A stretch of DNA of 64,000 nt from positions 1 through 64,000 of the forward strand of contig NZ_JRVC01000004.1 of assembly GCF_000807925.1 (NCBI RefSeq), given 5' to 3'. Below, in pieces: positions 1-64,000 of this stretch. Source of the DNA: Novosphingobium subterraneum (GTDB lineage Bacteria > Pseudomonadota > Alphaproteobacteria > Sphingomonadales > Sphingomonadaceae). Below the pieces are notes generated by a model. The model saw only the letters and a list, made by a program, of their open reading frames with translations, did not search any database and was not told where the DNA came from. The position numbers were made by a program, and so were the translations under genes. The number at the start of each line of letters is the position of its first letter. Positions within the stretch are counted from its first letter, which is position 1.

Positions 1-105
1 TCCGAAGGGAGAGGAGCGGGTTGGCCTTGTGCCCTCTCCTGACCTGTGGGCGGAGTGTATAACCTATATGGTTCTTTTTGTCAAGCTTGTCCGTACTGAC
101 CCAAA

Positions 106-197
106 CCGTCATCCTGGGCTTGACCCGGGATCCCGCTTCCTTGGTTCACAGGAAGCGCAGAAGAAAAGCGGGGCCCGGGTCAAGCCCGGGGCGACGG
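106..197. repeat. Imperfect palindromic intergenic repeat (REP/MITE-like)
   Basis: Two arms of about 32 bases, 106-138 and 164-197, are near-perfect reverse complements. Their core is GGGCTTGACCCGGGATCCCGC on one side and its complement on the other. A short inner stem (CTTCC at 136-140 with GGAAG at 151-155) lies between them. The whole could fold into one long hairpin downstream of the radical SAM gene. Sequences of this style are known from memory as common extragenic palindromes in sphingomonads; I could not count copies elsewhere. A smaller GGAGAGG/CCTCTCC hairpin lies at about 8-40. No gene is visible in 1-224. Confidence 0.7.
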
Positions 198-224
198 TAG
201 GTTTGGAGAATGTCTGGTGTGTGC

Positions 225-1292
225 TCAGAACAGGTCCAGCTGGCCGTTGGGGCTGGGCTTCCTGAATTGCGCGCAGTCCAGATCGATGCGGGCCTTGCCG
301 ATGCCGTGCTTGCGACAGGCGACGCGGAAGCGGGTGCGGATGAGGTCGGCCCAGATGCCATTCGGCTTCATGCGGGTGAAGAACTGCGCGTCGTTGTCCT
401 TGCCGCCGCGAACCGACTGGACGATCCCCATGACTTTCGATGCGCGATCCGGGAAGTGCGTGTCGAGCCATTCGCGGAACAGCGGGGCGACTTCGTGTGG
501 AAGGCGCAGCATGATCCAACTGGCCGACCTCACGCCACGTTCTGCGGCGGCCTCAAGGATGCCTTCCATGAACTGGTCGGTGATCGAAGGAATGACCGGG
601 GCGACCGAAACATGGGTGGGGATGCCGGCGGCAACAAGCTTTCCAAGGGCTTCCAATCGCTTGGCAGGACTGCTTGCACGCGGTTCGAGAAGGCCGGACA
701 GGCGCGGGGCGAGGCTGGTGACCGAGATGCCGACCGCGGTCAGATTGCTGCGGGCGAGTTCGGCCAGCAGGTCCAGATCATCCAGTACGCGCGCGGACTT
801 TGTGGTGATGGTGACCGGGTGGCGCAATTCGAGGCAGAGTTCGAGCACCTGGCGGGTGATGCGGTAACGGCTTTCGATCGGCTGATAGGGATCGGTATTC
901 GTGCCCATGGCAATGGGAGCGGGCATGTAGCCGGGCTTGGCCAGGGTTTCACGCAGTAGCTTTGCCGCATCGGGTTTGGCAAAGAGCTTCGTTTCGAAAT
1001 CGAGGCCGGGCGAGAGATCGTGCCAGGCGTGGGTGGGCCGAGCGTAGCAGTACACGCAGCCATGCTCGCACCCCCTGTAGGCGTTTACCGAACGATCAAA
1101 GGGGATGTCGGGCGAGCGGTTGAAGGTGAGGATCGAGCGGGAATGTTCTTCGGTGACCGTCGTGCGCAGCTTGGGACCGGGACCGTCGATATCCTCGCGA
1201 GCGTCGAGCCAGTCGCCGTCAACCTCGCGCGTGGCGAGGCCGAAGCGTGTCGGGACATTTGCGGATTGTGCGCCTCTGCCATGGACTGCCAT
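225..1292 (-). CDS. PA0069/SplB-type radical SAM protein
   Basis: The 355-residue protein has the radical SAM cluster motif C-x3-C-x2-C at C75, C79 and C82 (GCEHGCVYCYAR) and ends in GQLDLF, a tail typical of the PA0069 family. These proteins belong to the COG1533 group (spore photoproduct lyase-like) and are often called DNA repair photolyases, but no substrate is established for this family. The ATG start follows moaB by 51 bases, and a GAAC-N7-GAAC box lies 11 bases upstream. It could therefore be transcribed separately from moaB and induced by DNA damage. Family assignment is firm; a repair role is inference. Confidence 0.9.
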   Translation of the reverse strand: MAVHGRGAQSANVPTRFGLATREVDGDWLDAREDIDGPGPKLRTTVTEEHSRSILTFNRSPDIPFDRSVNAYRGCEHGCVYCYARPTHAWHDLSPGLDFETKLFAKPDAAKLLRETLAKPGYMPAPIAMGTNTDPYQPIESRYRITRQVLELCLELRHPVTITTKSARVLDDLDLLAELARSNLTAVGISVTSLAPRLSGLLEPRASSPAKRLEALGKLVAAGIPTHVSVAPVIPSITDQFMEGILEAAAERGVRSASWIMLRLPHEVAPLFREWLDTHFPDRASKVMGIVQSVRGGKDNDAQFFTRMKPNGIWADLIRTRFRVACRKHGIGKARIDLDCAQFRKPSPNGQLDLF

Positions 1293-1302
1293 GGCTGGAT
1301 TG

Positions 1303-1317
1303 GAACATAAGTGGAAC
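1303..1317 (-). promoter_or_regulatory. Putative LexA (SOS) box
   Basis: On the minus strand the sequence reads GTTCCACTTATGTTC, a perfect match to GTTC-N7-GTTC, the LexA operator known in alphaproteobacteria. It lies 11 bases before the ATG of the radical SAM gene, in an AT-rich gap of 51 bases after moaB, which is where a repressor would block a promoter for that gene. Confidence 0.6.
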
Positions 1318-1343
1318 GAAAATGCAATAGCGATTGGAAAGAC

Positions 1344-1871
1344 TTACTTTTCCAGCAGCCTCGGCATCAGTTCGACAAAGTTGCAGGGCCGGTTGCGGCT
1401 GTCGAGCTGTTCGTCGAGGATGCCGTCCCAGCCGTCCTTCACCGCGCCATTCGAGCCGGGCAGGGCGAAGATATAGGTGCCGCGCGCGACGACGGCGCAG
1501 GCGCGTGACTGAATCGTGCTGGTGCCGATGGTCTTGTAGGACAGCCAGCGGAACAGTTCGCCAAAGCCCGGGATGTCGCGCGTCTTGACGCGGTCGAGGG
1601 CTTCGGGCGTCACGTCGCGGCCGGTGAGACCGGTGCCGCCGGTGATGACGACGGCATCGACGGTGCGATCGTCGATCCAGTTGTTGAGGCGACTGGCGAT
1701 GCGGTCGGCATCGTCCTTTTCCATGGCGCGGGCAGCGAGCTTGTGGCCCTTGGCCTTGATGCGTTCGGCGAGGATATCGCCCGATGTATCCTCGGCCGGG
1801 CCGCGGGTGTCGGAAACGGTGAGCAGGGCGATGTTGATCGGCTTGAATTCGCGCGAAGTATCAATTGCCAC
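1344..1871 (-). CDS. moaB: MoaB-type molybdenum cofactor biosynthesis protein
   Basis: This 175-residue protein carries the MoCF/MoaB signature GGTGLTGRD (about residues 80-88) and the PGSNGAVKDGWD segment near the C terminus, and matches the usual length of MoaB. The family binds molybdopterin; MoaB/Mog-type proteins adenylylate it before molybdate insertion, although the exact role of MoaB varies between species. The start is GTG, preceded by GAGGA, and overlaps the end of the transglycosylase gene by 11 bases, so the two are probably translationally coupled. A molybdopterin oxidoreductase that could use the cofactor lies at 38.6 kb. Confidence 0.93.
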   Translation of the reverse strand: MAIDTSREFKPINIALLTVSDTRGPAEDTSGDILAERIKAKGHKLAARAMEKDDADRIASRLNNWIDDRTVDAVVITGGTGLTGRDVTPEALDRVKTRDIPGFGELFRWLSYKTIGTSTIQSRACAVVARGTYIFALPGSNGAVKDGWDGILDEQLDSRNRPCNFVELMPRLLEK

Positions 1872-3657
1872 GCGATGCGATCCTCACATTATCTGCGCCT
1901 GAAAGGCCGGGGAACTTGGGCCACATGCCCTGGACAAGGCCCATGCGGCTTTCCGACGGGCCGCCGGCCTGCTTTTCGTACATCCAGTAATTGCGCATGA
2001 CGATGGAAACGTAGCCGCGCGTTTCCCAGTAGGGGATCGATTCCATCCACAGCAGCGGATCGCTGCCGCCGCGGATTTCCGTGTTCCAGCGGCTGATCGG
2101 CAGGGGGCCGGCATTGTAGGCGGCCATGACCTTGGGCAGGAGGCCCTGCGTCGCATCGGAATCGCGCAACTGCTGGAGGTACTGCTGGCCGAAGGCAAGG
2201 TTGACGTCAGGCAGGTCGAGCTGGCGATCGCGCCCGGCCATTGCCGGCTCTACGCGGGCCATGTCCTTGGCCGTGCCGGGGCGGACCTGCATCAGACCCT
2301 TGGCCCCGGCCGGGCTGGTGACGGCCGTGCGGAAGTTCGATTCCTGCAGCGAATGGGCAAAGAGCAGCGCGGGATCGACCTTCCAGCCCGTGGCCGGCGT
2401 CCACTTCGGCGCAGGGAAGCGCGCGGATTCATCGGGACGGGCCCCTGCCGGGGCATTGTAGGCCATCCACAGCTGGGTGGAGGGGAGGCCCAGATCGCGG
2501 GCAAGGCGCGAGAGCGGGGCATATTGCCCGGGCGCGCCGATGCGGGCCTGATGGCGCAGGACTTCGTCGGCAAGGCCGTCTTCGCCGATTTCGGCAAGCT
2601 GCACGGCGGTGCGGATGTTCGGAACGTCGCGAAGCTGCTGCCAGTCATTCTGCGAGAAGTCCGGCGCCACCGGCGGCGTGCTTTCGCGCATGCCCAGCGC
2701 TTCGGACGCCATCATGCCGTAGAGCGTTTCGCGGAAGCGGGCGGCGTTGCGCAGCGAGGCCGAGACCTTTTCCGGCTTGCGGCAGCGCAGCCAGGCGCGG
2801 CTGGCCCAGTAGTGTGCGGCGGACGCCAGTTCGTCGTTCTGGGCTGATCCTGCGGTCTTTTCAAAGGCGTCGGCGGCGGCGAGGCAGTCGCTCAGGCGCC
2901 AGCTGGCAAGGCCTGCGGTCCAGTAGGCTTCCGCGACCCACGGGCCGGTGCCTTCGGCGGCGGTGAGCGAAAGAGCGCGGGCGGTGGCGTCGTCGTTCTC
3001 GATATAGAAGGCCCAGCCGACCTTCTGCCGCCATTCGGCGCGAGCAGCGGGCGAGAGCGTGGCATCGACCCCATCGAGCAGGACGCGGGCACCGACGGGA
3101 TCGTCAAACTTGATGCGGTCCTGAATCGCGGCGGCGACGCCGGCCGGCATCGTACCGTCATCGATCGGGCGCGGCTTGATGCGCTTGGAAACGGTGGGAA
3201 GGCTGACAAGACGCTGTGCCTGCGGCAGGGCGGGCATGTCGGTGGCGCCGCGCTTCAGGGCGAGGCGACCGAGCTGCTCCGCCCACGGCAAGTCCGGAGC
3301 CTTGGCCAGCACTTCAGTGATCGGTGCGAGCTCTGCCTTGGGCGAGGTTGCGGCCAGCATGTACTGGGCGCGGGCTACCGTATGGAGAGGCCCATCGGTC
3401 CGCTGGGCGAACAGCGTCTGCACCTGCGTCCAATCCTCGCGCTCGATCGCGGAGAACAGGCTCTTGTAATAGGAGCGATCGTCGGCGCTCAGCAGCGAGG
3501 GGACGGCGGTGCGATCGGCGCGGCCACGGAAATAGTCGACCGCGGCGCTGTTGGCGTGAGCCGGGACAGCCGAAAGCCCAAGCGACGAGGCCGCGAGCGC
3601 GAGCAGCGTGAACGTCTTGGCGCGAGCCAGCTTCAAATCGTTTCGGTCCCCGTCCAT
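1861..3657 (-). CDS. Soluble lytic murein transglycosylase (SLT family)
   Basis: A periplasmic enzyme that would cleave peptidoglycan glycan strands to 1,6-anhydromuropeptides. The ATG at 3657 gives a clear signal peptide (LLALAASSLGLSAVPAHA) and a 598-residue protein. A long helical superhelix-like region is followed by the SLT domain at about residues 425-560, with the catalytic glutamate in SLQESNF (about E439), the GLMQV motif, and AYNAGP. It overlaps the upstream glycosylase-like gene by 25 bases and the downstream moaB by 11, so the three form a tight operon. An in-frame upstream start would lie deep in the neighbour and precede the signal peptide, so I reject it. Confidence 0.93.
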   Translation of the reverse strand: MDGDRNDLKLARAKTFTLLALAASSLGLSAVPAHANSAAVDYFRGRADRTAVPSLLSADDRSYYKSLFSAIEREDWTQVQTLFAQRTDGPLHTVARAQYMLAATSPKAELAPITEVLAKAPDLPWAEQLGRLALKRGATDMPALPQAQRLVSLPTVSKRIKPRPIDDGTMPAGVAAAIQDRIKFDDPVGARVLLDGVDATLSPAARAEWRQKVGWAFYIENDDATARALSLTAAEGTGPWVAEAYWTAGLASWRLSDCLAAADAFEKTAGSAQNDELASAAHYWASRAWLRCRKPEKVSASLRNAARFRETLYGMMASEALGMRESTPPVAPDFSQNDWQQLRDVPNIRTAVQLAEIGEDGLADEVLRHQARIGAPGQYAPLSRLARDLGLPSTQLWMAYNAPAGARPDESARFPAPKWTPATGWKVDPALLFAHSLQESNFRTAVTSPAGAKGLMQVRPGTAKDMARVEPAMAGRDRQLDLPDVNLAFGQQYLQQLRDSDATQGLLPKVMAAYNAGPLPISRWNTEIRGGSDPLLWMESIPYWETRGYVSIVMRNYWMYEKQAGGPSESRMGLVQGMWPKFPGLSGADNVRIASRGN

Positions 3658-4412
3658 TCGAGCCAGCGGCTCCACAGACCTGCCTTGAGGGCAGGGCGCT
3701 GCAGCATGGCTTCGAGATCCCACGCCGGCAGCGCGGGAAGTGGTGGCCCTTCTTGATTAATTGCCCGTAAACTTTGAGCCAAATTCGGCGGGTCGTTGCC
3801 GAGAAGCGCCGAAATGCCTGATGCGCCCAGGATCAGCAGTCGTTTCGGAGCGGCAAGAGTGATGTGGTGGAGGAGAACTTCGCCGAGGCCCGACTCCTTG
3901 TGGAGGTGCCAATCGGGCATCGGCACGTGGGCTGGAAGGGCAGAGGCGATGTAGGTTCGGGACCGGTCAAGGCCAAACGCGGCCAGCATGGCATCGAGCA
4001 ATCGGCCTGCACGCCCGGAGAGAAGGGTATCGCCATCGTCTGCCGAGGGCATCGGCACCAGGATCATCAGGTCCGCACCTTGCGCGCCGACCGGAGGCAG
4101 GCGATGCAACCCGGCGGGCGCGAGGGCGGGTTCGGCCAACCACCAAGGGGCGAAGGCTTCAAAGGTCTGCGGCCAATCAGCCTTGGCGCTAACCTTGGCC
4201 ACCTTGGGCGAATCATCGCGCTCTGCCGTGAGTTCGCGCAGCGGCTTCATCGGGGCCGGTGGTGCAGCTTCCCTTGGCTTGCGCGCTTCGGACAGCCAGT
4301 CTTGAGCATCGTCAACGAAGGCATGGTCTACGCCCGCATCGCGCCACCAATCGAGCGCGGCCGTAACGGCATCGCGCCACTGATGATTTTCTGCGTTAGC
4401 GATATCGGGCAA
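3633..4412 (-). CDS. Uracil-DNA glycosylase-like protein without Fe-S cysteines
   Basis: The C-terminal half resembles the uracil-DNA glycosylase superfamily of families 4/5: LLSGRAGRLLDAMLAAFGL matches the GRAGxLLD motif, RTYIASALP matches the strand that usually reads YITNVVK, and LLILGASGISALLG matches the last Rossmann element. The cysteines that hold the 4Fe-4S cluster in family 4 are absent, so catalytic activity is uncertain. I chose the TTG start at 4412 because AAGGAAAG lies at proper spacing before it; an in-frame TTG at 4487 has no such site. About 259 residues. It is divergent from ETF-QO and is the first gene of the transglycosylase-moaB operon. Confidence 0.7.
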   Translation of the reverse strand: MPDIANAENHQWRDAVTAALDWWRDAGVDHAFVDDAQDWLSEARKPREAAPPAPMKPLRELTAERDDSPKVAKVSAKADWPQTFEAFAPWWLAEPALAPAGLHRLPPVGAQGADLMILVPMPSADDGDTLLSGRAGRLLDAMLAAFGLDRSRTYIASALPAHVPMPDWHLHKESGLGEVLLHHITLAAPKRLLILGASGISALLGNDPPNLAQSLRAINQEGPPLPALPAWDLEAMLQRPALKAGLWSRWLEWTGTETI

Positions 4413-4522
4413 CCTGTCTTTCCTTCCAGTCCAATTTGCGGTCTTGACCTTGCCTGTGCCCTCTTTCAAGGCACATTCGAAATTCAATCGTGCGTTTAGC
4501 AGCAGTCGGGAGATATCGGGGC

Positions 4523-6172
4523 ATGAGCGAACGGGAATCGATGCCGTATGACGTCGTCATCGTTGGCGGAGGGCCTGCGGGCCTGGCTGCTTCGATCCGG
4601 CTTAAGCAGGTGAACCCGGAAATTTCGGTCTGCATCCTGGAAAAGGGTTCGGAAATCGGCGCGCACATCCTTTCGGGCGCGGTGGTAGACCCGAAAGCGC
4701 TCGACGAACTGCTTCCGCAATGGCGCGAACAGGGCTGCCCGATGGCCGAAGTGCCGGTGACCGACAATTGGCACTGGGTGCTGTCGAAGAAGGGCAAGGT
4801 CTCGATCCCGCACTGGCCGATGCCGCCGTTCATGTCGAACGATGGCAATTATACCGGCAGCCTTGGCAACCTGTGCCGCTGGCTTTCGGAACAGGCGATG
4901 GAACTGGGCGTCGAGATCTTCCCCGGCTTCCCCGCGGCGGAGATCCTGTTCGACGAGAATGGCGCGGTCATGGGCGTCGCGACCGGCGACATGGGCATTG
5001 CCAAGGACGGTTCGAAGAAGCCCGATTATCAGCCGGGCATGGAACTGCACGCCAAGTACACGCTGTTTGCCGAAGGCGCGCGCGGGCACCTGACCAAGCG
5101 GCTCAAGGCGCATTTCGACCTCGAGCGCGATTGCGAGCCGCAGGTCTATGGCATCGGCATCAAGGAGCTCTGGGACATCGATCCCGAGAAGCACGTTCCG
5201 GGCCGGGTGATCCACACGCAGGGCTGGCCGCTTTCGGAATCGAATTCGTGGGGCGGCGGGTTCCTCTACCACCAGGCCAACAACCAGGTGGCATTGGGCT
5301 TCGTTACCGCGCTCGATTACGCCAATCCCTATGTCTATCCGTTCGAGGAATTCCAGCGCTGGAAGCAGCACCCGGAAATCCGCGCGATCCTGGAAGGCGG
5401 ACGCCGCGTGTCGTACGGCGCGCGTGCGATCAATGAAGGCGGCTGGCAATCGGTGCCGCGCCTGTCGTTCCCGGGTGGCGCGCTGATCGGCTGCTCGGCC
5501 GGCTTCGTCAACGTGCCGCGCATCAAGGGCAGCCACACCGCGATGAAGAGCGGGATGCTGGCCGCGGAGTCCATCGCGGCGGCGATGGCAGCTGGGCGCG
5601 AGAAGGACGACATGGTCGAGTACGATGCGGCCGTGCGCGAAAGCTGGATCGCCAAGGAGTTGAAGAAGGTCCAGAACGCGCAGCCGCTGGTGGCCAAGTT
5701 CGGCGGTGAGCTGGGCACGGTGCTGGCTGGCGCGGACATGTGGCTGCGCACGATCGGCGGCTTTGGCATCTGGAAGCCGATGAAGCACCACCGCGACAGC
5801 GAGGCGACGCAGCGCGCCGACCTGTACAAGCCGATCGCGTACCCCAAGCCTGATGGCGTCATCACCTTCGACCGCCTGACCAGCGTCTCGTTCTCGTACA
5901 CCAATCACGAGGAAGACCAGCCGAGCCACCTCGTGCTGAAAGACCCGACGGTGCCGACGCGGATCAACCTGCCGCTCTATGCGGGCCCCGAGCAGCGCTA
6001 CTGCCCGGCGGGCGTCTATGAGTACGTCGGCGTGGAGGAAGGCAACCCGCGCCTGCAGATCAACGCCCAGAACTGCGTCCACTGCAAGACTTGCGACATC
6101 AAGGACATGACCCAGAACATCGAATGGGTCACGCCTGAGGGCGGCGGCGGGCCGAACTATCCGAATATGTGA
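4523..6172 (+). CDS. Electron transfer flavoprotein-ubiquinone oxidoreductase
   Basis: A membrane-associated enzyme that passes electrons from ETF, reduced by acyl-CoA and other dehydrogenases, to ubiquinone. The protein of 549 residues opens with the FAD-binding VVIVGGGPAGLAASIRL. It ends with the 4Fe-4S ferredoxin-like region CPAGVYEY and NCVHCKTCDIKD, which supplies the cluster cysteines, and has the usual family ending PNYPNM. The ATG at 4523 follows GGGAGA at good spacing. It is divergently transcribed from the glycosylase-like gene, so the promoters of both must lie in 4413-4522. A GC-rich hairpin follows the stop codon. Confidence 0.96.
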   Translation: MSERESMPYDVVIVGGGPAGLAASIRLKQVNPEISVCILEKGSEIGAHILSGAVVDPKALDELLPQWREQGCPMAEVPVTDNWHWVLSKKGKVSIPHWPMPPFMSNDGNYTGSLGNLCRWLSEQAMELGVEIFPGFPAAEILFDENGAVMGVATGDMGIAKDGSKKPDYQPGMELHAKYTLFAEGARGHLTKRLKAHFDLERDCEPQVYGIGIKELWDIDPEKHVPGRVIHTQGWPLSESNSWGGGFLYHQANNQVALGFVTALDYANPYVYPFEEFQRWKQHPEIRAILEGGRRVSYGARAINEGGWQSVPRLSFPGGALIGCSAGFVNVPRIKGSHTAMKSGMLAAESIAAAMAAGREKDDMVEYDAAVRESWIAKELKKVQNAQPLVAKFGGELGTVLAGADMWLRTIGGFGIWKPMKHHRDSEATQRADLYKPIAYPKPDGVITFDRLTSVSFSYTNHEEDQPSHLVLKDPTVPTRINLPLYAGPEQRYCPAGVYEYVGVEEGNPRLQINAQNCVHCKTCDIKDMTQNIEWVTPEGGGGPNYPNM

Positions 6173-6181
6173 GGTTGAGTT

Positions 6182-6200
6182 CCTCCCCGGCACGGGGAGG
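6182..6200 (+). terminator. Hairpin after ETF-QO
   Basis: CCTCCCCG and CGGGGAGG form an 8-bp perfect stem with a 3-base loop, 9 bases after the ETF-QO stop. No T-run follows, so it may only stabilise the 3' end of the transcript. Confidence 0.5.
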
Positions 6201-6288
6201 GCACACTCACTCTGGTCAGCATACATGAAGTCATGAGCTTGCGAACATCGCATCGACATTGGTAAACCGAGGCTGGAGGCGCCTGTTT

Positions 6289-6396
6289 ATGGCCTACTCG
6301 CTGTTGGTGATGCTGTTTTCAGCTGCGCTTGCTTGGATGCTTGATTTGTATAGCAGGATGCTTGGGGAAATGTCCGCCCTTCGAAGACTGACTTGA
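6289..6396 (+). CDS. Possible 35-residue membrane microprotein
   Basis: An ATG-initiated ORF encodes about 35 residues, one hydrophobic stretch (SLLVMLFSAALAWMLDLY) and a short basic tail. AGGCGCCTG precedes the ATG, with GGAGGC about 11 bases upstream. Its TGA stop overlaps the TTG that begins the next small ORF. The 457-base gap between ETF-QO and ispE is more AT-rich than its surroundings. I cannot name a family. It may be a real coupled leader peptide or microprotein, or a chance ORF. Confidence 0.3.
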   Translation: MAYSLLVMLFSAALAWMLDLYSRMLGEMSALRRLT

Positions 6397-6632
6397 AGCA
6401 TGTCTCGACGGCAAGCCCGGTGACCAAGCTTTCATTGAAATATCGAACCGCCTCGAGATGGGGAGGTATCGTTGGTTTCTGGTCAATTTTTATTTCAGTT
6501 TGGCTTTTTGGATCCACAATGAACTTCTGGGGGTGGTTGAGCTTGGGACTCCTCGGGGCGGTTTCCGTTGTAGCGGCAGTTTTTTCGCATTGGTGGCTTA
6601 TCTCTTGCCGCACCCTTAGGCCAAAGAGATGA
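6393..6632 (+). CDS. Possible 79-residue two-helix membrane protein
   Basis: The ORF starts at TTG (6393), overlapping the stop of the preceding mini-ORF, and its TGA overlaps the ATG of ispE (ATGA). A GTG start at 6420 is also possible. It encodes two hydrophobic segments (GGIVGFWSIFISVWLFG and LGLLGAVSVVAAVFSHWWLI) with basic ends, the layout of a small inner-membrane protein. I recognise no family. The two end-to-start overlaps argue for translation, but AT-rich codon use unlike the neighbours and the weak start argue for caution. Confidence 0.4.
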   Translation: MKHVSTASPVTKLSLKYRTASRWGGIVGFWSIFISVWLFGSTMNFWGWLSLGLLGAVSVVAAVFSHWWLISCRTLRPKR

Positions 6633-7426
6633 AAGAAACCGCTTACGCCAAGATCAACCTTGCGCTGCATGTGCGGCGGCGCAGGGAGGATGGGTATCAT
6701 GAGCTTGAGACGCTGTTTGCCTTCGTGGATGCGGGGGATGTGCTGAGCGCTTCGTCTGCGCAGGCGGATTCGCTGCGCGTTGTCGGCGAGTTTGGCGGGG
6801 CGCTGGACGATCCGTTCGGCAATATCGTGGCCAAAGCCTTGCAATCGCTGCCGCATGGGCCGGGCTGGGCGGTGACGCTGGAGAAGAATCTGCCGGTGGC
6901 GGCCGGGCTGGGTGGCGGATCAGCCGATGCCGGGGCGATATTCCGGATGGTTCGGGACAGCCATGGTTTGCCGGAGGACTGGCATGCGCGAGCGGCGAAG
7001 CTGGGGGCGGACGTGCCGGCTTGCGTCGAGAGCGTGGCGTGCATCGGACGCGGAACCGGAACCGAACTGGAGCCGATCGCCAACGATCTGGCGGGGACGC
7101 CTGTGCTGCTGGTCAACCCTCGCATTCCGCTGGCGACCGGGCCGGTGTTCAAGGCTTGGGATGGCGTTGATCGCGGGCAGATGGAAGGTGACAACCTCAG
7201 GGAAATGGCGCTTGCGGGCCGCAATGATCTGGAAGCTCCGGCACTGACGCTCGTGTCAGAAATTGGCGATGTGCTGAGAGCCTTGGAGCAGACGGGCGCG
7301 TGGTTGACGCGTATGTCAGGATCAGGCGCGACGTGCTTCGCGCTCTATGATAGGCCTGAGCTGCGCGATGCCGCCAAGGTGGCTATGCCGGCGGGGTGGT
7401 GGACCTTGGCGGGGGCCCTGCGATGA
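6629..7426 (+). CDS. ispE: 4-diphosphocytidyl-2-C-methyl-D-erythritol kinase
   Basis: IspE phosphorylates CDP-methylerythritol in the non-mevalonate (MEP) route, which supplies the precursors for ubiquinone and for the carotenoids made from the crt genes at 40-44 kb. The 265-residue protein has the N-terminal YAKINLALHV motif, DGYHELETLF, and the GHMP-kinase ATP loop LPVAAGLGGGSADAGA at residues 89-104. It ends within the start of the next gene (ATGA overlap at 7423-7426), so the two are probably co-translated. Confidence 0.95.
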   Translation: MKETAYAKINLALHVRRRREDGYHELETLFAFVDAGDVLSASSAQADSLRVVGEFGGALDDPFGNIVAKALQSLPHGPGWAVTLEKNLPVAAGLGGGSADAGAIFRMVRDSHGLPEDWHARAAKLGADVPACVESVACIGRGTGTELEPIANDLAGTPVLLVNPRIPLATGPVFKAWDGVDRGQMEGDNLREMALAGRNDLEAPALTLVSEIGDVLRALEQTGAWLTRMSGSGATCFALYDRPELRDAAKVAMPAGWWTLAGALR

Positions 7427-8145
7427 GCGAGGCCTTTGCGATCCTTGGTCAGCCGCGCTTCGGGGGCATTCTGGTGGTGTCGGACCATGCTTCCAACCGC
7501 GTGCCCGATGACATCGACCTTGGCATCGCTCCCGAACTGCTGGACCAGCACATCGCGGTCGACATCGGCGTGGCCGAAGTGGGGGCGCTGATGGCGCAAC
7601 GTCCCGGCATTGCGGCGTTTCAGGGTGGGGTGAGCCGTCTGGTCTGCGATTTCAACCGTGAAGAGCATCTGCCGACCGTGGTGCCGATTGCCAGCGATGG
7701 CCATGCGATCCCCGGCAACGCGCTCGATCATGCAGGCCATGAAGCGCGGCTGGCGCGGTTCTTCCGGCCCTATCACGATGCGCTGGCCGACCTTCTGGCC
7801 GATGTGCCGCAAGCGCTGATCCTGTCCTTGCACAGCTTCACGCCGCAACTCGCCTCGAGCGATGAGCCTCGGCCCTGGCACGTGGGCGTGCTCTACAACG
7901 AGGATGATCGCGCAGCGCGGATCGCCATTCCAATGCTTGAGGCCGAGGGGCTCTGCGTCGGGGATCAGCTGCCCTATTCGGGCAGGCTGCTTAATGCGAC
8001 GATGAACCGCCATGCCGAGGCGGATGGAAGGCCCTACCTGGGCATAGAGGTGCGGCAAGACCTGATCAGCGATGCTAAGGGCCAAGCTGAATGGGCCGAG
8101 CGGCTGGCGCGGATTGCCAATCAGGTTGCGGTCGCAATCAGTTAG
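7423..8145 (+). CDS. N-formylglutamate amidohydrolase family protein
   Basis: The protein of 240 residues belongs to the FGase family that hydrolyses N-formyl-L-glutamate, last step of one histidine degradation route. Family features are VVSDHASNRVP near the N terminus, CDFNREEH, and LSLHSFTP (about residues 137-144). The ATG overlaps the ispE stop. No other hut gene is nearby, so the true substrate may be another N-acyl amino acid. Stand-alone members of this family are frequent in alphaproteobacteria; function here is by family only. Confidence 0.85.
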   Translation: MSEAFAILGQPRFGGILVVSDHASNRVPDDIDLGIAPELLDQHIAVDIGVAEVGALMAQRPGIAAFQGGVSRLVCDFNREEHLPTVVPIASDGHAIPGNALDHAGHEARLARFFRPYHDALADLLADVPQALILSLHSFTPQLASSDEPRPWHVGVLYNEDDRAARIAIPMLEAEGLCVGDQLPYSGRLLNATMNRHAEADGRPYLGIEVRQDLISDAKGQAEWAERLARIANQVAVAIS

Positions 8146-8267
8146 GTTTTCTGCCACTTTTGGCTGACATAGTTGTAATTAATACTTTCGACAGCGGCTG
8201 ATTCCGTCGGCTAGGGAACGATCCCAAGTCGCTCATAAAAACTGATTCCCTGTCCGGAGTTCGCACA

Positions 8268-10115
8268 ATGCCCCCCTATCGTTCACGCACCACCACCCAT
8301 GGCCGCAACATGGCGGGCGCGCGCGGACTTTGGCGCGCAACAGGCATGAAGGACGAGGACTTCGGCAAGCCGATCATCGCGGTGGTCAATTCGTTCACGC
8401 AGTTCGTGCCGGGCCATGTCCACCTCAAGGACCTCGGCCAGATGGTGGCGCGCGAGATCGAGGCGGCTGGCGGCGTTGCCAAGGAATTCAATACCATCGC
8501 GGTCGATGACGGGATCGCCATGGGCCACGACGGCATGCTCTATTCATTGCCGAGCCGTGACCTGATCGCCGACAGCGTGGAATACATGGTCAACGCCCAT
8601 TGCGCCGACGCGATGGTCTGCATTTCCAACTGCGACAAGATCACGCCTGGCATGCTGATGGCGGCAATGCGGATCAACATTCCGGTCGTGTTCGTCTCGG
8701 GCGGGCCGATGGAAGCGGGCAAGGTAATCCTCAAGGGGAAGGAGCACGCGCTCGATCTGGTCGACGCTATGGTGGCCGCGGCCGACGACACGATGACCGA
8801 CGAGGAAGTGACTGCGATCGAGCGGTCGGCCTGCCCGACCTGCGGTTCGTGCTCGGGCATGTTCACGGCCAATTCGATGAACTGCCTGACCGAGGCGCTG
8901 GGTCTTTCGCTGCCGGGCAATGGCTCGACGCTGGCTACCCACGCTGATCGCAAGCGCCTGTTCCTCGAAGCGGGGCGCCTCGCCGTGGACCTGTGCAAGC
9001 GCTACTACGAGGAGGACGATGCCAGCGTCCTGCCGCGCTCGATTGCCAGTTTCGATGCGTTCGAGAATGCGGTTTGCCTCGATATCGCGATGGGCGGTTC
9101 GACCAACACGGTGCTGCACCTGCTGGCGGCGGCGCACGAAGCGGGCGTGAACTTCACGATGTCGGACATCGATCGGCTGAGCCGTCGGGTGCCGTGCCTG
9201 TCGAAGGTCGCGCCGGCCAAGAACGACGTGCATATGGAGGACGTCCACCGGGCGGGTGGCATCTACGCCATTCTTGGAGAGCTGGATCGTGCGGGCCTGA
9301 TCCACACGCACCTGCCGACCGTGCACAGCCGCACGCTGGCCGAAGCGCTGGATCGCTGGGACATCAAGCGCACCAATTCGCCAAGCGTGCAGGAATTCTT
9401 CAAGGCGGCGCCGGGCGGCGTGCCGACGCAGGTGGCGTTCTCGCAGGACCGTCGCTGGAAGGAACTGGACCTTGACCGCGAGACCGGCGTGATCCGTTCG
9501 GCCGAACACGCCTTCAGCAAGGACGGCGGGCTTGCCGTGCTCTATGGCAACATCGCGCGCGATGGCTGCATCGTGAAGACGGCGGGCGTTGACGAGAAGA
9601 TCCACAAGTTCTCGGGGCCGGCCAAGGTCTATGAAAGCCAGGACGCGGCGGTGACGGCGATCCTGACCGGGCAGGTCGTGGCAGGGGACGTGGTGGTGAT
9701 CCGCTATGAAGGGCCGAAGGGCGGCCCGGGCATGCAGGAAATGCTCTATCCCACCAGCTACCTCAAGTCGAAGGGGCTGGGCGCGGCGTGCGCACTGCTG
9801 ACCGACGGGCGCTTTTCGGGCGGGACTTCGGGCCTTTCCATCGGCCATGCCTCGCCGGAAGCGGCCGAGGGTGGCGAGATCGGGTTGGTCCAGAACGGCG
9901 ACATGATCGAGATCGACATCCCAAACCGCACCATCCATCTGGCGGTGAGCGACGAGGAATTGTCGCACCGTCGTGCGGCCCAGGACGCCAAGGGCTGGAA
10001 GCCGGCGCAGGAGCGGCCGCGCCAGATCTCGACGGCGCTCAAGGCCTATGCCGCGATGACCACCAGCGCGGCGCGCGGTGCGGTGCGCGACCTCAAGCAG
10101 CTGGGCATCGACTGA
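8268..10115 (+). CDS. ilvD: Dihydroxy-acid dehydratase
   Basis: IlvD dehydrates 2,3-dihydroxy-acids to 2-keto acids in valine, leucine and isoleucine synthesis. The 615-residue protein has the E. coli-type start [19 protein letters not shown], cluster cysteines C122 (SNCDK) and C195 ([11 protein letters not shown]), and [12 protein letters not shown] near the C terminus. Position 49, a cluster cysteine in the 2Fe-2S type, lies in VPGHVHL, so this is the 4Fe-4S type. The 122-base upstream gap holds an AT-rich promoter-like stretch. Its stop overlaps the next start (TGATG). Confidence 0.97.
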
Positions 10116-10471
10116 TGCGCAAGGGGCTGCCAGCGCTGCTGATCTGCGGGGTGCTGGCTGCCTGCTCAAAGGCCGAGGACGCGCCGAAGGGGCGGGTGAT
10201 CGATTGCGCAGTGGGCGGATCGGCGAAGTTCCTGCCGGAATGCTTTGTCGAGGACTCGCGCGTGGGTGGCAAGCGCTTCCTGACCGTGCGGCACAAGGCC
10301 GGGGGTTTTCGCCGGTTTGAGATGGTGAACGACGGGCGCGGCGTGGTATCGGCTGACGGGGCCGACGAGGCGACGGCGCAGTGGTCGTCGCAAGGCGTGC
10401 TCGAAGTTTCGGTCGCGGGAGACCGCTATCGCTTTCCGGCAAGGATGAAGGACGATGCCCCGCTGCCGTGA
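10115..10471 (+). CDS. Small lipoprotein, function unknown
   Basis: The ATG overlaps the ilvD stop (TGATG). The 118-residue product begins [17 protein letters not shown], a signal peptide with lipobox LAAC, so it should be an outer- or inner-membrane lipoprotein. The remaining part is about 100 residues with two further cysteines (CAVGG and ECF) and predicted beta strands, and no family I recognise. It overlaps the following NAD(P)H-hydrate repair gene by 17 bases, so it is fixed between two metabolic genes in one operon. Confidence 0.75.
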   Translation: MRKGLPALLICGVLAACSKAEDAPKGRVIDCAVGGSAKFLPECFVEDSRVGGKRFLTVRHKAGGFRRFEMVNDGRGVVSADGADEATAQWSSQGVLEVSVAGDRYRFPARMKDDAPLP

Positions 10472-11897
10472 GCCTGTGCTTTCGCAAGTACTCACAGTGG
10501 CGCAGATGCGCGCCGCAGAGGAGGACCTGATTGCGGCGGGCTCGACTGTCGATGCGCTGATGCAACTGGCCGGGCGCGGGGCGGGCGAGTGGGTACGCCG
10601 GATCGCGGGCGGCGGTTCGGTTACCGTGCTGTGCGGGCCGGGCAACAACGGCGGCGATGGCTGGGTCATCGCCGAATACCTTCGCGAACATGGCAATGCC
10701 GTGCAGGTCGTGCAGGCGCGCGAGCCGGTGACGGATGCGGCGCGCAATGCCAAGGCCCTGTATCGCGGGGCGGTCGTTTCGGCGGGAAGTGTGACGGCGG
10801 GGGACGTGTTCGTCGACTGCCTGTTCGGAAGCGGGCTGACGCGCGCCTTGCCGGATGATCTTCTTGCCCTGCTGTGCGATTTGGCGGCGCTGCATCGCCA
10901 TCGCATTGCGATTGATCTGCCGAGCGGAATCGAAAGTGACAGCGGCGCCGCGCTGAATGAGGGCTTGCCGGAGTGGTCGTTGACAGTGGCGCTGGGGGCG
11001 TGGAAGCATGCCCACTTTGCCATGCCTGCCTGTTCGAAGATGGGCGCGGTCAGGCTGGTTGATATCGGCGTGGCGGCACTGCCGGGCGCGGCGCGGGTCC
11101 TGGCGAAACCGAAGCTGGAGGCACCTGCAGCCGATGCGCACAAGTACCGGCGCGGGATGCTCGGGATCGTCGCCGGAGAGATGCCAGGCGCAGCCTTGCT
11201 GGCGGCGACGGCCGCGCTGCGGGCAGGGGCGGGATACGTGAAGCTTGCAGCGCAGGCAGCGCCCTTGGTGGTCCCGCCGGAGTTGGTGGTGACCGGCGAC
11301 GCTGCGGGAATGCTGGCCGACGCGCGGACCTCGGCGCTACTGGTAGGGCCGGGTCTGGGCCGGTCTGATGAAGCGTCGCGCCTGCTCGCTGCTGCGCTCC
11401 ATGCTGGCCGACCGACAGTGGTGGATGCCGATGCGCTGGTCTTGTTGCGACCGGCGATGTTGTCTGGTGCACAATGCATTCTGACCCCGCACGAGGGCGA
11501 GATGAGCGCGCTGGAGCGGGCTTTCGGGCTGTCAGGGGCTGGCTTGCGGCGAGATCGCGCGCTCGCTCTGGCTGAGGTTTCAGGCGCGGTCGTGGTGCTG
11601 AAAGGGCCGGATACGCTGATTGCCGCGCCCGGTGGCGAGACTGTTCTGGCACCGCGCGCTTCATCGTGGCTTTCGGTGGCAGGGACGGGCGACGTCCTGG
11701 CGGGAGCCATCGCCAGCCGCCTTGCCACGCATTGTCAGGACTTGGAGCAAGCCTTGCGCGCCGCCGAAGAAGGCCTATGGCTCCACGGCGAAGCGGCGCG
11801 GCTGTGCGGGCCTGCGTTCACGGCCGGAGAACTGGCCCATGCCGTGCAGGCAGCGCTGAAGGCCTGCCACGGAGGTGGCTACGAAGGAACTTCTTGA
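10455..11897 (+). CDS. nnr: Bifunctional NAD(P)H-hydrate epimerase/dehydratase
   Basis: This metabolite repair enzyme epimerises damaged NAD(P)HX and dehydrates the S-form back to NAD(P)H using ADP. The N-terminal domain (about 1-210) has CGPGNNGGDGWVIAEYL, the YjeF_N signature. The C-terminal ribokinase-like domain has HKYRRGMLGIVAG, TPHEGEMSALE and the ADP-binding VAGTGDVLAGAIASRLA. At 480 residues it has the normal fused length. I took the ATG at 10455; GTG at 10476 is also possible. It directly abuts the RNA methyltransferase gene. Confidence 0.94.
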   Translation: MPRCREPVLSQVLTVAQMRAAEEDLIAAGSTVDALMQLAGRGAGEWVRRIAGGGSVTVLCGPGNNGGDGWVIAEYLREHGNAVQVVQAREPVTDAARNAKALYRGAVVSAGSVTAGDVFVDCLFGSGLTRALPDDLLALLCDLAALHRHRIAIDLPSGIESDSGAALNEGLPEWSLTVALGAWKHAHFAMPACSKMGAVRLVDIGVAALPGAARVLAKPKLEAPAADAHKYRRGMLGIVAGEMPGAALLAATAALRAGAGYVKLAAQAAPLVVPPELVVTGDAAGMLADARTSALLVGPGLGRSDEASRLLAAALHAGRPTVVDADALVLLRPAMLSGAQCILTPHEGEMSALERAFGLSGAGLRRDRALALAEVSGAVVVLKGPDTLIAAPGGETVLAPRASSWLSVAGTGDVLAGAIASRLATHCQDLEQALRAAEEGLWLHGEAARLCGPAFTAGELAHAVQAALKACHGGGYEGTS

Positions 11898-13103
11898 ATG
11901 AGCGAGTCAGATCTGATCGTGCGTGTTGCCGCCAAGGGGGAAGGCGCAACGGCAGACGGCAGATACGCGGCGCTGGCGGCTCCCGGCGATGTGCTGCAGG
12001 CTGATGGTTCGCTGGTGCACGGTCCCAACCACGTCGATCCGCCGTGTCGGCACTTTCCCGCCTGCGGCGGTTGCCAGTTGCAGCACCTGTCCGAGAATGC
12101 GCTGGCCGAATACGTGCACGATCGCGTCGTAGGTGCGGCGAAGGGACAGGGGATCGCGGACGTGGTAGCCACGGCGGCGCACATCTCCCCGCCACGTTCG
12201 CGCAGAAGGGCGACCTTGCATGCGCAGGCGATCGGCAAGCGCGTGGTCATCGGGTTTCGCGAGCAGGGTTCGCACAAGATCGTCGACATGCGCGAGTGCC
12301 ATGTTCTGGCGCCTGAACTGTTTGCACTGGTAGCGCCCCTGCGCGCCCTGCTCGAGGAATGGGGCGACCGCAAGCTGGCGGTCGATATCGAGCTGGCGCT
12401 GGCCGATCAGGGTGTGTCCGTCGGCTTGAAGGGGCTGACTGCCGAAGGTCTGGCGAAGACCGAAGCCTTGCTCGACTTTGCGCGGGCCAACAGCCTGGCG
12501 CGGCTGACGATGGATTCTGGCTATGGCGCCGAGGGCGTGTGGGAGCCGGAGCCGGTAACGGTCACCCTTGGCGGGACGCCGGTTTCGCTGCCGCCCGGAG
12601 CTTTCCTGCAGGCGACTGCCGATGGCGAGGCAGCGCTTGTGGGTGCGGCGCGCGAATGGCTGGCCGGGGCACCCACGGTGGCGGATCTGTTTTCAGGGCT
12701 TGGCACCTTCGCCTTTGCCCTTGCGGGTCCGAAGACAAAGGTGCTGGCAGCCGAAGCGGCGCGCGATGCGCATCTTGCCTGCCAGGCGGCGGCGCGAATG
12801 AACGGTCGACCGGTCCATCCGCTGCACCGGGACCTGTTCCGCAATCCGCTGCGGGTGGAAGAACTGGATCGCTTTGCATCCGTCGTGCTCGATCCACCAC
12901 GGGCGGGCGCGGAGGAGCAGGTGGAGCAGATCGCCCTGAGCAAGGTTGCGCGCGTGGTCTATATCAGCTGCAACCCCGCGAGCTGGGCGCGCGACGCGGT
13001 CAAGCTGATCTCGGGCGGTTACAGGCTGGCGGAGCTGCGGCCGGTGGGCCAGTTCCGCTGGTCGACGCACGTGGAGCTCGCCAGCCTGTTCGTCCGCGAT
13101 TGA
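11898..13103 (+). CDS. TrmA/RlmD-type RNA (uracil-5) methyltransferase
   Basis: A SAM-dependent enzyme of COG2265, which forms 5-methyluridine in tRNA or 23S rRNA. Cysteines C50, C56 and C59 (PPCRHFPACGGCQLQHL), with C100 in MRECHV as the likely fourth ligand, match the Fe-S cluster of RlmD-type members. The SAM loop is DLFSGLGTFAFAL, and the catalytic cysteine is C358 in YISCNPASWARD, with the general-base glutamate in THVELASLF. The ATG follows the preceding stop with no gap. Whether it acts on rRNA or tRNA cannot be told here. Confidence 0.9.
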   Translation: MSESDLIVRVAAKGEGATADGRYAALAAPGDVLQADGSLVHGPNHVDPPCRHFPACGGCQLQHLSENALAEYVHDRVVGAAKGQGIADVVATAAHISPPRSRRRATLHAQAIGKRVVIGFREQGSHKIVDMRECHVLAPELFALVAPLRALLEEWGDRKLAVDIELALADQGVSVGLKGLTAEGLAKTEALLDFARANSLARLTMDSGYGAEGVWEPEPVTVTLGGTPVSLPPGAFLQATADGEAALVGAAREWLAGAPTVADLFSGLGTFAFALAGPKTKVLAAEAARDAHLACQAAARMNGRPVHPLHRDLFRNPLRVEELDRFASVVLDPPRAGAEEQVEQIALSKVARVVYISCNPASWARDAVKLISGGYRLAELRPVGQFRWSTHVELASLFVRD

Positions 13104-13104
13104 A

Positions 13105-13545
13105 TCAGGCGGCGAAGACGATCTTCGCGGCGTGGTAGATCAGCGCCATGAGCGCGACGCTCGACAGCGAGAACAGGATGAAGCGGACCATGACCTTGTT
13201 CACGGTCGCCTGCACCAGTGAGTGGACAACGCGCAAGGCTACATAGGCCCATGCCACAGTCGCGCTGGTGCCGTTGCCGGCCCCTGCGACAGCGATGACG
13301 AGGCAGACCGCGTAGAACAGCGTCGGCGCTTCGTGCAGGTGGTTGTAGTTGTGGGCCTTCCATTGGACGCTGGCGGGAAGCAGATCGTCGAGCGTCCTGG
13401 TGGGGTCCTTGGCGAGACTGTCTGGATCGAGCTTTGCCGCATTCATGGCCGGAATGCGGGTGACGTACATCCACAGCCACATGACCATGGTCCACGCCAT
13501 CAGTGCAACGGCAGGTTGCAGGATATGGGCAATCTTCATTGGCAT
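13105..13545 (-). CDS. MAPEG family membrane protein (copy A)
   Basis: This 146-residue protein has four likely membrane helices and the MAPEG core WKAHNYNHLHEAPTLFYA, where the N-x2-E-x2-P pattern of the glutathione-binding family is visible, followed by LRVVHSLVQATVN. MAPEG proteins include membrane glutathione transferases, but many bacterial members have no proven activity. GGGGAGA precedes ATGCCAATG. The neighbouring gene upstream (13565-13996) is a clear paralogue, so the pair arose by tandem duplication and probably shares one transcript. It converges with the methyltransferase gene, with one base between them. Confidence 0.85.
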   Translation of the reverse strand: MPMKIAHILQPAVALMAWTMVMWLWMYVTRIPAMNAAKLDPDSLAKDPTRTLDDLLPASVQWKAHNYNHLHEAPTLFYAVCLVIAVAGAGNGTSATVAWAYVALRVVHSLVQATVNKVMVRFILFSLSSVALMALIYHAAKIVFAA

Positions 13546-13564
13546 TCTCCCCCTTTTTTATGGC

Positions 13565-13996
13565 TTATCCGTGGCCCATGGTCGCTCCCAGCGCGCGCAG
13601 GGCCAGCCCGATCAGGCACAGCGTTGACAAAAGGAACAGGCTGAAGCGCACAGGCACGCGGTTGACGGTTGCCTGCCAGATCGAGTGGACGATGCGCAGG
13701 ACAACGTAGCCCCATGCCAGCATGACATCGAGCGAGGCCGACCCCATGATCGCAAGGATCATCACGGTGGCGTAGAACAGCGTCGGCTGTTCCATGAGGT
13801 GGCTGTAGTTGTGCGCCTTCCAGTTGATCTCGTCGGGCAGCACGCCTTCGAGGTCCTGTCCGCGCCCGCCGGGCTTGGCTTTGCCGAGGCCACCCTTTTG
13901 CTTGAGGGCTGGCAGCCGCGTTCCGGCCATCCAGAACAGCATGACAATCGACCACAGCACAAGCACCGCGGCGGGCGTGAGGATTTGCGCCTGCAT
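13565..13996 (-). CDS. MAPEG family membrane protein (copy B)
   Basis: A paralogue of the gene just downstream: 143 residues, the same WKAHNYSHLMEQPTLFYA core, LRIVHSIWQATVNRVPVRF and four hydrophobic helices. The loop before the core differs (KQKGGLGKAKPGGRGQD, basic and glycine-rich here). An SD-like GGGGGAGATC precedes the ATG. The proteins may form hetero- or homotrimers as MAPEG enzymes do, which is inference. Confidence 0.85.
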   Translation of the reverse strand: MQAQILTPAAVLVLWSIVMLFWMAGTRLPALKQKGGLGKAKPGGRGQDLEGVLPDEINWKAHNYSHLMEQPTLFYATVMILAIMGSASLDVMLAWGYVVLRIVHSIWQATVNRVPVRFSLFLLSTLCLIGLALRALGATMGHG

Positions 13997-14060
13997 CTTC
14001 AGATCTCCCCCGAGAATTGCCGGGAGAGTGCGAGGTGCGAGTTAGATTGTCAAATGCAAC

Positions 14061-15071
14061 TTATCCGTGGTGCGCAATCACTTGGGCAAAGGCGGCCGGG
14101 TCGACGTTGCCGCCCGAGAGCAGGACGGCGGTACGGCCATCTGCTGCCACCTTGCCGGCGAGCAACGCGGCGAGGCCTGCTGCTCCGCCCGGCTCGACGA
14201 CCAGCCTCAGCTTGCTGAAGGCATAGCGCTGGGCGGCGCGCACTTCCGCTTCGGTTACGCTCAAGCCCCTGAGGCCCCGCGCGGAGAGGACGGCGAAGTT
14301 GATGGGGAAGGTGGCGGGCGTCTGCAGCGCGTCGCACGCTGTGGGAGGGGCGTCGCGAGGGACGCGCTGGATCGCGCCACTGACGAGGCTCCGGGCGACA
14401 TCGTCCCAGCCATCGGGTTCGACGGGCACGATCTCGGCGTCGGGCAGGGCAAGGGCGAGACCGGCAGCAAGGCCGCCGCCGCCGCAGGGCGTGACGACGC
14501 GGGTCGGCCCGCCATCGGCGAAACATTCCATCTGCGCGGCCAGTTCGATTCCGGCGCTGCCCTGACCTTCAATCACCCATGGATCGCCAAAGGCATGGAC
14601 AAGCGTTGCCCCGCTTTGCGCAACAAGTGTAGCGGCCACGGCATCGCGATCCTCGCCGCCGGGCCGATCATAGAGCACGACGTCTGCGCCAAGCTCGCGC
14701 GTGGCGGCGAGTTTCACTTGCGGCGCGTCATTGGGCATCACGATCCGGGCCGCAATGCCGAGCCGGCGGGCGGCCCAGGCCACGCCTTGCGCGTGGTTGC
14801 CGCTCGATACGGCGATGACGCCGCGGCTGCGCTCGTCATCGGTCAGGTCAGACAGCCGGTGCCACGCGCCGCGAATCTTGAAGGCGCCGACGGGCTGGAG
14901 GCATTCGGCCTTGCACCACACGGTTCCGCCGTTCGGCAGTTCAAGCGGAAGCAGCGGCGTTTGCGGCAGAAGCTGCGCCATCTTTTCCGCAGCGCGAAGG
15001 ACCCCTGCGCGGGTGGGAGCGCGTGTTGCGACAGAAGTACTTGGGCCAATATCGGGACTTGGGTTTGTCAT
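14061..15071 (-). CDS. PLP-dependent serine/threonine dehydratase-like enzyme
   Basis: A fold-type II PLP enzyme of 336 residues with the lysine motif LQPVGAFKIRGAW, SSGNHAQGVAWAAR, the PLP-phosphate loop CGGGGLAAGLA, and LLSGGNVD near the end. It lacks the C-terminal ACT regulatory domain of biosynthetic IlvA, so it is more like catabolic threonine dehydratase or serine racemase. Substrate choice (serine, threonine, or 3-hydroxyaspartate) cannot be read from these motifs. The ATG at 15071 is divergent from the polyamine genes with 91 bases between. Confidence 0.85.
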   Translation of the reverse strand: MTNPSPDIGPSTSVATRAPTRAGVLRAAEKMAQLLPQTPLLPLELPNGGTVWCKAECLQPVGAFKIRGAWHRLSDLTDDERSRGVIAVSSGNHAQGVAWAARRLGIAARIVMPNDAPQVKLAATRELGADVVLYDRPGGEDRDAVAATLVAQSGATLVHAFGDPWVIEGQGSAGIELAAQMECFADGGPTRVVTPCGGGGLAAGLALALPDAEIVPVEPDGWDDVARSLVSGAIQRVPRDAPPTACDALQTPATFPINFAVLSARGLRGLSVTEAEVRAAQRYAFSKLRLVVEPGGAAGLAALLAGKVAADGRTAVLLSGGNVDPAAFAQVIAHHG

Positions 15072-15162
15072 GGCTCTACTCTAAAGGGCCTGCCCATGAA
15101 TGTCCTGCGCGTTCGATCGAGAGGTCCGGAACGCGACGGGACAAATGGCATTTGGAGCAATC

Positions 15163-16368
15163 ATGGCAAAAGTTCTCGTCATCGGCGCAGGCGGCGTCGG
15201 CTCGGTCGCGGTCCACAAGATGGCGATGAATTCTGACATCTTCACCGGCATTGCGCTGGCGAGCCGCACCAAGTCCAAGTGTAATGCCATTGCTGCTTCG
15301 GTGAAGGAGCGCACCGGAGTCACGATCGACACCTACCAGATCGACGCGGATGACGTTACCGCAACCACGGCGCTGATCAACGAGGTCAAGCCCGTCCTCG
15401 TCGTCAACCTCGCGCTGCCGTACCAGGATCTCAACATCATGGACGCCTGCCTTGCTGCCGGCGTCAACTACATGGACACCGCGAACTACGAACCGATCGA
15501 CGAGGCCAAGTTCGAATATTCGTGGCAGTGGGCCTATCAGGACAAGTTCAAGGAGGCGGGCCTGATGGCGCTGCTGGGATCGGGCTTCGATCCGGGCGTG
15601 ACCAGCGTCTTTGCCACCTGGTTGAAGAAGCACAAGCTCGACACTATCCGCACGCTCGACATCCTCGATTGCAACGGCGGCGATCATGGCCAGCACTTTG
15701 CCACCAACTTCAATCCGGAAATCAACATCCGCGAAGTGACCGCGCCTGCGCGGCACTACCTCAACGGTGAGTGGGTGGAGACGCCGGCGCTGACCATCCG
15801 CCAGCAGTTCGACTTCGAGGAAGTCGGCCCGAAGAACATGTACCTGATGTACCACGAGGAACTCGAAAGTCTCGCGCATCACCTGCCCGAGATCGAGCGC
15901 ATCCGCTTCTGGATGACCTTCGGCGATGCCTATATCACGCACCTCACAGTGCTGCAGAACGTGGGCATGACCCGGATCGATCCGGTGATCTACGAGGGCA
16001 AGGAAATCATCCCGCTGCAGTTCCTCAAGGCGGTGCTGCCCGAACCGGCTTCGCTCGGCCCCACGACCAAGGGCAAGACCAACATCGGCGATATCGCCAC
16101 GGGCCTGAAGGATGGAGAAGAGAAGACCTTCTACATCTACAACATCTGCGACCACGAGGACGCCTATCGCGAGACCGGCAACCAGGCGGTGAGCTACACC
16201 ACCGGCGTGCCCGCGATGATCGGCGCGGCGATGATGGTGCAGGGCATCTGGTCGGGCGCCGGCGTGTTCAACATGGAACAGTTCGATCCTGATCCCTACA
16301 TGGACATGCTCAACAAGCACGGGCTACCGTGGCAGGTGAAGGAATTGGCGGGTCCGCTGGCGTTCTGA
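15163..16368 (+). CDS. Carboxy(nor)spermidine synthase/dehydrogenase (saccharopine dehydrogenase family)
   Basis: The protein of 401 residues begins with the NAD(P) loop VIGAGGVGSVAVHKM and belongs to the saccharopine dehydrogenase-like group. Its immediate partner is a carboxynorspermidine decarboxylase, which identifies it as the enzyme that reductively condenses aspartate semialdehyde with putrescine (or diaminopropane). GGAG lies at proper distance from the ATG at 15163; an ATG at 15145 is weaker. A palindromic repeat separates it from the decarboxylase gene. Confidence 0.9.
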   Translation: MAKVLVIGAGGVGSVAVHKMAMNSDIFTGIALASRTKSKCNAIAASVKERTGVTIDTYQIDADDVTATTALINEVKPVLVVNLALPYQDLNIMDACLAAGVNYMDTANYEPIDEAKFEYSWQWAYQDKFKEAGLMALLGSGFDPGVTSVFATWLKKHKLDTIRTLDILDCNGGDHGQHFATNFNPEINIREVTAPARHYLNGEWVETPALTIRQQFDFEEVGPKNMYLMYHEELESLAHHLPEIERIRFWMTFGDAYITHLTVLQNVGMTRIDPVIYEGKEIIPLQFLKAVLPEPASLGPTTKGKTNIGDIATGLKDGEEKTFYIYNICDHEDAYRETGNQAVSYTTGVPAMIGAAMMVQGIWSGAGVFNMEQFDPDPYMDMLNKHGLPWQVKELAGPLAF

Positions 16369-16375
16369 TCTTTCT

Positions 16376-16453
16376 GCGTCCCCGCGAAGGTGGGGGCGTT
16401 CCACGTCTGATGCCGTTTTGGACGGAATGGGGCCCCCGCCTGCGCGGGGGTCC
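16376..16453. repeat. Imperfect palindromic intergenic repeat
   Basis: Arms at 16376-16397 and 16432-16453 pair at about 17 of 22 positions (CCCCGCGAAGGTGGGGGC with its near complement). The 34-base middle part GTTCCACGTCTGA...GGAATGG is typical of an extragenic palindrome family I recall in sphingomonads. It sits between the two spermidine genes and could act as an mRNA processing or attenuating hairpin. It differs in sequence from the repeat at 106-197. Confidence 0.6.
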
Positions 16454-16476
16454 ATTGTTTTGAAGTGAGGCTTAGC

Positions 16477-17676
16477 ATGGAAACCAGAGCGGGCGATCCG
16501 GGGGCTTTTGCGCAGTTTGACCTGAACCGGGTGGATAGCCCGGCGTTCGTCGTGGACGCGGCGAAATTGCGGGCCAATCTGGCGGTGCTGGCCGACGTGC
16601 GGGACCGCGCCGGGATCAAGCTGCTGGCGGCGCTCAAGGCGTTTTCGATGTGGAAGGTGGCGCCGATCGTCGGGGAGTATCTCGACGGCGTGTGCACGTC
16701 CGGCCTGTGGGAAGCCAAGCTGGCGGCCGAGCACTATTCGGGCGAGATCGCGACGTACTGCGCGGCCTACAAAGCTGAGGATCTGCCCGAGATCCTACGG
16801 CTATCGGATCATGTGATCTTCAATTCGCCCGGCCAGCATGCGCGCTTTGCGGGCGAGATCGCGGCAGCGCAGGCTGTCGGAGACAAGTTCGACATCGGCC
16901 TGAGGATCAATCCACTGCACGCCGAGGGCGAGGTGCCGCGTTATGACCCTTGCGCGCCGCATTCGCGTCTGGGCTTCCCGGTGGATCAGTTGTTGCCAAA
17001 ACACCTGGAAGGCGTATCGGGCCTGCATTTCCACACGCTGTGCGAGCAGGATTTCAAGCCATTGAAGCGCACATGGGAGGCGCTGGAGGCACGGATTGCG
17101 CCGTACTTCGGGCAGCTCAAGTGGCTGAACTTCGGCGGCGGCCACCACATCACCCGCGCCGATTACCAGCGTGAGGACCTGATCGCATTCCTGCGTGAGG
17201 TGAAGGCGCGCACGGGTTGCGAGATCTATCTGGAGCCGGGCGAGGCCGTGGCGCTGGATGCGGGAATTCTGGTCGGCACCGTACTCGACACGCACTGGAA
17301 CGGGATGCAGCTTGGGATTACCGACATTTCGGCGACCTGCCACATGCCCGACGTGATCGAGGCACCTTATCGTCCGGCAATGCTGGGCGAACTGCCCATC
17401 GACGAGTACGAGGATGGCGGGGAGGGAGGCGCTCCGGTGCGTCTTGGCGGGCCTTCGTGCCTCGCGGGTGATGTGATCGGCGATTACCGCAAGCCCGGGT
17501 TGGCGCAGCCGGGCACGCGCTTTGCGTTTCTCGATCAGGCGCATTACTCGATGGTCAAGACCACGACCTTCAACGGCGTGCCACTGCCGTCGATCTGGCT
17601 GTGGGACAGCAAGAGCGATGCGCTCGAGAAGGTGCGCGGCTTCACTTACGAGGACTTCCGCGACCGTCTTTCCTGA
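16477..17676 (+). CDS. nspC: Carboxynorspermidine decarboxylase
   Basis: A fold-type III PLP decarboxylase of 399 residues that releases spermidine (or norspermidine) from the carboxylated intermediate. K54 in LAALKAFSMW is the PLP lysine, HFHTLCEQ and NFGGGHHIT are family motifs, EPGEAVA binds PLP phosphate, and GGPSCLAGD holds the C-terminal cysteine. I chose the ATG at 16477 with GTGAGG before it. Together with the preceding dehydrogenase it forms the alternative spermidine pathway that does not need S-adenosylmethionine decarboxylase. Confidence 0.95.
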   Translation: METRAGDPGAFAQFDLNRVDSPAFVVDAAKLRANLAVLADVRDRAGIKLLAALKAFSMWKVAPIVGEYLDGVCTSGLWEAKLAAEHYSGEIATYCAAYKAEDLPEILRLSDHVIFNSPGQHARFAGEIAAAQAVGDKFDIGLRINPLHAEGEVPRYDPCAPHSRLGFPVDQLLPKHLEGVSGLHFHTLCEQDFKPLKRTWEALEARIAPYFGQLKWLNFGGGHHITRADYQREDLIAFLREVKARTGCEIYLEPGEAVALDAGILVGTVLDTHWNGMQLGITDISATCHMPDVIEAPYRPAMLGELPIDEYEDGGEGGAPVRLGGPSCLAGDVIGDYRKPGLAQPGTRFAFLDQAHYSMVKTTTFNGVPLPSIWLWDSKSDALEKVRGFTYEDFRDRLS

Positions 17677-17717
17677 GGCATGCTGCCTGCTGACAACAAT
17701 GTTGGCGGGAGAAGGCA

Positions 17718-18944
17718 ATGGCGGGCGATTTGCTCGATGGTGTGACGAGCGATCCGGTGCGCATGGGCTGGATGCAAGGTTCGCCGCCGCCTGCCGACAA
17801 GATCCTGCTCGCCTCGCGCGCGGACCACATGCGGTTTCCGATGATCCGCTGGTCCTATTCCAACATGCGCCAGTTCGTGCCCTCGCGACGTGTGGCCGCG
17901 GGGGACGAGAGCAAGGCGCTTGAACGGGCAATTGACGAGGGGCTGGGGCAGATCCGTTTCGTACCGCTGAATGCGGATGAGCCGATGTCGCTGGAACAGT
18001 CGCTGACGCAGGCCTTCACCGATGGCATTCTGGTCCTGCACCGCGGCAAGGTGGTGTTCGAGCGCTGGTTCGGCGTGACCGGGCCGGAGACGAGGCATAT
18101 CGCCTTTTCGGTAACCAAGAGCTTCGTCGGAACGCTTGCCGAGATGCTGGTCGAGGAGGGCAGGCTTGATCCTGCGGCGCTGGCGTCGGATTACCTGCCG
18201 GAACTGACCGGGAGCGGGTTTGGCGATGCGACGGTGCGCCAGGTGCTGGACATGACCACCGCGCTCGATTTCTCCGAGGATTATGCCGATCCCAACTCTG
18301 GCATCGGGGCCTACAGTGCGGCTCTTGGGCTGACGCCGAGGCCGGTGGACTATGCCGGGCCGATTGATCTTGCGTCGTACCTGCCCCGCATCGGCAAGGC
18401 GGGTCAGCACGGGACAGGCTTCACCTATCGCACGCCCAATACCGAAGTGCTGGCGTGGATGATTGCGCGGATCGAGCGGAAGCACTTTGCCGAGGTGCTG
18501 TCGGAGCGGATCTGGCGGCCGCTGGGCATGCGGGGCGATGCCGACCTCATCGTGGACCAGGCGGGAACGGCCTTTGCCGGTGGCGGGTTGAACCTGAGGC
18601 TGGAGGACCTGGCGCGGTTTGGCGAGGCGATGCGCCTTGGCGGGCTGGGGGTCATTCCCGAAGCCGTGGTGCAGCGGGCGACGCATGGCGGAGAGCCGGC
18701 GCATTTCGACCGCAACCGCTATCCGCAACTGCCGGGTTGGAGCTATGGCAGCCAGTGGTGGATCAGCAACAACAACCGCGGCTGCTTCTCCGCGCGGGGC
18801 ATCCACGGGCAGACTCTGTGGGTCGATCCTGCAGCGGAAATGACGGTGGCACGATTCGCATCGCACCCCACAGCTGCCAATGGCGCCAACGATCCGCTGT
18901 CACTCCCGGCATGGGCTGCACTGGCCGAAGCATTAAGTTCCTGA
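17718..18944 (+). CDS. NylB-like serine hydrolase (class C beta-lactamase fold)
   Basis: This 408-residue protein has the S-x-x-K catalytic motif SVTK at residues 131-134 and a tyrosine motif FTYRTPNTEVLAWM, a form usual in 6-aminohexanoate-dimer-hydrolase-like proteins. The region HGQTLWVDP near the C terminus takes the place of the KTG triad. No signal peptide is seen, so it is probably cytoplasmic. GGGAGAAGG precedes the ATG. It lies 41 bases after nspC, apparently in the same transcript, so an amide or ester of a polyamine is a conceivable substrate, but this is inference only. Confidence 0.85.
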   Translation: MAGDLLDGVTSDPVRMGWMQGSPPPADKILLASRADHMRFPMIRWSYSNMRQFVPSRRVAAGDESKALERAIDEGLGQIRFVPLNADEPMSLEQSLTQAFTDGILVLHRGKVVFERWFGVTGPETRHIAFSVTKSFVGTLAEMLVEEGRLDPAALASDYLPELTGSGFGDATVRQVLDMTTALDFSEDYADPNSGIGAYSAALGLTPRPVDYAGPIDLASYLPRIGKAGQHGTGFTYRTPNTEVLAWMIARIERKHFAEVLSERIWRPLGMRGDADLIVDQAGTAFAGGGLNLRLEDLARFGEAMRLGGLGVIPEAVVQRATHGGEPAHFDRNRYPQLPGWSYGSQWWISNNNRGCFSARGIHGQTLWVDPAAEMTVARFASHPTAANGANDPLSLPAWAALAEALSS

Positions 18945-19056
18945 TTTTTCGCGATCTGTCTGGATTTGTTTCATTTTCCTGACAGGACTTTTGGGCAGCG
19001 TTATTTTCACTTGAGATTCATGCGCAGGGCCTTATTTACCCCCCTCTCGCTGCCCC

Positions 19057-20340
19057 ATGGGGACTTCCAAACCGCAAGGCAGCTTCGTTCAACGTTCCGT
19101 TTGGGGGTCCCTTGAGTTGCACATCCATCCTGACGCACTGGCTGTAGTTCGCGCCTCCGCGCCTGAACAACCCGCCATTTTGAACCGTCCGCACGCCGCC
19201 GCGCGCGCTGCCCGCTTCTTCGTCGAGAAGTTTCCGGGCAAGTCGCTGTATGCGGTGAAGGCGAATCCGTCGGCCGATCTGATCCGCATCCTGTGGGATT
19301 CGGGCGTAACGCACTATGACGTCGCCTCGATCGCGGAAGTGCGCCTGGTGCGCGAGACGCTGCCCGAGGCAGTGCTGTGCTTCATGCATCCGGTGAAGGC
19401 TCCGGCTGCGATCCGCGAAGCCTATCACACCTATGGCGTGCGAGTGTTCAGCCTCGATTCGATCGAGGAGCTGGAGAAGATCAAGGCTGCGACGGCAGAC
19501 TCGGAGGGCAACGTGCCCGAAGACCTGACGCTGTGCGTGCGCCTGCGCGTTTCGTCGGAATACTCGGAGCTGAGCCTCGCCTCGAAGTTCGGCTGCGATC
19601 TGGCCAATGCGGCAGAACTGCTCCAGGCGACCCGCCAGGTGGCGGACTCGCTGGGCGTGTGCTTCCATGTCGGCAGCCAGTCGATGAGCCCGCATGCCTA
19701 TGTGCAGGCGTTGGAGCGTGTGCGTGCCGCGATCGTCGATGCTTCGGTCCTTGTCGACATCATCGACGTGGGCGGTGGCTTCCCCTCGATCTACCCGGGC
19801 ATGGAACCGCCGCCGCTCGAAGACTACTTCGGCGTGATCGACCGTACCTATGAATCGCTGCCGGTTTCCTACTCGGCCGAACTGTGGTGCGAGCCGGGCC
19901 GTGCGCTGTGCGCGGAATACAACTCGATGATCGTGCGCGTCGAACGTCGCCGCGGCGCCGAGCTGTACATCAACGATGGCGCTTATGGCGCGCTGTTCGA
20001 CGCGGCCCATGTCGGCTGGCGCTTCCCCGTCCGCGTGCTGCGCGACGAGGTAGCGAACGATATCGACACCGAGATCGAGCTGGAGCCGTTCAGCTTCTAT
20101 GGCCCGACCTGCGACGACATGGACCACATGGAAGGTCCGTTCGAACTGCCGGTGGACATGAAGGTTGGCGATTACATCGAGATCGGCATGCTCGGCGCCT
20201 ATGGCGCGGCAATGAAGACCGCGTTCAACGGCTTCGGCGCCACGGAAGTGTTCGAAGTGACTGACGAGCCGATGTCGAGCCAGTATCGGGGCGATCGTCG
20301 CGATCCGCGCGTTTCGGACAACGTGGTCTCCCTGCGCTGA
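19057..20340 (+). CDS. Ornithine decarboxylase, PLP fold-type III
   Basis: This eukaryote-like decarboxylase makes putrescine from ornithine and feeds the spermidine genes 3-4 kb upstream. K68 in SLYAVKANPS holds PLP, VGSQ and GGGFPSIYPG bind its phosphate, CEPGRALCAE follows, and C352 in GPTCDDMD is the catalytic cysteine. The ATG at 19057 gives 427 residues; a TTG at 19117, preceded by GGGGG, would start closer to the usual family N terminus (LHIHPDALAVV). Some homologues also act on lysine. The AT-rich 112 bases upstream probably hold its promoter. Confidence 0.93.
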   Translation: MGTSKPQGSFVQRSVWGSLELHIHPDALAVVRASAPEQPAILNRPHAAARAARFFVEKFPGKSLYAVKANPSADLIRILWDSGVTHYDVASIAEVRLVRETLPEAVLCFMHPVKAPAAIREAYHTYGVRVFSLDSIEELEKIKAATADSEGNVPEDLTLCVRLRVSSEYSELSLASKFGCDLANAAELLQATRQVADSLGVCFHVGSQSMSPHAYVQALERVRAAIVDASVLVDIIDVGGGFPSIYPGMEPPPLEDYFGVIDRTYESLPVSYSAELWCEPGRALCAEYNSMIVRVERRRGAELYINDGAYGALFDAAHVGWRFPVRVLRDEVANDIDTEIELEPFSFYGPTCDDMDHMEGPFELPVDMKVGDYIEIGMLGAYGAAMKTAFNGFGATEVFEVTDEPMSSQYRGDRRDPRVSDNVVSLR

Positions 20341-20366
20341 TTGCCGGCGCGATTGAGCAAACAACG

Positions 20367-20398
20367 AAGGCCCCGCCGCGAGGTGGGGCCTTTCTCGT
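20367..20398 (+). terminator. Rho-independent terminator after ornithine decarboxylase
   Basis: AAGGCCCC-GCC pairs with GGT-GGGGCCTT around the tetraloop GCGA, and TCTCGTT follows. It separates the decarboxylase from the convergent DUF1232 gene. Confidence 0.8.
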
Positions 20399-20781
20399 TA
20401 CGGCTGTGCGAAGACGGCGCGATAGATGACTGCCGCGGCAACCAGCCACAGTACCATGACAGCGATGAGCCCGCCGGTTGAGCGTGGCTTGCCGACTGCG
20501 CTGGCACGTTCGCGCAGGTCCTGCATGAGCGGTGCGGGGATCATCCTGACGGCAAGCGCGATGCCAAGCGGCACGAGGATCACGTCGTCAAGATAGCCGA
20601 GGATCGGGATGAAATCGGGGATGAGGTCAATAGGGGACAGGGCATAGGCGGCGATGATGGCGGCGGCGACTTTAGCTGCAACCGGCACGCGCGGATCGCG
20701 CGCGGCAAGCCACAGGGCCACCACATCACACTTGATGCGCCGGGCCCATGCCTTGAGATCCTGGAGTGCCTTTACTGCCAC
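20398..20781 (-). CDS. YkvA/DUF1232 small membrane protein
   Basis: DUF1232 proteins are short, with the conserved stretch AAYALSPIDLIPDFIPILGYLDD, seen here in full over about residues 45-67. A hydrophobic C-terminal helix (GLIAVMVLWLVAAAVIYRAVF) suggests a membrane anchor. I chose GTG at 20781 (127 residues), since longer readings run into the nitroreductase gene; no good ribosome site is visible, so the start is uncertain. The molecular role of the family is not known. Confidence 0.8.
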   Translation of the reverse strand: MAVKALQDLKAWARRIKCDVVALWLAARDPRVPVAAKVAAAIIAAYALSPIDLIPDFIPILGYLDDVILVPLGIALAVRMIPAPLMQDLRERASAVGKPRSTGGLIAVMVLWLVAAAVIYRAVFAQP

Positions 20782-20818
20782 CAGCTCGAAGTAGGAGCGC
20801 GGGCCGCGGTTACAAGCT

Positions 20819-21502
20819 TCAGTCGAAGCCGACGAACCGGGCGGCTTCCTCCACGCTCTTGCGTTTGCTGACGACTGCATTGGCGGGGAATTCAGGATCG
20901 GGCCAGCCCAGCGCGACCGCTTTCATGATGACCTGATCGTCAGGGATGCCGGCATGTTCGCGCACGACCGGGGATTGCATGATGCCTTGCGAGTTGATCA
21001 CGCAGCCGAGGCCGCGCGACCATGCCGCGTTGACGAGTGCGGTGGTTACGGCGCCGCAGTCAAACGCAGTATCGTCGCTGCCGGATAGCTCACGGTCATA
21101 CGTGACGATAACGCAGACCGGTGCGTCGAACTGGCGGAAGCCGCGCAGCACCCAGTCCTGGCGCGCGGGCGCATCGTCGCGGGCAATGCCCATGGCGCCG
21201 AACAGCTGCTTGGCAACTTCGACCTGCCGGTCACGATGAACGCCGGCGAAGGGGTTGCCCTTGCGGAACTCGCGGCTGTCAGGCTCGCCTGCGAGGATGC
21301 GCTCGGTATTGCCTTGGCGAATTCGGTTGAGCGATTCGCCAGTGACGACATGGAAGTGCCAGGGCTGGGTGTTCATCGAACTGGGAGCGCGCATCGCCAG
21401 CGTGAGGATTTCCTCGATCAATGCGCGCGGCACCGGCTTGTCGAGATAGCCGCGGATCGACCGGCGACCGAGGACCACTTCGTCGTAGGACAGAACCGAC
21501 AT
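20819..21502 (-). CDS. Nitroreductase family FMN oxidoreductase
   Basis: This 227-residue protein has the nitroreductase opening RRSIRGYLDKPVP, the FMN contact APSSMNTQPWHFHVV (about residues 39-53), and the C-terminal ALGWPDPEFPAN pattern. Members reduce nitroaromatics, quinones or other acceptors with NAD(P)H and bind FMN as dimers. GGGAGAGTGC precedes the ATG. It is isolated from hemA by a strong terminator. Substrate unknown. Confidence 0.9.
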   Translation of the reverse strand: MSVLSYDEVVLGRRSIRGYLDKPVPRALIEEILTLAMRAPSSMNTQPWHFHVVTGESLNRIRQGNTERILAGEPDSREFRKGNPFAGVHRDRQVEVAKQLFGAMGIARDDAPARQDWVLRGFRQFDAPVCVIVTYDRELSGSDDTAFDCGAVTTALVNAAWSRGLGCVINSQGIMQSPVVREHAGIPDDQVIMKAVALGWPDPEFPANAVVSKRKSVEEAARFVGFD

Positions 21503-21569
21503 GCACTCTCCCGGCCTTTAATTGATCGGTTAAGGTTAGCGCCGGGGGCAGGAAAGGCAAGCCCAACGA

Positions 21570-21599
21570 AAAAGCCCTCCCGGTTGGGGAGGGCTTTTT
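21570..21599 (-). terminator. Rho-independent terminator of hemA
   Basis: On the minus strand AAAAAGCCCTCCCC pairs across a short loop with GGGAGGGCTTTTT, ending in a T-run, about 20 bases after the hemA stop. Confidence 0.85.
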
Positions 21600-21619
21600 G
21601 ACTTGCAGAAGCGCAAAGA

Positions 21620-22840
21620 TCAGGCCGCCTTCTGGATTTCCATTTCCATGCGCTGCCAGATCTCGACCAGCGCCTCGGTCAGCTCGTCCATCATCGCCTC
21701 GGTGTGCGAAGGGCCGGGGGTGAAGCGCAGGCGCTCCGTGCCGCGGGGGACGGTGGGGAAGTTGATCGGCTGGACGTAGACGCCGTATTCGGCGAGCAGG
21801 ATATCGCTGATCTTCTTGGCGCGGACCGGATCGCCGACCATCAGCGGCACGATATGCGTGGTCGAGGGCATGACCGGAAGGCCCGCGTCGGCAAAAGCCT
21901 TCTTCAGATAGGCTGCAGCGGCCTGCTGTCCTTCGCGTTCCTCGCTCGACGCCTTGAGGTGGCGGACCGAGGCGAGGACGCCTGCGACCAGCACCGGGGA
22001 AAGCGAGGTGGTGAAGATGAAGCCGGGGGCATAGGAGCGGATCACATCGATGATCTTGCGATCAGCCGCAATGTAGCCGCCCATGACGCCGAAGGCCTTG
22101 CCCAGCGTACCCTCGATGATGTCGATGCGGTGGGCAGCTTCGTCACGATCGGTGATGCCGCCGCCGCGCGGACCGTACATGCCGACAGCGTGGACCTCAT
22201 CGATGTAGGTCAGTGCGTTGTACTTCTCGGCAAGGTCGCAGATCGCGTGGATCGGGGCGACGTCACCGTCCATCGAATAGACCGATTCGAAAGCGATCAG
22301 CTTGGGCAGGGCGGGGTCCGTCTCTGCCAGAAGCTGTTCGAGATGCTCGACGTCGTTGTGACGGAACACCTTCTTTTCCGCGCCCGAATTGCGGATGCCC
22401 GCGATCATCGAAGCGTGGTTCAGCTCGTCCGAGAAGATCACGCAGCCGGGCAGGATCTTGGCCAACGTGGATAGCGTGGCGTCGTTCGAGACGTAGCCCG
22501 AGGTGAACAGCAGCGCGCCTTCCTTGCCGTGCAGGTCGGCCAGCTCTTCCTCAAGCTGGATGTGGTAGTGCGTGTTGCCACCGATGTTGCGCGTGCCGCC
22601 CGAGCCGGCGCCGACATTGTGCAGCGCCTCTTCCATCGCCTCGATCACCTTGGGGTGCTGGCCCATGGCGAGGTAATCGTTCGAGCACCACACCGTGATC
22701 GGCTTCGGGCCATTGTGTCCGGCAAAGCAGCGCGCATTGGGATAGGCGCCCTTGTTGCGCAGGATGTCGATGAAGACGCGGTAGCGACCTTCGGAGTGCA
22801 GACGCTCGATCGCAGAATCAAAAACCTGATCGTAATTCAC
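21620..22840 (-). CDS. hemA: 5-aminolevulinate synthase
   Basis: This enzyme condenses glycine and succinyl-CoA to 5-aminolevulinate, first step of the C4 heme route found in alphaproteobacteria. The 406-residue protein has the PLP lysine K248 in [10 protein letters not shown], the glycine-binding [12 protein letters not shown], and [17 protein letters not shown]. It starts with GTG after AAGGAG. The 140-base stretch upstream to the metallo-hydrolase gene shows no clear regulator site. Confidence 0.97.
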
Positions 22841-22980
22841 CCCGCCGCTCCTTCCTGCAACGAAAGCGCATCCGCGCTCCCGAGGCCCGATCCCGTTGGG
22901 CCACCGGCGAATGGGCGGCTTCTACGCCTGTTCAAAACGCATTGCCAGCCTCATTTGGCATAACTGCCCGAAAGTCGGAG

Positions 22981-23898
22981 CTATTTGGTTGTCCTGGCCT
23001 TACGTAGTTCCGGCGCAAGCGTGATCCCATACTCCGGCCCCTTGGGCATCACCCATTCGGCGTCGTGGGAAGGGACGATCACGAGGCCTTCATGTTCTTT
23101 CTTCAGAGCCTTCAGCCCCTTCAGCCAGCCCATGACGGAGGAGCGGTCCTCAGGCACCAGCCAGTCCGCCAGGAGGCGCGAACGCGGCGTTGGAATCTCG
23201 ACATTGGCGGCGAGCGACGCGGTGTCTCCGGCGAAAATGTATTCCCGGCCCGAGGCGAGACGCACGTAGATCATTTCCGAGGCAGGAGTGTGCCCCGGCG
23301 TCTGGATCAGCACCACGCCCGGGGCAACTGCCTCGATCGCGGCGAACTTGCGCGGGGCGTGGAGCAGCCGGGCATTCTCGCGCCAGAGTGCGTTGATATT
23401 GCCCATCATGCCTTCAGAAACGACGGCTTTTCCTTCGATGCTCTTGAAGCGGGGGTGATCGAGGAATCCACCCACATGATCGATGTGCGCATGCGTGAAC
23501 AGGATCATCGCGGCACGATCCATCCACACGTTCACCAACTGCTGAGCCCGCGGGCTGTATGCCTCGAAGCCCATGCTGCGGGCGTCGACCTCCGAGATGC
23601 CCGGATCGATCACGATGCCGCCTTCGGGAGTCTCGATCCGCCATGCCGTGATGGCGCTGGTGATCTGTCGCAGGCCCGTGCCGGCAGCCAGCGCGGCACC
23701 GGGAACATCGCGCATTGCCACTGTGGCAAAGGTGATGGCCGTGGGCTTGTCGCCCTTCATGCCATCGGCCGCCTTGCGCAGTGCACCAAGGTCAATCCTG
23801 CGTGCCGGCACTTGCGGTCCGGCGTTCACCAGAAGCCAGTAATAGGCAAAGCCGAGAACTGCCAGCAGCACGATCATGAACTTGGAAATCTTGCCCAA
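22981..23898 (-). CDS. Membrane-anchored metallo-beta-lactamase fold hydrolase
   Basis: The metal-binding motif H-x-H-x-D-H is present as THAHIDHVGG (H136, H138, D140, H141), with PGHTPASEM and FAGDTAS later. A single hydrophobic helix (MIVLLAVLGFAYYWLLV) near the N terminus should anchor it, with the domain in the periplasm. I chose TTG at 23898 because GGGAGGA lies 7 bases before it; a TTG at 23928 overlaps the murI stop. About 305 residues. The substrate cannot be told; lactonase-like or other hydrolase roles are open. Confidence 0.85.
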   Translation of the reverse strand: MGKISKFMIVLLAVLGFAYYWLLVNAGPQVPARRIDLGALRKAADGMKGDKPTAITFATVAMRDVPGAALAAGTGLRQITSAITAWRIETPEGGIVIDPGISEVDARSMGFEAYSPRAQQLVNVWMDRAAMILFTHAHIDHVGGFLDHPRFKSIEGKAVVSEGMMGNINALWRENARLLHAPRKFAAIEAVAPGVVLIQTPGHTPASEMIYVRLASGREYIFAGDTASLAANVEIPTPRSRLLADWLVPEDRSSVMGWLKGLKALKKEHEGLVIVPSHDAEWVMPKGPEYGITLAPELRKARTTK

Positions 23899-23924
23899 GG
23901 CCTGTCCTCCCGGTCGTGCCTGCG

Positions 23925-24737
23925 TCAAAACGTCTCTATCCGATCAAGCCCGTGCCGCGCCAGAGCCCGACGCAGGGCCGCCACGTCTTCGCCATCGCGG
24001 GTGAACAGGGCAAGATCCGGCCCGGCGCGATGCCATGACTGGCCCTGCGTCAGGTAGGCAATGCGGCGGGCGATGCCATCCGAACCGTCCACGAATTGAA
24101 CGCCAGGCCCGAAGGCCTCGGCAAGTTCATCCTGCACCAGTGGAAAATGCGTGCAGGCAAGGACGACGGTATCGATCCGGTCGCCGCCGGGCATCTCTTT
24201 CAGCGCTTGTGCGGCGCGGCGGTAGATGGACGGATCGACCGTCTCGCCGCGCAGCTTGGCCTCCGCTGCAGCGACCAGTTCGGGCGCGCCATGGCGCAGG
24301 AGCAGCTTCTCGCTGGCAAACTCTGCCTCCAGTCGATCGACATAGGCCTGCCGGATCGTGGCAGCCGTGCCGAGCAGGCCGATGACGCCGGTTTTGGTCA
24401 TGGCCGCAGCGGGCTTGATCGCCGGTACGGTGCCGACGATGGGCACTTCCAGCACCTCGCGCACGGCGGCCAGCGCAATGGTCGAAGCGGTGTTGCAAGC
24501 GATGCACACCAGCCTCGGGCGGAGGCGCTCGGTCAGCCTGCCGAGCAGCCCGGAGACCCGCGCTGCGATCTGGGCCTCGGTCTTGTCGCCATAGGGCAGA
24601 CCGGCATTGTCTGCGACGTAGATCACCGGCGCAGCGGGCAGGACGTTCCGCACCTTCTTCAGCACGGAAAGCCCGCCCACGCCCGAATCGAACAGGAGCA
24701 GCGGAGCGGCGGCATCGGGTTGGGGAGAAGCGGTCAT
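23925..24737 (-). CDS. murI: Glutamate racemase
   Basis: MurI converts L- to D-glutamate for peptidoglycan. The protein of 270 residues from the ATG at 24737 has LLFDSGVGGLSV with catalytic-site D17, and the two catalytic cysteines C81 (CIACNTAST) and C195 (LACTHFPL). Longer readings upstream add a sequence without family resemblance and reach into the divergent plsY region. The next gene downstream starts just past its stop. Confidence 0.95.
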   Translation of the reverse strand: MTASPQPDAAAPLLLFDSGVGGLSVLKKVRNVLPAAPVIYVADNAGLPYGDKTEAQIAARVSGLLGRLTERLRPRLVCIACNTASTIALAAVREVLEVPIVGTVPAIKPAAAMTKTGVIGLLGTAATIRQAYVDRLEAEFASEKLLLRHGAPELVAAAEAKLRGETVDPSIYRRAAQALKEMPGGDRIDTVVLACTHFPLVQDELAEAFGPGVQFVDGSDGIARRIAYLTQGQSWHRAGPDLALFTRDGEDVAALRRALARHGLDRIETF

Positions 24738-24831
24738 CTGGCGGGCTTGTATCGGGAATGGCGATAAAATGGAAAGTGGCCTCTTTCGCTTTTGTGGAGG
24801 GACAGGATATGAGCGGGGCGTGGAAACGCTC

Positions 24832-25401
24832 ATGCCCCTGCTCGTCGGCTATCTGCTTGGCTCCGTGCCTTTCGGCCTCGTCCTTACGCGATTGACCGGG
24901 GGTGGCGATCTGCGCGCCATCGGTTCAGGGAACATCGGGGCGACTAACGTGCTGCGCACCGGCAAGAAGGGCGTCGCCGCAGCAACGCTCCTGCTCGACA
25001 TGGGCAAGGGGCTGGCGGCGGTGCTGCTGGCTCGCCACCTCTGGCCGGGAAGCGAGCCGCTGGCAGCGCTTGCCGCCGTGCTCGGCCATTGCTTCCCGGT
25101 CTGGTTGAAGTTCAAGGGCGGCAAGGGCGTGGCGACGATGATGGGCGTGTCGCTGGGGCTCGCCTGGCCGATCGGCCTTGCTTATGCAGTGGTCTGGCTC
25201 GGCGTGCTCTTCGCCAGCCGCATTTCGTCGCTGGGCGGGATGAGCGCCGCTCTTGCTGCTCCGGCTGCAGCGCTGCTTCTGGGCTGCACCGCGTACGCTC
25301 CCGTCCTGGCGCTGCTGGCGCTGCTTGTCCTGTTTCTGCACCGCGAGAACATTGCCCGCCTCCGCGCCGGGACCGAGCCCAGGGTCGGCAGCAAGAAGTG
25401 A
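24832..25401 (+). CDS. plsY: Glycerol-3-phosphate acyltransferase PlsY
   Basis: PlsY uses acyl-phosphate to acylate glycerol-3-phosphate, first step of phospholipid synthesis, in the inner membrane. The ATG at 24832 gives 189 residues starting MPLLVGYLLGSVPFG as in the family; GTG at 24820 is an alternative. Motifs are GSGNIGATNVLR and FKGGKGVATMMG, with five or so hydrophobic helices. Its TGA overlaps the GTG start of dprA. Confidence 0.94.
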   Translation: MPLLVGYLLGSVPFGLVLTRLTGGGDLRAIGSGNIGATNVLRTGKKGVAAATLLLDMGKGLAAVLLARHLWPGSEPLAALAAVLGHCFPVWLKFKGGKGVATMMGVSLGLAWPIGLAYAVVWLGVLFASRISSLGGMSAALAAPAAALLLGCTAYAPVLALLALLVLFLHRENIARLRAGTEPRVGSKK

Positions 25402-26513
25402 GCGCGGCGGCTGAAGCCACCCTCTCTCGCGACGAGGCCTTCGCCCGCATCCGCCTGCTGCGTTCGCCTAATATCGGACCGGTCAGCTACACCCAGTTGC
25501 TGCGCCGCTTCGGCACGGCCAGCGCCGCACTAGAGGCTTTGCCTGATCTGGCAGCGCGGGGCGGGGCGCCCTACCGTCCGGCTGCCATCGACCGTGTTGA
25601 GCGCGAGATCGCTTTGGTGCGCAAGGCCGGAGCCCGCTACCTGTTCCATGACGGGCCGGATTATCCCGTTCTGTTGGCCGAGCTCGAAAGCCCTCCGCCA
25701 ATCCTGACGGTCCGGGGAGACGTGGCGCTGCTGCAGCGGCCTTCGGTTGCCGTGGTCGGGGCGCGCAATGCCTCGGCCGCCGCGGTGAAGCTATCGCGCG
25801 ACTTTGCCACTGCTCTGGCCGGCCAAGGGTACGCCGTGATCTCCGGGCTGGCGCGCGGGATCGATGCGGCAGCCCATCGCGGCGCGCTGGCAGGCATGGA
25901 GCATGGCGGCGGTACGGTCGGCGTGATCGCCAGCGGGATCGACATCAGCTATCCGCCCGAGAACGCCGAGCTGCAGGAACAGGTGGCCTGTGAGGGGCTG
26001 CTCATCGCGGAAATGCCGCCGGGCACCGAACCGCTCGCCCGCCACTTTCCGCATCGCAATCGCATCATCGCCGGGCTGGCCACCGGGACACTGGTGGTGG
26101 AAGCCGCGCCGAAATCCGGTTCGTTGATCACGGCGCGACTGGCGGCAGAGGCGGGACGCGAGGTCATGGCCATTCCCGGATCGCCGCTGGACAGCCGTTC
26201 GCACGGCTGCAACCAGCTGATCCGGGAAGGGGCAATTCTGGTGCAAAGGCATGAAGATGTGGTGGAACTGCTGGTCGGCTTCAACGGTCAGCCGCGTTCG
26301 AGCTTCCGTGAGAAGGCTCCGGCCTACGAGGCTGCACTCGAAGACGAGGCTGCGGATATTGCCAGCCTGCTGACGCTGGCTCCGGTAGCGGTGGACGAAC
26401 TGATCCGCCAGAGCGGCGCGAGTGCAGGCGCGGTGCAAATGGCATTGCTCGAACTGGAACTGGCGGGCAGGCTGGTTCGTCACGCAGCAGGGCGGGTAAG
26501 CCTAATGTCCTGA
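25398..26513 (+). CDS. dprA: DNA-processing protein DprA
   Basis: DprA loads RecA onto incoming single-stranded DNA in natural transformation. Starting at the GTG that overlaps the plsY stop gives 371 residues with an N-terminal helix-hairpin part, the Rossmann DNA-binding core VVGARNASAAAVKLSR, GLARGIDAAAHRGAL and NRIIAGLA, and a C-terminal winged-helix-like domain (about 310-371). dprA is kept in most bacteria, so it does not prove competence. plsY-dprA-topA is a frequent alphaproteobacterial order. Confidence 0.95.
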   Translation: MSAAAEATLSRDEAFARIRLLRSPNIGPVSYTQLLRRFGTASAALEALPDLAARGGAPYRPAAIDRVEREIALVRKAGARYLFHDGPDYPVLLAELESPPPILTVRGDVALLQRPSVAVVGARNASAAAVKLSRDFATALAGQGYAVISGLARGIDAAAHRGALAGMEHGGGTVGVIASGIDISYPPENAELQEQVACEGLLIAEMPPGTEPLARHFPHRNRIIAGLATGTLVVEAAPKSGSLITARLAAEAGREVMAIPGSPLDSRSHGCNQLIREGAILVQRHEDVVELLVGFNGQPRSSFREKAPAYEAALEDEAADIASLLTLAPVAVDELIRQSGASAGAVQMALLELELAGRLVRHAAGRVSLMS

Positions 26514-26599
26514 GCCTTGCCCAACCATCCGCTTGACGAACCGCGAAGCCAATCCCCACCCTCGCGCGTACGTACACGTAAGGACTGCTTTTCATCGCC

Positions 26600-29200
26600 A
26601 TGCAGCTTGTCATTGTTGAATCCCCGGCCAAGGCCAAGACCATCGAGAAGTACCTCGGCCCCGGCTTCAAGGTTCTCGCCTCCTACGGTCATATCCGCGA
26701 TCTTCCGGTAAAGGATGGTTCTGTCCGTCCCGACGAGGACTTTGCGATGGACTGGGAACTCTACGGGGACAAGCAATCCCGCGTGAAAGCCATCACCGAT
26801 GCGGCCAAGGATGCCGATCGCCTCATCCTGGCGACCGACCCTGATCGTGAAGGTGAGGCAATTTCCTGGCATGTCAGGGAGTTGCTGAAGAAACGTAAGG
26901 CACTTCCGAAGGAAGTGGAGCGGGTTACCTTCAATGCAATCACCAAGCAGACGGTGACCGATGCGATGAAGCGCCCGCGCGAGCTCGACCAGGACCTGAT
27001 CGATGCCTACCTCGCCCGCCGCGCGCTCGATTACCTGTTCGGCTTCACGCTTTCGCCGGTGCTGTGGCGCAAGCTGCCCGGCGCGAAGTCGGCAGGGCGC
27101 GTGCAGTCGGTGGCCCTGCGCCTCATCGTCGAGCGCGAGCGCGAGATCGAGGTTTTCAAGGCGCAGGAATACTGGTCGGTCATTGCTCGGCTCGAGCAGG
27201 GCGGGACGGAATTTGCCGCACGGCTCGTCAAGTTCGATGGCCAGAAGCTCGACAAGCTGACGTTGGGTGACGAAGGGGCCGCGATGAAGGCCAAGGCCGT
27301 GGTCGAGGCTGGCACGTTCCGCGTCGAGGACGTCGAGACGAAGCCGACGCGCCGCAATCCCTATCCGCCGTTCACCACATCGACCTTGCAGCAGGAAGCC
27401 GCGCGCAAGCTTGGCTTCTCGGCCAGCCACACCATGCGTGTGGCGCAGACGCTGTATGAAGCGGGCGCGATCACCTACATGCGTACCGATGGCGTGCAGA
27501 TGGACCCGAGCGCGATTTCGGCGGCGCGCAAGGCGATCTCGGACCGGTATGACGGGCATTACCTTCCCGAAAAACCCCGTCATTACGAGACGAAGGCGAA
27601 GAATGCTCAGGAAGCACATGAAGCCATCCGGCCAACCGACTTTTCGAAGGATCGCTATGCTTCGGGCGACGAGGCGCGCCTTTACGACCTGATCTACAAG
27701 CGGGCGATGGCGAGCCAGATGGCCTCTGCCAATATCGAACGAACCAGCGTGACGCTGCGCGACGGGACCGGCAAGCACGAGCTGCGCGCGACGGGGCAGG
27801 TGGTGAAGTTCCCCGGCTTCCTTGCCGTCTACGAAGAAGGCCGCGACCAGAAGGCCGATGGCGATGACGAGGATGGGAGCCTGCTGCCTTCGCTCAACAA
27901 GGGCGACACGCCGGCCAAGCGCGGTGTCGATGCAACGCAGCACTTTACCCAGCCGCCGCCGCGCTATTCGGAAGCGAGCCTGGTGAAGCGCCTGGAGGAA
28001 CTGGGCATTGGCCGACCGTCGACATATGCCGCGACGCTGCAGGTGCTCAAGGACCGGAACTATGTTCGGACCGAGAGAAACCGTTTCTTTGCAGAGGAAT
28101 CGGGCCGACTTTTGACATCGTTTCTTGAGCGCTTCTTCACCCGCTACGTGGCTTACGAGTTCACTGCGGGCATGGAAGAGGAGCTTGACGATGTGTCGGG
28201 CGGGCGTGCCGAATGGAAGAAGGTGCTTGCCGAGTTCTGGCGCGACTTCAAGCCCAAGTCCGACGAGGTGATGGAGAAGAAGCCGAGCGAGGTGACGGCC
28301 GAACTGGATGAATTCCTGTCCGACTACCTCTTTCCGCCGCGCGAGGACGGCAGCGATCCGCGGCTTTGTCCCAAGTGCGAGGCGGGACGCCTTTCGCTGC
28401 GCGGTGGACGTTACGGGGCGTTCGTCGCCTGCTCGAACTATCCGGAGTGCAAGTACACCCGCAAGTTTGCGCAGCCCGGCGGATCAGACGGTGATGGTGG
28501 CGAGGACGGCGTTCTGGGCAAGGATCCGGAGACAGGACTTGAAGTCGTGCGCAAGGCTGGCCGCTTCGGTCCCTACATCCAGTTGGGCGAGGGCAAGGAG
28601 GCCAAGCGTGCTTCGATCCCGAAGGACATCGGCGAACTCGATCTGGAGTGGGCGCTCAAGCTGCTGTCTCTGCCGCGTGAGGTGGGCAAGCATCCTGAAA
28701 GCGGCAATCCGATCACGGCGAGCATTGGCCGCTACGGGCCCTATCTCGCACATGACGGCAAGTACGCGAGGCTGAAGTCAACAAGCGAGGTGTTCGAGAC
28801 CGGAATGAACGCTGCCGTCATGCATCTCGCTGCGGCAGCAGCGGGCGCGGGTGCGCGTGGGGGCCGGACGGCAGCCGAACCGCTCAAGGTTTTTGGTGCA
28901 CACCCGACGTCTGGCGGTGAGATCAAGCTGATGGCGGGGCGCTATGGTCCCTATGTCACCGATGGCACCACCAATGCGACTTTGCCGAAGGACAAGCAGC
29001 CCGAAGCACTGACGCTGGAAGAGGCGATCACCCTGATCGACGAGCGGGCTGCGAAGGGCCCGGCCAAGGGCAAGAAGGGCGCGAAGAAGGCCCCGGCCAA
29101 GAAGGCGGCCCCAAAGAAGGACGCGCCGAAAAAGGAAGCGGCCAAGAAGCCAGCGGCAAAGAAAGCGCCGGCGAAGAAGGTTGCGAAAAGCGCCGAGTAA
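26600..29200 (+). CDS. topA: DNA topoisomerase I
   Basis: A type IA enzyme of 866 residues that relaxes negative supercoils. The Toprim domain opens with VIVESPAKAKTIEKYLG and holds TDPDREGEAISWH (79-91); the active tyrosine is Y293 in ITYMRTDGVQ. The C-terminal half has one four-cysteine zinc ribbon (CPKCEAG with CSNYPEC) and then repeated GRFGPY/GRYGPY units at about residues 653, 714 and 775. The last 50 residues are a lysine/alanine/proline tail resembling histone H1, common in alphaproteobacterial TopA and likely to bind DNA non-specifically. Confidence 0.97.
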   Translation: MQLVIVESPAKAKTIEKYLGPGFKVLASYGHIRDLPVKDGSVRPDEDFAMDWELYGDKQSRVKAITDAAKDADRLILATDPDREGEAISWHVRELLKKRKALPKEVERVTFNAITKQTVTDAMKRPRELDQDLIDAYLARRALDYLFGFTLSPVLWRKLPGAKSAGRVQSVALRLIVEREREIEVFKAQEYWSVIARLEQGGTEFAARLVKFDGQKLDKLTLGDEGAAMKAKAVVEAGTFRVEDVETKPTRRNPYPPFTTSTLQQEAARKLGFSASHTMRVAQTLYEAGAITYMRTDGVQMDPSAISAARKAISDRYDGHYLPEKPRHYETKAKNAQEAHEAIRPTDFSKDRYASGDEARLYDLIYKRAMASQMASANIERTSVTLRDGTGKHELRATGQVVKFPGFLAVYEEGRDQKADGDDEDGSLLPSLNKGDTPAKRGVDATQHFTQPPPRYSEASLVKRLEELGIGRPSTYAATLQVLKDRNYVRTERNRFFAEESGRLLTSFLERFFTRYVAYEFTAGMEEELDDVSGGRAEWKKVLAEFWRDFKPKSDEVMEKKPSEVTAELDEFLSDYLFPPREDGSDPRLCPKCEAGRLSLRGGRYGAFVACSNYPECKYTRKFAQPGGSDGDGGEDGVLGKDPETGLEVVRKAGRFGPYIQLGEGKEAKRASIPKDIGELDLEWALKLLSLPREVGKHPESGNPITASIGRYGPYLAHDGKYARLKSTSEVFETGMNAAVMHLAAAAAGAGARGGRTAAEPLKVFGAHPTSGGEIKLMAGRYGPYVTDGTTNATLPKDKQPEALTLEEAITLIDERAAKGPAKGKKGAKKAPAKKAAPKKDAPKKEAAKKPAAKKAPAKKVAKSAE

Positions 29201-29205
29201 GCTTT

Positions 29206-29237
29206 CTACCGGTCGCGCTTAACGGCGCGGCCGGTAG
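29206..29237. terminator. Bidirectional hairpin between topA and glycosyltransferase
   Basis: CTACCGGTCGCGC and GCGCGGCCGGTAG form a 13-bp stem with one G-T pair. The hairpin includes the stop codon of the convergent glycosyltransferase and starts 6 bases after topA ends. Confidence 0.7.
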
Positions 29238-30769
29238 AGCCAGTATTCCTTGTTGCCCAGAGGTACACGGGCATAGCGTTCATACTTGCGGGCGAGTTCC
29301 GTCTGTATCATGCGCCGCGTGTCCATGTTTGGCAGGTAAAGCTTCTTGTTCAGGCCGCGCATCACGATCACGCCGGGCTTGCTGGCCAGGATTTGCGCGA
29401 GTTCGGCGGAAGGATCGACCCCGATTGCGGGGGCTTCGACATAAGTATTGAGGTGGTTGGGGAAGATCCACCGTGTCGGCAGGCAGGTGTTGGTCGTCCG
29501 ATAGAACGCCATCTCGCCTTCGTAGATATATAGGCAGCCCGCGTGCAGTTCCTGGGCGATTGCCGCGTTCATCGCTTGGTACTGCCTGGAAGTTCCGTGC
29601 TGATTAAGCTGATAGAGCATCACCACCACGCCAGCGATTGCGCCAAATCCGAGCAGCAGGCGGCCATACCACCGCTCACCTGGCGTCGCACGCGCCAAGG
29701 CCGGAGCGGCCAGGACCGCAAGCGGCATGAGCACGGGCGATACGTAATGGTCGTACCACGTGCCGAAAGCGAGAAACCCGGTGCAGGCTGCCATACCCCA
29801 GAGAGCGAGCACGCGGTGGCCGACCAGGTTGGCCCCGGCCAACGTATCGAACATCCTGGGTGCTCTGAAGATCGCCAGCCAGAACGGCGTCAGGACCACA
29901 ACTTCCTTGAGGAGGCGCCAGTACGAGACCCAGCCATCCGAGCCGCGATCGAAGATCGAGACGAAATTTGCATAGATGAAGGCATCGAGCTGTCCGATTC
30001 CGGCATACCAGGCCATCGCGGCAAGCGTCGGCAAGAGCGCAACGCCAATCCAGAGCAGGCCGGTTGCAGCCAGGCGCTTGAACGACCAGACATCGGCAAA
30101 GCCGCGCGCCAGCAGGATCAGGCCGAACGCGGCACCTTCGAATATCACCGTGTACTTGATCTGGATGGCAAGCCCCAGCAGCAGCATGACGAGGCAGCCC
30201 CGCCAGATCAGCGGGGGGTGCTCAGGGCGCTTGACGCTGTCGACCACACCCCATGCCGCCATGGCGACGAGCAGGTTGTAGAAGACCGGCGCCTGTCCCA
30301 TGCCGGCATTGAAGATCGGCATGAACAGGACGTAGGCGGCACCAGCCTGCCACGCGGCCCTTGGAGAGGCAATTTCGCGCGCCAACCGGGTCAGGACCAT
30401 GGCCGTCAGCGTGAAGCTGATGCCTGCGCCGACCTGATAGGCAATCACAGGATCGAACGGTAGCGAAGCCAGCGCTTCGTAAAGCAGGAAGAGGCCGATC
30501 GGCTTGCGGTCCCAGATGTCGACATAGGGCACCGCCCCATCGCGCATGCGTTCCGCGACGAACAGGTAGAACTGCTCGTCGATATGGACCACCGGATTGC
30601 CGAAGAGAAAACTGCGCGTGACCATGAAGATCAGGGCGAACCCGGCGGCCTCTAGCAGCCAGGCGGGCAATACCTTGGGCCTGCGCAAGTTCCTGATGGC
30701 GGATGGGAAAGACCGGCCGGACAGCGCGCCTACTGTGGCCGCTGCCAAAACGCCGCCAGTTTCGTTCAT
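29219..30769 (-). CDS. GT-C fold membrane glycosyltransferase (family 39/ArnT-like)
   Basis: This 516-residue protein has about 10 hydrophobic helices. The first outer loop holds HIDEQFYLFVAERM and VPYVDIWDRKPIGLFLLY, the acidic and KP pattern typical of polyprenyl-phosphate-sugar-dependent transferases. A hydrophilic C-terminal part of about 110 residues follows. Such enzymes add sugars to lipid A, proteins or lipids on the periplasmic side. Neither donor nor acceptor can be read. The gene stands alone, with its promoter in the 185-base gap 30770-30954. Confidence 0.8.
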   Translation of the reverse strand: MNETGGVLAAATVGALSGRSFPSAIRNLRRPKVLPAWLLEAAGFALIFMVTRSFLFGNPVVHIDEQFYLFVAERMRDGAVPYVDIWDRKPIGLFLLYEALASLPFDPVIAYQVGAGISFTLTAMVLTRLAREIASPRAAWQAGAAYVLFMPIFNAGMGQAPVFYNLLVAMAAWGVVDSVKRPEHPPLIWRGCLVMLLLGLAIQIKYTVIFEGAAFGLILLARGFADVWSFKRLAATGLLWIGVALLPTLAAMAWYAGIGQLDAFIYANFVSIFDRGSDGWVSYWRLLKEVVVLTPFWLAIFRAPRMFDTLAGANLVGHRVLALWGMAACTGFLAFGTWYDHYVSPVLMPLAVLAAPALARATPGERWYGRLLLGFGAIAGVVVMLYQLNQHGTSRQYQAMNAAIAQELHAGCLYIYEGEMAFYRTTNTCLPTRWIFPNHLNTYVEAPAIGVDPSAELAQILASKPGVIVMRGLNKKLYLPNMDTRRMIQTELARKYERYARVPLGNKEYWLYRPRR

Positions 30770-30804
30770 GCTCGCACTCCGTCCACCATTGCACCCGGGA
30801 CGTT

Positions 30805-30823
30805 AACGGGCGAGCTGCCCGTT
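30805..30823. promoter_or_regulatory. Perfect inverted repeat upstream of glycosyltransferase
   Basis: AACGGGC and GCCCGTT flank the 5-base spacer GAGCT, 36 bases before the glycosyltransferase start. It could be an operator or a weak hairpin; nothing else is seen in 30770-30954. Confidence 0.3.
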
Positions 30824-30954
30824 CCCTTCGCGCGGGCGACGCTAGGGGGCAAACGTCAATTGTCGATGTCAATTCCGTGCTGCAGTGCAACAAAGCCAGA
30901 GAACGGCGACAAACTGCCCTGTGCGGCCGACGAACCGTTAGTAACGATCGCCGG

Positions 30955-31767
30955 TCAGCGCAGAAACCGGGCCAGACCCTCAGCTGCGGCCTCATGACCG
31001 GCGCGGTTGGGATGGATCGGGATGCCGTCCCCCGACGGCGCATTGAGGCCGTTGCTCCAGGGATTGGCCGAGCAGGGTGCGTGATCTTTCGACATCGCAG
31101 AGAAACGGAAGAGTTCGGCGCCTTCCTCACGCGCGACCTTGGCAGTCAGCTTGGCGAGACGCTTCGCCGCGTGGCGGCTCTGGTTCATCCGCTCGACACT
31201 GATCGGAAGGGAGGCGCATGTACCCCTGGGAGGCAGGACAGTGATGTAGTCGACGAAGACAACGCGTGCTTCCGGAGCCCGCTGGCGCACTTCGCGGACG
31301 ATGCGGCGCATGCGCTCCTCGTCGGCCTTCCACACGTCCTCGCCGATGTCGCGCCACTTCTGGCAGCGCGCATCCGGTGTCGGCATCAGCTCGCACGCTG
31401 CGGCAAAGATGTTGCCGACGAAGTTTACGTCGTTGCCGCCGATGGTTACAGTGACAAGCTGGACATCGGCGGTAACGCTCTCGATCTGCGCCGGTATTTC
31501 CTTCCACGGGCCGAGGACGTGTTCGGTTGTTGCGCCGCTGCAAGTGGCGTCAACCAGCGAAAGCTTCAGCCTTGTCGCCAGCAGGTTGGGATAGTTCAGG
31601 GTTCCCCGGCCACAGCGATCCGGCGTGCCGGGCGTGTTGGGGCCAACGCCCGGGCCGGCCGCGAAAGAACTGCCCAGCGCCACATACCGCGCGCCTTCCG
31701 GAAGCGGGGCGGGTCCGGCAAGGGCTGGGGAGGCAACAAGCGCAAGCGCTGCAAGAGCAAGCCGCAT
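30955..31767 (-). CDS. Secreted SGNH/GDSL-type hydrolase
   Basis: The ATG at 31767 overlaps the era stop (TGATG) and gives a signal peptide ending SPALA, then 253 mature residues. The SGNH blocks are present: the nucleophile region VALGSSFAAG (Ser 34; the usual Asp before it is replaced by Ser), TIGGNDVNF, and DGIPIHPNRAGH with D247 and H252 as the remaining triad. Four or more cysteines suggest disulfides. It resembles SGNH lipases/esterases of actinobacteria and proteobacteria. Substrate unknown. Confidence 0.88.
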   Translation of the reverse strand: MRLALAALALVASPALAGPAPLPEGARYVALGSSFAAGPGVGPNTPGTPDRCGRGTLNYPNLLATRLKLSLVDATCSGATTEHVLGPWKEIPAQIESVTADVQLVTVTIGGNDVNFVGNIFAAACELMPTPDARCQKWRDIGEDVWKADEERMRRIVREVRQRAPEARVVFVDYITVLPPRGTCASLPISVERMNQSRHAAKRLAKLTAKVAREEGAELFRFSAMSKDHAPCSANPWSNGLNAPSGDGIPIHPNRAGHEAAAEGLARFLR

Positions 31768-32672
31768 CACTTTACCCATTCGAGTCCGATTTCCTCGTAG
31801 ATTTCCTTGGCGTCGGCCCAACGCTCGTCGACCTTCACATGAAGGAAGAGATGTACCTTGGTGTCCAGCAGTTGCGCCAGTTCCTTGCGCGCCGCTTCAC
31901 CGATTGCCTTGATCTTCGCTCCGCCTTTGCCCAGCACGATCGCGCGCTGGGTTTCGCGGGCGATCACGATCTGCTGGTGGATCTCTACCGAGCCATCCTT
32001 TCGCTGGATATACTTCTCCGGCCGCACGGTGCTGTCATAGGGCAGCTCGTCGTGAAGCTGGCGATAGAGCTGCTCGCGGGTGATCTCTGCAGCCATCAGG
32101 CGTTCGCTGGCATCCGACACCTGGTCTTCGGGATAATGCCACGCGCCTTCGGGCATGAGTGCGGCAAGGCGCTGCTTGAGTTCGGGCACGCCATCGCCGG
32201 TGAGCGCGGAGACGAAGAACACCTCGTCGAACTCGGCTTCTTGGGTCAGCGCCTCGGCCATGACCAGCAGCGGTTCCTTTGGCGTGGAGTCCACCTTGTT
32301 CAGCACCAGGAGCTTGCGTTCCGGTCGCCCTTTGAGTGTTTCGAGAATGGGTTCGAGATAGTCGCGCTTCTTCTTGCGCGCGTCGACCAGCAGCAGGATC
32401 GCGTCGGCTTCCTGTGCGCCGTCCCATGCCGCGCTGACCATTGCGCGGTCGAGGCGGCGACGTGGTTCGAACAGGCCGGGCGTATCGGCCAGGATGATCT
32501 GCGCCTTGTCCTCGCCGATATCCTCCAGCGCAATGCCCATGAGGCGCGCGCGCGTGGTCTGCGCCTTGGGTGATACGATCGCCACTTTCTGGCCGACGAG
32601 CGCGTTGACGAGGGTCGACTTGCCGGCGTTGGGTGCGCCGAGGACGGCCACGAGGCCACATTTTTCGGTCAT
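31767..32672 (-). CDS. era: GTPase Era
   Basis: Era binds 16S rRNA and assists 30S subunit maturation. The 301-residue protein has G1 GAPNAGKST (12-20), G3 DTPGLF (63-68), G4 NKVD (125-128), and a C-terminal KH domain with VLGKGGAKIKAIG. It lies downstream of rnc and lepB, a conserved arrangement in proteobacteria, and its stop overlaps the start of the SGNH hydrolase. Confidence 0.97.
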   Translation of the reverse strand: MTEKCGLVAVLGAPNAGKSTLVNALVGQKVAIVSPKAQTTRARLMGIALEDIGEDKAQIILADTPGLFEPRRRLDRAMVSAAWDGAQEADAILLLVDARKKKRDYLEPILETLKGRPERKLLVLNKVDSTPKEPLLVMAEALTQEAEFDEVFFVSALTGDGVPELKQRLAALMPEGAWHYPEDQVSDASERLMAAEITREQLYRQLHDELPYDSTVRPEKYIQRKDGSVEIHQQIVIARETQRAIVLGKGGAKIKAIGEAARKELAQLLDTKVHLFLHVKVDERWADAKEIYEEIGLEWVK

Positions 32673-32733
32673 TATTCCAGTTCTTCAGAAGAGTTGCGGC
32701 CATCTTAGGCCAAATGGGCGCGCGCCGCTAGAT

Positions 32734-33492
32734 TTAGCCGAAATCCTGCATGAAGGCGCGGGCGGCGGAGGTTTCGGCCTCCTGCTTGCTGCTGCCGGTG
32801 GCGCTGGCCGTGCCGACGCCCTTCACTTCGACCGAGACCGTGAACCGGGCCGCATGATCGGGTCCTTCGCGCGCGACCAGAGTGTAGACCGGGGGCTTGC
32901 GGCGGTTGCCTGCTGCCCATTCCTGCAGAGCAGCCTTGGGATGCTTGCGCTGGCCGGTCCCTGTGGCCATCGGCTTGTCCCACACCCTGCGCACGAAAGC
33001 GCGTGCGGCATCGAACCCGCGTTCGACGAAGAGAGCGCCGATCAGCGCTTCCATCACGTCGCCCAGGATGTTGTCGCTCTGCGTCCCGCCATCATCGCGC
33101 GCCTGCTTGCCGAGCCGGATGTGGCTGGGGAGGGCAATATGGCGTGCAACATCGGCGCAGGTTTCGCGGCTGACCAGGGCGTTGAGCCGCTGCGAGAGCT
33201 TGCCTTCGGCGGCATCGCTCTTTTCATGCAGCCACTCGGCAATGGCAAGGCCCAGCACCCTGTCGCCAAGAAACTCCAGGCGCTGGTAATCGCGTGCCTC
33301 GCCCATCGAGCCATGGGTGAGGGCTTCGGTCCACAGATCGACGCGTGTCGGTGCCCCCCCGGTAAGGTCCGTAAGGTAGCCCAGCGTTTCAGGCGGCAGC
33401 GCGCTCAGAACGTGCCCCCGATGCGGTTCCAGCGCGCCGCGGTGAACCAGGTCCAGGGCAGGAACCAGTTGGCGCTGCCATCGGTGGACCAC
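32734..33492 (-). CDS. rnc: Ribonuclease III
   Basis: RNase III cuts double-stranded RNA, including rRNA precursors. The catalytic motif RLEFLGDRVLGLAI is present, followed by LGDVMEALIGALFVERG and a C-terminal double-stranded RNA-binding domain (HPKAALQEWAAG to the end). The only regular start, GTG at 33492, overlaps lepB by 88 bases and adds about 28 residues unlike the family. Family similarity begins near 33408, where a CTG overlapping the lepB stop is preceded by GGGGG. The true start may be that CTG; I keep the longer reading. Confidence 0.92.
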   Translation of the reverse strand: MVHRWQRQLVPALDLVHRGALEPHRGHVLSALPPETLGYLTDLTGGAPTRVDLWTEALTHGSMGEARDYQRLEFLGDRVLGLAIAEWLHEKSDAAEGKLSQRLNALVSRETCADVARHIALPSHIRLGKQARDDGGTQSDNILGDVMEALIGALFVERGFDAARAFVRRVWDKPMATGTGQRKHPKAALQEWAAGNRRKPPVYTLVAREGPDHAARFTVSVEVKGVGTASATGSSKQEAETSAARAFMQDFG

Positions 33493-34277
33493 ATCATCAC
33501 CGTCGCGCGGCCAACGAGGTTCTCCTGAGGGACAAGGCCGATGCCGCCGCCTTCCATTGCCGGGAAGCGGCTGTCCATTGAGTTGTCGCGGTTGTCGCCC
33601 ATCATGAACAACTGGCCCTCTGGCACCACGACCGGCACGGTGTTGTCGGCATCACGCTGGCCAAGGTCGAGCACGTTGTAGCTCTTGCCGTTCGGCAGCG
33701 TCTCGCGGAATTGCGGGTAATGGCAGGTCTGGCTGCCATCAGCTTCGGTCACGACAAATTCGGCCGAGAGGCAATCGGTGTTGGGGCTGACGGGGATGAC
33801 GAAATCCTCGACCTTCACCTTGGGCACGGCCTGTCCGTTCAGGTGCAGCACGCCGTTGATCATCTGTACGGTATCGCCGGGCAGGCCGATCACGCGCTTG
33901 ATGTAGTCGACATCATTGCCGGGAGGCGCCTTGAAGATGGCAACATCGCCACGTTCTGGCTGGCTGGCGAAAATGCGCTTGGGCAGCAGGGGCACGCTGA
34001 ACGGCAGCGAGTAGCTGCTGTAGCCGTAGGGCCATTTGGCGGCGAGGAGATAGTCACCATTCTCGAGCCGCGGCAACATCGATTCCGACGGGATGTTGAA
34101 CGGCGAGAAGATAAAGCTGCGGAAGATCGCGACGACGATCACCAGCTTGATCAGGAAGACAGGGAAGCTGTCCTCCTTCTTTTCCTTCTTCGGTTTCGCC
34201 GGTGCAGGTGCGGGCGCGGCCGGCTCTACCGGAGTGGGGCTGCTGGCTTCGGGCGTGTCGTTCATCGTCGCGGTCAT
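33405..34277 (-). CDS. lepB: Signal peptidase I
   Basis: LepB removes signal peptides at the outer face of the inner membrane. From the ATG at 34277 the protein has 290 residues: a proline/alanine/lysine-rich cytoplasmic head, one hydrophobic helix (FPVFLIKLVIVVAIFRSFIF), then the catalytic serine S66 (IPSESMLPRL) and lysine K127 (DYIKRVIGLPGD), and GDNRDNSMDSR near the end. An ATG at 34265 is also possible. It heads the lepB-rnc-era-SGNH operon and is divergent from pgi. Confidence 0.95.
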   Translation of the reverse strand: MTATMNDTPEASSPTPVEPAAPAPAPAKPKKEKKEDSFPVFLIKLVIVVAIFRSFIFSPFNIPSESMLPRLENGDYLLAAKWPYGYSSYSLPFSVPLLPKRIFASQPERGDVAIFKAPPGNDVDYIKRVIGLPGDTVQMINGVLHLNGQAVPKVKVEDFVIPVSPNTDCLSAEFVVTEADGSQTCHYPQFRETLPNGKSYNVLDLGQRDADNTVPVVVPEGQLFMMGDNRDNSMDSRFPAMEGGGIGLVPQENLVGRATVMMWSTDGSANWFLPWTWFTAARWNRIGGTF

Positions 34278-34432
34278 GTTGCCAGCAAGGCCCTTCGTCA
34301 AGTGTGTTGTTTGTATAATACAGCGGCGAAATACGTCTGCGCAGCTTGCGCGGCGATGAACAGCGCGCTTGGCGCGGCGTCCCCGAGAGGGCATTAGGGC
34401 CATTACGCAGTTGCGAAAGGATGAGGTTGGAC

Positions 34433-35956
34433 ATGTCGGCAGGCGACGCACAGCAATTTTGGACGGCACTGGAGAAGTTGCCGCGGCCAACCCTGAAGAC
34501 TCTGTTTTCCGACGCCGCGCGGCTAACACGCTATTCGACCACGCTGGATCTGCCCGGCGGCCCGGTGATCTTCGACTGGTCCAAGACGCACATTTCGCCG
34601 GAAGTCGAAGCCTTGTTCGGCTCGGTTGCAGCCGCGATGGACCTTGAGGGGCAGCGCGATGCTCTGATTGCGGGCGAAAAGATCAACAACACCGAAGGCC
34701 GCGCTGCCGAGCACACCGCGCAACGCGGGGTCGGCAAGGACACCAGTGTCGAGGAGGCCGAGGCGTTGCATGCCCGGATGCGGATGCTCGTCGAAGCCAT
34801 CCACGAAGGCGCGCTGGGCGAAGTGAAGAGCCTGATCCACATCGGCATCGGGGGATCGGCGCTTGGGCCGGCGCTGGCAATCGATGCTCTGACCCGCGAA
34901 GGGGCGAAAGTTGCCGTTCATGTCGTTTCCAACATCGACGGCTGTGCGCTTGAGGCTGCGATCAAGGCCTGCGATCCCGAGACGACGCTGATTGCCGTGG
35001 CCTCCAAGACTTTCACGACGACCGAGACCATGACCAATGCGCATTCGGCGCTGGAGTGGTTGCGTGAGGGCGGTGTCGCCGATCCCTACGGACGCGTGAT
35101 TGCGCTCACTGCATCTCCCGAAAAGGCAGTCGAATGGGGCGTGGATGAAACCCGCGTACTGCCGTTTTCGGAAACGGTGGGCGGACGGTATTCGCTGTGG
35201 TCATCGATCGGCTTCCCGGTGGCCATGGCACTCGGCTGGGAAGGCTTTGCCGAGTTCCTCGATGGCGCTGCAGCGATCGACCGGCACTTCATCGACGCCG
35301 ACCTTGCCGAGAACATCGTGGTGCGCGCGGCCTTCGCCGACCTTTATTACACGCAGGTTCGAGGCTGCCAGACGCGCGCGGTATTCGCCTATGACGAGCG
35401 GCTGAAGCTGCTGCCCGACTATCTCCAGCAACTCGAAATGGAATCGAACGGCAAGAGCGTGCTCGCCGATGGCTCTCCTCTGACCCGCGCCAGCGCGCCG
35501 GTAACGTGGGGCGGCGTCGGCACCGATGCGCAGCATGCGGTGTTTCAGCTGCTCCATCAGGGCACGCACTTGATCCCGGTGGACTTCCTTGCCGTGAAAA
35601 CGCCTGGTCACGATCTTGACCCGGCCCACCATGAGATTCTCCTGTCGAACTGCTTTGCGCAAGGGGCAGCGCTGATGGCGGGCAAGGCGTCTGACGACGG
35701 TGCCCGTGCCTATCCCGGCGACCGGCCTTCGGCGACGATCCTGTGCGATGACCTGAACCCTGCCACGCTGGGCGCGCTGATCGCGTTCCACGAGCACCGC
35801 ACGTTCGTTTCGGCCGCAATGCTGGGAATCAACCCGTTCGACCAGTTCGGCGTCGAGCTGGGCAAGGCGATTGCAAAGCAGATCGAGGCTGGCGGCGGCG
35901 CTGGCTTCGATCCGTCGACGGAAGCACTTCTCTCCGCTGCAGGAATTGGCGGCTGA
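34433..35956 (+). CDS. pgi: Glucose-6-phosphate isomerase
   Basis: Pgi interconverts glucose-6-phosphate and fructose-6-phosphate. The 507-residue protein has the signature GGRYSLWSSIGFPVA, IHIGIGGSALGP near residue 140, LEMESNGKSV, and the catalytic-site HQGTHLIPVDF. I took the ATG at 34433, after GATGAGG; upstream in-frame codons lack family sequence. The 155-base gap to lepB holds a TATAAT at 34314 but no well-placed partner hexamer. Confidence 0.96.
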   Translation: MSAGDAQQFWTALEKLPRPTLKTLFSDAARLTRYSTTLDLPGGPVIFDWSKTHISPEVEALFGSVAAAMDLEGQRDALIAGEKINNTEGRAAEHTAQRGVGKDTSVEEAEALHARMRMLVEAIHEGALGEVKSLIHIGIGGSALGPALAIDALTREGAKVAVHVVSNIDGCALEAAIKACDPETTLIAVASKTFTTTETMTNAHSALEWLREGGVADPYGRVIALTASPEKAVEWGVDETRVLPFSETVGGRYSLWSSIGFPVAMALGWEGFAEFLDGAAAIDRHFIDADLAENIVVRAAFADLYYTQVRGCQTRAVFAYDERLKLLPDYLQQLEMESNGKSVLADGSPLTRASAPVTWGGVGTDAQHAVFQLLHQGTHLIPVDFLAVKTPGHDLDPAHHEILLSNCFAQGAALMAGKASDDGARAYPGDRPSATILCDDLNPATLGALIAFHEHRTFVSAAMLGINPFDQFGVELGKAIAKQIEAGGGAGFDPSTEALLSAAGIGG

Positions 35957-35988
35957 TAGTTTGCAAGCCTAACAATATCGCCTAAATG

Positions 35989-36014
35989 CCTCTGGTCTTG
36001 GCCGAGACCAGAGG
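35989..36014 (+). terminator. Hairpin between pgi and gor
   Basis: CCTCTGGTCT and AGACCAGAGG form a perfect 10-bp stem with a 6-base loop. A T-run is absent; it may act with Rho or as an mRNA boundary. Confidence 0.55.
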
Positions 36015-36043
36015 CCATATGCGCTTCACCAACAGGAGTGCAT

Positions 36044-37414
36044 ATGGCTGAGCAGGTTTCCGGGCAGGACTTCGACTACGATCTCTTCGTGATTGGTGCA
36101 GGATCGGGCGGTGTGCGCGCCAGCCGCATTGCCGCGAGCCATGGCGCGCGGGTGGCGGTGGCTGAGGAATACCGCGTCGGCGGCACCTGCGTGATCCGCG
36201 GCTGCGTGCCCAAGAAGCTGCTGGTCTATGGATCGCATTTCGCCGAGGAACTGCAGGACGCGGCCAACTACGGCTGGACAGTCGAGAAGATGACGTTCGA
36301 CTGGCCGACGTTACGTGACGCTGTGCTCCGGGATGTCGACCGGCTCAACACGGCCTACACCAACACGCTGGAGACCAACAAGGTCGAACGTTTCCTTGAG
36401 CGCGCAGAGGTGGCGGGGCCGCACAGCGTGCGGCTGGCGTCGGGCAGGGAAATCAGCGCGAAGTACATCCTGATCGCAACCGGCGCCTGGCCGGTGATGC
36501 CCGAATTTCCGGGTAGCGAGCACTGCATTACCTCGAACGAGGTTTTCCATCTCGAGAAGTTACCCAAGCGCGTCGTAATCTCTGGCGCTGGCTATATCGC
36601 GATGGAATTCGCCGGGATTTTCAATGCGCTGGGCTGTCACGTAACGGTGGTCAATCGCAGCGAGACGATCCTGCGCGGGTACGATGAATCCCTCCGGGAC
36701 CGCCTGCTCCAGATCACCATGGCCCGCGGGATCGAATACAAGTTCAATTGTCCGTTCGATCGTGTGGAGAAGCGGGACGATGGATCGTTCGACGTCTATG
36801 TCGGCAAGCAACCCAATCCGATCCACGCCGACGTGGTGCTGGTGGCGACCGGCCGTCGGCCCAAGACCGATGGCCTTGGCCTGGAAAACGCCGGAATTAC
36901 ATTGGGTTCGACGGGCGAGATTCCGGTCGACGATCATGGCAGGACTGCGTGCGACAGCATCTATGCCGTGGGTGACGTAACGAACCGCGTGCAGCTTACG
37001 CCTATCGCGATCCGCGAGGGCCAGGCCTTTGCCGACCACGTGTTCGGCGGGAAGGACACTGCGGTGAGCTATGATGCCATCCCCAGCGCGGTGTTTTCGC
37101 AGCCGCCGCTGGCGGGCGTGGGCCTGACAGAAAGCCAGGCGCGTCAAGCATTTGGCAGCAATATCAAGGTCTACTCGTCCGACTTCCGCCCGATGAAGAA
37201 CATCTTCGGGCATCGGCCTGAGCGCGGGCTTTACAAGATGATCGTCGATGCCTCGACCGAGAAGGTGCTGGGCATTCACATGATCGGGCCGGACAGCCCG
37301 GAGATCCTTCAGGCGGCGGCGATTGCGGTGAAGGCGGGGCTGACCAAGGCTGACTTTGATGCGACGGTGGCTTTGCACCCGTCAATGGCGGAAGAGCTTG
37401 TTCTGATGCGATAA
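36044..37414 (+). CDS. gor: Glutathione-disulfide reductase
   Basis: This flavoenzyme regenerates glutathione from its disulfide. The protein of 456 residues has FAD loop VIGAGSGGVRASR, the redox pair C49 and C54 in GGTCVIRGCVPKK, VISGAGYIAMEFAG for the nucleotide, AVGDVTNRVQLTPIA, and the C-terminal catalytic histidine in HPSMAEE. GGAG is spaced 5 bases from the ATG at 36044. The MAPEG and nitroreductase genes elsewhere could share glutathione or redox chemistry, but are not linked in transcription. Confidence 0.94.
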   Translation: MAEQVSGQDFDYDLFVIGAGSGGVRASRIAASHGARVAVAEEYRVGGTCVIRGCVPKKLLVYGSHFAEELQDAANYGWTVEKMTFDWPTLRDAVLRDVDRLNTAYTNTLETNKVERFLERAEVAGPHSVRLASGREISAKYILIATGAWPVMPEFPGSEHCITSNEVFHLEKLPKRVVISGAGYIAMEFAGIFNALGCHVTVVNRSETILRGYDESLRDRLLQITMARGIEYKFNCPFDRVEKRDDGSFDVYVGKQPNPIHADVVLVATGRRPKTDGLGLENAGITLGSTGEIPVDDHGRTACDSIYAVGDVTNRVQLTPIAIREGQAFADHVFGGKDTAVSYDAIPSAVFSQPPLAGVGLTESQARQAFGSNIKVYSSDFRPMKNIFGHRPERGLYKMIVDASTEKVLGIHMIGPDSPEILQAAAIAVKAGLTKADFDATVALHPSMAEELVLMR

Positions 37415-37423
37415 TCCGGAGAA

Positions 37424-37459
37424 TTGCCCGTTTTCCAACTCTCGCAGGCAAACGGGCAA
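37424..37459 (+). terminator. Hairpin after gor
   Basis: TTGCCCGTTT (37424-37433) pairs perfectly with AAACGGGCAA (37450-37459), 10 bases after the gor stop; the loop is 16 bases. It has no T-run beyond the stem. Confidence 0.45.
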
Positions 37460-37588
37460 CTCCCCCCTGACTCTCCCGCAACGCTGCCGAACGCAGGGCC
37501 TTCTGCCGCAGGCTGAACCGTAGCGATTTGCAACCGGACGCCCCCGCGCTATCCTCTCCTCAAATCGATCGATGGGGAGAGCGGAAAA

Positions 37589-38605
37589 ATGGCGGGCACG
37601 GTCCTCGTATCGGGTGGCAGCGGCTACATCGCCGGGTTCCTCATCCGCCAGCTTCTGGCCGAGGGGTGGACAGTCCACGCCACGGTCCGTTCCCTGTCAC
37701 GCGAGGCGCAATTGCGGCCGCTCCTTGGCGGGACCGCTGAGACGTTGCGGTTCTTCGCCGCGGACCTCACGGCCGATGCCGGGTGGGCCGAGGCGATGGC
37801 CGGGTGCAGCCACGTGGCGCATGTCGCCTCACCGTTCCGGGCCGATGCGCCACGACATGAGGACGAGCTGATCATCCCGGCGCGCGAGGGGGTGTTGCGT
37901 GCGTTACGTTACGCACGGGACGCCGGGGTGACGCGGTTCGTGCAGACCTCGTCGGTAGCCGCGATTGCCTATGGCCATGGCAAGGGGGTGTTCGAGTTCA
38001 CCGAGCGGGACTGGACCAACCTGGATGGGGCGGATGTCTACGCGTACGTGAAGTCCAAGACCATTGCTGAACGCGCGGCGCGGGACTGGGTGGCCTCGGA
38101 AGGCGGGGGAATGGAGTTCGTCTCGGTCAATCCGGCGGCCGTGCTGGGGCCGGTGTGGTCCGGCGACTTCTCGCCATCGATCGAGGTCGTGCGGCAACTG
38201 CTGTCGGGCGCCCTGCCGGGGTGCCCGGACTTGGGTTTCGGGATCGTCGATGTGCGTGACGTTGCGGACCTTCATGTGCGGGCATTGACCGCGCCGGGAA
38301 TCGCGGGCGAGCGTTTCATTGCCTCGGGTCCGTTCCTTAAGATCGCCGACGTGGCCAAGGTGCTCAAGGCAAACCTGGGGCCGCAGGCGCGCAAGGTGCC
38401 GACGCGCAAGCTGCCCGACTGGCTGGTGCGGACGGTTGCGCTGTTCAACCCGGTGATCCGTCAAGTAACGGGCGAGCTTGGCAATGTGCGTGGCGCAAGT
38501 TCGGACCATGCCCGGTCGCGGCTGGGCTGGACCATCCGGCCGGTGGAGGACTCCATTCTCGATTGCGCTCGCAGCTTGATCGAGCGGGGTGTGGTGAAGG
38601 TCTAG
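37589..38605 (+). CDS. NAD-dependent epimerase/dihydroflavonol reductase-like protein
   Basis: An extended short-chain dehydrogenase of 338 residues. The nucleotide loop is VLVSGGSGYIAGFLI, a serine appears in QTSSVAAIAYG, and the Y-x3-K pair is YVKSK. NPAAVLGPVW and GIVDVRDVADLHV are typical of the dihydroflavonol-4-reductase and aldehyde-reductase branch. GGGGAGAGCGG precedes the ATG. Substrates in bacteria are mostly unknown for this branch. It converges with the molybdopterin gene with 4 bases of overlap. Confidence 0.88.
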   Translation: MAGTVLVSGGSGYIAGFLIRQLLAEGWTVHATVRSLSREAQLRPLLGGTAETLRFFAADLTADAGWAEAMAGCSHVAHVASPFRADAPRHEDELIIPAREGVLRALRYARDAGVTRFVQTSSVAAIAYGHGKGVFEFTERDWTNLDGADVYAYVKSKTIAERAARDWVASEGGGMEFVSVNPAAVLGPVWSGDFSPSIEVVRQLLSGALPGCPDLGFGIVDVRDVADLHVRALTAPGIAGERFIASGPFLKIADVAKVLKANLGPQARKVPTRKLPDWLVRTVALFNPVIRQVTGELGNVRGASSDHARSRLGWTIRPVEDSILDCARSLIERGVVKV

Positions 38606-39351
38606 ATCCCGGCGAACCACTGGTAGCCGGAATGGTCCTCCCAGTAGCCGCCTCCGCCACCGTGGATGCCGGCAAGAGTTTCGACCGCTTCGATCCGCAT
38701 GACGTACTTGGCGTGCTTGTAGCCGAGCGCACGTTCGACGCGCAGGCGGATCGGGGCGCCGTGGCCGACCGGAAGGGGCTGGCGGTTCATCGTGTGGGCG
38801 AGGATCGTCTGCGGGTGCATGGCGTCGCTCAGGTCGATGCTCTCATAGTAGGGAATTCCTGAGAAATCATCTGCACAATGGAAGACAATGTATTGAGCAG
38901 TTGAGGAAATCTGCGCGTGACGCAGCAGCAGGCTGAGCGGCACGCCAGTCCATTCGCCGATCGCGCTCCATCCCTCGACGCAATCGTGCCGGGTGATCTG
39001 GGTACGCTGCGGTGCGGCTTTCAATTGGGCGAGAGTGAGGCTGAACGGGCGGGCGACCTTGCCGCCGATTTCCAGCTTCCAGTCGGCGAAGTTGCTGGCC
39101 ATGTGGGCCTGATATTCCGCTGAAGCGGGCAAGCGATTGCCGTTCATGCGGAACCTGGGCGAGAGATCGGCGCGGGTGAATTCCGGCGCGAGGGCATTGC
39201 GATCCGTCACCAGGCGCTGGCCGGACAGCGTGGCTTTCTCACCTAATGTCAGGACCTTGCGGACAGTCGGGGACGCGGTGATCTTCTCGCACCCGGCCAG
39301 AAGCAGACCGCTGGCACCGACGATGGCGTTGCGTCGCGTGACAAGGGTCAT
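38602..39351 (-). CDS. Molybdopterin-dependent oxidoreductase, Tat-type lipoprotein
   Basis: A sulfite-oxidase-fold molybdenum protein of 249 residues. The N terminus has a twin arginine (TRRNAIVG) followed by LLLAGC, so it looks like a Tat-exported lipoprotein with acylated C21. The molybdenum ligand is probably C124 in RHDCVEGWSAIGEW. It lacks the heme and dimerisation domains of true sulfite oxidase, as in YedY/MsrP relatives. AGGAAC precedes the ATG, which overlaps the stop of the cytochrome gene (ATGA). The cytochrome is its likely redox partner. Confidence 0.88.
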   Translation of the reverse strand: MTLVTRRNAIVGASGLLLAGCEKITASPTVRKVLTLGEKATLSGQRLVTDRNALAPEFTRADLSPRFRMNGNRLPASAEYQAHMASNFADWKLEIGGKVARPFSLTLAQLKAAPQRTQITRHDCVEGWSAIGEWTGVPLSLLLRHAQISSTAQYIVFHCADDFSGIPYYESIDLSDAMHPQTILAHTMNRQPLPVGHGAPIRLRVERALGYKHAKYVMRIEAVETLAGIHGGGGGYWEDHSGYQWFAGI

Positions 39352-40196
39352 GGACGTTCCTTTCGCGGTGTGGGGAGCCGATACCATCCGGTGACGATCG
39401 AGCGAAGTTCGTTGAATGGACCGGCCAGCAAAACCATGAGAAGATGGATGAGTATGAACGCCAAAAAGCCTGTCGCACAAAGGAAATGTATCGATCGCGC
39501 CGACTGCCTGCCGCCGAAGATATCGAGCAACCACGGGAAGGCAGCATTCAGCGTGGGCGACATGGTCATTCCAGTGAGCACGACCAGCGGGATCAGCACG
39601 AAGATGACGCCAAGGTAAGCGATCTTCTGCAAGGGGTTGTAGGCTTTGGCCGCTTCGCCGGTGGGAAAGCGCAGGCGGGCATGCTCCTTGATGTCGTGCC
39701 ACAGATGCGCGAGCTTGCGCTCTTCAGGTTTTAGGGCAAGATCGCGTGACAAGTGTTTTGAAAACAATGCATAAATGACGAAGAGGGTAAGAGATATTAC
39801 CAGCACCCATGCGAAGAAGAAGTGCCATTGGCGACCTTCGGCCAAGCTGTAGTAATTGGGGATCGTGACGAGAGGCGGAAAAGCCCGGGTCGAGTGTTCC
39901 GTCCATCCCAGGAAGCCGGTCGTATCGAACTGGAGGTTTCCGAGGCGCAGGAAGCCTTGCTGGCCTTGTCGCCCGATCTCCAGCCATGGCGTTTCGAAGG
40001 TGGCGCCGTACTTGCCCCAGTAGAGGCGGGGGTGAGCGTTGAAGATCGTCGCCCCGCTCATCAGCATGGCGAAGATCGTGACCGCGTTGGTCCAGTGCCA
40101 GATCCTGACCGGCAACCGCGTGCGATAAACCAGAGGCTGCGACTGCGCCGCGGGGCTTGGGTCCTGTGACGTAACGATTGCTGGCGCGGCATCCAC
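39348..40196 (-). CDS. Cytochrome b (b561/hydrogenase-type) membrane subunit
   Basis: This 282-residue protein has four or five hydrophobic helices. Likely heme-ligand histidines are in RIWHWTNAV, RQWHFFFAWV, and the last helices (SIHFLCATGFLAFILIHLL). It starts with GTG after AGGAA. It overlaps the molybdopterin lipoprotein gene by 4 bases, so the pair should form a membrane-bound electron path between quinone and the periplasmic molybdenum site. The direction of electron flow, and so oxidation versus reduction of the substrate, is not visible. Confidence 0.87.
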   Translation of the reverse strand: MDAAPAIVTSQDPSPAAQSQPLVYRTRLPVRIWHWTNAVTIFAMLMSGATIFNAHPRLYWGKYGATFETPWLEIGRQGQQGFLRLGNLQFDTTGFLGWTEHSTRAFPPLVTIPNYYSLAEGRQWHFFFAWVLVISLTLFVIYALFSKHLSRDLALKPEERKLAHLWHDIKEHARLRFPTGEAAKAYNPLQKIAYLGVIFVLIPLVVLTGMTMSPTLNAAFPWLLDIFGGRQSARSIHFLCATGFLAFILIHLLMVLLAGPFNELRSIVTGWYRLPTPRKERP

Positions 40197-40287
40197 GGCG
40201 GGGTTCCTGCTCCTGTCCTGTGGTCAGAGTGCCACATTCAGCAGCGCGGAAAAAGCCTCTGGAACGACGCGCGTGGAAACGGTGCGG

Positions 40288-41253
40288 CTAGGCCGGATGG
40301 CGCGCCGCCAGCGCGATCAGATCAGCGCGGCTGAAGCGGCGCTGGCTGGCGCGGGCGATGCAGGAGCGCGGGACGGGGCGGAGCGCGGACCAAGCGGCCT
40401 TGCCGATGAAGCCGAGCTTGCGAGCGTTAGTAACGACAGTGCGATGGTCCCAGGCATGGTCGCCGCGTTTGGCGACTTCCCGGGCAATCTCGCCGTAGAT
40501 GCCGGCGGCGGCGAGGATGGCCCAGCGCTGGCGGCCCTTGAGGCGGGCGGCGCCAATACGCGCCGAGCATTCGTGAATTTCCGCCGTCTCGCACATCCGC
40601 GCGACGAGCCGGGTGAGCGCGGGGCGGTAGTGCGGCTTCATCTGTTCGCCGGGCGGGATATCGAGCTCGGAAAGCCAGTCTAGCGGGATGTAGCAGCGGT
40701 CGGCGGCGTCATCCTCCTCGATGTCGCGGGCGATGTTGGCTAGCTGGAAGGCAAGGCCGAGATCGCAGGCGCGGTCGAGCGTGTCTTCGTCATCCGGCGA
40801 GACGCCCATGACCACGGCCATCATCACGCCGACTGCCCCGGCAACATGCCAGCAGTAGCGCATCAGGTCGGCCTCGCTGTGAGGCTGCCATTCGGCGGCA
40901 TCGAGTGCAAAGCCATCGATCACGGCGCGAGCCATCTCGATCGTCAGGCCGGTTTCCCGGGCGACCAGGCCGAGGGCGTCGAAAGCAGGATCGCCGGTTT
41001 CGCGGCCGGCGAAGGCGAGCGCGGTCTTCTCGCGAACCAGCGCAAGACGCTCGGCTGCGCCTTCCTGAAGGCCGAGTGCGCCGCCATGGTCCTGCGTATC
41101 GACGATATCGTCGCAGCGACGACACCAGGCGTAGAGCAGCCAGACGCGCTCGCGCGTCTCGCGATCGAACAGGTGACTGGCGGCAGCGAAGCTTTTCGAG
41201 CCCTTCAGGATCGACTTGCGGGCGTTACTAACGAGAGACTTGCGATCCTGCAT
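40288..41253 (-). CDS. crtB: Phytoene synthase
   Basis: CrtB joins two geranylgeranyl-diphosphates to phytoene. Both aspartate-rich motifs are present: YAWCRRCDDIVD (41-52) and QLANIARDIEEDDAADRCYI (about 168-187). The 321-residue reading uses the ATG at 41253; a GTG sits one codon earlier. It is the last gene of the operon crtY-crtI-LOG-crtB, separated by only 3 bases from the LOG stop. Confidence 0.95.
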   Translation of the reverse strand: MQDRKSLVSNARKSILKGSKSFAAASHLFDRETRERVWLLYAWCRRCDDIVDTQDHGGALGLQEGAAERLALVREKTALAFAGRETGDPAFDALGLVARETGLTIEMARAVIDGFALDAAEWQPHSEADLMRYCWHVAGAVGVMMAVVMGVSPDDEDTLDRACDLGLAFQLANIARDIEEDDAADRCYIPLDWLSELDIPPGEQMKPHYRPALTRLVARMCETAEIHECSARIGAARLKGRQRWAILAAAGIYGEIAREVAKRGDHAWDHRTVVTNARKLGFIGKAAWSALRPVPRSCIARASQRRFSRADLIALAARHPA

Positions 41254-41256
41254 CAC

Positions 41257-41856
41257 TCAGAGGTCTTCGGCCTTCATCGCGAAGATCGGCCTGTGCGGAA
41301 CGTGGGCTTCCATGCGGGCCAGCAGGATATCGAGGTCAGGCTCTGCGATGATGATTCCGGCGTGGGCTTCGCGGATGAAGCCGACTTCGATCATGTGGCG
41401 GTTGAAGGCGAGCAGGTGGTCGTAGAAGCCATAGGCGTTGAGCAGGCCGACCGGCTTTGCGTGGTAGCCCAGCTGCGCCCAGCTGACCGCTTCCCACAGC
41501 TCATCCATCGTGCCGACGCCGCCGGGAATGGTGAGAAAGCCGTCCGACAGGTCGGTGAAGGCCTTCTTGCGTTCATGCATGCCGGGGACGACGTGCAGTT
41601 CTGTACAGTCGTGATTGGCGACTTCGCCGCCGACGAGAGCTTCCGGGATCACGCCGATCACTTCGCCGCCGGCATCAAGCGCGCCGTAAGCCACTGCGCC
41701 CATCAGGCCGAGCTTGCCGCCCCCATAGACGACGCCGATGCCGCGCCGGGCGAGTTCGGCGCCGATCTGGCGGGCGAGTGTTACGTAACGAGTGTCGGCA
41801 GGTGAGGCAGAGCCGCAATAGACGGCGAGACGTTTGATCGAAGTGCGGCCGGTCAA
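41257..41856 (-). CDS. LOG-family (TIGR00730) nucleotide 5'-monophosphate phosphoribohydrolase
   Basis: This 199-residue protein has GGGKLGLMGAVAYGA, MHERKKAF (93-100) and the family signature PGGVGTMDELWE (111-122). LOG enzymes split cytokinin riboside monophosphates or AMP-like nucleotides into base and ribose-5-phosphate; many bacterial members have unknown roles. It starts with TTG overlapping the crtI stop (TTGA) and ends just before crtB, so it is fully embedded in the carotenoid operon. No link to carotenoid synthesis is established. Confidence 0.92.
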   Translation of the reverse strand: MTGRTSIKRLAVYCGSASPADTRYVTLARQIGAELARRGIGVVYGGGKLGLMGAVAYGALDAGGEVIGVIPEALVGGEVANHDCTELHVVPGMHERKKAFTDLSDGFLTIPGGVGTMDELWEAVSWAQLGYHAKPVGLLNAYGFYDHLLAFNRHMIEVGFIREAHAGIIIAEPDLDILLARMEAHVPHRPIFAMKAEDL

Positions 41857-43331
41857 GCAAGATCCTCCAGCATCAGTTTCGCGGTGGCCTTGGCCGAGCC
41901 CACCACTCCGGGAATCCCGGCGCCCGGATGGGTTCCCGCGCCAACCAGATACATGTTGGAAATGGCATCGTCACGGTTGTGAGCGCGGAACCATGCGCTT
42001 TGCGTGAGCAGCGGTTCGAGACTGAACGCGCTGCCAAGATGGGCGGACAGGTCGGTCTTGAAGTCCGACGGCGCGTAGTGAAACTTCGTTACGATACGCG
42101 AATGGATGTCCGGGATGAGGCGGCGGCCAACTTCATCGAGGATGCGCTTTTCGAGGATCGGGCCGATCTCGTCCCAATCGACCGGAAGCTTGCCCATGTT
42201 GGCCACGGGAACGAGCGCGTAGAAGGTGCTCATCCCTTCAGGCGCGACAGAGGGGTCGGTCACGGTCGGGTGGTGGAGGTAGATCGAGAAATCCTCAGGC
42301 AGGACGCCGTGCTTGTAGATGTCGTCAAGCAGGCCCTTGTAGCGCGGGCCGAACAGGATCATGTGGTGAGGAATGCCGGGCCAGGTCCCTTCGACACCGA
42401 AGTGAACTACGAACAAGCTTGGCGAGAATTTCTTTTTGGTCAAAGCCTTTGCGCGACGTTGTGCATGTGGATTGTCAGGCATCAGATCGCGGTAGGAATG
42501 GACGATGTCGCCGTTGGAGGCGACGGCATCGAACTTTGCCGACCAGCCGCTCTTCGTGGTGACGCCAGTGACTCGCGTGCCCAGCGTCTCGATGTGGGTG
42601 ACCGGATCGCTCATGCGCACTTCGCCGCCAAGGCGCTGGAAGTGGGTGAGCATGCCTTGGATCAGCTTGTTGGTGCCGCCCTTGGCCCACCACACGCCGC
42701 CGTCCTTCTCCAGCTTGTGGATCAGGGCATAGATCGAACTCGTGTTCATCGGGTTGCCGCCGACGAGCAGGGTGTGGAAGCTGAACGCCTCGCGCAGGCG
42801 TTCGTCCTTTACGTAGGACGACACCATCGAATAGACCGAGCGCCAGGCCTGATAGCGGGCAAGCGCGGGCGCGGCCTTGAGCATGGACGCAAAATCAAGG
42901 AACGGGACCGAGCCCAGTTTCACGTAACCTTCCTCGAACACGCCTGCGGAGTATTGCAGGAACTCGTCGTATCCGGCGACGTCGGCCGGATTGAGCTTGG
43001 CGATCTCGGCGCGGAGGTGGGTCTCGTCGTTCGAGTAATCGAAGTTGGTGCCGTCGGGCCAGTTGAGGCGATAGAACGGCATCACCGGCATGAGCTCGAC
43101 GTCATCGGCCATGCGGTGGCCCTTCAGGGCCCAGAGTTCTTGCAGGCAGGCAGGATCGGTGACGACGGTGGGGCCGGCGTCGAAGGTGAAGCCGTCCTTC
43201 TCCCAGTGGTAGGCGCGGCCGCCGGGCTTGTCGCGCGCTTCGATCACGGTCGTCTGGATGCCGCCGGACTGGAGGCGAATGGCGAGGGCGAGGCCCCCGA
43301 AGCCGGAGCCGATTACGCAAGCGCGCTTCAT
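41853..43331 (-). CDS. crtI: Phytoene desaturase
   Basis: CrtI is the FAD enzyme that desaturates phytoene to lycopene. The 492-residue protein begins CVIGSGFGGLALAIRLQ, has DAGPTVVTDP, and ends with the carotenoid-desaturase pattern LVGAGTHPGAGIPGVVGSAK. Its ATG overlaps the crtY stop (ATGA), and its stop overlaps the LOG start. Four-step desaturation is expected from the presence of lycopene cyclase, by inference. Confidence 0.96.
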   Translation of the reverse strand: MKRACVIGSGFGGLALAIRLQSGGIQTTVIEARDKPGGRAYHWEKDGFTFDAGPTVVTDPACLQELWALKGHRMADDVELMPVMPFYRLNWPDGTNFDYSNDETHLRAEIAKLNPADVAGYDEFLQYSAGVFEEGYVKLGSVPFLDFASMLKAAPALARYQAWRSVYSMVSSYVKDERLREAFSFHTLLVGGNPMNTSSIYALIHKLEKDGGVWWAKGGTNKLIQGMLTHFQRLGGEVRMSDPVTHIETLGTRVTGVTTKSGWSAKFDAVASNGDIVHSYRDLMPDNPHAQRRAKALTKKKFSPSLFVVHFGVEGTWPGIPHHMILFGPRYKGLLDDIYKHGVLPEDFSIYLHHPTVTDPSVAPEGMSTFYALVPVANMGKLPVDWDEIGPILEKRILDEVGRRLIPDIHSRIVTKFHYAPSDFKTDLSAHLGSAFSLEPLLTQSAWFRAHNRDDAISNMYLVGAGTHPGAGIPGVVGSAKATAKLMLEDLA

Positions 43332-44530
43332 CGTGGGGTTCCTGCAAGGGTAAGAGGCTTGGGCCGCGCGCCGAGGCCGGTGAGCACGCCCAAGGCGCGG
43401 GTGATCGGCAGCGGCGGCTTGCCCGCGAGGATGCGGGCCTTGTCGAAGACGGTGGTCTTGCCGGCGTAGAAGCGCTCGATCAGCCCGTGGCGCAGGCTGT
43501 AGAAGCGTTCGAGTACGCGGTAGCGCTTGTCAGGCTCGGCGCCTGCAAAGAGCAGCGCGGAGAGCTGGCGCAGGTAGGCGGACTGGGCCCAGTGTTCGCG
43601 CGCCCAGTATTCGCTGAACTGGGCGAGAGCTTCGCCGGACAGGTCCTGCTGGCGGGCGAGGGCCAAGGCGTACTTCACGGCATCGGGCAGCGAATAGCTG
43701 GTGACGGCCTGGAACAGCCCGGCGCGGACTCCGGCGCGGGCGACAGGGCCGCCGCTGGCGCGCCAGAAGGCGTCGAAATTGCCACCGGCGACAACAGGCA
43801 GCACGCCCTGCTCCTCTTCCAGCACTTCGGCGACATGCCAGCCCTTGGCGGCAACGTAAGCGTCGATGCGGGCGCGAATGGCGTCGGCATCGAGGGCGGG
43901 GCCGTCGGAGTAGTAGGTGTCCTCGACGAAGATTTCGTCTGCGGTGAAGGGGAGCGAATAGACGAAGCGGTAGCCGTCGATTTGCTCGACCGTGGCGTCC
44001 TTGACGATCGGCGCTTCGAGGCCGTGGGGGGTCGAGAGGCGAAAGCGACGGCCGACGAACTTCTGCCAGCCGCCGGTGAGGTCTGTTACGTTACGCAGGC
44101 CACGCGCGTCGATCACGCCCTTTGCCTCGAGCCGGGTGCCATCGGACAGGGTTGCGTTGGTGGAGCTGCAGGCGAGGGCGCGGACGCCGGTCATGATCGA
44201 TGCCTCACCGAGGCGCTGGCGGACGACCTTGTCGAAGCGGTGGGAGCTGATCGAGTAGTAGCTGGTCTTCAGGCGACGTTCGTAGCGCGGGAAGCGGACG
44301 GTGTATTCGGGCCAGGCCGCAACGACCATGCCATCGAGCAGTTCGCGCCCGGCCTTGTTCACGTCAGTGCCGAAAAACGACCAGACGTGGTTGCCGCCGA
44401 TCGTTTCGCCCTGTTCGACAAGGACGAGGTCGAGTTCGGGGCGGGCCTGGCGCAGGGCCAGGGCGACGAGGCCGCCAGCCAGCCCTCCGCCGAGGATCGC
44501 GATGTCGCAGTGTCGCACGCTCATGACCAT
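43328..44530 (-). CDS. crtY: Lycopene beta-cyclase
   Basis: CrtY cyclises lycopene to beta-carotene. The 400-residue protein starts with the FAD loop IAILGGGLAGGLVALAL, has EQGETIGGNHVWSFF, IDARGL, and GLFQAVTSYSLPDAV, typical of the bacterial CrtY group. Two ATGs (44530, 44524) are possible, neither with a strong ribosome site. It is the first gene of the crt operon. Hydroxylase or ketolase genes for further carotenoid steps are not in this window. Confidence 0.94.
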   Translation of the reverse strand: MVMSVRHCDIAILGGGLAGGLVALALRQARPELDLVLVEQGETIGGNHVWSFFGTDVNKAGRELLDGMVVAAWPEYTVRFPRYERRLKTSYYSISSHRFDKVVRQRLGEASIMTGVRALACSSTNATLSDGTRLEAKGVIDARGLRNVTDLTGGWQKFVGRRFRLSTPHGLEAPIVKDATVEQIDGYRFVYSLPFTADEIFVEDTYYSDGPALDADAIRARIDAYVAAKGWHVAEVLEEEQGVLPVVAGGNFDAFWRASGGPVARAGVRAGLFQAVTSYSLPDAVKYALALARQQDLSGEALAQFSEYWAREHWAQSAYLRQLSALLFAGAEPDKRYRVLERFYSLRHGLIERFYAGKTTVFDKARILAGKPPLPITRALGVLTGLGARPKPLTLAGTPR

Positions 44531-44626
44531 AGCGCTTAGGGGGATGCGGTTGCCGGTGCAACCATGGGCTTGTCGCTGTCAGCTTCACCCGTCAGAAAGG
44601 GCATGGAACGGGGGGAGTGGCGGCAA

Positions 44627-45220
44627 ATGGCAAGCAGGGTTTCATTGCGGCCCGGCAGGGCGGGGTGGATTGCGGCCGCAGGCGTCGCGCTGGGGATCGT
44701 GATAATCCTGCTTGGCATGGCGAGGCCGCCGATCTGCCCGTGCGGCACTATCCGGCTGTGGCAGGGCGTGGTGGAATCGGCCGAGAACAGCCAGCAGATC
44801 TCCGACTGGTACAGTTTCAGCCACGTCATCCATGGCTTCCTGTTCTACGGCGCGGCGCATTTGCTGTGGCGGAGGGCCGGTTTCAAGGCGATTTCGCCGC
44901 AGTGGGCGTTGGCGCTGGCGGTGCTGGTGGAGGGATCGTGGGAGATCCTCGAGAATTCCCCGATTATCATCGATCGCTATCGTGCCGTAACGATTTCGTG
45001 GGGCTACTCGGGCGACAGCGTGCTCAACTCCTTCTGCGACATGGCGTTCATGGCGCTGGGCTTCGTCTTTGCCAGTCGCGCGCCGGCGACCGTGACGATA
45101 CTGGTGGGTGTGGCATTCGAGCTGTTCACGCTGGCCATGATCCGCGACAACCTGACGCTCAACGTGCTGATGCTCGTTTGGCCGGTCGAAGTGGTGCGGC
45201 AGTGGCAGGCAGGCGGCTGA
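44627..45220 (+). CDS. UPF0314/DUF2585 membrane protein
   Basis: The protein of 197 residues has four to five hydrophobic helices, with conserved-looking stretches YSFSHVIHGFLFYG, WEILENSP and NSFCDMAFMALGF. DUF2585 proteins are widespread in alphaproteobacteria with no proven function. I chose the ATG at 44627, after GGGGGAG; in-frame ATGs at 44603 and 44564 would give longer readings. It is divergent from crtY, so the two promoters share the 96-base gap. Confidence 0.85.
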   Translation: MASRVSLRPGRAGWIAAAGVALGIVIILLGMARPPICPCGTIRLWQGVVESAENSQQISDWYSFSHVIHGFLFYGAAHLLWRRAGFKAISPQWALALAVLVEGSWEILENSPIIIDRYRAVTISWGYSGDSVLNSFCDMAFMALGFVFASRAPATVTILVGVAFELFTLAMIRDNLTLNVLMLVWPVEVVRQWQAGG

Positions 45221-45231
45221 CGGAAAGTCCT

Positions 45232-45264
45232 CGAGCGTTTCATTTTCTTGACCGAACGCTTCAT
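45232..45264 (+). promoter_or_regulatory. Two direct 12-base repeats before the monooxygenase gene
   Basis: CGAGCGTTTCAT (45232-45243) and CGAACGCTTCAT (45253-45264) are direct repeats with a 21-base period, two helical turns, 95 bases before the monooxygenase start. Such spacing suits a regulator that binds in tandem. No regulator gene is next to it. Confidence 0.4.
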
Positions 45265-45358
45265 CCTCATGCGCAGCCGGTTGCATGTTGACGACGATCA
45301 ATGTCACTTTCTGCAGTGAGCCGAAAACGGCCGCAATGGCGTCAGACCATGGAGAGGC

Positions 45359-46882
45359 ATGATGAGCGAGCACGCAGCATCGGGCGGCGACTTCGACGTA
45401 TTGATCGTCGGCGCGGGCATTTCCGGCATAGGCTCTGCCTGGCATCTGCAGGAGCAGTGCCCGGGCAGGACTTATGCGATTATCGAAGCCAAGGACACGT
45501 TCGGCGGCACGTGGGAGACGCACAAGTATCCCGGCGTGCGATCGGATTCCGACCTGTACACCTTCGGCTATCGCTTCAAGCCCTGGGTCGGCGCGCCAAT
45601 TGCCAGCGCGCAGGCAATTCTCGACTACATGGGCGAGGTGATCGAGGAAGGCGGGATCGACCGGCACATCCGCTATGGCCACACGATTACCAGTGCAAAG
45701 TGGGATAGTGCCAGCAACCGGTGGACGCTGGAAGCACGGACCAAGGACGGAAACACGGCCGCGTTCACGGCCAATTTCTTGTGGATGTGCCAGGGCTACT
45801 ATGACCACCAGGTGCCCTACATCCCGAAGGAGTGGCAGGGCGTTTCCGACTTCAAGGGTCTGTTCGTCCACGCCCAGCTGTGGGACCCGGCGACTGACGT
45901 TTCGGGCAAGCGGGTTCTCGTGATCGGATCGGGCGCCACGGCGGCCACGGTGGTCCCGGCGCTGTGCGATCTGGGAGCCAAGGTCACGATGCTCCAGCGC
46001 TCGCCAACCTGGTTCTATGCTGCGCCAAACGTGAGCGAACTGGCCGAGCGGTTGCGCACGATCGGGATCGATGAACCGACGATCCATCGCGTTGTGCGGC
46101 AGGACTACATCTACAACTTCCATGAAATGGACCGTCGCAGTCGCGAAGAGCCCGAAGCCATGGCCGAGGACCTGCGTGCCCTGATCCGCGGGTACGTGGG
46201 TGAGGATTTCCAGTTCGAGCCGCACTTCGCCCCGCGCTATCGCGTTTGGCAGCAGCGGCTGGCCCAGTTGCCTGACGGCGATCTGTTCCAGCAGGTCGTG
46301 GCGGGCAACGCGACGGTAGTGACCGACACGATCGACCGGTTCACCGAGACAGGGGTCCTGACCAGCAGTGGCGAATTGCTGGAAGCAGACATCATCATGG
46401 CCTGCACCGGCTTCCGGCTGAAAGTGCTGGGCGATATTCCTTTCGAGGTGGATGGCCAGGCCGTGGACTGGGGCAAGACGGTGACCTACCGTGGGATGAT
46501 GTTCACCGGCGTGCCCAACATGGCGTGGGTCTTCGGCTATTTCCGGGCAAGCTGGACCTTGCGCGTCGACATGATGGCCGACTTTGTCTGCCACCTGCTG
46601 AACCATATGACAGAGCGCGGTGCGAAGAAGGTGGAAGTCGTCTTTCGCGACGAGGATGCGGGCATGGAAATCTTGCCGTGGATCGAGGAAGACAATTTCA
46701 ATCCCGGCTATCTGATGCGCGACATGGACAAGCTGCCAAGGCGCGGGTCAAACGATGTCTGGCGGCACAACCAGAACTACTGGCTGGAGCGTGAGGCCTT
46801 TCCGTCCATCGACCTGGATGGGCAGGAGTTCATCTACGACGGGGTACGGCGGGATGTGCCCCTTGCGGAGGCGGCCGAGTAG
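45359..46882 (+). CDS. Baeyer-Villiger-type flavin monooxygenase
   Basis: The 507-residue protein has FAD loop LIVGAGISGIGSAWHL, FGGTWETHKYPGVRSDSD of the EthA-like branch, the Baeyer-Villiger fingerprint F-x-G-x3-H-x3-W at F165-W175 (FKGLFVHAQLW), and the NADPH loop VIGSGATAATVV. It would insert oxygen next to a carbonyl using NADPH and O2. AGAGGC precedes a double ATG; the start at 45362 is equally good. It converges with an FMO-type gene. Substrate unknown. Confidence 0.9.
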   Translation: MMSEHAASGGDFDVLIVGAGISGIGSAWHLQEQCPGRTYAIIEAKDTFGGTWETHKYPGVRSDSDLYTFGYRFKPWVGAPIASAQAILDYMGEVIEEGGIDRHIRYGHTITSAKWDSASNRWTLEARTKDGNTAAFTANFLWMCQGYYDHQVPYIPKEWQGVSDFKGLFVHAQLWDPATDVSGKRVLVIGSGATAATVVPALCDLGAKVTMLQRSPTWFYAAPNVSELAERLRTIGIDEPTIHRVVRQDYIYNFHEMDRRSREEPEAMAEDLRALIRGYVGEDFQFEPHFAPRYRVWQQRLAQLPDGDLFQQVVAGNATVVTDTIDRFTETGVLTSSGELLEADIIMACTGFRLKVLGDIPFEVDGQAVDWGKTVTYRGMMFTGVPNMAWVFGYFRASWTLRVDMMADFVCHLLNHMTERGAKKVEVVFRDEDAGMEILPWIEEDNFNPGYLMRDMDKLPRRGSNDVWRHNQNYWLEREAFPSIDLDGQEFIYDGVRRDVPLAEAAE

Positions 46883-46916
46883 CCGCGCACGGTTGGACAA
46901 GACGATCGCGCCTTGA

Positions 46917-48341
46917 TCAGACAGGTGGCGAGGATCGGGCCGGGATCGGCCGACGGTTGCCCTCGGCCCGGGCTCGCCTTGCGCCTGCCGCGAGTTCTTT
47001 GTTCAAGGCGCGAACATAGGCGTCGAAGTCCAACTGGATCGTATGGCGCCGTGCGGCATAGTACTGGCCGGTATGGTAGGCTTCGTCGGCGGCGATGATG
47101 CGATGCATTTCGGCTGGTGATGGCGGGGCATAGTCGCCTGCAAGGTAGGCGGCGACGAGCTTCGACTGCTGTTCGGCGAAATTGACCAGGGTCGGCAGGG
47201 GCTGGGCGAGGCCGACATAGAACAGATCTGGTACTTCGGGCTTCATGATGCGCTTGAACAAGGGGGGCGGGCGATTGTCTGCATCGGCGGTGAATGCGGG
47301 ATCGTCGAAGAACGGAAAGCGAATGTCATAGCCGGTGGCCCAGATGATCACGTCCACCTGCTCGCGGGTTCCGTCGCTGAAGGCGACGCCATCGCCGTCG
47401 AGCCGCTCGATGCCAGGCTTCATGATGATGTCGCCCGAGCCGGCGCGGAGCAGGAATTCGCCCGAGACGGTGCCGTGGCTCTCGAACGGACCGATATCGG
47501 GTTCGGGCAGGCCGTACTGGCTCATCCGGCCGACCAGCTTCTTTATCATGCGCGTGGCCAGCCAGTTGCGCAGCCGCTTGGGCATCCATGATGGGGCGGG
47601 ATTCTTGTCGAGCGGCTGGCCGCGGTAGTATTTTGGCAGGACCCAGACCCCGCGCCGGGTGGAAACGAACAGCCGCGAGGCGATCGGGCGCTGCGACAGC
47701 TCTGAAGCAATATCCATGGCGCTGTTGCCCATTCCGACAACGAGTACGCGCCTGCCGACGCAATCGACCGGATCGAACGGACTGCGATAGGCATGGCTGT
47801 GGATCTGGGGACCGGAGAAGTGGCCTGGATAATCGGGGATGCGCGCAGCCCAGTGATGGCCGTTGGCCACGACAAGTGCATCGAAGCGCTCGGTCTCACC
47901 CGTGGAAAGGGAGATATTCCAACCGCCTTCGGCTCGTCGCGTCGCACTCTCTACCCGCGTGTTGAACTGGATGTGCGGGCGCAGGCCGAAGTGATCAACG
48001 TAATCGTGGAAATACTGCAGAAGCTGGGCGTGATGGGGGTAGTCCGGCCATTCTGTCGGGACGGGATAATCTTCGAACGCCAGCCGCCATTTCGACGTGT
48101 CGATGTGCAGGCTCTGGTAGCAGGCCGACATGCCGTTGGGATTGTTGAAGTACCAGTTCCCGCCAATGTCGTCGGACGCTTCGTAAACGACGAAGGGGAT
48201 GCCACGATCCTGCAGGCGTTTGGCGGTAGTGAAACCCGAGCAGCCTGCGCCGATGATGCATACGCGCGGGAGCGGACCAAGCGCTTCGGGCGCGGCGACA
48301 GGCGCGATTTGCGGTGATGACACCAATTCGGTCATGGCCAT
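46917..48341 (-). CDS. FMO-type flavin-containing monooxygenase
   Basis: This 474-residue protein has FAD loop CIIGAGCSGFTTAKRL, the FMO fingerprint F-x-G-x3-H at F175-H181 (FSGPQIHSHAY), the NADPH loop VVGMGNSAMDIA, and IIWATGYD, the FATGY-like motif. The GGNWYF segment is as in N-hydroxylating and FMO-like proteins. GGAG before the ATG at 48341 supports the start; 48335 is also possible. A perfect palindrome lies 47 bases upstream. Substrate unknown; an amine, sulfide or ketone is possible. Confidence 0.9.
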   Translation of the reverse strand: MAMTELVSSPQIAPVAAPEALGPLPRVCIIGAGCSGFTTAKRLQDRGIPFVVYEASDDIGGNWYFNNPNGMSACYQSLHIDTSKWRLAFEDYPVPTEWPDYPHHAQLLQYFHDYVDHFGLRPHIQFNTRVESATRRAEGGWNISLSTGETERFDALVVANGHHWAARIPDYPGHFSGPQIHSHAYRSPFDPVDCVGRRVLVVGMGNSAMDIASELSQRPIASRLFVSTRRGVWVLPKYYRGQPLDKNPAPSWMPKRLRNWLATRMIKKLVGRMSQYGLPEPDIGPFESHGTVSGEFLLRAGSGDIIMKPGIERLDGDGVAFSDGTREQVDVIIWATGYDIRFPFFDDPAFTADADNRPPPLFKRIMKPEVPDLFYVGLAQPLPTLVNFAEQQSKLVAAYLAGDYAPPSPAEMHRIIAADEAYHTGQYYAARRHTIQLDFDAYVRALNKELAAGARRARAEGNRRPIPARSSPPV

Positions 48342-48387
48342 GATCCTGCTCCATCGTCCGGGCTTGCGGGCCCGGAGCAGGAGTATC

Positions 48388-48405
48388 CTTAATCGCGTGA
48401 TTAAG
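48388..48405. promoter_or_regulatory. Perfect palindrome upstream of the FMO gene, candidate operator
   Basis: CTTAATC and GATTAAG flank GCGT. The 18-base palindrome lies between the FMO start and the end of the PepSY gene, at a distance suitable for repressing an FMO promoter. It looks like a TetR- or MarR-type site, but no such gene is adjacent. Confidence 0.45.
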
Positions 48406-48426
48406 TCCAGCCGGCCGGGTGATCGG

Positions 48427-49710
48427 TCAAGTATTGCGGACGCGAAGTGAACGACCCGCACGCGCCGAGCGCTTTTTCAGCCAGATGACCACTCCGGTGA
48501 CGGACAGCATGGTGACGAGCAGACCCAGCATGCTGACGAAGATCCGGTAGGGCAGGCCAAAGACCTGCGCCATGTGCAGCGCCGTGAGCCAGTTGCTGAA
48601 CGTATTGGTGCCGTTGACGCCGCTGGGCCAGTAGACAGCCTTCATCTTGCCGGTGTTGCTGTCGAAAGCGATACCTGTGCCGCCGCCGTGATGGCCGATA
48701 TCTGCCGCGGTGGTAAAGCCGTAGACGTACATGCCGCTGGTTGGCACGTGCCATAGCCAGCTTTCGCCCTCTTCGAGCGGCACAAGTCCTTGCTTCATGG
48801 ACTCCTGTTCAGCGAGTTGCCTGGCGCGCTCGGTTGCGGCGCGGAAATCGAGGACGGGGTTGTTCCGAGGAACAGCCAAGGCGCTTTCCTCCAAGATCAG
48901 CCGCGGATCCTGCGCGCCGAGCGCCTGCATCACGGGTACATGGACCTGCGGCAGGTTGAAGGACACGCTCGACCAAGCAAAAACCAGCAGAAGCGGCCAT
49001 AGCCACAGGCCGCCGGCGCGGTGGAGGTCGAAGTTGAGCTTGTAGGGTGTGGACTTCCAGCGGATGCGCCAGCTCGGGCGCCAGCGATCGAGGAAGGATG
49101 TGCGCGCAGGCTTCGGAGTCTTGGGCGGCAGCGTGAGGTAGAAGCCGACGAAACAATCTACCGTCCAGACAAGCGCGGCAATCCCGAAGATCAGGGTCCC
49201 GAATGTATCGAGGGCAAGGCTGTAGTGCAGGCGATAGAGGAAGGGCATCAGGTTCTTCTGCCCTTGGGCAATGTTGCCCCATTCGCGGCGGCCTTGCTCC
49301 TCGCCGGTGACGGGATTGAGGAACAGGTCGTCCCATTCGGGCACGCCCGGCCCGTGTTCACGCTCGAGCCCGGTCTTCGGATCGAGCCAGTGGAGGTGGA
49401 GGCGCAGCGCCTTGCCCGGTTCCACCGAGAGCGGCAGGAAATCGAGCGCGGCACCGGGGTAGCGCGCCAGTACCTCTTCGCGCACGCGCAGGGGATCGGG
49501 CGTGCCGGTCCAGCTTGAATTGTGCAGTTCGGGCGCGGTGGCGGCTTCGAGTTCCTCGATCCATGGCAAGAGAGAACCGGTAAGGCCCGCCACGGCAAGG
49601 AACAGTGCAAGGGTGAGGCCTGCCCAGCGATGGACCATGACCCAGAATGCGCGCCCCGGCAGCGCGAGGCGCCGGGGCGATGGGACAGACTGTTGGGCGG
49701 TGGTGGCCAT
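48427..49710 (-). CDS. PepSY-domain transmembrane protein
   Basis: A 427-residue membrane protein with four hydrophobic segments: WVMVHRWAGLTLALFLAVAG near the N terminus, two in the middle (LIFGIAALVWTVDCFVGFYL and LLLVFAWSSVSF), and a C-terminal VSMLGLLVTMLSVTGVVIWL followed by basic residues. The layout HRWAGL with later LHRAGGL and LHMAQVFG fits PepSY-associated (PiuB-like) proteins that accompany siderophore receptors and may reduce ferric siderophores. The ATG overlaps the receptor stop (TGATG), so it is translated together with it. Confidence 0.9.
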   Translation of the reverse strand: MATTAQQSVPSPRRLALPGRAFWVMVHRWAGLTLALFLAVAGLTGSLLPWIEELEAATAPELHNSSWTGTPDPLRVREEVLARYPGAALDFLPLSVEPGKALRLHLHWLDPKTGLEREHGPGVPEWDDLFLNPVTGEEQGRREWGNIAQGQKNLMPFLYRLHYSLALDTFGTLIFGIAALVWTVDCFVGFYLTLPPKTPKPARTSFLDRWRPSWRIRWKSTPYKLNFDLHRAGGLWLWPLLLVFAWSSVSFNLPQVHVPVMQALGAQDPRLILEESALAVPRNNPVLDFRAATERARQLAEQESMKQGLVPLEEGESWLWHVPTSGMYVYGFTTAADIGHHGGGTGIAFDSNTGKMKAVYWPSGVNGTNTFSNWLTALHMAQVFGLPYRIFVSMLGLLVTMLSVTGVVIWLKKRSARAGRSLRVRNT

Positions 49711-51800
49711 CAGAAGGTCATCCTGACTGAACCGGTGACGCTGCGCGGCGGCGAAAGGAAGGATTGATCCCAATACAGGCTGGCGAGATGCTTGTGATTG
49801 GTGACATTGGCGACGTTGAGGTTGAAGCTCACGTTGTCATTGAGCTTGTAGCCGGCCTGGAGCTGCAGGGTGGCGTAATCGTCCTGGCGGATCGTGCCTA
49901 CGCTGTTCGTGATGAACACCGAATCCTGCCAGCGCATCGCCGCGCCAAGTTGGACCTTCTCGACCGGCTCCCAGCGAAGCAGCAGGTTGGCAGTGGTGCG
50001 CGGAACATAGGTGCGGACGGGATCGCCGTTGCGCCCTTCGAGCGACAGGTGGGTGACGCCGCCCTGCACGGTCAGGCCGGGAGCAATGCGGCCGCCGACT
50101 TCCGCCTCGACGCCCTGGCTGCGCACGAAGATGCCGTTGTAGAGCGTCTGGCCGAGAGTGACGTCATATCCTGCGGCTTCGGCAAGGTTCGACTGTTCGG
50201 AGCGGAACAGGGCGAGCGAGCCGAACAGGGCCTTGTCGGCGGTCTCGCCCTTGAGGCCGGCTTCCCAGCTCTTGCCCTTGGCCGAGCCTACGGGCTTGAG
50301 GTTTGTGCCGAGTTCCTTCTGCGGATTGAAGATGTCGCTGTAGCTGCCGTAGAGGTTGATGCCCGGCAGGATCCTGAAAGTCGCGCCGACGAACGGGCTG
50401 ACCGCGCTCTCGCTGCGGGCGGCGCTGACGCCGAAAGTGAAGCCGGTGGTCTGCACGTCAATGTAGTTGGCGCCAAGGATCAGGCTGAGGCGGTCGGTCA
50501 GCTCGAGATCGGTGGCGGCACGGACCCGCCACTGCTTGTCCGAGATGCGCGCGCTTTCTACGGCATCGCCAAAGGCCGGGAATGGGACTTCCGTACCGTC
50601 CCAGCCTGATTGCAGGGCGGGGAGGGCACCCCAGGCCGGGTCGGTGCCGGGGACGGGGTAGGTGAGGTAGCCGAACTTCGCTGCGGTGCGCTGGACACCG
50701 AGGGTCAGCTTGTGGTCGCGGCCGAAGAGCTTGAAGGTGCCATCGAGGCGATTGTCCCAGATCCAGCCGCGTGCGGTGGAAAGGTAGCCGCCGGGGTAGC
50801 CGAACAGGCCGAGGCCCGTTTCGGCATCGGGCGTGCCATAGACGTAGAACAGCCGCGAGGGTTCGTCGTTGATGCGGCGCGAGAGATGGGTTTTGACGCT
50901 CCAGCCAGGAGCGAAAGCCCATGTGGCTTCTCCGAACGCGGTCTGGTCCTTGCTTTTCCAGTAGGTCCAGTCCTGCGTGGTCGACGTGGAGAAGTCCCAG
51001 TCGAGCTGGTTGCCCTCGCTGTCAAGCAACGGCAGCGCGCCCCACAGCACGCCGCGCGAGGTGCCCTGCTGGCGGGCGTAGCCGAAGGACAGCGCCAGGT
51101 TATCGGCAATGCGGCCATCGACCACCGCCTGCAATGCCGTGCGGTTCGAGCGGTAGTCCCGCAAGTAGGAGTCCGCATTCTGCGCTGCACCGACAAGGCG
51201 GACGCCCCAGTTGCCATCCGACGTCAGCGGCATTTCGATATCGACTTCGCCGCGTACCCGGTTCCACGAGGCGGCAGTCAGTTCGCCGGTGACGCGGCGC
51301 TGGCCGGTGTAATGGCGACGGCGGTAATTGATCGTGCCAGAAGGATTGCCGACGCCCGACAGCAGGCCATTGGCGCCTCGCACGACCTCGATTGAATCCC
51401 ACATCACGGTATCGAGCGACCCAATCGCAGGCCCCCAGATGTTCGGCAACTGGATCCCGTCCACCATGGCTTCGGTGATGTCGAAGCCGCGGGCGTTGTA
51501 GTAGGTGCGGTCCGTCTCGGCCTCCTCGACGTTCACGCCGGTGACGTAGCGCAGGACGTCGTTGACCTCGTCGAAGGCAAAGTCATCGAGCAGGGTGCGA
51601 TCGACGACGGTTACCGATTGCGGCGTGTCGATGATGGCCAGAGGGAGGCCGGTTGCGCCGCTGGCAACGCCCTCAGCCCGGTCTCCGATCACGGTGATGC
51701 GGTTTTCGGTGTCCTCAGCTTCATCGGCATATGCCGGATGTCCGCCAAGGACGAGGGCGGCAAGGGACGTAGCTGAAAGGAAATGCAAGCGATGCGACAC
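49710..51800 (-). CDS. TonB-dependent siderophore receptor
   Basis: An outer-membrane receptor of 696 residues with signal peptide ending HPAYA, TonB-box-like ITVIG, a plug domain from about 50 (IIDTPQSVTVVD, with YNARGF and NGLLSGVGNPSGTINY), and a beta-barrel ending in the C-terminal phenylalanine (SVRMTF). It starts with GTG after GGGAGCC. The plug pattern fits ferric-siderophore receptors such as FhuE/FpvA. Iron-box-like palindromes lie upstream and the PepSY partner follows. Confidence 0.93.
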   Translation of the reverse strand: MSHRLHFLSATSLAALVLGGHPAYADEAEDTENRITVIGDRAEGVASGATGLPLAIIDTPQSVTVVDRTLLDDFAFDEVNDVLRYVTGVNVEEAETDRTYYNARGFDITEAMVDGIQLPNIWGPAIGSLDTVMWDSIEVVRGANGLLSGVGNPSGTINYRRRHYTGQRRVTGELTAASWNRVRGEVDIEMPLTSDGNWGVRLVGAAQNADSYLRDYRSNRTALQAVVDGRIADNLALSFGYARQQGTSRGVLWGALPLLDSEGNQLDWDFSTSTTQDWTYWKSKDQTAFGEATWAFAPGWSVKTHLSRRINDEPSRLFYVYGTPDAETGLGLFGYPGGYLSTARGWIWDNRLDGTFKLFGRDHKLTLGVQRTAAKFGYLTYPVPGTDPAWGALPALQSGWDGTEVPFPAFGDAVESARISDKQWRVRAATDLELTDRLSLILGANYIDVQTTGFTFGVSAARSESAVSPFVGATFRILPGINLYGSYSDIFNPQKELGTNLKPVGSAKGKSWEAGLKGETADKALFGSLALFRSEQSNLAEAAGYDVTLGQTLYNGIFVRSQGVEAEVGGRIAPGLTVQGGVTHLSLEGRNGDPVRTYVPRTTANLLLRWEPVEKVQLGAAMRWQDSVFITNSVGTIRQDDYATLQLQAGYKLNDNVSFNLNVANVTNHKHLASLYWDQSFLSPPRSVTGSVRMTF

Positions 51801-51833
51801 GTTAGGCTCCCGTCTGTGATGGGCGGGCCTTAG

Positions 51834-51880
51834 TGCGATTCATTCGCAAGAGTCAATGCAAGTAAGAATCATTCGCATTA
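51834..51880 (-). promoter_or_regulatory. Iron-box-like palindromes upstream of the siderophore receptor
   Basis: TGCGATTCATTCGCA (51834-51848) is nearly palindromic, and GAATCATTCGCATTA (51866-51880) repeats much of it. Both lie 34-80 bases before the receptor start. They resemble Fur-family sites seen in front of TonB receptors, so repression by iron is likely but not proven. Confidence 0.5.
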
Positions 51881-51947
51881 AAGATGTGTGAACCCTCATG
51901 GATTGGCTGGTTGCCAGTGTCGGCAGACCGCATTAGAAGTGCGGCCA

Positions 51948-53982
<2,035 letters not shown>

Positions 53983-53991
53983 TCGTCAAAT

Positions 53992-54036
53992 GCCGATCCG
54001 GCTTGCTGCGTCACCAATGCGGCAAGCCGGATCGGC
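53992..54036. terminator. Long perfect hairpin between thiC and DUF2726 gene
   Basis: GCCGATCCGGCTTGC and GCAAGCCGGATCGGC form a perfect 15-bp stem with a 15-base loop, between the two convergent genes. It can act in both directions; no long T-run is present. Confidence 0.7.
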
Positions 54037-54053
54037 GCGAGATGCGTGAACGC

Positions 54054-54686
54054 TCAGGCGGGCTGGCGCAGCAGACCTTGCAGCAGCAGTCTGACCTGTG
54101 CTGGCGTCTGGTTGCTCATGACCTCGACATAGCCAATGCCTGCCCGCCGCAGAGCTTCCTTCTTCACGGCGTCTCTTGCTGCGGTTTCTGCCCCGAGGTG
54201 ATGACCGCTGCCTTGAAATTCCACTGCATGGACAGGACGGCAGCTGTCGTCGACGATGAGCAGATCGACGCGCTTGGAATTGATGGCCCAATAGGCATCC
54301 TTGTCATCGCTCAACAGGATTTCGCCAAGCGATACCTGACCCATTGCGCGCCAGGTGGGCTTTTCTTCGCTCAAGGTCTTGTCGAGCACGGCGAGTAAGC
54401 GCCTTTCCGACTGGTTCAACAGCGGCCTGCTCTTGAAATCGGCCTCCATGACTCGGCGGAGTTGCTCTGCTGCAACTTCTGTCTGGCTCTTGTGGGAGAG
54501 CGTGGGGGCCTGGTGTGGACGGTATTTTCGTTCAGCCGATTTTCGACCCCGCCAGAAGGCCCGGCGTTCGGCGCGCTTCAAACCCTCGGCAAAGCGTTCG
54601 ACCGCGATGCCGATAGCAGCGCCAATGGCGAGGAGGAGGGCAAGTAGGTGCGGCTTGTCTATCAGACTGACGATTTCGGATGGCAT
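54054..54686 (-). CDS. DUF2726 domain protein with N-terminal membrane helix
   Basis: This 210-residue protein starts with a hydrophobic helix (HLLALLLAIGAAIGIAVE), a basic linker, then a DUF2726 domain: LLNQSERRLLAVLDKTL, QVSLGEILL, RVDLLIVDDSCRPVHAVEFQG. The RVDLLIVD-(x)-AVEFQG order resembles the D-ExQ core of restriction-endonuclease-like nucleases, with Asp 152 or so and Glu before FQG. A role in DNA or RNA handling at the membrane is inference. The ATG at 54686 is divergent from the glycine-zipper gene. Confidence 0.8.
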   Translation of the reverse strand: MPSEIVSLIDKPHLLALLLAIGAAIGIAVERFAEGLKRAERRAFWRGRKSAERKYRPHQAPTLSHKSQTEVAAEQLRRVMEADFKSRPLLNQSERRLLAVLDKTLSEEKPTWRAMGQVSLGEILLSDDKDAYWAINSKRVDLLIVDDSCRPVHAVEFQGSGHHLGAETAARDAVKKEALRRAGIGYVEVMSNQTPAQVRLLLQGLLRQPA

Positions 54687-54816
54687 GGCAGAGGGATAGG
54701 GCAGGGGCAGTAATCGGAATCTTAATGCTGGCCGGGGAACTGCCGTCTTCACCATCCATTGGCTGAGCAACTGGGCGACGATTACGTTCGCTCTTCGGGA
54801 AGCATTGGAGAAGGCC

Positions 54817-55293
54817 ATGACGAAAGCTCGCAAGGCGGCAATTGTGCTGGCAGCGGCTGCTGCGACGACTTTGACTGCAGCATGCACGAACAATGGGTAT
54901 TATGACCGCCCCGGCTATGCGGATGGCTATGGCGATTGGGGTTATTACGATCGAGGGTATTACCAGCAGTATGGCCGGTATGATTACAATAATCCTGATC
55001 CGCGCTATGGCGGCTATTATGCCGACCGTTATTATCGCGATAATGCCCGCTATCGCGAGCGCCAGCTTTCCTACGATGACCGGGTCTATCGCGGGCGTGA
55101 CGGGCGCTATTACTGCCGCAGGTCCGACGGTTCGACTGGACTGATCGTCGGCGGCCTTGGGGGCGCGGCGGCAGGAGCGATCATCGCCGAAGGTGACAGC
55201 AAGCCGCTCGGCGCGATCATCGGCGCGATCGGTGGCGCGGCGATCGGTGCGGCAATCGACAGCCGCAATCGCAGCAACGTGCGCTGCAGGTAA
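54817..55293 (+). CDS. Tyrosine-rich glycine-zipper lipoprotein
   Basis: A protein of 158 residues with signal peptide and lipobox TAAC, a tyrosine/aspartate/arginine-rich middle (about 25-105), and a double glycine zipper at the end (LIVGGLGGAAAGAIIAEGD and IIGAIGGAAIGAAID). The end resembles the rickettsial 17-kDa antigen/SmpA-OmlA-like glycine-zipper group, which sits in the outer membrane. GGAGAAGG precedes the ATG. Function unknown; cell-envelope structure or stress is plausible. Confidence 0.85.
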   Translation: MTKARKAAIVLAAAAATTLTAACTNNGYYDRPGYADGYGDWGYYDRGYYQQYGRYDYNNPDPRYGGYYADRYYRDNARYRERQLSYDDRVYRGRDGRYYCRRSDGSTGLIVGGLGGAAAGAIIAEGDSKPLGAIIGAIGGAAIGAAIDSRNRSNVRCR

Positions 55294-55306
55294 GCGATGG
55301 ATGAAC

Positions 55307-55330
55307 GGTGGGCTCCATGGGGAGCCCACC
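55307..55330. terminator. Hairpin between convergent genes
   Basis: GGTGGGCTCC and GGAGCCCACC form a perfect 10-bp stem with loop ATGG, between the glycine-zipper gene and the 44-residue gene on the other strand. Confidence 0.65.
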
Positions 55331-55336
55331 AGTTCG

Positions 55337-55471
55337 TCAGGTATTCTTGATATTATCCAGCCCTGCGATCACACCGGGTTTCATCGACGGGTTCCATGCG
55401 TTGGGCTTCTTGGGCTTTTCGGCTTTGGGCTTGCGAACCTCGCGGTTCGACTTTTTCTGGCTCTTCGCCAT
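55337..55471 (-). CDS. Basic 44-residue microprotein
   Basis: The reading frame starts MAKSQKKSNREVRKPK and ends GLDNIKNT. Nearly one third of its residues are lysine or arginine, followed by a serine/proline/asparagine-rich segment. GGAGAA lies 7 bases before the ATG. I recall similar short lysine-rich proteins in many alphaproteobacteria, mostly named hypothetical. A nucleic-acid or ribosome contact is suggested by charge only. Terminator hairpin follows it. It is distinct from the plus-strand reading of the same bases, which has no ribosome site. Confidence 0.75.
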   Translation of the reverse strand: MAKSQKKSNREVRKPKAEKPKKPNAWNPSMKPGVIAGLDNIKNT

Positions 55472-55537
55472 TATCGTTCTCCATGCGGGCGCGTGCCCGA
55501 AGGCCTCGCTAGACGCATCGGCCTGTAATAGCGACCT

Positions 55538-56005
55538 TTAACGCGTCAGTCTTGCCAAGGTCTCGTCCAGCGCAGACAGAAAGCGCGAGCGATCCGCCTT
55601 GGAGAATGGCGCCGGGCCTCCGATCACGTCGCCACCGGCGCGCAGATCGGCCATGATCGCGCGCGTGGCGATCTGACTGCCGATGGAGCTTGTGGTAAAG
55701 GGTTTGCCAGCCGGAGAAATCACTGCCGCGCCCGCTTTCAGGCACCGGTCTGCCAGGAGTATATCGGCGGTGACGACCACGGCTTTGGAACCTGCCGCTT
55801 CGGCAATCCAGTCGTCGGCGGCGTCGAAGCCATCGCTGACCACCACGCGGCGGACAAGAGGATGTACTGGCACGCGGAAGGGTGAGTTGCTGACGACGGT
55901 TACTGGCACGTTCCGGCGGAAGGCGACCTTGTAGATCTCTTCCTTGACCGGGCATGCATCGCCATCGACCAGGATGCGCACGGCGTCGGTGGGCGTTTCA
56001 GGCAT
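55538..56005 (-). CDS. YaiI/YqxD (DUF188) family protein
   Basis: The protein of 155 residues from the ATG at 56005 starts with RILVDGDACPVKEEIYKVA, the family signature with conserved Asp, and has VVTADILLADRCLKAGA and ISPAGKPFTTSSIG. DUF188 proteins have a PIN-like fold and are suspected nucleases, without proof. It is divergent from the cold-shock gene across 245 bases. Confidence 0.92.
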   Translation of the reverse strand: MPETPTDAVRILVDGDACPVKEEIYKVAFRRNVPVTVVSNSPFRVPVHPLVRRVVVSDGFDAADDWIAEAAGSKAVVVTADILLADRCLKAGAAVISPAGKPFTTSSIGSQIATRAIMADLRAGGDVIGGPAPFSKADRSRFLSALDETLARLTR

Positions 56006-56250
56006 GATCGTCCAGTAGCTTTGCCGGAGCGGGATGGCCACTGTCCGATTAAGTTCGCCAAAGCGCGGGCGGGGTGCTACAAGAGCATCGCTGACGTCGA
56101 ATTTTGCGACGGACTTCGGCATTGACTACCACGCTGGCGCTTCGGTTCTCGCGGGGCCTTCGACGACGATTTCCTTTCAATTGACGAACCACGCACGGCC
56201 CGGCGGCACTTTCGCTTCCGGGCAACACTCGTTCTTGGAAGGAACATCCC

Positions 56251-56457
56251 ATGCCAGTAGGCACCGTAAAATTCTTCAACACCGAAAAGGGCTACGGCTT
56301 CATTCAGCCCGACAACGGCGGCGCTGACAGCTTCGTGCACATCTCGGCCGTCCAGGCTGCCGGCATGGCCAGCCTCGATAAGGACCAGCGCGTAAGCTAC
56401 GAAGTCGAGACCGGCCGCAACGGCAAGGCTTCGGCCGTGAACCTCGTTTCGGCCTGA
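56251..56457 (+). CDS. Cold-shock protein (CspA family)
   Basis: The 68-residue OB-fold protein has RNP1 KGYGFI and RNP2 FVHIS, and binds single-stranded RNA or DNA. GGAAGGAAC precedes the ATG. The gap of 245 bases upstream, containing both divergent promoters, leaves room for a long leader, the usual site of cold-shock control. The AT-rich stretch at 56160-56190 could belong to that leader. Confidence 0.96.
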   Translation: MPVGTVKFFNTEKGYGFIQPDNGGADSFVHISAVQAAGMASLDKDQRVSYEVETGRNGKASAVNLVSA

Positions 56458-56527
56458 TCGGAACCAACCTCGGCATCGACAGGCAACGGGGCTTTGCAAA
56501 TTGGCTGAGCCCTGTCATCGCAACGCG

Positions 56528-56923
56528 ATGAGCAACCCTGCCGATGCCGAACTGCAAGTCCGCCTCCGCCGCGCCGCGTTCAACCGCGCGCTGGCGGAGG
56601 GGGATCTTGCCGCGATTGCGCCGCTTCTCTCGCCCGATGTGGTTCTGATCACCGGCAGCGACAGTGCAGTCATTTCTGGGCGTAAGGCGCAACTGGCGGC
56701 TTGGAAGCGAGATTTCGCGCAAGCTCCTCGAGCCGTCTACGTGCGCAGCACCGATAGCGTGATCGCTTCAGCCGTAGAACCGATCGCCATGGAGCACGGG
56801 CGCTGGAGCGCAACTGTTCAGGAATCCGGCGAAGTGACGGCCGCCGGGACCTATGCCGCCAAGTGGCGCAAGATCGGTAACGGCTGGGTTTTGATCGCGG
56901 AAATTTTCTTGACGCTCGGCTGA
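56528..56923 (+). CDS. NTF2-like/DUF4440 protein
   Basis: A protein of 131 residues with the SnoaL/DUF4440 pattern: an N-terminal helix (LRRAAFNRALAEGDLAAIAPLLSPD), then VVLITGSD, GRKAQLAAWKRDF, and a final sheet GTYAAKWRKIGNGWVLIAEIFL. NTF2-like proteins include isomerases, dehydratases and toxin-immunity factors, so function is open. I took the ATG at 56528; TTG at 56501 is possible. It stands alone after cspA. Confidence 0.85.
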   Translation: MSNPADAELQVRLRRAAFNRALAEGDLAAIAPLLSPDVVLITGSDSAVISGRKAQLAAWKRDFAQAPRAVYVRSTDSVIASAVEPIAMEHGRWSATVQESGEVTAAGTYAAKWRKIGNGWVLIAEIFLTLG

Positions 56924-56937
56924 GCCCGCCAATGCCT

Positions 56938-57336
56938 TCACGACGCGGTTGGCAAGATATTCATAACGATAGCTTCCTGTCGCATTTCCCGGTCCGCCTG
57001 AGCCGGCAGATCCGCCTCTTCGTCTTCGATGACCTGGGGGTCAGGCGCAATCTCGTAATCCTCATATTCCGGAAGCGCCTCTGCCGGAGGCAGGTCCTCT
57101 GGCTCTTCCCAAGGCTGCTCCCAATAAGCAATACGCATGGGGCGATGGAAAATAGGTGCCGGAGCCACCGGATAACTCTCGTAGGTGACGGCAGTGATTT
57201 CGGGATAGGCGTCCGGTCGGGCAGCAGGGTATGGTCGCTCCGGTGAGGGCATGCGCGTCGGTATCGTGCTGGTTGCGGCAAGGCCCAAGCCGGCGCCGAT
57301 GGCGATCATGACGGTGGCAAAGCGATCGAACAACAC
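56938..57336 (-). CDS. Acidic proline-rich secreted or anchored protein, unknown
   Basis: The 132-residue reading starts with GTG after GGAG. It has a short basic head, a hydrophobic stretch (FATVMIAIGAGLGLAAT), then a proline-, tyrosine- and glutamate-rich tail (for example WEQPWEEPEDLPPAEALPEYEDYE). No family is recognised. The composition suggests a disordered, periplasmic acidic tail. It could also be a poorly conserved ORF, as low-complexity frames occur by chance. Confidence 0.5.
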   Translation of the reverse strand: MLFDRFATVMIAIGAGLGLAATSTIPTRMPSPERPYPAARPDAYPEITAVTYESYPVAPAPIFHRPMRIAYWEQPWEEPEDLPPAEALPEYEDYEIAPDPQVIEDEEADLPAQADREMRQEAIVMNILPTAS

Positions 57337-57678
57337 GAACCTGGCTCCTGCAACCCTCCCTTGGGGAAGGAATGCCGGAGCGTTGCGGCGGTTCCGGGGC
57401 GACCGGTTCGCCCGTCAATTGACAGTGGATCAGCCCCGGCGGGGCCGAGTCCAGCAACCGATCGTCGCGGTCCTGACGTTGGCAACACAGCGCTGGTGCT
57501 GACGGCGCGTGCTTGGGAAGGTAACCAGATTCAAAACAGAAAGGGCGCCTCCTGCGGGAAGCGCCCTTTGCTGGGATCAGCGGTGCAGCACGAAGCTGGC
57601 CTTGCTCACGGGTGAGGCGCTGCTTGCGAGCTGGCGACTTTGGGTCGAGCCTCTGGGCAGTCCCGTGTTGCGGGGCAG
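57337..57678. other. 342-base gap without a convincing gene
   Basis: Reading frames here lack ribosome sites and family resemblance. The only structure seen is the terminator-like hairpin at 57540-57569. No tRNA or known RNA motif was found. Confidence 0.5.
57540..57569 (-). terminator. Rho-independent terminator-like hairpin
   Basis: AAAGGGCGC and GCGCCCTTT form a 9-bp stem with a 12-base loop. On the minus strand TCTGTTTTG follows. It lies about 110 bases after the secreted protein gene at 57679-57969, so it is its probable terminator. Confidence 0.7.
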
Positions 57679-57969
57679 TCAATCGTTGCTGGCAGCAGCC
57701 TTGCTGGAGATCTTCTTGACGTCCTTGACGTCGAAGGTGACCGGACGACCGTTGAAGCGGCCGGTGACGGTGCGCTTGGTGACCTTCAGTTCGAAGGGAA
57801 CCTTGCCGGCATAGGCCGAGCCCTTGAGAACCTTGACATCGCCCTGCTGTTCGGCGGTGTAATCGTACTTCACGCCCTGGTACGTGAACGAGCCGGTTTC
57901 CGGTTCGGCAGCAAACACGGGGGTGGCGACGAGGACGGCAGCAGCGGCAGCGAGGATAGTCTTGATCAT
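57679..57969 (-). CDS. Small secreted protein, unknown
   Basis: From the ATG at 57969, with AGGAGATATTGCC before it, the protein has 96 residues: a signal peptide ending TPVFA, then about 73 mature residues with a beta-strand-rich look (GSFTYQGVKYDYTAEQQGDV, TKRTVTGRFNGRPVTFDV) and a basic tail. I recognise no family. Two palindromes lie about 85 to 125 bases upstream, so its expression may be regulated. It is likely periplasmic. Confidence 0.8.
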   Translation of the reverse strand: MIKTILAAAAAVLVATPVFAAEPETGSFTYQGVKYDYTAEQQGDVKVLKGSAYAGKVPFELKVTKRTVTGRFNGRPVTFDVKDVKKISSKAAASND

Positions 57970-58052
57970 GGCAATATCTCCTGGAAGATAAGGAAAGATT
58001 GCCTTCAGCACCCTTATCTTGTTGCGTTGCAGCATACTAATCGTGTGCAGTG

Positions 58053-58095
58053 CGGCAATTGTATTTGCCGTGCTGTCAGTTGCATGATTTGCAAC
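58053..58095 (-). promoter_or_regulatory. Two palindromes upstream of the secreted protein gene
   Basis: CGGCAATTGTATTTGCCG (58053-58070; 6-base arms) and GTTGCATGATTTGCAAC (58079-58095; 6-base arms) lie about 85 and 110 bases before the start. Both contain TTGC/GCAA half sites. They may bind one regulator. No other signal is visible in 57970-58255. Confidence 0.35.
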
Positions 58096-58255
58096 TCGGT
58101 GCTTTTCGCCGCGAAAACAGTCGTTTGCCAGAGGTTGCGCCAATCCCGCCATGCCCCTTCATACGTAAGCATGAATAACGATTCGTCGCAGGGATGCCGT
58201 CGAATCGAAAGCTACGCTGGCGGGGGGCAACTTGCCGACCCCACGCCTCGGCCGG

Positions 58256-58561
58256 TCAGCGTTTGCGAACGAATTCGGCCCGCAGGACCAATCCCTTGAT
58301 GCCGGGATACTTGCAGTCGATCTCCTGCGGGTCGCCCGTCAGCCGGATCGACTTGATCAGCGTGCCCTGCTTCAAGGTTTGCCCGGCGCCCTTGACGTCG
58401 AGATCCTTGATCAGGGTAACCTGGTCACCATCAGCCAGGAGGTTGCCGACGGCGTCGCGAACCTCAACGGCGCAGGCGGCTTGGCGCTTTGCCGCGAGTT
58501 CGGATGCTGGCAGCCATTCGCCGCTGTCCTCGTCGTAGACATAGTCTTCATCTTCGCTCAT
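58256..58561 (-). CDS. PhnA/YjdM-type protein lacking the zinc ribbon
   Basis: The C-terminal part matches the PhnA domain: EVRDAVGNLLADGDQVTLIKDLDVKG, TLIKSIRLTGDPQEIDCK and LRAEFVRKR. In usual members this follows a four-cysteine zinc ribbon; here the N terminus is instead an acidic stretch (SEDEDYVYDEDSGEW) with no cysteine pairs. PhnA names come from a phosphonate locus, but the family is not a phosphonatase. GGAGGGAACG precedes the ATG; length 101 residues. Divergent from the GNAT gene. Confidence 0.85.
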   Translation of the reverse strand: MSEDEDYVYDEDSGEWLPASELAAKRQAACAVEVRDAVGNLLADGDQVTLIKDLDVKGAGQTLKQGTLIKSIRLTGDPQEIDCKYPGIKGLVLRAEFVRKR

Positions 58562-58640
58562 CGTTCCCTCCATTCGCGCATCCCCGTGGCACGCGGGGGC
58601 GCTGCTTGCCAGCAAAAGCGGCATTCGAGGGAGGATATGC

Positions 58641-59243
58641 TTGGATCGGACAATCGTTCGCCTGGGACCTGGCGATGCTGACGCAGCGACCGAGACGTTG
58701 ACTGCTGCCTTCCGTCAAGATCCGGCGATGAACTGGATGTTTGCCAATGATGAATCCCGCGAGCGTCGAATGCCGCAGTTGATCCGCTGGATGTTCCACG
58801 ATCACCTGCGGCACGGTATGGTACTGGGAACGGCCGGATGTGAAGTCGTCACGCTGTGGCGGCCACCGGGGAGCGTTCATGAGCATGCAAGTCTGACGCC
58901 GCCGGCGCTGGTGCGCTTTATCGCGATGCTCGGCACGGCCGTGCTGCGGGCGGAGCGCGCGGACCGGATGATCGGCAAGCATTTGCCGAAGGGTGAGCGC
59001 CAGTTCTATCTGCGCATGGCCGGTGTTCGACCTGACAGGCAGGGGCAGGGCCTTGGCGGCCTTGCCATCCGGGCTGGCCTTGCCGAAGCCGACGCTGCGG
59101 GGCTACCGGCCGTTCTGGAAACCGCGACGGAGAGCAATGTCGGGCTTTACCGCTCGATGGGTTTCGAACTGATCGACACGTGGCCGGTCGCCAGAAAGGG
59201 CCCGACATTCTGGACCATGGCCAGGCCGGTGCCGTTCAGGTGA
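58641..59243 (+). CDS. GNAT family N-acetyltransferase
   Basis: A 200-residue protein with the acetyl-CoA pyrophosphate loop RPDRQGQGLGGLAI (about residues 130-145) and VLETATESNVGLYRSMGFE near the end, as in GNAT enzymes. The TTG start follows GGGAGGA at normal spacing. It ends within the convergent TauE gene (8-base overlap). The acceptor substrate is unknown. Confidence 0.87.
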   Translation: MDRTIVRLGPGDADAATETLTAAFRQDPAMNWMFANDESRERRMPQLIRWMFHDHLRHGMVLGTAGCEVVTLWRPPGSVHEHASLTPPALVRFIAMLGTAVLRAERADRMIGKHLPKGERQFYLRMAGVRPDRQGQGLGGLAIRAGLAEADAAGLPAVLETATESNVGLYRSMGFELIDTWPVARKGPTFWTMARPVPFR

Positions 59244-59988
59244 AGGCATCGACCATCAGCTTGCCGCCAAGCATGACCATCAGCAGGTAGATGATGGTGT
59301 AGAACCGATCAGGCTTGAGCGCGCGGACGACACGGACAGAGATCAGTGTGGTAATGACCGCCAACGGGACGAGCAGAGCGGCGGCCACCACCACTTCGTG
59401 GGTGAAGGCCCCAAGCATGATATAACTTGGCACCTTGAGCCAATTGATCGCGGCGAAAAGGATCGCGTTGGTTCCGGCATACATCAGGTGCGGAAGCTTG
59501 CGCGGGGTGACCCACATCTGGAAGGGCGGACCGCCCGCATGGGCGACCTGGCTGGTAAAGCCGGTGGCCATTCCGAACAGCGCGCCGACCCAGCCCGGAG
59601 ATGCAGACGCGGCGGCCACGCGATTGCCACGCTCGATCCACAGGCGGTAAAGGCCGAACATGAGCGTGATGCCGCCGAGAACGCCCATGAGTGCCTTCTC
59701 GTCGATACTGGCAGCAATGGCCCAGCCGATGCCGATGCCGACCATGGCTCCCGGCAGCATCCAGCCGACGATCCATTTGTCCCAGGCATGCCGGAAGGAC
59801 CAGACGCTGACGACGTCCTGAACGATGAGGATGGGCAAGAGGATGGCGGCGGCGGTCGATGGCGGAAGAGCCAAGGCGGCAACGGGTGTGCCAAGTGCTC
59901 CGAGACCGGAAAATCCGCCCTTGGCCATGCCAACGAGAATGACAGCCACTGCGCAGGCGGCGAGGGTTGCAGGATCGGAAAGGAGCAT
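59236..59988 (-). CDS. TauE/SafE family sulfite exporter-like permease
   Basis: From the ATG at 59988 the protein has 250 residues and seven to eight hydrophobic helices in two similar halves, with the family pattern GMAKGGFSGLGALGTPVAAL in the first and GFTSQVAHAGGPPFQMW in the second. Members export sulfite, taurine-derived or sulfonate anions, though most are unproven. AGGATCG precedes the start. It is the last gene of the four-gene operon from 61214. Confidence 0.9.
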   Translation of the reverse strand: MLLSDPATLAACAVAVILVGMAKGGFSGLGALGTPVAALALPPSTAAAILLPILIVQDVVSVWSFRHAWDKWIVGWMLPGAMVGIGIGWAIAASIDEKALMGVLGGITLMFGLYRLWIERGNRVAAASASPGWVGALFGMATGFTSQVAHAGGPPFQMWVTPRKLPHLMYAGTNAILFAAINWLKVPSYIMLGAFTHEVVVAAALLVPLAVITTLISVRVVRALKPDRFYTIIYLLMVMLGGKLMVDAFT

Positions 59989-59992
59989 CTGT

Positions 59993-60397
59993 CTATCGGG
60001 TCCGTGGCTTCCATGGCCATTCGATGACCCCGCCGGCCCACAGCGCAAGCCAGACGAGCACCGGTTGCGCAAACATGCGAGGGACATGATAGGCGAGGCC
60101 CGCGCCGTGATCCGACTTTGCCAGATCAATCGCAAAGTGGTTGATGTTGGCCGGGAAGACACACACCGCATAGAGTGCGAGACCGATGGACGCAGCCCGG
60201 CGGATCGGCAGGGAAACGCCTTGCGCCAGGCCAACAGCCCCGAGCAGTTCGGCAATGCCTGTCCATAGCACGACAGCTTCGGGGGCAGGGACCCATTGCG
60301 GCATGATGATCAGGAACGGGCGGGGCGATGCGATGTGGATCACGCCCGCCGCGAAGTAGAACAGTGCCAGCGCCAGACGGGCAGCGGCGCGGATCAT
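59993..60397 (-). CDS. DoxX-family membrane protein
   Basis: This 134-residue protein has four hydrophobic helices with features of DoxX-like proteins: LALFYFAAGVIHIASP at the start and ELLGAVGLAQG in the second helix. Its start overlaps the cupin stop (ATGA) and its end is 4 bases before the TauE start. The function of stand-alone DoxX proteins is largely unknown; some are linked to thiosulfate or redox stress. Confidence 0.85.
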   Translation of the reverse strand: MIRAAARLALALFYFAAGVIHIASPRPFLIIMPQWVPAPEAVVLWTGIAELLGAVGLAQGVSLPIRRAASIGLALYAVCVFPANINHFAIDLAKSDHGAGLAYHVPRMFAQPVLVWLALWAGGVIEWPWKPRTR

Positions 60398-60867
60398 GCG
60401 CCGGGTTTCCAGCCGGGCGGGGCGAGGGTGAACCCGGCAAAGTCAAATCCCGGCGCCACAATGCATGAGACAAGCACGTAGCCATGTTCACCGGCGACAG
60501 GTTCGGCGGCCTGCCAGTGCCCGGCAGGAACGATCCCCTGCAGATCTTGCGTGGCGAGATCGTTTCCGAGGATCAGCGTCGAGGGTGCAGTTGTGGATTC
60601 CGCTGCAGTGTGCAGTGCAAGAGCATCACCCGCCTGCCAGATCCAGATCTCGTCAGCATCGACGCGGTGCCAGTGTGATCTTTCGCCAGCTGCCAGCAGG
60701 AACAGGATCGCCGTGCTCGAGGCGCGTCCGCCGCCGACTAAAGGCGCACGCCAAGTTTCCCGGAACCACCCTCCCTCAGGATGGGGCGCGAGGTTCAGGC
60801 TGGAAACGATTTCATGCGCGGGCATCACGAAACGGTTGCCCGACATACGCGCTGAGTCAATCACCAC
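60394..60867 (-). CDS. Cupin (DUF985) protein
   Basis: A single-domain cupin with the family opening LNLAPHPEGGWFRETWR, the metal-site region GERSHWHRVDADEIWIWQAG, and LVSCIVAPGFDFAGFTL near the end. DUF985 cupins lack a proven activity. The 157-residue reading begins GTG-GTG, where the second GTG overlaps the stop of the upstream gene; ATG at 60846 is also possible. No good ribosome site is visible for any of these starts, which favours coupling to the upstream gene. Confidence 0.85.
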   Translation of the reverse strand: MVIDSARMSGNRFVMPAHEIVSSLNLAPHPEGGWFRETWRAPLVGGGRASSTAILFLLAAGERSHWHRVDADEIWIWQAGDALALHTAAESTTAPSTLILGNDLATQDLQGIVPAGHWQAAEPVAGEHGYVLVSCIVAPGFDFAGFTLAPPGWKPGA

Positions 60868-61214
60868 AGTGCTGGGGTAAGTTGAAGGGGAACAGGAGAA
60901 ACTTCGGTCCAGCCAAGCGCCGCGATGGCCGTGTTGCTTTCCTTTGCAGTCCTATGTTCGGCGAGCGACCAGGTTAGGTGCCAAGTACCGCCGTCTGGTC
61001 TGCCAGTCGTCCCATCAATTGAAACGATATATGCCTCAACCCCTTCAGCATCGTCGACATATCCGACAATTTCAGCACGATGCACCGCTTCTGGCGGGAT
61101 TGTTCCCGCGACTGACAGAGTCACGTGGTCGGCAATGGCTCGCTCGTAACGAGGCGGGAGGGCGGCGAGGAGGTTTTCGCGCTGGGTTCTGTCCAGCTTC
61201 CAACCAAGTGTCAT
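60861..61214 (-). CDS. Putative 2H-phosphoesterase-like protein
   Basis: This 117-residue protein has two H-x-T motifs: ADHVTLS at H30 and TWHLTWS at H79, the pattern that defines 2H phosphoesterases such as RNA ligase-like and fungal tRNA-ligase phosphodiesterase domains. Fold order (first motif after an N-terminal helix, second near the C-terminal third) fits, but it is shorter than usual (most are 170 or more). It begins a tight operon with cupin, DoxX and TauE. Substrate unknown; the assignment is by motif only. Confidence 0.55.
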   Translation of the reverse strand: MTLGWKLDRTQRENLLAALPPRYERAIADHVTLSVAGTIPPEAVHRAEIVGYVDDAEGVEAYIVSIDGTTGRPDGGTWHLTWSLAEHRTAKESNTAIAALGWTEVSPVPLQLTPALW

Positions 61215-61232
61215 GCCGCCCCCTCGTTCATT

Positions 61233-61391
61233 TTACTGGGGCGTGGTGAGCGCCCCGGTTACCCAGATGACTGTCAATGCACCGATTGCCAGGACCAGGC
61301 TGATCAGCAGGACCCAGCGTACCACGTTGAGGCCTTCGCCCCCGCGAGCCTCCTCGGTGGTGATGTGCGTTTCTTCGCCGCGTCGTTCCAT
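61233..61391 (-). CDS. Small 52-residue single-helix membrane protein
   Basis: The frame starts MERRGEETHITTEEARGGEG and has one hydrophobic helix (VLLISLVLAIGALTVIWVTG) and a short tail. AAGGAG lies 7-10 bases before the ATG. I recall similar short proteins in sphingomonads with the same acidic head and single helix. No function is known. It is 18 bases upstream of the 2H-like gene and may share its transcript. Confidence 0.7.
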   Translation of the reverse strand: MERRGEETHITTEEARGGEGLNVVRWVLLISLVLAIGALTVIWVTGALTTPQ

Positions 61392-61501
61392 GGCGCTTCT
61401 CCTTCGGTAGAACCGTGCTTGGCGACTCTACGCGCAGGCAAGCGCCCTGTTCCGGCAATGCCCCCATGGACATGACCGGAACGGTGATTAATTCAGATCA
61501 A

Positions 61502-62338
61502 TCAATCGCGCAGGAGTTCGTTGATCCCGGTCTTGCTACGGGTCTGCGCGTCGACCGTCTTGACGATGACGGCGCAGTAGAGCGACGGGCCGGGGGTGCC
61601 GTCGGGCAGGGGCTTGCCCGGCATGGCACCTGGAACGACGACAGCATAGGGTGGCACGCGGCCAATGTGGACTTCGCCCGTGGCGCGGTCGACGATCTTG
61701 GTGGAAGCGCCGAGGTAGACGCCCATCGACAGCACTGCGCCTTCGCCGACGATAACGCCTTCGGCCACTTCCGAGCGGGCGCCGATGAATGCGCCGTCCT
61801 CGATGATGACGGGGCCTGCCTGCAGCGGTTCGAGCACACCGCCGATGCCGGCGCCGCCCGAGATGTGGACATTCTTGCCGATCTGCGCGCAGGAGCCGAC
61901 GGTTGCCCAGGTATCAACCATGGTGCCTTCATCGACGAAGGCGCCGATGTTGACGAAGCTTGGCATCAGCACCACGCCCTTGGCGATGTGTGCGCCCTTG
62001 CGCGCGACGGCACCGGGGACGACGCGGAAACCGGCTTCGCGGAAGCGGTTCTCGCCCCAGCCTGCAAACTTCGAGGGCACCTTGTCAAATGCAGGAGCGC
62101 CGCCCGAGCCGGCCTCGATCACTGCGTTGTCGTTCAGGCGGAACGAGAGCAGCACGGCCTTCTTGAGCCACTGGTTGACGCGCCATTCGCCGTCCACCTT
62201 TTCGGCAGCGCGGGCCTTGCCGCTGTCGAGCAGTTCGAGCGCGGCCTCAACCACTTCTCGCACAGCATCGCTGGCCGGGGTGACATTGGCGCGGTCTTCC
62301 CAGGCGGCTTCGATGGCAGCTTGCAGCTGGTCTGTCAT
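61502..62338 (-). CDS. dapD: 2,3,4,5-tetrahydropyridine-2,6-dicarboxylate N-succinyltransferase
   Basis: DapD is the succinyltransferase of lysine and diaminopimelate synthesis. The 278-residue protein from the ATG at 62338 has an N-terminal helical part and a left-handed beta-helix of hexapeptides (for example [54 protein letters not shown]), ending [11 protein letters not shown] as in the family. GGAG precedes the start. It follows a HAD phosphatase gene on the same strand. Confidence 0.96.
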
Positions 62339-62384
62339 GGCGTTTCTCCGTGCGGGATCGGTATGGAACAAAATTGCGTGGCGA

Positions 62385-63110
62385 CTAGCCGAGCGTTGTC
62401 TGATCGGCAAGCGCCGCAATCGTATGATCCAGCCATGCGACGACATCGTCTGTGACCACGTCGATTGCGGCATCATCCTTGGCGCGATCGCCCCAGTCCG
62501 TGGCGAGATCGAGCCAGACCGTCTGCATGCCGAGGGCCTTGGCCGGGGCGAGGTTGCGCGCCATGTCTTCGACGAAGACCGAAGTCTCGGGATTGACGCC
62601 CAACGCTTCGATCATGCTGGTGTATGCCGTGGGCTCGGGCTTGGGTTTGTAGGCCATGGCGTGGATGTCCCACAGCCCGTCGAAACTGTCGGAAAGATCG
62701 AGTCCGGCAAGCACCCTGGCGGCATAGGCATCATCGCCATTGGTGAAGAGGATCTTGCGGCCCGGGAGTTTCGCCAGCCTGTCTGCCAGACGCGGTGCGG
62801 CAGCCAGCGGGGTAATGTCGATGTCGTGCACGAAGCCGAGAAAATGGTGCGGATCGGTGGCGTGGTAATGCATCAGGCCTGAAAGGGTGGTGCCGTGATC
62901 GTGGAAGTAGAGCTTCTGCACGCGCCGAGCCTCCAGCTCGTCGCAGCCGAGCAGGTCCTTGATGAACAGGCCCATGCGCTCATCGATCTGATCGAACAGC
63001 CGGGTCGATGGGGGATAGAGCGTGTTGTCGAGATCGAAGATCCAGCAATCAACAATCGTGGGATCGAAGGGCATTTGCGTATTCCAGTCCGGAACTGTGT
63101 CATTCGGCAT
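62385..63110 (-). CDS. HAD-superfamily pyrimidine 5'-nucleotidase-like phosphatase
   Basis: This 241-residue protein has motif [11 protein letters not shown] (nucleophile Asp 26), motif [13 protein letters not shown], and motif [14 protein letters not shown] with [14 protein letters not shown]. The pattern [18 protein letters not shown] is that of the yeast Sdt1-like pyrimidine 5'-nucleotidase group. It could dephosphorylate UMP or CMP or pyridoxal-type substrates. I took the ATG at 63110; ATG at 63074 is also possible. Confidence 0.9.
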
Positions 63111-63169
63111 TTACGGCCCTGGGGTTATCAGCAAGACTTGGGCAAAGCTACCGGAGCCGGGGTGCGGTG

Positions 63170-64000
63170 ATGTCGGAAATTCGCTGGTTTGGTCATGCCG
63201 CAGTCGCAGTGCTGGCTGCCGGATTGGCGGCATGCGGAGGGGGCGGCAGCGTCTCGAGCACGCCTGCGCCTGCGCCGGCACCTACGCCCACGCCGACGCC
63301 GACGCCAGTTCCGACGCCTACACCCACTCCTACTCCAGTCAATTTCGATACGGCGGAATATCGCCGGTCGGATGGGCCTTCGCTGCACGGCGCGATCACG
63401 GCCTGGCAGGCGGGAGCGAGCGGGGCGGGGACAACGATTGCGATCGTCGATTCCGGCATCAATACGTCCAATGCCGAGTTTGCCGGACGGATCGCTTCAT
63501 CATCGACCGACGTGGTGCAATCGCGCGGGTTGAACAATGCTGATGACGACCACGGCACGCAGGTTGCCCTGACGGCGGCAGCGGCGCGGAACAATTCCGG
63601 GATCGTCGGGATCGCCTGGGGCGCAACGATCCAGATGCTGCGGGCCGATACGCCGGGTTCGTGCGCTGCGTCGGATGGCTGCACGTTTGCCGACAGCGCA
63701 ATCGCGGCGGGCATCAATGCAGCGGTCTCTGCGGGCGCGAAGGTCATCAATCTTTCGCTGGGCGGCGACCCAGCCAACACGACATTGCGGTCAGCAGTTG
63801 CGAAAGCCGCTTCGGCGGGCGTGGTGGTCGTCGTTTCGGCAGGGAACGATGGCGACAGCACCGATCCGGCGATCGATCCGAACAATCCCGATCCTTTCGC
63901 GCAGTCGCTGCTCCAGGCCGGCGGCGGCAATGTCATCATCGTCGGCTCGGTGAATGCCAGCGGTGCGGCTTCGGCCTTTAGCAACAAGCCGGGAAGCTCG
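63170..64000 (+). CDS. Subtilisin-like (S8) serine protease lipoprotein, 3'-truncated by window edge
   Basis: The reading frame stays open to base 64000. The signal peptide has lipobox LAAC with C22, followed by GGGG and a proline/threonine linker (31-57). The S8 domain follows with catalytic Asp 94 (IAIVDSGIN), His 128 (DDDHGTQVALTAAA), and oxyanion-type VVVSAGNDGD (about residue 220). The catalytic serine region (GTS) would lie past the edge. The start resembles autotransporter S8 proteases of proteobacteria; whether a beta-barrel follows is unknown. Confidence 0.88.
   Translation, partial: MSEIRWFGHAAVAVLAAGLAACGGGGSVSSTPAPAPAPTPTPTPTPVPTPTPTPTPVNFDTAEYRRSDGPSLHGAITAWQAGASGAGTTIAIVDSGINTSNAEFAGRIASSSTDVVQSRGLNNADDDHGTQVALTAAAARNNSGIVGIAWGATIQMLRADTPGSCAASDGCTFADSAIAAGINAAVSAGAKVINLSLGGDPANTTLRSAVAKAASAGVVVVVSAGNDGDSTDPAIDPNNPDPFAQSLLQAGGGNVIIVGSVNASGAASAFSNKPGSS

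Follow-up and report, generated by a model that had tools for sequence, protein, structure and literature searches.

On the minus strand of the window, i.e., the whole 64,000-nucleotide stretch of Novosphingobium subterraneum DNA that was analyzed, the segment at positions 1303 to 1317 can with high confidence be regarded as a functional LexA operator that lies in the promoter region of a radical-SAM enzyme gene of the PA0069 family, and the gene very likely belongs to the SOS response. Both conclusions are drawn from sequence comparison, above all from the conservation of the box before orthologous genes of Alphaproteobacteria and from the occurrence of another LexA-type motif at the same place outside this class.

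The perfect GTTC-N7-GTTC site that the first-pass annotation had reported on the minus strand is present as GTTCCACTTATGTTC, reading from 1317 to 1303, and corresponds to the published alphaproteobacterial LexA motif (PMC3323433). A distance of 11 bases to the start codon had been given; this is correct when counted to the A of the ATG (1290–1292, minus strand; base 26 if the box starts at base 1), while the intervening bases number 10 (1293–1302). The PA0069-family gene occupies positions 225–1292 on the minus strand and encodes a protein of 355 amino acids, in which the N-terminal GRGA..N...RF stretch of the family's alignment consensus follows directly behind this ATG. The next gene upstream, located on the same strand at 1344–1871, is moaB, encoding molybdenum cofactor biosynthesis protein B (TIGR02667, 233.7 bits, cut-off 222.4). 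Between its stop codon at 1344 and the ATG there is a gap of 51 bases (1293–1343), and the box indeed lies in an intergenic region of its own. A moaB relative is often directly adjacent in sphingomonads and located 1–2 kb away in other Alphaproteobacteria. Further upstream, past a lytic-transglycosylase-like gene, the reading frame at 3633–4487 (minus strand) yielded a match to the uracil-DNA glycosylase superfamily of 22.8 bits, below the cut-off of 24.3.

Taken by itself, the bare pattern is common. Two GTTC-N7-GTTC sites are found in the window as compared with 1.37 expected, with at least two present in 40 of 100 shuffles, and 154 sites are found genome-wide vs. 127 for the reversed control pattern. 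Rarity therefore fails as proof of the site, which stands above chance because the box is conserved before orthologues. The second site in the window, GTTCGGTTCCGGTTC at 7053–7067 on the minus strand, is within the chance number and lacks the T-rich centre seen in boxes that are conserved. For the narrower pattern GTTC-N5-ATGTTC, the genome contains 20 sites vs. three for its control, which suggests that some of these 20 sites are under selection; two of them are situated on contig C1 in a stretch that seems to be repeated. On this contig of 400,152 bases, the box sites listed for the first ~175 kb reappear at a distance of 225,135 bases. Such a pattern would be expected from a duplicated stretch or from a circular replicon of ~225 kb whose ends overlap in the assembly.

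In the organism's own genome, both lexA and recA are preceded by GTTC-N7-GTTC boxes (GTTCCGCATTCGTTC and GTTCCCCTCTTGTTC, respectively) and the LexA motif of the PA0069-gene promoter is thus common to all three genes. The box GTTCCGCCTATGTTC is located 15 bases before the ATG of a radA-like gene that was named by eye from its sequence. SOS-type boxes also occur before two SRAP-like genes (L179 and L184, recognized by eye from their MCNLYRM start), where they are oriented opposite to the gene, unlike the box in the PA0069 promoter, and near two genes resembling HTH/S24-type repressors by eye (L171 and L182), possibly of prophage origin or encoding secondary LexA-like regulators.

The first-pass annotation had proposed a search for the same box before orthologues and named its absence there as part of what would speak against the reading. 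We gathered upstream DNA of PA0069-family genes at each rank from genus to phylum as well as from named genomes, anchored the loci at the family start and scanned positions −450 to +30. The genus set consists of the best 30 of 88 genomes with a match and the order set of the 30 best-scoring loci, while the 32 loci of the same-family set were picked by hand to spread genera. One locus, L031, was dropped before the alphaproteobacterial total of 219 was reached, as its contig ends inside the gene; the 11 named loci outside the class were tallied separately, and removal of five duplicates left 214 distinct loci. A perfect box on the strand of the gene precedes 199 of these 214 genes (204 of 219 with duplicates), where the rows are related to one another and the counts are not independent trials. 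Broken down by set, the box is present in 29/29 loci of the genus, 29/30 of the order, 29/32 of the same family, 27/30 of the class, 28/29 of a further class set and 62/69 of the named Alphaproteobacteria. The class sample comprises, by labels, 16 families beside the window's own, and at least one perfect box was found in 15 of them. Among the 15 misses, 12 feature a version of the box with one mismatch, and only L121, L145 and L293 contain neither a perfect nor a one-mismatch box between −450 and +30.

Loci L031 to L170, with the named non-alphaproteobacterial ones left out, contain 120 same-strand boxes and no opposite-strand box between −300 and +20, as compared with seven same-strand and 11 opposite-strand sites in the 653,614 bases outside this interval. 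The resulting background of ~0.0034 same-strand sites per 320 bases predicts about one chance match among 219 loci. An opposite-strand site occurs in addition in one of the 214 loci (L285, at −330). The control gene moaB was not preceded by the alphaproteobacterial box in any of 30 loci. For recA, a perfect box on either strand was found in 11 of 30 loci of a class-wide sample that included small genomes. When both genes were compared in the same 30 genomes, recA showed a perfect box (either strand) in 18 genomes and a one-mismatch version in the other 12, and the PA0069 gene showed a perfect same-strand box in 29. The idea that the PA0069 gene is more surely controlled by LexA than recA was rejected, since all 12 recA misses show the one-mismatch version. 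The claim that the LexA site links the gene to the damage response thus stands when it is combined with the conservation before orthologues, from which we infer membership in this response, while the lone site would be weak evidence.

Outside the Alphaproteobacteria, the PA0069 gene often kept LexA-type boxes as the motif changed. The SOS box of the E. coli type, CTGT-N8-ACAG, is found before 32 of the 50 PA0069 genes from outside the class (29 of 39 in the phylum sample and three of 11 named ones), the beta- or gammaproteobacterial label of loci without an organism name being deduced; the named gammaproteobacterial loci L127, L132 and L169 carry it. Conversely, the alphaproteobacterial box is absent from all 39 loci of the phylum sample, and CTGT-N8-ACAG from all 219 alphaproteobacterial loci. 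A perfect CTGT-N8-ACAG is missing in 18 of the 50 loci, 14 of which show none of the tested motifs. A version with one mismatch is present in the betaproteobacterial locus L133 and, at the distant position −432, in L247; L148 (Xanthomonas bromi) and L223 feature TTAG-N6-TACTA, which we take to be the Xanthomonas LexA site.

The arrangement of the box relative to putative promoter elements differs between the window's genus and other Alphaproteobacteria. In 91 alphaproteobacterial loci from outside the genus (one duplicate kept; the five duplicates stay in for all promoter counts), TTG is found at box positions 5–7. A TA at the start of a hexamer at position 27 or 28 is present in 71 of these 91 loci as compared with at most 21 for any pair of positions clear of this peak, and in 60 of the 91 loci an in-frame ATG follows 4–8 bases after this hexamer. 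In many Alphaproteobacteria, a −35 element (TTGnnn) thus seems to be located inside the LexA box, followed after 16–17 bases by a −10 element and about six bases later by the ATG. The start codon would then be situated at about +1, which suggests a leaderless mRNA in many members of the class, and a −35 element inside the box would also account for the constant orientation of the latter. Within the genus of the window, TTG instead starts 10 bases ahead of the box in 25 of 30 loci (window included); in the window it forms part of TTGCAT at 1322–1327 (minus strand), a putative −35-like hexamer. An in-frame ATG is found at base 26 in 21 of 29 loci of the genus. The −10 element of the genus may be TATGTT within the box (1304–1309, minus strand), as judged from base counts in the genus loci, 27 of 30 of which have A as the second and T as the sixth base, or TCTnnT overlapping the box end. 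A clean −35/−10 pair for the window's own promoter was not upheld, since a scan of positions 1250–1420 for a sigma-70 consensus promoter found none. With either candidate for the −10 element, LexA would cover the promoter.

The encoded protein is a full-length member of the PA0069 family (NCBIfam NF033668, 451.8 bits, cut-off 360, profile positions 2–348 of 348) and matches the Pfam Radical_SAM domain (PF04055). Alignment A1, consisting of the window protein and proteins from 54 of 80 named loci, shows that the cysteines of the CX3CX2C cluster (C75, C79 and C82) are invariant in all 55 sequences. A structure model built from these sequences (pLDDT 80, pTM 0.80; residues 1–27 and 94–99 mostly unreliable) has spore photoproduct lyase (4fhg) as its nearest fold in the PDB, with an E value of 2.2e-9, a TM score of about 0.49 and 17% identity, the core being common to other radical-SAM enzymes; SkfB ranks second (E 1.5e-6). 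The family shares a tyrosine in the slot of the lyase's Y97 (Y81, 55/55), while the Y99 slot is mostly filled by phenylalanine (residue 83, F in 44/55 and Y in 11/55). In the lyase of B. subtilis, Cys141 has been described as the fourth catalytic cysteine and likely hydrogen donor (PMC3742179). The PA0069 family contains no conserved counterpart: between residues 83 and 320 the highest cysteine column is 124 with 15/55, and the other top columns beyond the cluster are 326 (31/55) and 340 (23/55). Profile alignment to lyase relatives stops short of the Cys141 region; aligned by eye, FEASCYTDP of a lyase relative coincides with IAMGTNTDP of the window protein, which would put a threonine at the cysteine's place. 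The enzyme is probably lyase-like in its fold and in the use of a 5'-deoxyadenosyl radical. One catalytic feature of the lyase is missing. The statement of the first-pass annotation that family members are named photolyases by analogy only is therefore justified, as the label rests on distant likeness: the fold is nearest to spore photoproduct lyase, yet the family conserves no equivalent of the lyase's fourth, catalytic cysteine. PADLOC returned nothing for the protein, and PHROGs yielded a family of unknown function together with a weak match to "DNA repair photolyase".

Several other explanations have to be weighed against a LexA operator. That the box is a chance match without function would be in line with the frequency of the bare pattern in the window and in the genome, and is nevertheless close to negligible in probability given its presence in 199 of 214 orthologous loci against the low density of same-strand sites nearby and its absence before moaB. 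The box might instead be conserved as part of the promoter or be bound by a regulator other than LexA; in loci with TTG inside the box, its centre seems to double as a −35 element, which may explain part of both conservation and orientation. This reading is very improbable, because the motif recurs before the lexA and recA genes of the same organism, GTTC as such is no sigma-70 element, and the exchange of the alphaproteobacterial box for CTGT-N8-ACAG outside the class fits LexA as the reader. Rather more weight, though still clearly on the unlikely side, is given to the possibility that LexA binds and matters little since most transcripts read through from moaB: both genes are on the same strand, separated by the 51-base gap, no terminator was found at 1250–1420, and 78 of 170 loci of limited length, many of them too short to show one, have a moaB relative upstream in the same orientation. 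Against this speak the occurrence of the box also in loci whose moaB gene stops over 2 kb upstream (L125, L147, L149, L159, L160 and L166) and the recurrence of the promoter geometry across loci.

With regard to the product, the enzyme could be a true spore photoproduct lyase, as the nearest PDB fold and the published "SplB" label of such genes (PMC3323433; PMC8565304) might imply. The lyase model TIGR04070 gave weak matches in 29 of the 55 family members at E ≤ 1, with 7.6e-5 as the best value; TIGR03886 matched the window protein at 0.015. On the other hand, TIGR04070 has no match at E ≤ 0.001 in the organism's own genome, no lyase was retrieved from the PDB sequences by phmmer with the single protein (E ≤ 1) or with the family profile (E ≤ 10), and the only invariant cysteines are those of the cluster, all of which makes a true lyase a highly improbable option. 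Three genomes (G314, G434 and G449) contain a lyase relative scoring below the TIGR04070 cut-off in addition to a PA0069 gene, and one of these relatives (L407) matches the PDB lyase at 2.6e-60.

Under control by LexA, the following course of events would be expected. In undamaged cells, LexA bound to GTTC-N7-GTTC would cover the promoter and keep RNA polymerase off. Upon DNA damage, RecA filaments would trigger self-cleavage of LexA and the promoter would be freed, such that the gene would be switched on together with lexA and recA, as implied by the box common to these genes and by what is known of the SOS circuit. The product would be a [4Fe-4S]/SAM radical enzyme that probably acts on damaged DNA or nucleotides by a chemistry other than the Cys141 chemistry of the lyase. 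Tentatively, and with some leaning toward doubt as far as the combination of all parts is concerned, we propose that the PA0069 family is steadily LexA-controlled in Pseudomonadota through the change of motif, that it serves the radical-SAM-based repair or clearance of a still unknown lesion by non-lyase chemistry, and that many Alphaproteobacteria transcribe the gene as a leaderless mRNA with the −35 element in the LexA box. A mere bystander of the damage response would hardly be expected to keep a LexA-type box across classes with differing LexA motifs, and in view of this conservation the PA0069 family is a promising place to look for a DNA-repair activity not yet described.

We know of no experimentally assigned function for any member of the PA0069 family. 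Older papers reportedly listed PA0069 from P. aeruginosa and Rv2578c from M. tuberculosis as LexA targets; our literature search, which covered few subscription papers, found nothing on PA0069 or Rv2578c in connection with LexA. SOS control of such genes has already been predicted. The new aspects are the breadth of conservation together with its controls, the change of motif, the promoter anatomy and the missing cysteine, and the same search found no paper stating these four points for the PA0069 family. As to sphingomonads, lexA, recA, radA, dinG, imuAB-dnaE2 and SRAP genes of Sphingopyxis granuli were induced together during anaerobic growth with no DNA-damaging agent added; in the part of that report available to us, the induced list names no PA0069 gene, and the term "photolyase" is absent from the main text (PMC6472365).

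Among known systems, spore photoproduct lyase (SplB, PDB 4fhc–4fhg) is the nearest solved fold and agrees with the PA0069 family in the CX3CX2C cluster and the tyrosine at the Y97 slot, whereas the family differs by the lack of a conserved Cys141 and by the predominance of phenylalanine at the Y99 slot. At the level of regulation, the SOS-controlled genes listed for Bacteroidetes include SplB (COG1533; PMC8565304), SplB-like genes have been found in SOS gene neighborhoods (PMC3765255), the radical-SAM gene vnz_31145 appears in the table of the LexA regulon of Streptomyces venezuelae (PMC9380542), and a "DNA repair photolyase" of M. tuberculosis is induced in a RecA-dependent manner (PMC8151990). 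By their labels as radical-SAM or "photolyase" genes and by their dependence on LexA or RecA, the genes from Bacteroidetes, S. venezuelae and M. tuberculosis resemble the one described here; they differ in that they belong to other phyla with other LexA motifs. Closest is the "splB" gene for which SOS control was predicted in 2012 in Alpha- and Betaproteobacteria: the motif is the same, the gene is of a similar kind by label, and Rhizobiaceae, Brucellaceae and Rhodobacteraceae were treated, whereas the alphaproteobacterial species list in the figure legend is without sphingomonads (PMC3323433). In the accessible text of the same study, the trait is said not to have been observed in Gammaproteobacteria; for the PA0069 family, the boxes at L127, L132 and L169 argue against this statement.
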